A DNA stretch of 33,302 nucleotides. Source: Ectocarpus siliculosus (taxonomy: Eukaryota; Sar; Phaeophyceae; Ectocarpales; Ectocarpaceae). Shown in pieces: positions 1-33,302 of the stretch; the stretch's first letter is position 1; every line of letters begins with the position of its first letter. The stretch is from positions 1,650,934 to 1,684,235 of the forward strand of contig FN649739.1 in assembly GCA_000310025.1 (NCBI GenBank), read 5' to 3'. The notes beneath the pieces are model-generated. The model saw only the letters and a list, made by a program, of their open reading frames with translations, was not told the DNA's origin and did no database searches. Position numbers and translations under genes: made by a program.

Positions 1-161
1 ACTTTACATTACGTGATTTTGACTGGCGCCGGAGCTCGAAACATTCAAGTACAAAGAATTAGGAGGACAAACATGTTCAGAATAACACAGACGGAAAAGT
101 CAACAGACGCATCCCCGACCAAGCCATTGTCGAACTGCTCTCGTGCTCTCGTGGAGCGACG

Positions 162-185
162 TTAGACCGACGAATCGCACCCCGA
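162..185 (-). CDS. Myosin-Tubby exon 21 (candidate last exon)
   Basis: After a pyrimidine-rich tract ending TTTTGCAG, the phase-0 frame reads SGCDSSV then TAA. Tubby domains usually end (I/V)ALSSFD plus a few residues, so ...GVAL-SGCDSSV-stop is a fitting end. Chosen by position, phase and this short resemblance only. Confidence 0.55.
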   Translation of the reverse strand, partial: SGCDSSV

Positions 186-3100
186 CTGCAAAATTGAGCG
201 AAAGAGAAGGAAGGCAGCGTGGGAGAGGGACGGGCCAGGTCAGAGCGACGATCCGGGTACAGTGGGCAGCAACACGCACCGGTTGGCATGGTACTCCCGA
301 GTAATGTAGAATATTGACTCAGTTCTCTGAGTTTGGCTCTTGACAAGACTGGGCCGTCTGGAATGTGAATTTGAAGTACCCTCGTACAAGGACGGCGTGC
401 TTAAGCAAAAAAAAACGTTACGATTGTCACTCGACTTGCTGCGCATTGTTTGGGGATTGATGCACGTCACGCGGGCTCCCAAACACGAAGGATTGTTCTC
501 TGCAAAAATTATATGTAGCAGTGCTGTTACGCAACGGCCGTGTGGATCAAGCCGCACTTACCAGGGCAACACCAAACGCAGCCAGTGGGCTGAACGGCCC
601 CGTGAAGTCGAGGGCGAAGACATTGTCCTCTTTGGAGCGGCCGAACTGCATGATGAACTGCCCTCGGCTATTGTGAAGCATGAAGTTCTTGACGGACTGC
701 TTCTTGATGCGGTCCTTGTAGAACTCCAGCACGAAGTAGCCCGCCTATGTGTGTGCGTGTATGCGTTTTTATTATTAGCATCGACTGCGCTAAGCGGCTG
801 ACCGATGAAAATACATCAGTCTCAGTGCGGTTGAAAACACAAAACACTGTTAAATGCCATGAACTGGGACCCCGTGAGAGGGCAGCATGGGGGAGGCTAA
901 GCTAATCTCCGGATGAAAAACAGAAACGGTAGCAACAGAAGAAGACTGCATGCGTTTACCAAGGCTGTTACCTTGCACTCGACTTCGTTTTGGGGTGCTT
1001 TCACCATCATTCTCATCATTTCGACAGCAATTGTTCGGCAATTTCTTCTCTGGCCCCGCGTCGTTTGTTATGGGGAATGTGTGTGTGTGTGCATGCCGGA
1101 CCAGAATCACATGTCCCTCAGAGATGCGATGAGCACAAGGGTTGACTGCCACCTCGTTCTACACAGTAGTATCGCCACATCGAAGAATCGAAGAATATAC
1201 TGGCCATCTGCTGACCTCTCCGATGCGAGCGATTTTTGTACCCGCAACTTACGTCTTCGTCCCATTCCGGCTTGATGCTGTGCATGCGAGGTACCGGGGT
1301 GATGATGTTGGTGTTGTCGTTGCCGAAGCTGTTGAGCAGCGATGCATGGTCTACCAAGTCGTCATCACTGTCCGCCACCAACACCTGCGCACCACACAAC
1401 GCCGGAAAACGAATGTTAAAAACAATCACAGGAACATTGCATCCAGTAGCACAAGGTTACTCGTGTGTGCACGCCACGCCACAAACATTGTCACATATCA
1501 TCACGTGTTGACGGGGAGATCGCTCTCGTACGTCATCCATCGACTTTAGCCCTCGTTGGGTTTTGGTGTCCCGAGGGGCCGACAATGATGTGCGGACGAT
1601 AACATTTCGGTGGCTTGCATCGCACCTCGAGCTTTCGCGGTCCCTGGAAGTCGTCGTGGCGAGTCAGGTCGATGCTCACAGCTGCAATTTCCTTGCGTTC
1701 TGGCTTGATCGTGTACTTCTCGGGCCTGCCGATACAGCGGAAGCGAGAGTGATTGAGGTTGGGTATCAGCTCCGCTTGGGTGTTTACAGAATAGCCGCGA
1801 CTTCGCCGGGAAGGGAGAGACCAGCACGATCCACACCCGACACAAGAAAAAAAAAAAATCATTCTACATCTACAGGAGAAAGATCGGGAGCTCACTTGGA
1901 ATTTCAACGCCGCCTAAGAGTAAGGATTTGCCCGAAACACAATTGTCAAACGAAGCATTTCCCTACCACCAAGAGCCACACTCACAGAGTTTTATTCGCC
2001 TTGAAACCGTTGTCGTAGACGATGTATTGTCGCCGCTGGGCCACCGCCTTCACCTTGCCCAGCGTACTAGGCTCTCCTTTCTTCATGTACTCTGGGTTCA
2101 TGGCGATGATGTAGCGGCCCTTGTCTTTCTTGGCCGTCATGAGCAGCTTCATTGAGGGCTGCAACGAGGGCAGTTTGGCCGAAAAAGCAATGTCTCAGAC
2201 TCCGCCTTAGCGTGCGGTATTTACAACCAGGCGATGCCGAGCATGCGTGTAGAACACTTCGTCCGTTAATAAACCAACCAGTAGCGACTGGAATCCAAGA
2301 CAAGTGCCCTTAGCCTCCCCGACTCTGGGCTAAAAACCGGCAACACGCGCCCATTCCCCTGCTCACCTCGTAGTAAGCCTGGTAGATTGTACTCATGACA
2401 CCCTTCTTGCGGCGGATCATGCACTCGATTACCCCTGTCTGAGGCTCCACTGGCTGGTTAAGGAATGCCCGCATCGTTGCCTTCGTGAACGGTTCCGTTC
2501 GAGGAGCACTGTGACGAAAACACACGTGGGGGAAGCAAAGATCAGCCACATCAAGCCAGCGCACCGGGACAAACCAATCATGATCGCCAACGAAAAACGG
2601 GGCTACTTCTAATTGCTGTTTTATGTGGTTCGTGCGACACGCAGAGGATGCAAATCACCTCAGATTCGCGCCAACTCGCGCATCGCTGGGCGACGCCTGC
2701 CCCCCTTGCCCGTCCGACAGATCCTCCTCGTCCTCCTCGTCGTCCTCCTCCTCGACGTCCTCCTCCTCGTCGTCCATCTCTGCACGGATGGGCGAGACCG
2801 GGGCAGCGTCCGAGCTGCGGTCGTCCTCATCTTCGTCTACGGTGACGCGCAGCGCAGACTCTTGCCGCGCCTTCTCTCTGGCGGCCGCACGCTCTCGCCG
2901 GGCTGCTTCCGCTTCGGCTTTTCGGATTCTTGCTCGCCGGGCTCTCCAGTGCCGGATGATTTTTCTCGAGCTTCTTCGCTCGTAGAATGCCATCACCTCC
3001 TCCAGGTGCTCGTGCTCTGCACCCCTGTTTCATTTGAACGGTGCAGGCAGACAGAATCAGTAAATAACGATACGTCGGTGACGCGGCCTAACAGCCGCTG

Positions 3101-6100
3101 TTGCCACTTCTGCGCGCAGCTCAATTGGCTATGCATATTGCATGAGTGTGGCGGCGGATCTTCCTGTCGTATGTTGTATAATACGCAAATGCCAACCAAC
3201 TGCACCGAGGAAGTCGGGGGACGGTCCTCGGTGAACGACGTAGATTTGGCCTTGTTTTTCCGTCTGCGAATTCAGCTCCAAGCAGCAAGGGTGCAAGCAT
3301 GCATCTATGGGGAGACAGACATGCACGCGCTTAATCCCATGTCCTTGGACGCCTATGTTGTTCACACTTCGATGGACGATGCACTACTGAGCACAGGCAC
3401 ACACACACACACCCACACCCACACACCTGATGAAGATCTTGGTCCTTCCAACCTCGAACTTCGTCTTTGAGTCTGGGTCGTGGCGGTCGCGGATCAGCAA
3501 AGCATCCGCCAACTTCGTGCACACGACGGCCTCGCTTTCTGCGTCTGCGGGGCGACCCGATGCCGTCAACTCTCGCGGACCGAGTCTTCCATACCTCTTG
3601 ATGAACTCAGGATGGGACACATTCACCCCAACGAACTTGTACACCTTCAATCGCGAGAGTTGCACCGGTTCGCATGCGGAGCCACAAGAGCCACCAGATT
3701 AACTCAAGCCAATGAAAATCGTGAAAGTGTCCATCAAACCACGCTGGAGCTGCAGCACACAGCAACTTCTGTGACCGTGACAAGAGACTATGAACACAAT
3801 AAAGTGTTGCTCTTCCCGAACGCTGTTCATCGCCAACGCGCTACACCCCGAAACCTTGCCGTTGCGACACTTCCACAACGCCTGAAATTTCGCATGCTGC
3901 ACTACTGCTGTTTGCAATGTATGTAGACAGAGGATGATAAAACTATGCCCACACGAGGATTGCTCATGAATGCTCTGTCGTACGCAAGTTCTTCCGCCAA
4001 CTCACTAGTCTAAGCAATCAGCACTAAATGCACCTTCATACCTGCGCAGCCTCAACGATGCTGGCGGACAGCAGTTGCTGAGTCACATATTCGTCCTCGA
4101 ACAACACCGGGTCGTTCTCCATGTTGGGCCGAATACACAGAATGTACTGCACCTGTGATACCACAAAAAACACTTGCAAGGGTTAGTCGTGTCCCGCAAC
4201 AGTGCTGCTGTACCTAGACCATCGGTTGCAGTACCGAACGAAATAATCGAGATCAAGTAACCGTTCAACAACACCGCGTCTCGTGGTGACTGATGTCTGG
4301 GAGCCATGCTTCTTACGGGCTTAGCTGAGACGTGGGTCATTCCATCCAATTGTGGCGTACCTCGGTAGAGTGGATTCGCTCCACCAAATCCCTAAGCTCG
4401 CCCTTGAAGCGCCGTCCCATGCTCTCCCGCTTCAAGACTTCCTGCCCCCCTTCCATGACGGAAGACACGCGCTTACCCTTGCGCCTGAGTTTTTTTCCCG
4501 CGGAACCGACAAACGAGCAACACAGAAAATCGGGGTTCGTGTCATGCGCAAGGAACGAGAAAAGTATAACAGCAGTGGCACCAGTAGCCTACGGTGAGTG
4601 TAAATTCAAGACCAATTGGTACTTCTGTAGAACTCTTCCTTTGAACCAATCAATCGCACGGTTCTAAACACCTGGGCTTAGCAAATCTGTTCATTTCAAA
4701 CATTTCTGCAGCCTTGCTGAAGAGGTTTTCTCAGCAAAACCTGGTCTTCAGAGCAGTCCACCGGGAATATCCAAGCGATACACACACTCACGCGCCCCCT
4801 CCCGCAGGTCCGGTCTCCTTCTTCTTGAACATTGCCAACCGAGCCTGGAAGTCATTCTGCGCCGGCTGCGAGGACTCGCCCTCGTCGGCTCCTTCTCCGC
4901 CTCCAACCGCGTACGCGTACACCCTACGCAGTCATGTCGAGCATGAAACGGATATCGCAACAAAACACGAAGCGCGTGGAACAGTTGCCATCAGTAAACA
5001 ATACCTTAGCCTAGGTCTTCCTGCCTCTAGGTCAACGTATCGTGAGCACTGCACTTGGTTGACTGATCGTGAGCACACACAAGGGGGGGGCCTACTGAAC
5101 CCTCTCTCGCCTTAAAATCGAAGGCAAGCACAGCAGAGGGGGTGGGACATTAAAAAAGCGCCTGGTATCTTTCGTGATGTGACAACCCCGGCTGATCTAG
5201 GTAAAATACATACAAGTAGGGTGGCGCCGGAGTAGGTGGGACGCAGATACACACAATCTGCTAAAAACAATCCGCGTCTGCGTGCAGGGGTCGATGACGG
5301 AAAAAGCACACCTTCGGACCATGTTGTTCGTGCTTGCGCCGAGCAACTTTGCGACACTGGTGTGCAGTTTATCCCTGTTGCGTTCCACAAACCCGTCTGC
5401 GTCATACTTGACAGCGTGATTGTAGTGGTGGACGGTGAAGTGCTTGAGCCTCGAGTTGGCTTTCAAGTGCTGCTCGTGGGCGACCTGGCGAGAATGCGGC
5501 ATGCCGATCAAATCACGCAAGGGCGAACGCACGCATGCACACATGTCAGTGACGGCTCTTGAGCGGGCTTGTGTTGGATCCAGCGTTTGCGCTCTACAGT
5601 AGAAGTTCCTGTCTGCCAGCCACCCGCTATCTAGCATTGCTGAACGAGGATATCTCGAGCGGTTCGCCATCGCTCCTAACCAACTTCCGCATATTGCTGG
5701 ATACAGCCGTCCACCCGGGTTGTTCTTCCTACTCCAGCTATCCACGTCCAGCTAGGAAATTGCGAGGAAATGATAATCGGTGTGTTGAAGTCTCCTCTGT
5801 GCCACACAGTATATCAGCAAAGAGCTCCGGCTGTTGGCTTTTTCTCGCGCTCTCGTTAGATAGATCAAACGCGGCATGTGTATCTACCGTCAACATCGCC
5901 AACATTTGACAGGTGCTCTACATAGCAACATTTTGGTGTCGCATGTTTCTTAGAACCGGATTGAATACGTGCTGAGGTGTTGTGTTAGCACGTGGCCATG
6001 GCCGGATGGCAATCTGTTGCATTCTTTGTGTCGGGGGTGCTAGTGGGTGTTAAGTGTCAAGTTTTCGACGACAAGTGGACCATGCTATGCTGACAACAGG

Positions 6101-9100
6101 ACTGTCTTGATGAGCTGATTTATATCAAGACAAATTGTCGGGATATCGCCACCCAAAGATGTACCTGTAGTGAACATCCTACGTTCATCAGCTTGATTCC
6201 CACGCGTTTTAGCATCCTTTAGCTCGGTTCATGTTTACAAGGACACTAAAGCGGCCATTGAGTGCCGATTCTCACGTTCTCTACGAAACCAGGTGAGCTT
6301 GCCGTGCTACAAATCTGTTTCGTGAGTTGAGTCCCTCCCATGGCATTTGCACAATCAAGAGTGAAGGTGTTGCCGTCGGAAGCTCAATCGAACGCCCCTC
6401 ATTCCGCACACATCGGATGAAACTACATTCCAAAGAATGCATCCCTCAGCCGCTCATCTCCAGCGTTCCGGTCGGTGAACACGTGTATGGACCACGGCAA
6501 TGCACTTCACCAACGGAACGCAAAAACTGACCTGTGTTTGAGACTGCAGCAGGGCCACGAAGCCGCTATCTGTTCCATGGGGCAGCAGGCACTCCTCGTC
6601 AAGCATTGAAAGGACGCCCCTGAGAAAGCGAACGGAAGACGATCAGCAGCAGCAGCAACAGCAGCATAAGCGGCAGTGTTGGAGATGTGACTTCTTACCT
6701 CACCTTCCCTTGTGTGTACAGGCCCAAAATATCTGCCGCCGTATTCTCGCACGACACATACTTTGCACAAGCACCGGAAAATATCGGCATGAGGTCTGCG
6801 TATGGCGGTATCGAAGCTATATTCCAAGAAACCAAGATAAATTGGCAATATTCGCAAAGGCTGTAACGTAAGCCCATCGGTCATGGCAAGCTCAAGCACA
6901 CCCGCCAACGGTGGCCAGCTGGATCGCCCTAGAAGAATCGCGGATCGCACCTGTTACCCTCCAAGGTTTCGAGGATGGTCGTGTTATCACGGTACATGAA
7001 CTTGGCGTAGTCAATTCCCTCCGTCTCGCAGAGCCTCTCAACCGACTTGAACACGTCCTGCGGAGTGGAACGCAAGAATGGAGCGCATGTTTGGTTGTAC
7101 TGCAAAGGCGGCAAGGTGGCAAAACCTCTGACCAGAGTTTCAATCGAGGGCCAACGCGTTTAACACCGACAAACGCTGCGGGCTTGGCAGGGTAGAACTT
7201 CGGTTTCACCTACGCAGCAGCGATTGTCAAACCCCACATCTTGCCTGGGAGTCACATATTCAACCAGACACTTCCACAAAATAAAAACCAAGACGATTGA
7301 TTAAGGTGCGGTGCCCACCTGGATGAACATCTGCTGAAGTTTTTCGCTCGCGTAGTTGATCAGAAGCTGCTCGAACCCGTTGCGCCTGAACGACTCGAAC
7401 CCGAAGATATCGATCAATGAAATCGTCCCCGCGGCCTCCTCGTTCTCCGTGCAGCTAAACCCCAAGCGCCGCACACACCACAAACAATACACACGAGGCA
7501 TTGGTCAGCTGGTTTGCGTGTTCGATCTCGACCAATCAAGCACAGTCATGGCAAGGTCGAGAGACGGACGAGGGGGAACCACGAAAGCAAGAAGATACAC
7601 AGCTTCTCTGTGGCTTGCTAGGCAGACTTGTGAACGCCCGATCGATCTCCTCGTTCTTTGCCTCGACAATCTCCAAGATCCCGTTAAAGTTTGCAAAGGC
7701 AACGGTAGAACTGGCCCTGCAGCAGGGAAGGGAGCAGAAGCCGCAACTGTACAAGTAGTGACTACAATGCAACACGAGGCCACCGTGTGCCCACCAGAAA
7801 CGAGCGTGAGCATTCTCGTCACGTTTTCGGCAAAGCTTTTCGAATCAAAGATCCCTCTCTCCTTAGCATCGCCAGACAGCCGAGAGGAGCGGAGGATCTG
7901 TCGAGGTGAGTGTCTATGCACCCACCCACGGGTTTTTGGCTAACCTTGTGGCCTCGTTGATCTTCTTCAACAGGTAATTGAAAATGCCTAGGTACACGTC
8001 CTTGGCCAGGGCGTCCCTTGCCGATTGCGCCTCCCCGACTTTGTTGGGCTTGACGAAGGTCTCGCGAGCCACCATCAGTGGCCGCGTCAGCAGCGCGCCT
8101 GTCAACTCCTCCACGCTCAGCCCAAGCAGATCGGCCGACGTCTGCAACGATTCCTCCGTCCCCCCGGCAAGCTTACTGGCATCATCCGTGCGGCCAGTGT
8201 CGGAAAGAAACTCAAGCTGCGCCGCGGAACGAAAGGTGGTCGGAAGAAGAGCAACCGCACGGAACAAATGGCGGCTCCTGTAAGGACAAATCCATAAAAA
8301 TAAACATCACAAACGCTTACACACATCGGACAGCTGCATCAAGCGAGGGTGAGCAGCGCCCCCAGGGAGGGGCTGCAGCGGGAGTCATTACCCAGCCCAG
8401 CGCAAAACGAACCTGCCCCAAATGAAGGAGCCCCCCCAACGCCTTGAAAACGTCCTTCTCTTCTTCGATCGCGATCCCTAGCTCGCGGATGGCATCCTGC
8501 ACTTCCGCCAAGCCCGTGAAGTCCATGTCCTCCGCCGGCGCGTGGGTGTTGAGGTACTTGAAGTCGTTTGAAGTTTTGCCTGCATCAAGAAATGGACGGG
8601 ATGGCCACGAGGCGGTTAAAATCTACCAGACAAACAGGATCTGCTGACGCCACGCGCTCTGTCATGGCTGACGTTTGTAATCTGAGATAAGTGCAAGTTG
8701 GTGGCTGGCAATGCTGTGTTGAGCGTGGGGTGATCGCGCTCAATCGGCCTTTTCTTGTGGTCAGCGCGTTCTCTGCTGCGAAAATATTTTTGCTGCTGTC
8801 TGGATCCTGTCTCTGTCTCTGTCTCTCTCTTTGCCTCCGTGTGCACACACAGCGCGCTTCAACACCCCCACACGCACCCAGACACACACGCCAGACCGAA
8901 AAGCCGTTTTCGTCTTTGCATGACACCCCGCACAGCTCGACACAAACAGCTTGCTCGGCGGCAAGTGCACTGGGACAGGTTACCGTTGTCGGCTGCCGGC
9001 GTGGTGTATACTACTCAACTTTTAGTACAACGACGCTCACACATATGTCAGACTCAACAAAGTGCACTGAATTCATGGCATTGCAGTACGTCCGCACGCA

Positions 9101-12100
9101 CTCATCATAGACCAGAGGCGAGATATGCATCAGATAAACAGCAGACGCGCACGGCGAAATCCAAACGGCAATACTGCTATTGGTTTGCTGTGTGGTGCTC
9201 ATACTGCTCTGCTGTAGTTCCACGCGCTCTCGTGGCAATTTGTGAAAACAAGTGAAAACAAAACAAAACAGACATTTCCCAAAAAAAGACACACGTGCAT
9301 CAGGCGGGTTGCTGCCAGAATATTTTGGACTTCGTACTAGCGTGAGTCGCCTCTGCTTTAGTGCTTGCGCTTAATTAACAATGCCTGCGTTGTGCCGTGC
9401 TACTGTATGCAAAGTATGTGCTGCTCCTGTTGATTAAAAGGGAGTGGACAGTTCCTCATCGTTCCGCGTTCCTCACTTCGCTCATCCTAAACCAACGAAC
9501 AAGTATACCATGGCAGAATATGCAGCGCTGCAGAATCATGGCGTTTGACACGAAACCGCTGGCGAGCGAAACCAGCTTCAAACTTGCTGCACCCACCGCC
9601 TCGAGTACATGGCATGGGAACCACATGTAGATATGGTGCTAGCGGCAGCAGAAAATAGCCAAATTAATCGGAGACAGATGTGACATGGTCGTGGTGCGCT
9701 AGGCCGCAAACATCATACCTGACAACTGAAGCGACTTCTTGAAGTCTTCGTCGTCGGAGCCCACCATCTGGTAAAACACGTGGAAATTGCGCTCTCGAGA
9801 CGACCGAGACACCACGCGACTCTTTTCCAGGAGGTAGGTGGTGTTGAGCGATCCGACCATCTTGGGGATGTCCCCGTCGTCGAACTGCAGCTGCGTCACT
9901 ACTCCGTAACGACTGCTGTTGTTGTTGCCCATCTGTATCACAAAAGAAAGGGAAGAAACGCGCACGGCAGTCGAAAAACCAAACCCCTAACGGGCGGAGT
10001 GTGCCTGGAAATACTCAAGCCGCCGGCAACGATAGCGTGCACGAAGTCCTTGTCATCGCCAAAGATTTCCGCCACGTCAAGAAGATGAGAGCACGTGAAC
10101 CCATGAGCGTTACGGTGGAAGCCCTTTTGGGCGACACAATGACAGTGATGGCGACCAAGTCCTTCAGATGCCGGACGGAATGTTGTTCCTTACAGGCAAC
10201 ACAGCGACATACGTCGAGGGAGGCTACCAGCACCAGCAAATACTTACGCAACACGATCGGGGGCTGCCAACGGTCATCGCAACGACGATCCGGTTGTGAA
10301 ATATTCTTCAAACGCGCAAAATAGCGCGTCCCGCAACGGAAACCCCACGAAACTCCGTGATACGCTGTCGGGAATTTGGAGTCTTGCTCACGACACGACA
10401 TCGAGCTACTGGGCATACAACTCGCTATTGATGGGGACTTCGTGAGGGGGAGCAAAGACTTCGCCGCAGAATCTGCAACACAAGCGAAATGCGGTTTTCA
10501 ACTGTTTGGAGGCGTCCTATGTGAAAGCCATAGTTTCTTCCTTCTCACGCTCTCCTGAGGTACTGTAGGCCTGTTCCGTCAACAAATCATAGTGGACTGA
10601 CTGCTTGTGAGATCGACGTCAACACTTATCGAACAAAGACATCACGAGCACGACGTCGCGAGAAGTTGAAACAGAATAACGCAGATCGGGCAAGGACGAA
10701 CCCCTCGATGGCTTCACGTCGGATTTCAACGCGACCCATATGCTTCCGTTTTGAGGCCATGCGCATTTTCTATGTTTCGGACAACGTATTAAAAAGGCAT
10801 GGAAAAGACACTGTCGCAGCTCCGTGTCTTGCGGTAGGTCCCTGGGTGCCGTCAACTTAGGCGAGATTTTCGAGTCTCGGCAAAAAATGGAGCTATCCAA
10901 CATCAGAGAAACTCCGTCTGCTGCCGTTGTTGGAATACGTAAAAACTTTCAGTTTTCGACAGGCAGCTGTGAGCGTCAACGAGTCCCAACTGGTTGACGG
11001 TCGGGTTGAAGTGGCCATAGTTGCCTTGCGGCCGGGATTGGATACATTCACAACAGCCCTCAGCCTCTCTTTCGTACCCCTTCAAGCAAGCTTTGCTGTG
11101 CGCCGTCGCATGAGAACCACTCAGCCTACCGGAGTTGGGCACAACGATAACTTAGACTCTTTTCCATTCCAAGGTATTTACTTGTTTGGCCAGTACAGCT
11201 GCAGACGACTACCAGTATTGCACTCAAGGATAGACAAGAGCGAGCGCTGCACGCACTCTTTCCTTCCTGTGGCAATGGCAATGATACAAACCACACACAA
11301 ACCAAGCCCATTCCGCGTGGTATCTTGGACGGAAGGACTAGGACAAACCATATTGAGTCAGTTTGGAAAGAGGCTGTCTGACTGTACATACAGTAGCGCT
11401 AGCCATCCTTGCTGCTGCTTTTCTACGACTGACGCCGTAGCGTTCACCACGGTCACTCATCGTATACAACCGCACACCCCAGCACTTTATATTTCATGTA
11501 CGAAGATCATGACCAATACGGCTGCTACTGGACAGGACAAATCCGCGTTGTTATCTCCTCTACCTTAAAAACAACACGACGCTCTGGCCCATCGTCATCG
11601 AGCCACTTTTCCCGATTTTTTCCCCGATTGCGTTTTGTTTTTCAGGGAAACGTTTCATGTCGATGTCAATCTCACGACTCCATGGTAAAAACATGCAACA
11701 GAACGAAGAAAAACAGGCCTCCTTAATTGCTTTGTTTTCTGTAGGGGGGGGGGGGGGGGGGGGGTCACGGGTCGCGACATATGCGCTCGACAACAAAGGG
11801 GCGTAGGAAATTTGATTTTTCGTGTATCTGCCGAGATTGAAATCGCAACAACTCGAAAACAAGACGAGCACACCACCACGAGAATATCTTACTTCTGTGA
11901 ACGACCGAAAAAATCGTCCATATATACTTATGATCATCACCACAACACAATGTAGTCAGCAGTAACATATATGTTATGTCGGAAAACAACAATCACTGCA
12001 ACAGCATCCTCCAGAGAGTTGACTGCACTGAACCATGCATTTGAACGACGGCCAAGTTTTGGTCCAACTCCCAAAAGGAAAATAACGTCCGCCAAAAAAT

Positions 12101-14814
12101 TGTTTATCATGAGCAAGTCAAAATCAACCGCCCCAAGCTTTATGCTTTGCACAATGGCCCGTGGAACAAGGTCCTCGCTTGGACCTGTCTCTCTACCGGT
12201 CTGTTGTCTACAGTAGCTCTATGCGCCTCTCACCATGACCGCGTTTCCAAAGCTCTCCAGCACCACTGTACACTCCACCATGTGCTGAATGCGCTCGCTG
12301 CCCACCCCTCCCTCCTCCGACCCAGCCACGGACGCCAAATGACCTAGCAAGAGCTTCGCCGTTTCCGTCTTCCCCGCTCCTGAAACACCGCTGATCAGGA
12401 TGCTCTGGTCTTCCTGGCCCTCCAGCAGCGCGCTAATCCACCATAATACAACAGCAGTTGGAGTTGGTGTGACCGAACCGAAGAGACAAAGAAAGGAATT
12501 GACAGTTTGACACGCGCACCAAATATCGTAAGCCACGAGGGCTACTCACGAAGGACGTAGTCACGTCTTTGGACCACGACCACTTGCGGAAGTTGGCCAC
12601 CAAGAGAGCTGAAAGACAGGGCTTTCGCAACAGCAACCAATTGGGATGGTGCTACAACATTCAAAATTTCGAGCTGAATGCAATATCACGGCGTGAAAAC
12701 TGCTGCGGACGTAGGTTAGTACTGCGTTGGGTTGTTCTGCTAGTTTCATGGCGAAGCCGCCGTCTGTGCCAGCAGCATGTATTTGTGGTGACTACGAGGT
12801 AGACCTGGAATGCGCTCAACAGCAAAAATTCAGAGGGGTTCCCGAAAATGTTCAGGTATCCCGGTGGCAATTTGGTGACTGTTTTTTCTAATTTTCCATG
12901 GGGTGCAACATAGGGTGCTTGGTCATGCTTCGTCCGCATGAAAGACACCAACCAGGATCTACCGTTATTCTAATGTTATTCCGAAGCATATTATGAATAG
13001 TCGAAGCCTTTGATTGTTCGGATGCATATGAGCATATTGCGCGAAGAGCGAGCGAGACGCGCAATTTGCGGACCTGTGGTGGCTTCCATATCATGGTCTC
13101 ATCGCACGCAGACCCAATCGCCCTCTATGCCAGGGCTGTCTGCGTTAGAGCCGGGTCTCGTGTTGCGCTTGTTATTCTGGATGGAGCCAGTTAGTGCCTC
13201 CCACGCCATGGCAGCTGTACTACAAGTACTTCGAAGTACTTCACGCCTTCTCTTGAACCAACACATTTTCTCTTCCAGCTGGCCCCATCAGAGCAGTCTA
13301 CATAAAATTTACACGCTGTCTTTCTTCGTGATGTGTTTCGAGAGCCATGCGCGCAAAAGTCACCAACGAACAGAGATTGGAGACAGCGCACAGGAATAGG
13401 CGTGCACTCAAAGGTCTGCTGGGTATATTGTATGGGGTAGACTAGAATTGCCACCCCGTGTATCGTATCTAGGAAGTAGTCAAGCATGTCTTGAGATGGA
13501 ACAACTTGCTACGAAAAAACAGGTTCCAGTTATGAAACAAACATGAACATGCTCCTGCGCCGCAGGTCACAGGCACAATGTGCAGCTCGTGTTCTCGCAC
13601 TGCTGTGCGGCGTCCAGACTAGCTAGCCCTCAACCTGCTGCGCAAACATAGCTCTCGCTACACAGCCCGGGAGACTTCCAAATGATGCATCATAGAACTA
13701 TTCACTATTTAGAGTATAGCAATGCATTTACGCCGTAGGAGGTAACCTGGTACCATTGCACTCAGCGAGGCGCGAATGCCTTGGCGGTAGTTAAACGCCA
13801 TCCCACTCCTACAGACTCTTGTCTGCAGGTTTCGTGCAGCGTAACGGGGAAATGAGAATCTTCCGCGCCCACCCAATGCGTTAGCACAGATGAAAGCGCG
13901 GGGGGGGGTAGACTATTCGCAAACGAACGAGGGTACAACGTAACGCCCGCCGGACTGGTGCTGCTGTCTGTTGGTTGAGCACACACGCAGCAGCACAGTA
14001 GTCTGCAAAAAAAAAAAACATTCGGTACAACAGCCCCACGACTTCCGAAAAACCAACGTCGCACCCGTCGCATCCGCGAGCCACCTAGGTACCGCCCGGG
14101 AGAGTAAACAAAAACAACATGCACACACAACACGTACACGTTAAAGCGGCATAAATCAAGCTGACATACCACAAAGCCTCTTTCCCTCTACCCTCACCGA
14201 TAGGCAGCAGCCGTCGATTTGTAGATGTGCGCCGGCAGGTCTCGCCGACCTGGTTCTTGGTAAGCCAACCCAAGGTCATCATCGTACAGGTCAAGCCACT
14301 CGAACGGGTTCACGGCCACCACAATATTTCCGAGGGAGGTGTATGGCCTTTGAACTTTGAAGCGCTTGTGCAAATGTGCTGCGATGGTGGCCTTGTTGTA
14401 GTCATCGAGCTGATTCAGGTCCTCCTTCGGTACCGCTCGCTGTGATTTGATTTATTTGCAGTCGAAGCAAGAAAACAACGAAAGACGTGTGGCGCGTGCA
14501 ACATGCAACCAGCGATAATCATCAAAGCACGACACCGGGTGCGTGGCCCCAACTCTCAACACTCCACAACGTACACGTAATGGCAGCGATGTCGACCACT
14601 GCCTGACACATCCTCGCTATCCCGATCCCACCCCCTGTCGGCGCAAAAAGGGGGAAGAGATGACCGAGATGAAACGCGCCGTCCGTCCAAAAAGAAGAGT
14701 TGCCTCCGCAGTGGGAAGGAATCATTCTGATACGAGAACCGCCAAGCGCGACACCGAGAATACACGCGCAAACACACACAAAGACATCCGCACCTCAGCC
14801 GAGAAACGACTCAT
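162..14814 (-). CDS. Myosin motor - Tubby domain fusion protein (21 exons, gene-level model)
   Basis: This is an actin-based motor ATPase whose tail ends in a Tubby domain. Exons in transcript order: 14814-14794, 14439-14198, 12432-12234, 9932-9719, 8579-8413, 8216-7945, 7454-7319, 7057-6951, 6619-6532, 5484-5312, 4923-4792, 4484-4361, 4152-4042, 3644-3427, 3024-2659, 2508-2367, 2158-1986, 1725-1626, 1384-1253, 744-562, 185-162. Every junction is GT-AG and phase-compatible, giving 1,107 residues. Motor motifs: P-loop GVSGAGKTE (about 103-111), switch I NNNSSRYG (157-164), switch II DIFGFE (387-392), relay GVLSMLDEE, converter end GRTKIFIR. The neck is about 735-800, an acidic run 817-839, and the Tubby domain about 858-1107. 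In the known families, myosins hydrolyse ATP on actin, and Tubby domains often bind phosphoinositides. Membrane tethering of this motor is inference. There is no SH3-like N-terminal extension. Start and stop exons are tentative; the middle is secure. Confidence 0.9.
562..744 (-). CDS. Tubby domain exon 20 (SVKNF signature)
   Basis: Encodes [20 protein letters not shown] then [20 protein letters not shown] and PLAAFGVAL-type end. Close match to Y.LNF.GRV..(A)SVKNFQ...(I/V).QFG(R/K)...D.F..D...PL...QAF.IAL. A consensus GTAAGT donor follows CTG, so one more coding exon is needed. Confidence 0.95.
745..1252 (-). other. Intron 19 of myosin-Tubby gene (508 bp)
   Basis: Bounded by GTAAGT and CATAG. 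It has short GT/AC runs (near 1079-1093 and 749-762) and no coding-like sequence that fits either neighbour. Confidence 0.8.
1253..1384 (-). CDS. Tubby domain exon 19
   Basis: 44 codons, phase 0 at both ends, acceptor GCGCAG, donor GAC|GTAAGT. It ends [12 protein letters not shown], equal to the family's L.NK.P.WNE; the first half ([20 protein letters not shown]) fills the variable loop. Confidence 0.88.
1626..1725 (-). CDS. Tubby domain exon 18 (GPRK motif)
   Basis: The AG at 1727-1726 is the one that restores phase. It gives [20 protein letters not shown] then [10 protein letters not shown], matching (R/K)EELAA(V/I).YE.N..G.(R)GPRKM.V. A second AG about 55 bases upstream would shift the frame. 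Confidence 0.88.
1986..2158 (-). CDS. Tubby domain exon 17 (NYLIS / YDNG core)
   Basis: Encodes [20 protein letters not shown] (compare family FLLAA(R/K)KRKKSKTSNYLIS.DP), then [21 protein letters not shown] (family FVGKLRSN..GT.F.(V/I)YDNG). The basic loop before the IIAMN strand is shorter than in animal members. Strong GTGAGT donor in phase 2. Confidence 0.93.
2367..2508 (-). CDS. Tubby domain exon 16 (N-terminal strands)
   Basis: One base completes Ser, then [20 protein letters not shown] and [23 protein letters not shown]. The second part matches the Tubby entry motif (G.(I/V).C.I.R.K.G......YP.YYL). Acceptor GTCACAG, donor GAG|GTGAGC, phase 0. Confidence 0.88.
2659..3024 (-). CDS. Myosin-Tubby exon 15: neck, basic helix and acidic linker
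   Basis: After the converter comes [19 protein letters not shown], one weak IQ-like repeat ([13 protein letters not shown]) and an Ala/Arg/Glu/Lys-rich stretch (about 770-793) likely to form a single charged helix. A run of Asp/Glu follows (817-839, coded by GAG/GAC repeats at about 2717-2785). It ends through a CTGAG|GTGATT donor, phase 2; without splicing, a TGA follows at once. Confidence 0.9.
3398..3426. repeat. (AC)n microsatellite touching a splice donor
   Basis: AC dinucleotides with CCC interruptions. On the minus strand it reads GT/GGGTGT right from the exon 14 donor, so the start of that intron is a TG repeat. Confidence 0.9.
3427..3644 (-). CDS. Myosin exon 14: converter
   Basis: Begins [20 protein letters not shown] after TTGAAG and ends [10 protein letters not shown](R) (family G.TK(V/I)F(L/I)R), with about 25 variable residues between. 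The GTGTGT donor opens directly into a TG/AC microsatellite (3398-3426). Confidence 0.93.
4042..4152 (-). CDS. Myosin exon 13: YILCIRPN block
   Basis: Encodes [15 protein letters not shown] (family form HYIRCIKPN), then [19 protein letters not shown] (family V..QL...G(V/I)LE). 37 codons, phase 0 at both ends, acceptor CACAG, donor GTATGA. Confidence 0.95.
4361..4484 (-). CDS. Myosin exon 12: loop 2 basic cluster and actin-binding helix
   Basis: One base completes Ala, then [18 protein letters not shown] and [20 protein letters not shown]. The second half matches (T/S)(V/M)G..F...L..L...I..T, the segment before the HYIRC(I/L)KPN block. The Lys/Arg cluster suits loop 2 binding to actin. Donor GTACGC, phase 0. 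Confidence 0.88.
4792..4923 (-). CDS. Myosin exon 11: loop 2 insert, acidic/Gly-rich part
   Basis: Acceptor GCGTAG, donor GTGAGT, both in phase. It encodes [16 protein letters not shown] followed by [19 protein letters not shown]. Position between the lower 50-kDa block and the actin-binding helix makes it part of an enlarged loop 2. No homology beyond position and splice fit; the [11 protein letters not shown] string looks like a short conserved motif but I cannot name it. Confidence 0.72.
5312..5484 (-). CDS. Myosin exon 10: HYxxxVxY block
   Basis: Acceptor CGCCAG. It encodes [20 protein letters not shown] then [20 protein letters not shown], matching F.(I/V).HYAG.V.Y...GF..KN.D.L......LL..S. 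Ends in phase 2 at GTGTGC. Confidence 0.93.
5485..6531 (-). other. Intron 9 of myosin-Tubby gene (1,047 bp)
   Basis: Runs from a GTCAGT donor to a CGCCAG acceptor. I see no conserved protein motif, repeat family shared with the rest of the window, or RNA gene in it. Confidence 0.75.
6532..6619 (-). CDS. Myosin exon 9: LDEE motif
   Basis: Short exon encoding [20 protein letters not shown] and VALLQSQTQ, the conserved G(I/V)L..LDEEC..P..TD..F block. Acceptor CTCAG, donor CAG|GTCAGT, phase 0. Confidence 0.93.
6951..7057 (-). CDS. Myosin exon 8: relay helix region
   Basis: Acceptor [23 protein letters not shown] then [16 protein letters not shown]. Two donors lie close together: GTAACA at 6957 and GTGCGA at 6950. 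Only the second (phase 2) keeps exon 9 in frame and gives [14 protein letters not shown], as expected from LIE...GIL.LLDEE. Confidence 0.88.
7319..7454 (-). CDS. Myosin exon 7: switch II exon
   Basis: After TTTAG, one base completes Ser, then [15 protein letters not shown] leads to the switch II motif DIFGFESF, followed by [19 protein letters not shown] and IQ. Near-perfect match to D(I/L)(Y/F)GFE.F..N.FEQL.INY..EKLQQ.F. Donor GTGGGC. Confidence 0.97.
7945..8216 (-). CDS. Myosin exon 6: HO-linker and pre-switch II helix
   Basis: Starts LEFLSDTG after CGCAG, contains [19 protein letters not shown] (the family's LLG(V/L)....L...L..R), then [20 protein letters not shown] and NEAT. It ends in phase 2 at a GTTAGC donor; the next exon supplies the last base of a Ser codon. 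Confidence 0.95.
8413..8579 (-). CDS. Myosin exon 5: upper 50-kDa helices
   Basis: Two bases complete a Gly, then [10 protein letters not shown], a [16 protein letters not shown] block and [12 protein letters not shown]. These equal the family's ...YLN..., F..T..A...LGI and (I/L)LHLGN stretches. The donor is CAG|GTTCGT, phase 0. Confidence 0.93.
8580..9718 (-). other. Intron 4 of myosin-Tubby gene (1,139 bp)
   Basis: Runs from GTATGA to GATGCAG. It contains a TGTCTC/TCTC simple repeat at 8807-8831 and CACACA-type runs near 8842-8890. Nothing coding is recognised. Confidence 0.75.
9719..9932 (-). CDS. Myosin exon 4: switch I exon
   Basis: Acceptor ATACAG, donor GTATGA (phase 1). FGNAVM is followed by [17 protein letters not shown], the switch I motif (N.NSSR(F/Y)G), then YLLEKSRVV and RNFHVFYQM, the standard SRV...RN(F/Y)H(V/I)FYQ block. 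Confidence 0.95.
9933..12233 (-). other. Intron 3 of myosin-Tubby gene (2,301 bp)
   Basis: Joins the P-loop and switch I exons. It includes a 21-base G run on the plus strand (11744-11764). Several open frames of 60-210 codons occur but none has recognisable motifs or fits the splice phase. Confidence 0.8.
11744..11764 (+). repeat. Homopolymer G21
   Basis: Twenty-one consecutive G on the plus strand (C21 in the intron RNA of the myosin gene). Exact length may be affected by sequencing slippage. Confidence 0.95.
12234..12432 (-). CDS. Myosin exon 3: P-loop exon
   Basis: Begins with one base completing the Arg of AYR, so the text reads [18 protein letters not shown] across a 1,765-bp intron. 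It carries the P-loop [12 protein letters not shown] (usual form GESGAGKTE, so Glu is replaced by Val) and ends at LESFGNAVM before a GTGAGA donor. Confidence 0.95.
12433..14197 (-). other. Intron 2 of myosin-Tubby gene (1,765 bp)
   Basis: Splits the Arg codon of AYR just before the P-loop exon. It contains an 18-bp perfect palindrome at 13224-13241, a G run at 13900-13908 and A runs near 14009-14020. No coding segment recognised. Confidence 0.8.
14198..14439 (-). CDS. Myosin exon 2: start of motor domain
   Basis: Entered after CACAG and left at a GTGAGG donor in phase 2. It encodes [20 protein letters not shown], then the [18 protein letters not shown] purine-pocket region and [11 protein letters not shown]. 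These match the canonical ...DL..L......L..R......Y...G.I..AVNP(F/Y)...Y......HI(F/Y)..A..AYR segment just before the P-loop. Confidence 0.9.
14794..14814 (-). CDS. Myosin-Tubby exon 1 (candidate start exon, 7 codons)
   Basis: An ATG at 14814-14812 opens seven codons (MSRFSAE) ending in GAG before a GTGCGG donor, phase 0, which fits exon 2 exactly. The same frame stays open upstream to another ATG at 14910-14908, so the protein could be 32 residues longer. Chosen by splice phase and closeness, not by homology, because myosin N-termini are poorly conserved here. Confidence 0.4.
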
Positions 14815-15082
14815 GACGGCCGGAGACGACCTTCCTCGTGTGCTCCTCCGCACACAGCTTTGTGGGGAGAGAGAAAGAGAGCGATAGCAGGCAGAGGAGA
14901 CACACAGCACGAGCAGGAGAGAATTTGAGAGAGATGCGGGGGAGCCGCAGTGTAGAAACTATTACGCGCGCGTATGTACGCTCGCTATGTTTGCGCACCA
15001 ACTTTTTGGGAAACATCCAACTTTTTTCGTCGGCGCGTGTTGTTGTCAAGGACAGCAACAGCGCCACCGAGGGCAGAGGGAC
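14815..15082. promoter_or_regulatory. Putative bidirectional promoter between myosin-Tubby and DHHC genes
   Basis: 268 bp separate the two proposed start codons, which point away from each other. The plus strand is purine-rich (AGAGAGAAAGAGAGCG, GAGAGAATTTGAGAGAGATG). No clear TATA box is visible. The call rests on geometry; it weakens if the myosin starts at the upstream ATG (14910) or if either gene has more 5' exons. Confidence 0.45.
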
Positions 15083-15096
15083 ATGCGCAAAAACGG
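15083..15096 (+). CDS. DHHC exon 1 (14 nt, start exon)
   Basis: ATG CGC AAA AAC GG before a GTGAGC donor. With the C from exon 2 it gives M-R-K-N-G-F, the RKNGF-type start that precedes PL.PLQ in many DHHC enzymes. Phase and motif both support this tiny exon. Confidence 0.75.
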
Positions 15097-18000
15097 GTGA
15101 GCACGCCGATCTAGCCATAGTTAGCGTTATCCAGTCCGTGTGTGACTCGCGCGGAGCAAAAAAAAAGCTTTGTCTCATACTCATTCCGCGGGCAAAAAAT
15201 AGGCAGTACGGGCCACGGGCCACAGGCGCCGGAAGGGGCACTTGCACCTTCTGTTCACTGCTGCTGTGTTGACCCTCCTCCAGCTACCTAGCTACTGATC
15301 CCTTCAAGTTGTGGAGACTGCGTCACCACCGAGTTGGCTAGATCGCAGGCGCAACGCAGCTCTTTGTCGATATACTTCTCTCTCTCGCCCCCTCTCTCGC
15401 TCTCGCTCTGTGTCTCTACCTCTGCCACATCACTGTCTTCAAACTCTCTCCTTTCACCCTCTGCCTTCTCTGTGCCATCTCTATTTCCTGACAGCTTTGA
15501 GGCTCCCCTGGAGCCTCTGCAGGTGCTGACATGGGTGCTGTTGCTTCTCATCGTGGGAGGCTTTTATTCCTTCATCGTCCCGGCACTTGCACGAGTGTGG
15601 GCGATTGTCGCTGGCCTGGTGTACGGGGTGTTGGCCTCATCAACAGTCCTTGCCGGCATATTAGCCTGCTTGAAGGACCCGATTGACCCTAACGTCCGCC
15701 GCTTCCACCAGGTAAGATGGATGCATCGACTTCTTTTTGGCCGGGGGCAAGAAGTGGGAGGCCCACAGGCTCATGCCACGTAGTTGCTTGTGTGCAACGT
15801 TCATTTTGTATTCGAACCAATGTTCCGCATCTGACCCAGTCTTTTCCTTTCATGTTGGTGTGTGGCTCGTCTCTTTCGGAACATGCTCCATCACGTGGGG
15901 TTTTGGGCATTAACTGACCAGGGCGAAACTGCGGCGGGGTCGGCGGCCGACAAGACTTTCTGCTTCCTTTGCCAGCTGCACGTGAACAAAGGAAGCCGCC
16001 ATTGTCGCTATTGCGACAAATGCGTAGATAGATTCGACCACCATTGCAAATGGTGAGTCCGTTTGACTGGTCGCACGAGAGCAAGTTGTGTTCACCACAA
16101 CCCACAACCCTACAGCTGCATCGAATTCTGAGTAGTGTCGACATAATCCTGGTCCGGGAGCTGGGAAGAGTTTCCATCCTCAACAACGTGCGTAATGTGC
16201 TGCTATTTTCTATTGTTTCACATCAAGCCGAAGAATATCCGTCGGCGTGCTAGTCCCAAGCTGCTTTCTTTTTTCCTTCTTGCGTGTTGCTGGACACACC
16301 TTATTCGCCAACAAACGAAAACAACAGCACGCGTTCCACTTGAAAAAATAACGGAGTCACGCGGCAGGGAGGGGCAGGGCCCCGCCGGCAGCAACTGACG
16401 CAAACGGAAAGATAATGTACTCGAGCTACTACGTATGCATGCACACAGCAGTAGTACATTGAGCCAACAAAGTGCAACCCGAGAAGCTAACCCAAAATAA
16501 CACCAACCCTAACCGTAAGTCGTCCTGTAGATCCTTGACAACTAGCATGTTCGGCCGGAGAGTCGATACGCATGTCGCTTAATTAAGTGCTCCCGAAAAG
16601 AACAGCCGCGACCGGCCCTGAACGGAGAGAGAGGGCACTTCTCAGAATACCCATCCATGCGTGTGGCCCGACATAGTGGCAACTTGAAGAAGAGTGGACC
16701 TGCCCATATAGTGCCATAACAATGTCTTGTCACAATCTCGACATTTTGTTTTTGTTGTTGTTGTTGTTGTCTTCACATTAAAAACCGTTCCACTCTCTCT
16801 CTACCGAGTACCTTCATATGTCCGTACTGATCCAACACTTGACGCGGTCGATTCCCGTGGTCACAGGCTAACTTACCCTCAAAAGGTACACGCAAATAAA
16901 CTGGCCCCGAGGGGTCCGCAAGTCAATAGAAATCAACGACAGATATGCTGGAGTCCTCCGCTCCCTCTGCGCGCTATGCGAGGTAACAACTGAGACTAGG
17001 AGTCAGCATCACGGGCCAGAGAGAAAGAGGTACACCCCCTTGGTTCAATCTTGGTACTTCACAACGCAAGGAGAGAAAAGGCCATGTGACACAGAAAAAG
17101 ATATGTACATGAACCCGATATGATGTATCGAATAGAAGAGTAATGGCACTGCCCTGAATAATGACATATTCTCCTTTTACCCCTACATGCCACTACGTAT
17201 ATCGGGCCAACCTCTGTATGCACTTTTAGTGGTGAGGTACTCGATGCTTTCATCCATCTCCTCGCTAATGTGCTCGCTGTTGTTGTCACAACAAACATCA
17301 ACCCACATCATGAATGACGTACAACGCAACATCATGCGTACAATACTCTACTTGCCGTGGAGGTGCGCAACGCTACGCGAGCAAGGCGTCAACAGTAGGA
17401 GGCGAAACCTAGTGACAACACAAACAAACATGACCAGACAGAAAATATCCACCATGGACGGAAAACTGCACCTCAATAACCCTGCCGTCCGCGTTAGATG
17501 CGCACCTACACGATGGTTGGGCGGGGGACCCCCCCAAAAAAGCATGAACAAACAAACAATAATAATTCATAGAAGTAAGAAACGAGCGAGGCCAGGAGAG
17601 TGAGCCAGACCCGACAGGCTTCAGGAAGGAGACGGAAGAGAGCATAGAAAAAGCGCCCTCCTCGCCGCTCTGAACCCCCAGAAGCTGTCACATGGGCACT
17701 GCAGCAAGCATCATGGTCGTGACCATTCCCTGGCAGCACCCATCGTCTCCCGTACAGCAGCGGGATGCACGGGTAGCCTCTTTACTCAGCCAGCAAGAAA
17801 AAAAACAATCGTGGTTGGCGTTGTAGTGGGGACCCCACCGGCCCGGCGAAAGGCGAGAGGAGAGAGCGAAAGAAGACAAGGCATTCACTCTCGAGAAGAC
17901 ACACAATCTCGTCCCTCTGATCACTGTGGCTCGAGATTAGCGTTTAAGACCCTGTCGGGGGGTGGAATGAAAATGACAGGGATAGAGAAAAAAGTGAATT

Positions 18001-21000
18001 TAGGTCGATAGCTAGAGACCCAAGCTTGGGAATGCAGACGTTAGATGTTACTGTGACCAGAGAACATCGAAAATACCACTATCCATGGACTAAGGGTAGG
18101 TCTTAACGAAGAAATTAGATCTCGAAATCACATTCAGAGTTGGTTATAAGACCGGAAGATCCAAAGAACTCTCTTGTTGATTGGCTGAAATGTTATGGAA
18201 CCCGTCGAATCTTTAGGACTTAAAACAGGACGACCCAAAACCAAATCGGGATTTGAAAAACGGTCAAATCATTTAATCGGATCCCGATTTGGGTGAACAG
18301 CGTCCATAGTTGCGGGACCACGGTCTACTCGCATGCACGGCGCGTGCCCACCTACCCCCATCCGCACGAAGTCCATCCACCGCCAAGCACAGAGGAAAGA
18401 AAGAGCATATAAACCGAACCCAAAGGGAGGGTGACTGCGCATCGTTGTTGACTGGTGCCGAAAAAAAACGTGTGTGGGATGTGTTGGTCTATGGGGCAAT
18501 CTCACGTGGGTTGTCGAACTTCAAATGCACAGATGAATTGGCGGCGTTCCGTCGGACGAGGCTCGATTCAAAGTCTCACATGCGTATAGACATCGTGTCA
18601 GTACCGCACAGAGGCCATGTACGCGTTTGGTGTGTGCTTGTCGGGAGCGATAGCTCCCCATGTGGTGTGGCCACGTCACAACAGTACGTCACAACAGGAA
18701 TGTGGTAGTTGGCAAGCGGCGGACCTCTCGGGTTGTTCGCGGTGGACTGCAGACATTCGTTTCCATTCGGTAGATCTCCCGTTAAGACACCCAGGCCATT
18801 TCTGTCCGGATTTGGGTAGATCCGACTCTTTTATTCTTGTATTCAAATGTGATTTCGAGATCTGATTTCTTCGTTAAGACATACCCAACCCAGCAGTATC
18901 TGCGCTCCGCTCCTAGATGGACGTTCAGTGTTGTTGGAGGCCATGACTGGTTTTTCGCGCGAAGATGGTCGAGACGACCTGACCCGCACGCATACGGAAA
19001 AAGCAGTCTTCGACCGGCCCTCAGCGGAGAGAAAGAAAGGGACACTTCTCACAGCGCCCATCCTTGCAAATGCGCTGTTTATGGCGAGGGACCCCACGCT
19101 ATCAACAATCTCGCTACTCCACGCTGTCATCAATCTCGCTATTATATTATAGTCGTGCTCGCTGATGATCTATCTGGCTAGTACCCACGATCGCACCCGA
19201 ATGAAGGAGCACCAGAACGCGGACCGGTAGTTAAGTCCCGCTCTTTCGGCAAGAACGAAATACCCCCGGGCGAACTTGCATTGGTAGTCACAGCAAATAT
19301 GTCATGATGGTATATCCTGATTGATTGACGTACTATTTTGCTTGCCGTCAGAGATGCGCATCGCTACCGAGAGCGAGGAAGGCGTTAACCCCTCGCAAAG
19401 CTTCCTACGCACATGATGAGAGTGTGCTGCCGTCGACCCAATATCCCTCAAGCTTACACACAGCCATACCCGATACATAGTAAGAAAAACATTACCCCAA
19501 CAAAAAACTAAAATCTATTGGTGAGTGGGCGGATGGAAGACCCCAAAAAACAAGGCATGAAAAAAAAAAACACAAAAATTTCAGCCAGGAGGCGGAGGAG
19601 AGCATAGAAAACGCACCCTCGCCGTTCTAAACCCCCGGAAGCTCTCACGTAGGCACTGCAGCAAACATTATGGCCACGCCCATTACTTGGCAGCGCCCAT
19701 CGTGTTACATGCAGCAGCTGGGTGCACCGGTAGCCTCGTTTACTCAGACAGCATCAAACAAAACTAACTACGGAATTTACGGACGGACTTTCTTTCTTTG
19801 TGGTATTGTTGTAGTGACTTCAAAAACAATGAACATGACTTCGAGAAGAGACTAAGCAACGGACGAACTACTGTACCTCATTACACCTGCCGTCCGTGTT
19901 AGATGTGCACCTCTACAAGACAAGCGTCGACCGCGTTCTCATAGCCATACCACGTGTGTACATAGGTGCAGAGATTGTGCTGCCATCGACATGGTCGCTC
20001 AAGTTCCCAATTTCGTACGCAGCCAACTGCACTGCTTGCTAGCGGTGGACGGTCCGTGTTGTTTGTCTTTGTCCCGAACTGCTGTTGTGTTCATGGACGA
20101 CGACACAGACACAAAGAAAGAGATGCGGATCGTTACCTGTACGCGAGCAACTCGCTGCCTCCGCGAGCAACGCACGCAACCTACAGAGACGAATACGTTA
20201 CGAGCTTTGCAGCACATTTCGAGCATCACTCAGCAAGAAATAAATTACACACAAACGCAGAAAATCAAAAATGGAAGATTGTGGCGCGCAGCACACAGGA
20301 CGCTCGTTCTCTGTTCAACCGGCCGTTCCCATGGCGAAACACGCAAGAAACAGTCAAGGCCGAGTAGTGTCGGCCACAGGAGGTGGAAGCTGCTCAAACT
20401 CAGGGAGGGTTCATCATCTGCGATTCCCTACCGAACCATACTTGAGGCGCCACGAGATTCTCACTGTGACTCGAGATCAGCATTTGAGACCGGGTCGGGC
20501 TAGGGGTGGGCTATGCGAATGAAAATGACACCGATAGAAAAACTGAGTTTAGATTGATAGAGACGCAAGCTCTACCGAGCTTGGGAATTTTACTACTTTT
20601 TTATGCTGCCAAGAAATTGCGTAAGGTTATGAGTTTGCTTCATTTGTTGAAGGTTTCAGCTGTGGCCGATTCGAAACTTAGTAAATAGGAAAAATAGATA
20701 CGAACACACAAAGTGTACACATTCGAGATATAACCACGACTGGTCGAACGGGATGCGTTGAAACTTGTGGTGAGAGGACACCTGAGGAAACGGTGCCAAA
20801 CTCTTGCTGACGATTCGGCTGCAAGTACAGTAAAACTCTGAGGCGAAACTCGTCTAACACGATCTAATTTTGTACACAGCACTTCCTATCTTCGTTTTTA
20901 TCGCGTGGTTGGCTGAGTTTCATTCAATACATAAGGGTCCTAATCTTGCAAGGTTTGGGGGTCTCGCAAGTGCCATGGCGTGGCACCTACTGGTACACTG

Positions 21001-24000
21001 GTTAAGTGCGAGGTGATGTAGGATGGTTTAGGAATCGGGGTAGGTGGGTGCGTTGGCATCTCTCGCACATATTCATACGACCATTTAATTTTACCATCTA
21101 CATGCTACGTAGTGTACTTATCTTTTGGTCATCTCGCAAACCTAGATAACAAAAAATAGAAAATAGTGGTTCGGTCCTCTCTCTGGAAGCTCTAGGATTC
21201 CTTTGACTACAACCTGCAGTGTGGAAAACGATTGGTCTCATGTCTCATGAGTACACATATAGCCTTCCTCGCGATCAAAACTGAAGGCCAGGAGATGCCG
21301 CAGGAGGAAAGGTGGAGCAAGAGAAAAAAAGGGCAAACGATACAACAGGGTATACCCTGGTCAAAACGGGCCTCAGCTGGGTATTTGGCAGCATCAAACT
21401 GGCTTTGCTGATTGTTCAACGTCCATGTTCACCGTTATTGAATACCCTGCCACAGCTACGGTTTCTCCAGAATTGTAGCCTGATTTCGGAAATGTACCCT
21501 GACCTGACGGAAAATGGGCGTCTTGCATCGGCCAATCTCCTCCGCAGGAGCACTTTTTGGCTCCAATCATAGGATACCAACCATGAACTCTTGCACTCGA
21601 AACAAAATGGCTGGCACTCAGAACAGTCCGTTGGGAAAGCATGCGAAGCGCTGTATGTGAGGTATGCGAATTACGAGTGACGCTCAATAACACGAGCGAT
21701 CCAGCATGGTTTGACACGTTCGAAGAGATATATGAGCGGGTGTGTGGCGGCGAGCTGGTGGCGGTGGAGAGGTGGGAGGACTCACTCACAGGCTGATGAA
21801 TCATTATGGGAGTTAGTGTACTACCCTACCTAGAACGCAGGTTGCTGAATGCTGTACAACCGACAGATTGTGCCGGAGGAGCGGATTTAAGAGCTTCCAT
21901 CTGAACCTAGTGCGGGCGAGGATTTGCGGGATGTAACTACCGGTTCAGATGTGGAATGACTAGGCGGGAAACTTGGCCGCCACTCGCTCCGTCCAAGACG
22001 GTCGGCGTGTGTGTGTCCTTCCGCCTCTCCGCCACTACGAGCTCGCCGCCACGCATCCGCACGTCCATGTATCGACCAACAGCGATACTGCTTTCAACCA
22101 TACCAGTACTCCATTGGTCGCGTTCTGAGCGTGAGTCGTATCTGGCGTTTTGTTTTTCTCAAGAATTCTGGACTATAAAAGTTAACAGGGGACGCCATAG
22201 AAAAGTGCCGACTACCCGGCGGGCTAACCCGACCCTTTCATTTCTGTTCCAGGCTCTCTCTCTCTCTAGCCTGATGAAGACTGCCACTCCATGTTATCAT
22301 TTTAAGTTCTGACGACGTTACCCGTTTATCCCGCTGTCGTGAGCGACAGGGGTGGTGGGTGTGAGAATCGATCAAGTCTTAACTTGTGCTCCTGTTCTGC
22401 GCTTCTGCCGTGTTCACTACAGTCTATTGGGCTCTCTCGTCTCTCTGCCTCTTGGCTAGACTCTCCAGACGTTCTCCATTATTTTCTGACTTCAGTGCTC
22501 AGTCGTATCCACTTTTATCCCCTGTTCCCTACATTTCATAACGCCTTCACAAACCACGAATTCGAAACTTCTCGCATCCTACCGACCTCAGGGTAGGTCT
22601 TAACGAAGGAATCAGATCTCGAAATCATATTCAGAGTTGGTTATAAGACCGCAAGATACACAGAACTCTGTTGTTGATTGGCTGAAAAGTTATGGAACCC
22701 GTCAAATCTTCAAGACTTAAAACAGGACGACCCAAAACCAAATCGGGATTTGAAAAAGGTCATATCATTTTATCAGATCCCGATTTGGGTGAACCGCAAT
22801 CAAGTTCGAACATTAGAGGTCTACTCGCATGCACGGCGGGTGCCCACCTACCCCCATCCACACGAACTCCATCCACCGCCGAGCACAGAGGAGAGAGAGC
22901 ATATAAACCCAACCCAAAGGGAGGGTGACTGCGCATAGTTGTTGCACGTGACTGGCGCCGAAAAAAAAACGTGTGTGGGATGTGTTGGTCTGTGGGGCAA
23001 TCTCACGTGGTTGTCGAACATCAAATGCACAGATGAAATTGTGTCTTTCCGTCGGACGAGGCTCGATTCAAAGTCTCCCATGCATTGACATCGTGTCAGT
23101 ACCGCACAGAGGCCATGTACGCGTTTGGTGTGTGCTTCTAGAGCGATAGCTCCCCATGTGGTGTGGCCACGTCACAACAGTACGTCACAACAGCAATCTG
23201 GTAGTTGGCAAGCGGTGGACCTCTCGGGTTGTTCGCGGTGGACTGCAGAGATTCGTTTCCACTTGGCAGAGCCGCCGTTAAGACACACAGGCCATTTCCG
23301 GTCGGATTTGGGTAGACCCGACTCTTCTATTCTTATAACCAAATGTGATTTCGAGATCTGATTTCTTCGTTGAGACCTACCCTCATAACATGGTGGTTGG
23401 ATCGGAAATGGATCCCTGCCGAGGAATCGGCCGATGAAGGGGTTCCATTTCCCGTCATATCAGGGTACATTCCCCAAGTCAGGGTACACTTCTGGAGAAG
23501 AGTAGCCGTGGCGAGGTATACGGGCCCGCAGTTAAGACCCATGTTTAGGGTTTCAAAATGTTGGAAATAAATCTTCAAATGTTGTCAAACATTTGCGCGC
23601 GAATATCTGCCAGAGGAACATTTGAGTGCTGTTTTTATGCGCAAAAATATCATACCGTGTGGTTTTCTCGGAATGCATCAGAAGTGCGGCGGGAATCGTG
23701 GTCTATTGCTACCAAACGATTTGTGACAGACAAACCACAAATGCATCATGGAAACTGAATGTAACGAGCTCGCAAAGGGCTCTCCACAACCCTTGATGCA
23801 CTGCGCTGATGTTGTGCCCGCCAATATGTGGCGATAGCGCTCCGGGCGTGCGAGAAAAAATGTTCACGGTGTCAAAAAGAGGTCAAACCGTGCGTCAGCG
23901 CTTCCCAACGGCAAAAAGTCGGCCGCTTGAGAGGACACGTGAGTACAAAACTACCCAGCTCTCGCCCGCTAGACCATCGATTCATGTTTTGTGTTCTTGG

Positions 24001-27000
24001 GTGTCTTCTCCATCAACGACTCTCATCCGGTTGCGCGTGGGTTGGCAGTGGCCGTGCTCAAGTCGGCAGGGAGGCACATCGTTGTGCTCGCAAAGTTGTG
24101 GACACAACGTTTTTTTCGGTCTATTTTTTCACTTGAATATAGAGGGCTTGTTCCTCCGTCCCAAATAAGACTTTTTCAACACATCGAGTTCACAGCGACG
24201 CGCCTCCTTGCCTGTTGAGTACGTCCACTGCTGAACCACGCACACCCGGATGAGAGCCGTTGATGGAGAAGACAACCAAGAAGACAAAACATAAATCGAT
24301 GATCTAGAGGACGAGAGCTGGATAGTTTTGTACTCACCTCTCCTCTCAAGCAGCCGACTTTTGGCCGTTCGGAGACACAAACCACGTTTTCTCCGTGCCC
24401 TCCGAACCACCCCTGTCTGTTTGTTTTTTCGTGTACGCTTGTCGAGCTCCCGCAATGTATCAGCCGGCAGAAAGTTGACGGTGACTCAAGGGTTGTCCGG
24501 ATCCCTCTATGAGCTTGCTACGTTGAGTGTGCGCTGTGCAGTGGTTGGTGTTTAGGACGGAAGGACCGGTCGGCTACTAATCTCGCCGCTCTTGGTAAAG
24601 AATACTATACTACTCCATATTCTTCCCTCTCCCGCTAAAAGCCCCAGGAAACACCACCCTCTACATCTTGTTGGAGAACTCATGCGAGCTTGAGCAGCCC
24701 CATCGATTAGAACTGTGCCGCTTATCAGCTTAGGCCTTATATCGCGAGATCGAGGAGGTTGACGTGTTGCGATTTGAGCACAGCAATCTTCCCGCATAGA
24801 TTTTTGGTGAACAAGCGCATCAGTTGCCGGCAGATAGAGCACGCCACCAAGCAACCACACTGCTTGAAAGTGACAGAGCCTACCAATGTAGTGTGCGAGT
24901 GACGTCGCATGCCATGACAGCAACGGCAGGCAACCAGAAACGATTCTGGAGGTGTTCCCGTGAAGTATTGTAATTTAGATGCAGCAGCCTGAGTTTTGGG
25001 ACAACGTTGACGCGTCGCCTCGTTGTCCACGAGTGTATCCCCAAGAAACAAACGCATTGAACGTGAATCAAGCTGGTTAAACGCGTGTTCTTGTCCGCAA
25101 AAAAACGCGGTCAAGGTTTGAGATGGGGCAGTTTGATTTTTCAATCAGCGGCCCAACTTGTCTCGATTTTACCTCCCCTCCATTTAATGATGCGTTTTTG
25201 GAATCCCTCACTCTAGCTTGAAGTTGTTTCGTTTTGTTTGCGAAACGACATTGCCTTTGATAATAGTCTTTTATTTTGTGAGGAACCGGGCGTAGCCTTA
25301 AGAATCGTCTGCCCCCCGAAATTTACTGCTGATCGCTGTGACACCTACCTTGTTGACTGTTTCGTTTCTCCCCCCATCCTTTACAGGCTTAACAATTGCG
25401 TGGGCCGCAGCAACTATAGGTATTTCGTTACTCTTTTGGTATCGACGTTTTTCATGACCTCGATCCAGCTGGGAATATCAGCATGGTTTGCCATCATGTA
25501 TCACTCGGACAACGCGGCATTCAGCGACAGAGGTGCGGTCTGATTGTGTTGCACTCTTTACGGGTGGACTGCTGCCGAAGTTGAAGTTTTTGAGGACCTG
25601 GCTGGTACAGATTAACGCGCTTTTCGTTCGCCGTTGTAGTTACCGGGAACTGTGCGAGTAGGGTAGCCTGCGTCGACTACCGTGGTTTGTCGTAAGCATT
25701 GTAAAACCGTTGCCATTCATACACAGCCCCGCGTACAACCAATTACGCCGCGGGCATGTATGACACTGGAACAGAGCAGTAGCTGATCCCGCTCATTCCC
25801 TGGGGACCTTCGTGGAGAGTGGGTGGTGCTCGACAGGCTATCTCCCACTGTTGGACTGTTCATTTGATTCATTTGACTGTGTGGGTGGGTGAAAGTGTCG
25901 AACCGCACCGGCACCACGTGCTTGTGCAAAAGTCACAGCCGAAAGTGCACGGTTTGAGGGTCGCCGTGCCCAACACCAGCCGCTGCTGTCAGCGCTCAGC
26001 GCGTCACAAGTATGCAGAGCTCATGCCTTCGTCCTCGCGTATGGGTTGCTTGACTGTAGGAAATGATTGATCAAGAGGAGAGTGCTGCCGTAGGGGACAC
26101 AAGATATTACAATCCCTGGCCCAATATAGAGAGCTCGAATACCCACAGCAGAAAGAGCGGCGGTGCCGAAAATGGCGGCGTTGGAATTGTTTGGTCGAGA
26201 GCTTCCGAAAACGTACCGTTTGATGTATATGCCCTCTTCGTCGTGGAGTACTGGAGCTTTGAAATCGGTCCAGGGAGTGTCCTATCTTAACGGTGTTTTT
26301 GTTGAGTATTGGTTTCCCACCTCGTGCTCCTGTCCAATCCATCAAATGCCGCGCGTGGACCTTCAACGTAAACACCCTGACGGAATTCACCTGATGGTAG
26401 AATGCCAGATTAAAGAATAACCATCCTGTCCCACCTTTCGCGGCATCTGGGGCTTTAGGTCAGACTGTATGGATTGGCTAGGAATCTCAAGAATGCGGTG
26501 TCCTTCACTTTGTCGTCGCAAGCCACGTTGATCGAACTCGATTTTCGTCTCCCGTGGTTTTCCCTCTCCCTCCCGTCTGCTTCCGCTTGATACGCCATCC
26601 GTCCTTGCTCTCTTGTCTGTTGTGGCTTCCAGTCGAGGGCAGATACGCACGATTAGGAGGGACAGGACATATTGTGCTGGTGTATGCGTTTGCTGTATTG
26701 GTTTTACCTTTCCTCGGGCTTTTGGCGCAGCTGCTGGGATTCCACATCATGCTGAGTGAGTGGCTTGAGGGGAAATCAGGTGGCTGTTGCTATTGATCGC
26801 TTTTTTCCCACACCGTAACGCAGCACGTGCTATACATACAGTTCATGCAAAAGAGCCTTGGCGAGCAAGCGTGACTGACGAGCAAGCGCAATTTGGCGTC
26901 ATGGAATTGCTTTTCGATGGCCGTATGCATAAATGTGTTGACCTAGCGACACCTCTCAAGGACACTGCAGGGAGAAAGAGGTCCATGGTTGCATGCATCA

Positions 27001-27252
27001 AATGCCGGCGATTTTAAGTAGGCCGAATGATCCTACTTGCAGAGAAATGAGCTCACAGGTGCCTTCAACTGACTAATGCCCCCAATGTTGCATACCCGTC
27101 TTTTAACCCTGCCAACCTGCTCTTCACGTGCAGTCTCGCGAAATTTGACAACGTACGACTACATCGTACAAGAGCAACGGAAAGAGCGGGAACGGAAAGA
27201 GCGAAGAAGAATATTGGACAAGGTGATTGAAGTCTTGTGCTTTGGAGCCTGA
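15083..27252 (+). CDS. DHHC-type protein S-acyltransferase (palmitoyltransferase), 6 exons
   Basis: Attaches fatty acyl groups to cysteines of membrane-associated proteins; members sit in Golgi, ER or plasma membrane. Exons: 15083-15096, 15495-15711, 15922-16052, 25387-25532, 26633-26755, 27134-27252 (or a donor at 27223). All junctions are GT-AG and in phase. The product is about 249 residues: N-terminal RKNGFEAPLEPLQ, TM1 and TM2 (about 18-40 and 45-66), the cysteine-rich domain (91-125) with C.2C.9HC.2C.2C.4DHHC.5C and catalytic Cys119, TM3 and TM4, then TTYDY (the TTxE position) and a charged tail. The usual DHHCPW is DHHCKW here. At about 249 residues it is short for the family, so further 3' exons are possible. 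Intron 3 is 9.3 kb and full of repeats. Confidence 0.92.
15097..15494 (+). other. Intron 1 of DHHC gene with long pyrimidine tract
   Basis: 398 bp. The last 130 bases are an unusually long CT-rich tract (about 15364-15490, with TCTCTC runs) before CTGACAG. Confidence 0.8.
15495..15711 (+). CDS. DHHC exon 2: TM1 and TM2
   Basis: Encodes FEAPLEPLQ, then two hydrophobic segments (VLTWVLLLLIVGGFYSFIV and VWAIVAGLVYGVLASSTVL) and a short DPIDPNVRRFHQ loop (DP.D..V is typical). Donor CAG|GTAAGA. Confidence 0.92.
15922..16052 (+). CDS. DHHC exon 3: cysteine-rich domain with DHHC
   Basis: Acceptor ACCAG. Contains FCFLCQLHVNKGSRHCRYC and DKCVDRFDHHCK, with all zinc ligands and the catalytic Cys. It ends in phase 2 inside the following Trp codon at a GTGAGT donor. 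Confidence 0.97.
16590..17400. repeat. Long dispersed repeat D, copy 1 (decayed)
   Basis: Shares ordered blocks with copies at 18887-19455 and 30340-31690. Examples: ACCGGCCCTGAACGGAGAGA, a CACAGGCTAACTTACCC block at 16862-16878 also near 30510, CGCTATGCGAGGTA near 16971 and 30611, and a CTTGCCGTGG...CTACGCGAG block near 17351-17382. A (TTG)n run lies at 16752-16770. No coding capacity seen. Confidence 0.7.
17440..18030. repeat. Repeat C, copy 1
   Basis: Similar in order to 19500-20580 and 32330-33120. Shared blocks include GTGAGCCAG..CGACAGGCTT, AGAGCATAGAAAA, GCACTGCAGCA, CACGGGTAGCCTC, GGGACCCCACCGG and GGCATTCACTCTCGAGAAG. Non-coding; class unknown. Confidence 0.7.
18094..18886. mobile_element. 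0.79-kb TIR element, copy 1 (non-autonomous DNA transposon-like)
   Basis: Left end GGGTAGGTCTTAACGAAG and right end, read in reverse complement, GGGTATGTCTTAACGAAG; the inverted match runs about 40 bp. An internal hairpin (CCAAATCGGGAT at 18241-18252 and its complement at 18281-18292) is shared by the copies. The flanks CTATCCATGGAC-TAA and AACCCAGCAG match an unoccupied site at about 30347-30366. No transposase, so probably a MITE-like element. Confidence 0.85.
18887..19455. repeat. Long dispersed repeat D, copy 2
   Basis: Continues from AACCCAGCAG at the right edge of the TIR element. Shared blocks: CAGTCTTCGACCGG (also 30707), GGCGAGGGACCCCA (30768), CACCCGAATGAA (30839), CCGGGCGAACTTG (31549) and AATATCCCTCA (31680). 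It is much shorter than copy 3. Confidence 0.75.
19500..20580. repeat. Repeat C, copy 2
   Basis: Carries the AGAGCATAGAAAACGC, GCACTGCAGCAAACATTATGG and GATTGTGCTGCCATCGAC blocks. It ends with a GGAGGTGGAAGC...GAGACCGGGTCGGGC segment (20380-20500) that also occurs at 32050-32175 and, weaker, 17900-17970. Open frames here have no recognisable motifs. Confidence 0.7.
21430..21565. repeat. Repeat F, copy 1 (inverted partner at 23395-23530)
   Basis: Contains CTCCAGAATTGTAGCCTGAT, AAATGTACCCTGACCTGACG and a CATCGGCCAATCTCC block. The reverse complement of 23395-23530 has the same order (CTCCAGAAGTGTACCCTGAC, CATCGGCCGATTCC). Short conceptual peptides align weakly (MYPD.T.NG), perhaps the ghost of a transposon gene. 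Confidence 0.65.
22591..23382. mobile_element. 0.79-kb TIR element, copy 2 (best preserved)
   Basis: 792 bp bounded by GGGTAGGTCTTAACGAAG and, in reverse complement, GGGTAGGTCTCAACGAAG. The inverted ends extend about 40 bp and then again over TTGGTTATAAGA. Flanked by a TCA direct repeat (22588-22590 and 23383-23385). A 3-bp duplication of T-N-A form would suit PIF/Harbinger-like elements, but the class is not proved. No transposase ORF. Confidence 0.9.
23395..23530. repeat. Repeat F, copy 2 (inverted relative to 21430-21565)
   Basis: Directly follows TIR element copy 2. The minus-strand reading aligns with copy 1 at roughly two thirds identity by eye. Confidence 0.6.
23905..24372. repeat. 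Foldback element with ~185-bp inverted arms
   Basis: Left arm 23905-24090, right arm 24190-24372, spacer about 100 bp. The right arm in reverse complement repeats the left: AAAGTCGGCCGCTTGAGAGG / AAAGTCGGCTGCTTGAGAGG, GTGAGTACAAAACTA in both, GTCTTCTCCATCAACG in both. Identity is roughly 85% by eye. Confidence 0.88.
25387..25532 (+). CDS. DHHC exon 4: end of CRD and TM3
   Basis: First base completes Trp, then LNNCVGRSNYRYF (C.4N.3F signature), then TM3 (VTLLVSTFFMTSIQLGISAW). Ends phase 1 at GTGCGG. Confidence 0.96.
25533..26632 (+). other. Intron 4 of DHHC gene (1.1 kb)
   Basis: No coding motif. About 26143-26255 resembles 30040-30132 (see repeat entry). Confidence 0.75.
26143..26255. repeat. 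Short dispersed repeat E, copy 1
   Basis: CCACAGCAGAAAG, GGCGGCGTTGG, GCTT..CCGAAA, CGTTTGA and CGTCGTGGA occur in the same order at 30040-30132. Confidence 0.6.
26633..26755 (+). CDS. DHHC exon 5: TM4
   Basis: Acceptor TTCCAG, phase 1 to phase 1. Encodes VEGRYARLGG then a long hydrophobic helix (IVLVYAFAVLVLPFLGLLAQ-LLGFHIML). Donor GTGAGT. FH..L before a T-T motif is typical of the family. Confidence 0.92.
27134..27252 (+). CDS. DHHC exon 6: TTxE-like motif and tail
   Basis: Two bases complete Ile, then SRNLTTYDYIVQEQRKERER and ERRRILDK, a strongly basic/acidic helix. The frame runs on ten codons to TGA at 27250. An alternative GTGATT donor at 27223 would lead to further exons that I could not find. 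Confidence 0.8.
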
Positions 27253-28884
27253 TGACGTCAGCTCGATGGCGGGTGATGTCACCTTGTTTTGTTTTATACT
27301 CCGGAGTAAGCATTGCATGTTTTTGAACAAGACAAGGATGCGCAAAGAGCGAGCAAACAAATGTTGCACACCTACGTATCTCCAGATAGCCTGGAGGGAG
27401 GCCGGGGGAGTCATGTAAAACCTACCGACTTGGCAAACAATAACAATCACTTTTTTATATATATCTGCCACGTTCGCTCAGAGGTTCACATATACCGCTG
27501 ATTGATTTTCTTGCAACCTCCTCCAATAGAGCCGTTTTCGTAGTTTGCTTTGTGCACCCTCAATTTTTTTTTGTTTTTATGTCGAAACTGTCTCGAAATG
27601 TTCCAAGACAAACTTTGCACTGTACTGCCTGTACTGGCGAAAACCTGAGATGTATTATGAAGACCGGTCCGGAAAATGTTCCAAGCATTTTCCAGGAACG
27701 TTCGCACACGAAAGCACACGTATCACAAGGGTACCTCTCATTCCCACTTCTTTGGGCAACCAAGTGCCGACACGGCAAACAGGAGGAACGAGAGAGTACG
27801 TTAAAAGCACCACCCACCCACCCTCACAAGTGGTCGTAGTACATTACAAGGTGACGTTTATTTTCCAATAATTCAGTCGCGATCGGAGAGTGTCGATGAG
27901 TGTTGCAGAGACACAGGAAAACACTCATCGACACTTCCTTTTCACGATGGGTGACTTCACCAACCTAGCGGGAGGTGAAGCCGCTGTCTTATCCCACACT
28001 AAAGGGGAAGAATAAACGGTCACAGAGATACGGCTGGATTGCCGCGAGCTTTTGTTGAGATTTGTCTGCCTTGCCAGGAAATGCAGATTTAGCCACGGCT
28101 CTCATGTGTTTCACCGTACACCGTCATCATCGTTTTTTGTGGCCCAAATCGCAGGATAAGTCGGGTGCGCGCCATCCATTGGCGTGCTGCGTATCCGGTG
28201 AACGGGGGGGAGTGGACGCCGCTCCTGCGAAGTCGGGGCAGGCATTGGTGCCATGACTTCCAGTTGTAAAAAACATGATGCGCCAAACGACAGCGTACAT
28301 TCTGTTCTCTTTGAGTTCACCAAACTCTTGTTGCGTCTCTTTAGCTGTGAAGATCTCTTTGCACGTCTTGTAATGTTCTCAAAGCATTCCATGCTCCCAG
28401 ATTAGTGTAGGATAGTGTAGGCTAGAATTTTGGTTTTCGTAAGGGTGCATTGAGTTATGGTTTCTGTTCGACGTGCTGTAGTCCCTTGAATGCACGTTCG
28501 GTATGTATATGTATTTTTGTAATATTCGCTGTCACAATTGAGGCCTGACATTCGGCGGACGGCCAATGACGAAGAAGGCAAGCAATCGCAAGCCAAGGCC
28601 GTTAATTATATTTGTTTGGATCCTACTATCATACGCCGCACGCAGCTACGTCTCCCGGTAAGCGCGGCAATCAATCTTCGCAACGCAACACAATGAACAA
28701 ACGGCCGAGCCGTGCCGTGTACAAAACATGACCATCTTCCCATCATCAGATCATCACAACTAGTCCAACGGAAAGGCAGGGTTGCGTAGGTGCGGCAACT
28801 GAATCGGGCTACGGCGTGCTGTCAAACACAACTGACGTTATGGCCGTAAGTTAACGCCGCCGACCCAAATATGGCGATCCTGCT
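27253..28884. other. Intergenic region between convergent genes
   Basis: Lies between the DHHC stop and the minus-strand last exon. It holds the hairpin at 27889-27935. Otherwise there are only short open frames without motifs; it may include undetected 3' exons of the DHHC gene. Confidence 0.5.
27889..27935. repeat. Perfect 16-bp inverted repeat (hairpin), 15-nt loop
   Basis: AGTGTCGATGAGTGTT at 27889-27904 and its exact reverse complement at 27920-27935. As RNA it would fold into a stable stem-loop on either strand. Confidence 0.95.
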
Positions 28885-29088
28885 CTACTTTCGTGTATCT
28901 TCGCCCCGCCGAGAGTGACTGAGCGCTGCAGCTTTCTTGCTGGCGCTGATCATGAACTGACGATGGCGCTTCTTTTTTTTGTCGTACTTCGAGACCGTTT
29001 CGATCCCATCCCGACGGGGTGCTCCTCTTTCGCGCTTCTGACGGTCAGATCTGCGCTCCTTTTTCATGGTCAGCATCCAGTCTGGCAC
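28885..29088 (-). CDS. Last exon of an unidentified gene; basic C-terminal tail
   Basis: A strong acceptor (CCTGTGCAG) at 29090-29089 opens a 67-codon frame ending in TAG. It encodes VPDWMLTMKKERRSDRQKRE, RRDGIETVSKYDKKKKRHRQ and FMISASKKAAAL: a short hydrophobic-aromatic start followed by a lysine/arginine-rich tail. The pattern (VP.WM...KK, then R..I.T, then a basic run) recalls from memory C-terminal tails of ROK1/DDX52-like nucleolar DEAD-box helicases, but no helicase motif is in the window, so the identity is a weak guess. The phase assumes exon start at 29088 in frame 0. Upstream exons were not found; the intron would have to cross the repeats to the right. The gene converges on the DHHC gene. 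Confidence 0.5.
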   Translation of the reverse strand: MPDWMLTMKKERRSDRQKRERGAPRRDGIETVSKYDKKKKRHRQFMISASKKAAALSHSRRGEDTRK

Positions 29089-29484
29089 CTGCACAGGCAC
29101 GATTGAAAAATGTCACATGGCACAACGGAGTGAGTTACGCTCAACAGTCGATCAAACACTCACACAGCGCCCACACACTCGTACTGTGCAGGGGACGCGC
29201 ACGACACCTCCTGATCGCAAACAATTGTCTCTCAGCGTTGTCTTGAACAAATTCCCCTGAGAGGCGCGTCTCCTGTTAGAAATATCAGTATCAACTGATA
29301 TAAAACTGCTTTTATACGTATTCTCTTGGAGTACAACACAGTATACGATGTCACATACATCATGAGCGATTTCAGTAGCACAAAACTATATCGGTTTCAG
29401 TATACGTGATATGGCACACTAAACGCGGTATAACAAGCTATTAAGGAAGTAACTTCAACTTGAAGAACGTTATTTCAGGAAAGG

Positions 29485-29700
29485 TATCTAGAACGATCCA
29501 CCGATGGATGCGGTAGATTCCGTAACGGTTCGTGGAATATTTCCTAGATCGGGCGCACTTTCCTAGAACGGTTCTCAGGAAATTCTCAGGAAAAGTCCAG
29601 AGTAAGATTAGCAAGGTCCCCGGAACGTTTCCGGAACAGTGCTTTTGGTCTTACAGAACGGTATTTGGTTCCCAGAACGGTTCCGGACCGGTACTCAAGT
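29485..29700. repeat. Cluster of degenerate AGAACGGTTC-type motifs
   Basis: CTAGAACGATCC, GTAACGGTTCG, CTAGAACGGTTCTC, CGGAACGTTTCCGG, CAGAACGGTATT and CAGAACGGTTCCGG occur within about 200 bp, several being near-palindromes. Confidence 0.75.
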
Positions 29701-30039
29701 TCTTCGTAGTTTCGTCGGTAATCGACGAAAACGCTGACCAGGCAGAGCGCACGCCCCCCACCGGACCTCACTCTATTTCCTGCCCAGCTCAACAATACAA
29801 CAAAATTGTACAGCATCTGTTTCTCACTTCTCTTTGAACCAAATTGTGATAGCAACTCGACGAGTATCGTCGCGTTGCCTGTCTGAAGCTTTCCATTTTT
29901 TTAGCGGTTAATAAAGTCGAGGGCGCACACCGCGACACGCTAGCCCACCGAGCACGACAAAGAGTTCTATACACAGAGTAGATGACATAAGATATCACAC
30001 CCCCTGAACAATTTTCAATTTTTTCAAAGCTCGATTACT

Positions 30040-30132
30040 CCACAGCAGAAAGCAAGCGTGGCCGGGCGGCGTTGGCACCGATAGCTTTTTCCGAAACAAA
30101 CCTATCGTTTGACGTTCTCGTCGTCGTGGACT
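30040..30132. repeat. Short dispersed repeat E, copy 2
   Basis: Counterpart of 26143-26255, same orientation. Confidence 0.6.
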
Positions 30133-30339
30133 AACATTATCAGCTGTGAACATTGATGATGCGATATATTATGTCACCTACTACTGCCGGTACATGCCAT
30201 GCATAAGAACAACGAGCACCCTCCATACTCCGGTAAGTTATTGTATTCATTTAGTAGGTAGTTGAATTGAAACCTCTCATTATACCCATCCATGAAGAAG
30301 TCGTTTTATACACAAATACTTAAAAAAAAAAAGTGCAGC

Positions 30340-31690
30340 AAAAACTATCCATGGACGAACCCAGCAGTGCCGTTGTTGTTGTCTTCACGATTAATTACAA
30401 AAAGCCGTTCGTTCTGCTCTCTCTACCCAGTACCTTCTTGTACCTTCTTCGTCTGTTCGTACCATTATTATGTATGATAGTCTGACGCGGTCGATCCCCG
30501 CCGTGGTCACAGGCTAACTTACCCAAAAAAGTTATACGAAAATAGAATGCACCCGAAGAAGGGTCCACAAGTCAACGACAGATTAGTCTAGGACCCTCCG
30601 CTCGCTTCAATACGCTATGCGAGGTAGTAGTCATAGACTGGACAACAAAGAAAAAAATGGGCAAACGAATATCAGAGGCGACGTCACGTGCACCCGAAAA
30701 AACCGTCAGTCTTCGACCGGCACTTCTCACTACACCCATCCATGCGCATGCACTTTTTTGTGGCGAGGGACTCCATGCTTCCAAGAATCATCTCGTTGAT
30801 CTGTTTTTTTCGTTTACATACATGTAGTGCGCACGGCACACCCGAATGAAAAGGAGACCATACCCAGAACGCGCTCTTCCGCACGCTTGTAAAGAATCCG
30901 GGACTAAATGAATGCGGACCCCAGAAGATGCGCTTTTCACAGGAGGTTTCCTCTCCGAAACGAAAGAACCGGACACGGGAGAGAGGGGAAAAAAAAAGAG
31001 AAGAGGCGTAGGACGCGTTCCCCGTCATGGACATTTCATAAGAGTCGTATTGTGGTAGTGGCAGGAACCTCTCTCTGCGATAAGGTCAGAAGACCACCAG
31101 TCCCCGGAGCTCTTCTGTTGCACCCACCCATGGACGCAGCAGTAGTAGCGCATGTATGTCCTGTAATAGACCACTACTGCTGAAAATATTGGAGACCACA
31201 AATGAATCATGCCGACAGGTGGGTCGTGGGTGGGCGGGGGACCCTAAGAAACAGTCAGACTCAGCCAGTTTACATCCTCACAGTTTCTTGCAAGCAAGAA
31301 CGAAGGGCAATAACAAAAGAGAAACCGCCAGCGACAGGAAACAAAGAAGAAGTAGAGGAGACCAGAGCTAAAGAAGCAAGGGAAGAAACAAGACCCCCTT
31401 GCCGCTCTGACCCACTGGAAGCTTTCCATGTACCGCAGCAAACAGCAAGGGCAGCACCCACTACCTCACATGCAGTAGCCGGATACATGCACGGACTGGT
31501 ACGTAGTAGAAGTTTAGTCTCTTTCTCCGGCAAGAACAATAACGCCCGGGCGAACTTGAACTTGTAGTCACAAGAAATAGCGTCATGATGACATAATCCA
31601 TTCTGCTTGCCATGGGAGATGCGCATCGTTACGCGAGGAAGGCGCTAACTCTTGGCATAGAATATGCTGCCGTAGACCCTATATCCCTCA
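30340..31690. repeat. Long dispersed repeat D, copy 3 (longest copy)
   Basis: Contains blocks found in copies 1 and 2, plus a repeat-C-like segment at about 31220-31500 (GGTGGGCGGGGGACCC, GCCGCTCTGACCC, AGTAGCCGG). It starts CTATCCATGGACGAACCCAG, the unoccupied form of the TIR copy 1 site, and ends ATATCCCTCA where TIR copy 3 is inserted. Confidence 0.75.
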
Positions 31691-32047
31691 GGGTCGGTCT
31701 TAACGAAGAAATCAGATCTCGAAATCACATTCAGATTTGGTTGTAAGACCGGAAGATCCACAGAACTCTTTCTTCGTTGATTGGCTGAAATGTTATGGAA
31801 CCCGTCGAATCTTCAGGACTTATAACAGGACGACCCAAAACCAAATCGGGATTTGAAAAAAGGTCAAATCATTTAATCGGATCCCGATTTGGGTGAACAG
31901 CGTCCATAGTTGCGGGACCACGGTCTACTCGCATACACGGCGCGTGCCCACCTACCCCCATCCACACGAACTCCATCCACCGCCGAGCACAGAGGAAAGA
32001 AAGAGCACTAAAAGCCAACCCAAAGCGAGGGTGACTGCGCATCGTTG
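31691..32047. mobile_element. 0.79-kb TIR element, copy 3 (truncated)
   Basis: Starts GGGTCGGTCTTAACGAAG directly after TCA and follows the other two copies up to GACTGCGCATCGTTG. It then switches abruptly to repeat C sequence (CCACAGGAGGCGGAAGC). The right half and right TIR are missing. Confidence 0.88.
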
Positions 32048-33130
32048 CCACAGGAGGCGGAAGCCGCTCAAACTCGGGGACGGCTCATGACTTGCGATTC
32101 CACACCGAACCATACTCGAGGCGCCACGAGATTTGCACTGTAGCTCTAGATCAGCATTTTAGACCGGGTCGGGCAGGGGTGGGGCATGCGAATGAAACTT
32201 CCACGGATATTGAACGATGAGACTGGAGCTAAAGTTTCAAAATTCCCCAAGCCTTGGACGTGTCGGCGAGCATGGTACAATACGATATGGTGGTGTGTTG
32301 ACAAGGCAGGGAATGGACGGGGTCCGAGTAAAAAGTCCGGGGCCCAGTCATGAACATGGCAAGAAAACACCCCTCCCAACAAAAATTAATGGTGGGCGGG
32401 TGGCTGTGGGGGACCCCAACAAACAAAGCATGAAAATTGAAAAAAGAAGACCAAAGACAAGTGAGCCAGGCGCGACAGGCTTGGGGGAGGAGGCAAAAGA
32501 AGCATAGAAAAGCCACCGTGGTCGTCGCTCGCTCTGGGCCGCTGGAGCATGTCACATAGCACTGCATGTCCAGCATTAGGTAGGGCCCCAAGTCCATTGC
32601 TTGACAAGAAACAGGTAGCGCACATCGCCTCTCATGCAGCAGCCGGTGCACGGGTAGTCTCTTACTCGGCAAAATACAAAACCACTGCGGTTGACGTAGT
32701 TCGATATTGTTGGGACCCCACCGGCGAAAGGCGAGAGAGAGACAGGTAGACTAAAAGAAGAGAGCGGAGAGAAGACAAGGCATTCACTCTCGAGAAGACA
32801 CTCACTCACTCTCGTCCCTTTGCCCCACCGCAGGCTTGTCAGACATCTGTACCGAACGGCGGTATCCGAAGTGGGCTCAGCAACAACAAACACAAACAAC
32901 AATCACAAGTCGCCGAGTTGGAACTAGACTAGAGTAGTGCGGACTTTCATCCTTCTGTGACGAAGTGAGAACAAAAAACATGACTACACGGACGAACTAG
33001 TCCGTCCGTCCGCGATAGATCTGCACCGCTGCACAGAGCAGCAGACTGCTGTTGGTTGTCATTCCTCACTTTCTGTTGTAAATAAGATTGTGCTGCCATC
33101 TACCTTATCGCTCAAGTTACGACTGACTAC
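32048..33130. repeat. Repeat C, copy 3
   Basis: Opens with the segment found at 20375-20530 (GGAGGCGGAAGC, CACGAGAT, GACCGGGTCGGGC). It continues with the blocks of 17440-18030 (GTGAGCCAGGCGCGACAGGC, GGGACCCCACCGGCGAAAGG, GGCATTCACTCTCGAGAAG) and GATTGTGCTGCCATC at 33087. No coding signal. Confidence 0.7.
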
Positions 33131-33172
33131 GCAGCAGACTCAAAAAGCATCAACACCCTTATTCGATATATG

Positions 33173-33229
33173 CCACCCATGCATATGCACGCTTAGACTA
33201 ACACGATGCATACCACCCATGCATATGCA
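33173..33229. repeat. 17-bp direct repeat, two units
   Basis: CCACCCATGCATATGCA at 33173-33189 and again, identical, at 33213-33229 (40-bp period). Each unit holds the palindrome ATGCAT. Confidence 0.9.
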
Positions 33230-33302
33230 GCAAGAGAGAAAAAAGGCCTGTTGTTGTCTGTCTCAACTGTTGTGCTGCTGTTGCTTTTCATGTATAACGA
33301 CA

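Follow-up and report, generated by a model that had tools for sequence, protein, structure and literature searches.

A probable fusion of a myosin motor to a C-terminal Tubby domain in the brown alga Ectocarpus siliculosus

The myosins of heterokonts and haptophytes grouped as myosin XXI carry diverse tails, among which the main text of one survey lists IQ, WW, PX and Tub (PF01167) domains (PMC3942036, Sebe-Pedros et al. 2014). Because Tub is on that list, the joining of a motor to a Tub domain is not new, and stramenopile and haptophyte myosin XXI settles the doubt, raised in an earlier note on the present locus, whether this lineage was known to have the architecture. Class numbers differ between schemes, the class-21 of Odronitz and Kollmar 2007 being an arthropod class (PMC2375034, PMC5583752), and myosin XXI is expanded in oomycetes and Hyphochytrium (PMC5795050). 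Among the main texts covered, Tub is named as a myosin tail in PMC3942036 only: the main text of PMC5795050 does not name it; that of PMC2375034 holds no word beginning with "tub"; the two such words in PMC5583752 are one mention of tubulin in the text and one entry in the reference list; and PMC4501334 names Tub only among proteins with DNA-binding domains. A second named class, stramenopile myosin XXX, has a PH tail in Ectocarpus or a PX tail in Phytophthora infestans, according to the main text of the same survey (PMC3942036).

The window analyzed here, a stretch of 33,302 nucleotides of Ectocarpus siliculosus DNA, holds on its minus strand a gene model in which a myosin motor is followed by a Tub domain. 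Its features, in positions of the window, are the following.

162..14814, minus strand: complete model of the myosin-Tub gene, running from the ATG at 14814 to the stop at 162 in 21 exons that encode 1107 aa
14814-14794, 14439-14198, 12432-12234, 9932-9719, 8579-8413, 8216-7945 and 7454-7319, minus strand: exons 1-7
7057-6951, 6619-6532, 5484-5312, 4923-4792, 4484-4361, 4152-4042 and 3644-3427, minus strand: exons 8-14
3024-2659, 2508-2367, 2158-1986, 1725-1626, 1384-1253, 744-562 and 185-162, minus strand: exons 15-21
3024..14424, minus strand: overall span of the motor-encoding exons (Pfam Myosin_head, residues 13-735)
2659..3024, minus strand: exon 15, with the end of the motor match, the neck, one IQ-like stretch and a basic then strongly acidic linker
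2509..2658, minus strand: intron 15, 150 nt, separating the linker from Tub, with an in-frame TGA one codon in
174..2456, minus strand: overall span of the Tub-encoding exons (Tub, residues 875-1104)
1986..2158, minus strand: exon 17, whose GKVK (first letter at residue 938) lines up with the phosphoinositide pocket pair K330/R332 of mouse tubby

Conceptual splicing of this model gives a coding length of 3324 nt including the stop, a multiple of three without an internal stop, and all 20 introns have GT-AG borders. The earlier note had counted 20 phase-consistent junctions and a total divisible by three; independent splicing returned the same counts and recovered the 3427/3024 and 2659/2508 junctions identically. 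Two further stretches were considered as exons and left out of the model. An extra exon near 12620-12560 was dropped, exons 2 and 3 splicing directly in frame (12 protein letters across the join, not shown), and a stretch near 7716-7600 was omitted, exons 6 and 7 likewise splicing directly in frame. An Rfam scan of the window yielded no match at the gathering score. The plus strand carries, about 1 kb beyond the start codon of the myosin on its upstream side, an exon encoding a DHHC palmitoyltransferase finger (15835-16056; PF01529, 38.2 bits, E 1.8e-9).

Both domains are near full length on the spliced product, so that the continuation of the motor in phase into a Tubby domain, as first read from the open frames, holds on the assembled protein. 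Residues 13-735 match Myosin_head (PF00063) over profile positions 2-679 of 679 with 522 bits against a cut-off of 33.3 (E 2.8e-156), and residues 875-1104 match Tub (PF01167) over positions 3-255 of 256 with 120.7 bits against a cut-off of 27 (E 1.1e-34). Among solved structures the motor has its best match, at E 5.7e-104, in 7kch, the heavy chain of an unconventional myosin, with myosin V next, and the Tub part matches mouse tubby (1s31, 1c8z and 1i7e, E about 2e-24; 2.1e-24 for 1c8z/1i7e), TULP1 and TULP3. The protein contains the signature SVKNF as well as further motifs (36 protein letters, not shown). The neck holds a single stretch of 11 letters (not shown) at residue 757 that we take to be IQ-like from the IQ consensus; Pfam returned no IQ match in the spliced protein. 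C-terminal of the neck follow, in order, a basic linker, a strongly acidic linker and the Tub domain.

An open frame across the two domains is by itself compatible with two genes because intron 15 has a TGA in frame after its first codon: a motor gene could end at this TGA after exon 15, and an adjacent Tub gene could start at M872, an in-frame ATG in exon 16 just upstream of the Tub domain. The dimensions of intron 15 argue against such an arrangement. At 150 nt it is the shortest of the 20 introns, whose two middle lengths are 354 and 376 nt, and these 150 nt, which contain no AATAAA, ATTAAA or TGTAA, would have to accommodate both the terminus of the motor gene and the promoter of the Tub gene without a poly(A)-like hexamer. 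An early stop of the same kind is moreover common in this gene, occurring at the same index in 5 of the 20 introns, intron 15 among them.

The further evidence comes from other Tub loci in the genome. A PF01167 profile search gave 12 matches at seven loci, with all 19 candidates scored, and at two loci besides the window a motor precedes Tub on one strand. The first, on C15, yields a protein of 1168 aa from 23 exons (Myosin_head 725.5 bits, Tub 164.2 bits) in a model that lacks a located start codon and joins the linker and Tub exons across a run of N (4771249-4771556), continuity being assumed. Since position 23 is the first of the profile to be covered by the C15 Tub match, this gap has probably cost the model an exon; it also hides the junction equivalent to the one at intron 15, a circumstance that leaves room for the two-gene reading. 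The second, on C62, shows the motor as pieces from 135657 down to 128928 and, after it on the same minus strand, Tub as pieces near 122849-123181, the motor rows here being profile-search pieces instead of a full gene model. The C62 motor pieces look degraded, with DMFGYV at switch II where the other readable motors have E; their P-loop reads GESGSGKS.

With the window left out, 2 of 6 Tub loci thus follow a motor in the same orientation, for which a simple random-placement model with 21-24 motors and distances of 10-20 kb gives P between 5e-6 and 2e-5. Counting the window (3 of 7, 21 motors) lowers this to 6e-9 at 10 kb and 5e-8 at 20 kb, excluding it being the fairer calculation. At the remaining Tub loci, on C8, C33 (two loci) and C21, the stretches examined gave no motor-profile match; the upstream reach of that search was 10 kb on C8, about 3 kb or less on C21 and little or nothing at the two C33 loci, so that the absence on C33 and C21 rests mainly on the genome-wide PF00063 search, in which the 65 of 144 candidates scored gave no match on those contigs. 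One of the C33 Tub proteins is preceded, within a 602-aa open frame, by a long charged stretch in place of a motor.

The tails of these proteins have far diverged, since a tblastn search of the genome with the window Tub recovered only the locus of the query (5 of 5 matches) and no other Tub. The window motor did match other myosins in the genome, with a C15 exon (56%) as the best match apart from itself. Of 1026 aligned positions, 369 are identical between the window protein and that of C15, and of the 20 window introns 2 recur in C15 at exactly the same position and in the same phase, one of them within the motor and the other within Tub. That the Tub tails arose only once is made less secure by the Tub of C8, for which no motor was found within 10 kb upstream, because it was the best-scoring other locus against a profile of the window and C15 Tub domains (53.6 bits). 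Among viral contigs (IMG/VR), 67 pattern matches included no confirmed relative of the Tub pair. The EsV-1-7 repeat family has at least 150 matches in the genome (150 of 880 candidates scored), an indication of a brown-algal host; the main text of one report describes it as expanded in brown algae, with a patchy wider distribution and an occurrence also in viruses (PMC7457493).

The earlier note had proposed placing the motor in a myosin tree, and it was placed here among motors of its own genome. A maximum likelihood tree built under LG+F+G4 from 557 columns, with 19 of the 22 motors collected, C368, C15b and C289 having been dropped as too short and the PF00063 places on C70 and at C7:1844281 lying outside the collected set, separates the motors of the window, C15, C27a and C62 from the 15 others at UFBoot 100. 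The window and C15 enter this tree as full models and the others as fragments selected with a profile whose first version was made from the window and C15, and the supports are taken from the unrooted tree. Inside the group of four, the window pairs with C62 (UFBoot 99) and C15 with C27a (UFBoot 96), the former pairing being open to attraction because both branches are long. The tail of C27a counts neither for nor against a Tub domain, a run of N of 6322 bases (2476000-2482321) filling most of the 7 kb after the motor, where such a tail would be expected. Because Tub follows a motor in each of the two pairs, the fusion most simply predates the split between them, and it is most likely older than a small family made up of the window copy (C14), C15, C62 and perhaps C27a. 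Unusual motifs were seen in two other motors, on C191 and C3b, with GESGAGEG as the P-loop and SQQSCRAG as switch I, which may be exon-edge artefacts.

Taken together, the short gap between motor and Tub and the existence of other motor-Tub loci make two adjacent genes very unlikely, all three motors followed by Tub falling in the one group of four. The proposal that motor and Tubby domain belong to one gene is upheld by the same gap, loci and tree, and we hold a real fusion, considered on its own, to be very probable; a single transcript would then run across both parts.

If so, the Tub domain would be the part by which the protein docks. In mouse tubby, K330 and R332 belong to the PI(4,5)P2 pocket, as given in the main texts of two reports (PMC10445746, PMC6366083). 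At the positions of mouse K330, R332 and R363 the window Tub has K, K and R and the C15 Tub has R, K and E, in a numbering that assumes the mouse chain to end at 505 and agrees with the letters at these three positions; the basic pair of PI(4,5)P2-binding Tub domains is accordingly present in both the window (K/K) and C15 (R/K). Docking on a phosphoinositide membrane, as the earlier note had suggested, is plausible because both pocket-pair positions of the window Tub are basic; what these residues offer is a prediction of binding. The fusion may instead be genuine and its tail mainly bind a protein partner, such as a cargo adaptor or the ciliary machinery, in place of lipid. TULP3 occurs in PDB entry 8fh3, which we take to be its complex with IFT-A, mouse N310 of the pocket falls in a loop deleted from the window Tub, and C15 has E at the position of R363. 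These points are met by the basic character of the K330/R332 pair in both genes compared and by the fact that the TULP3 segment binding IFT-A lies outside the Tub domain. A tail mainly devoted to a protein partner is in our estimate unlikely.

The explanation that we favor, and judge on the whole reasonably probable, is a single-chain unconventional myosin with a lipid-docking Tub tail, the fusion predating a small family. One gene would give one chain, composed of an ATP-driven actin motor, a short neck, a charged linker and a C-terminal Tub domain. The predicted ligand of this domain is, most likely, PI(4,5)P2, either in the plasma membrane or in that of vesicles. PH and PX domains often bind phosphoinositides, and the motor may move or put tension on phosphoinositide-rich membrane along actin, as is thought for PH- and PX-tailed myosins. 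That there is one mRNA, that the motor is active, that the tail binds lipid and that it carries a cargo are steps that we infer.

The window motor keeps GKT in the P-loop, SSR in switch I and DIFGFE in switch II, and the residue 16 places before DALAK, counted by hand, is an acidic E, presumably to be read by the TEDS rule. It has V at position 2 of the P-loop, where all 17 other readable motors of the genome have E (2 unreadable), and S in the SH1 helix, where all 14 other readable ones have G (5 unreadable). The two departures, E to V in the P-loop and G to S in the SH1 helix, are possibly new. In muscle myosin, replacing the SH1-helix glycine strongly slows sliding, and for this reason one may reasonably consider, as an alternative, a motor that is slow or acts as a tether: the protein could be a weak or slow motor that serves mainly as a tether between actin and membrane, a reading compatible with lipid docking and overlapping the one we favor. 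To the two substituted positions can be opposed the arginine of switch I, the glutamate of switch II and the lysine and threonine of the P-loop, which are all intact, and we regard a mainly tethering protein as possible, on the unlikely side. A wider form of the idea would make of these proteins a brown-algal subfamily of lipid-docked myosins, some retuned to slow or non-cycling tethers and C15 kept canonical, as a division of labor. It is suggested by the loss of the SH1-helix glycine in the window copy and by the switch II glutamate not being seen in the C62 pieces, and we consider it speculative and rather doubtful.

These results support the view that a motor-plus-Tub fusion, present as one entry in the tail list of PMC3942036, exists as an actual gene, which probably has sister copies in the same genome. 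They add to it the interest of altered motor residues and of Tub-myosins occurring as a small family within one genome, and the window copy, in which those residues are changed, leads to testable predictions on how actin may be coupled to phosphoinositide membranes.

Compared with known systems, the Tub part resembles Tubby and the TULP proteins (mouse TUB 1c8z, TULP1 2fim, TULP3 8fh3) in a near full-length alignment at E 1.8e-24 to 9e-21 and in the basic pocket pair at K330/R332; it differs from them in the myosin motor at its N-terminal side and in the deleted loop of N310. With myosin XXX the protein has in common a motor joined to a tail from among the domain types that frequently bind phosphoinositides; the tail domain itself and the named class are other, and the two may work alike as separate families. 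Myosin XXI in the naming of 2014 is a class with a myosin head and, in some members, a PF01167 tail: from its list of IQ, WW, PX and Tub tails the window protein carries Tub, a likeness in the tail, and the changes in the P-loop and SH1 helix of the window motor set it apart.
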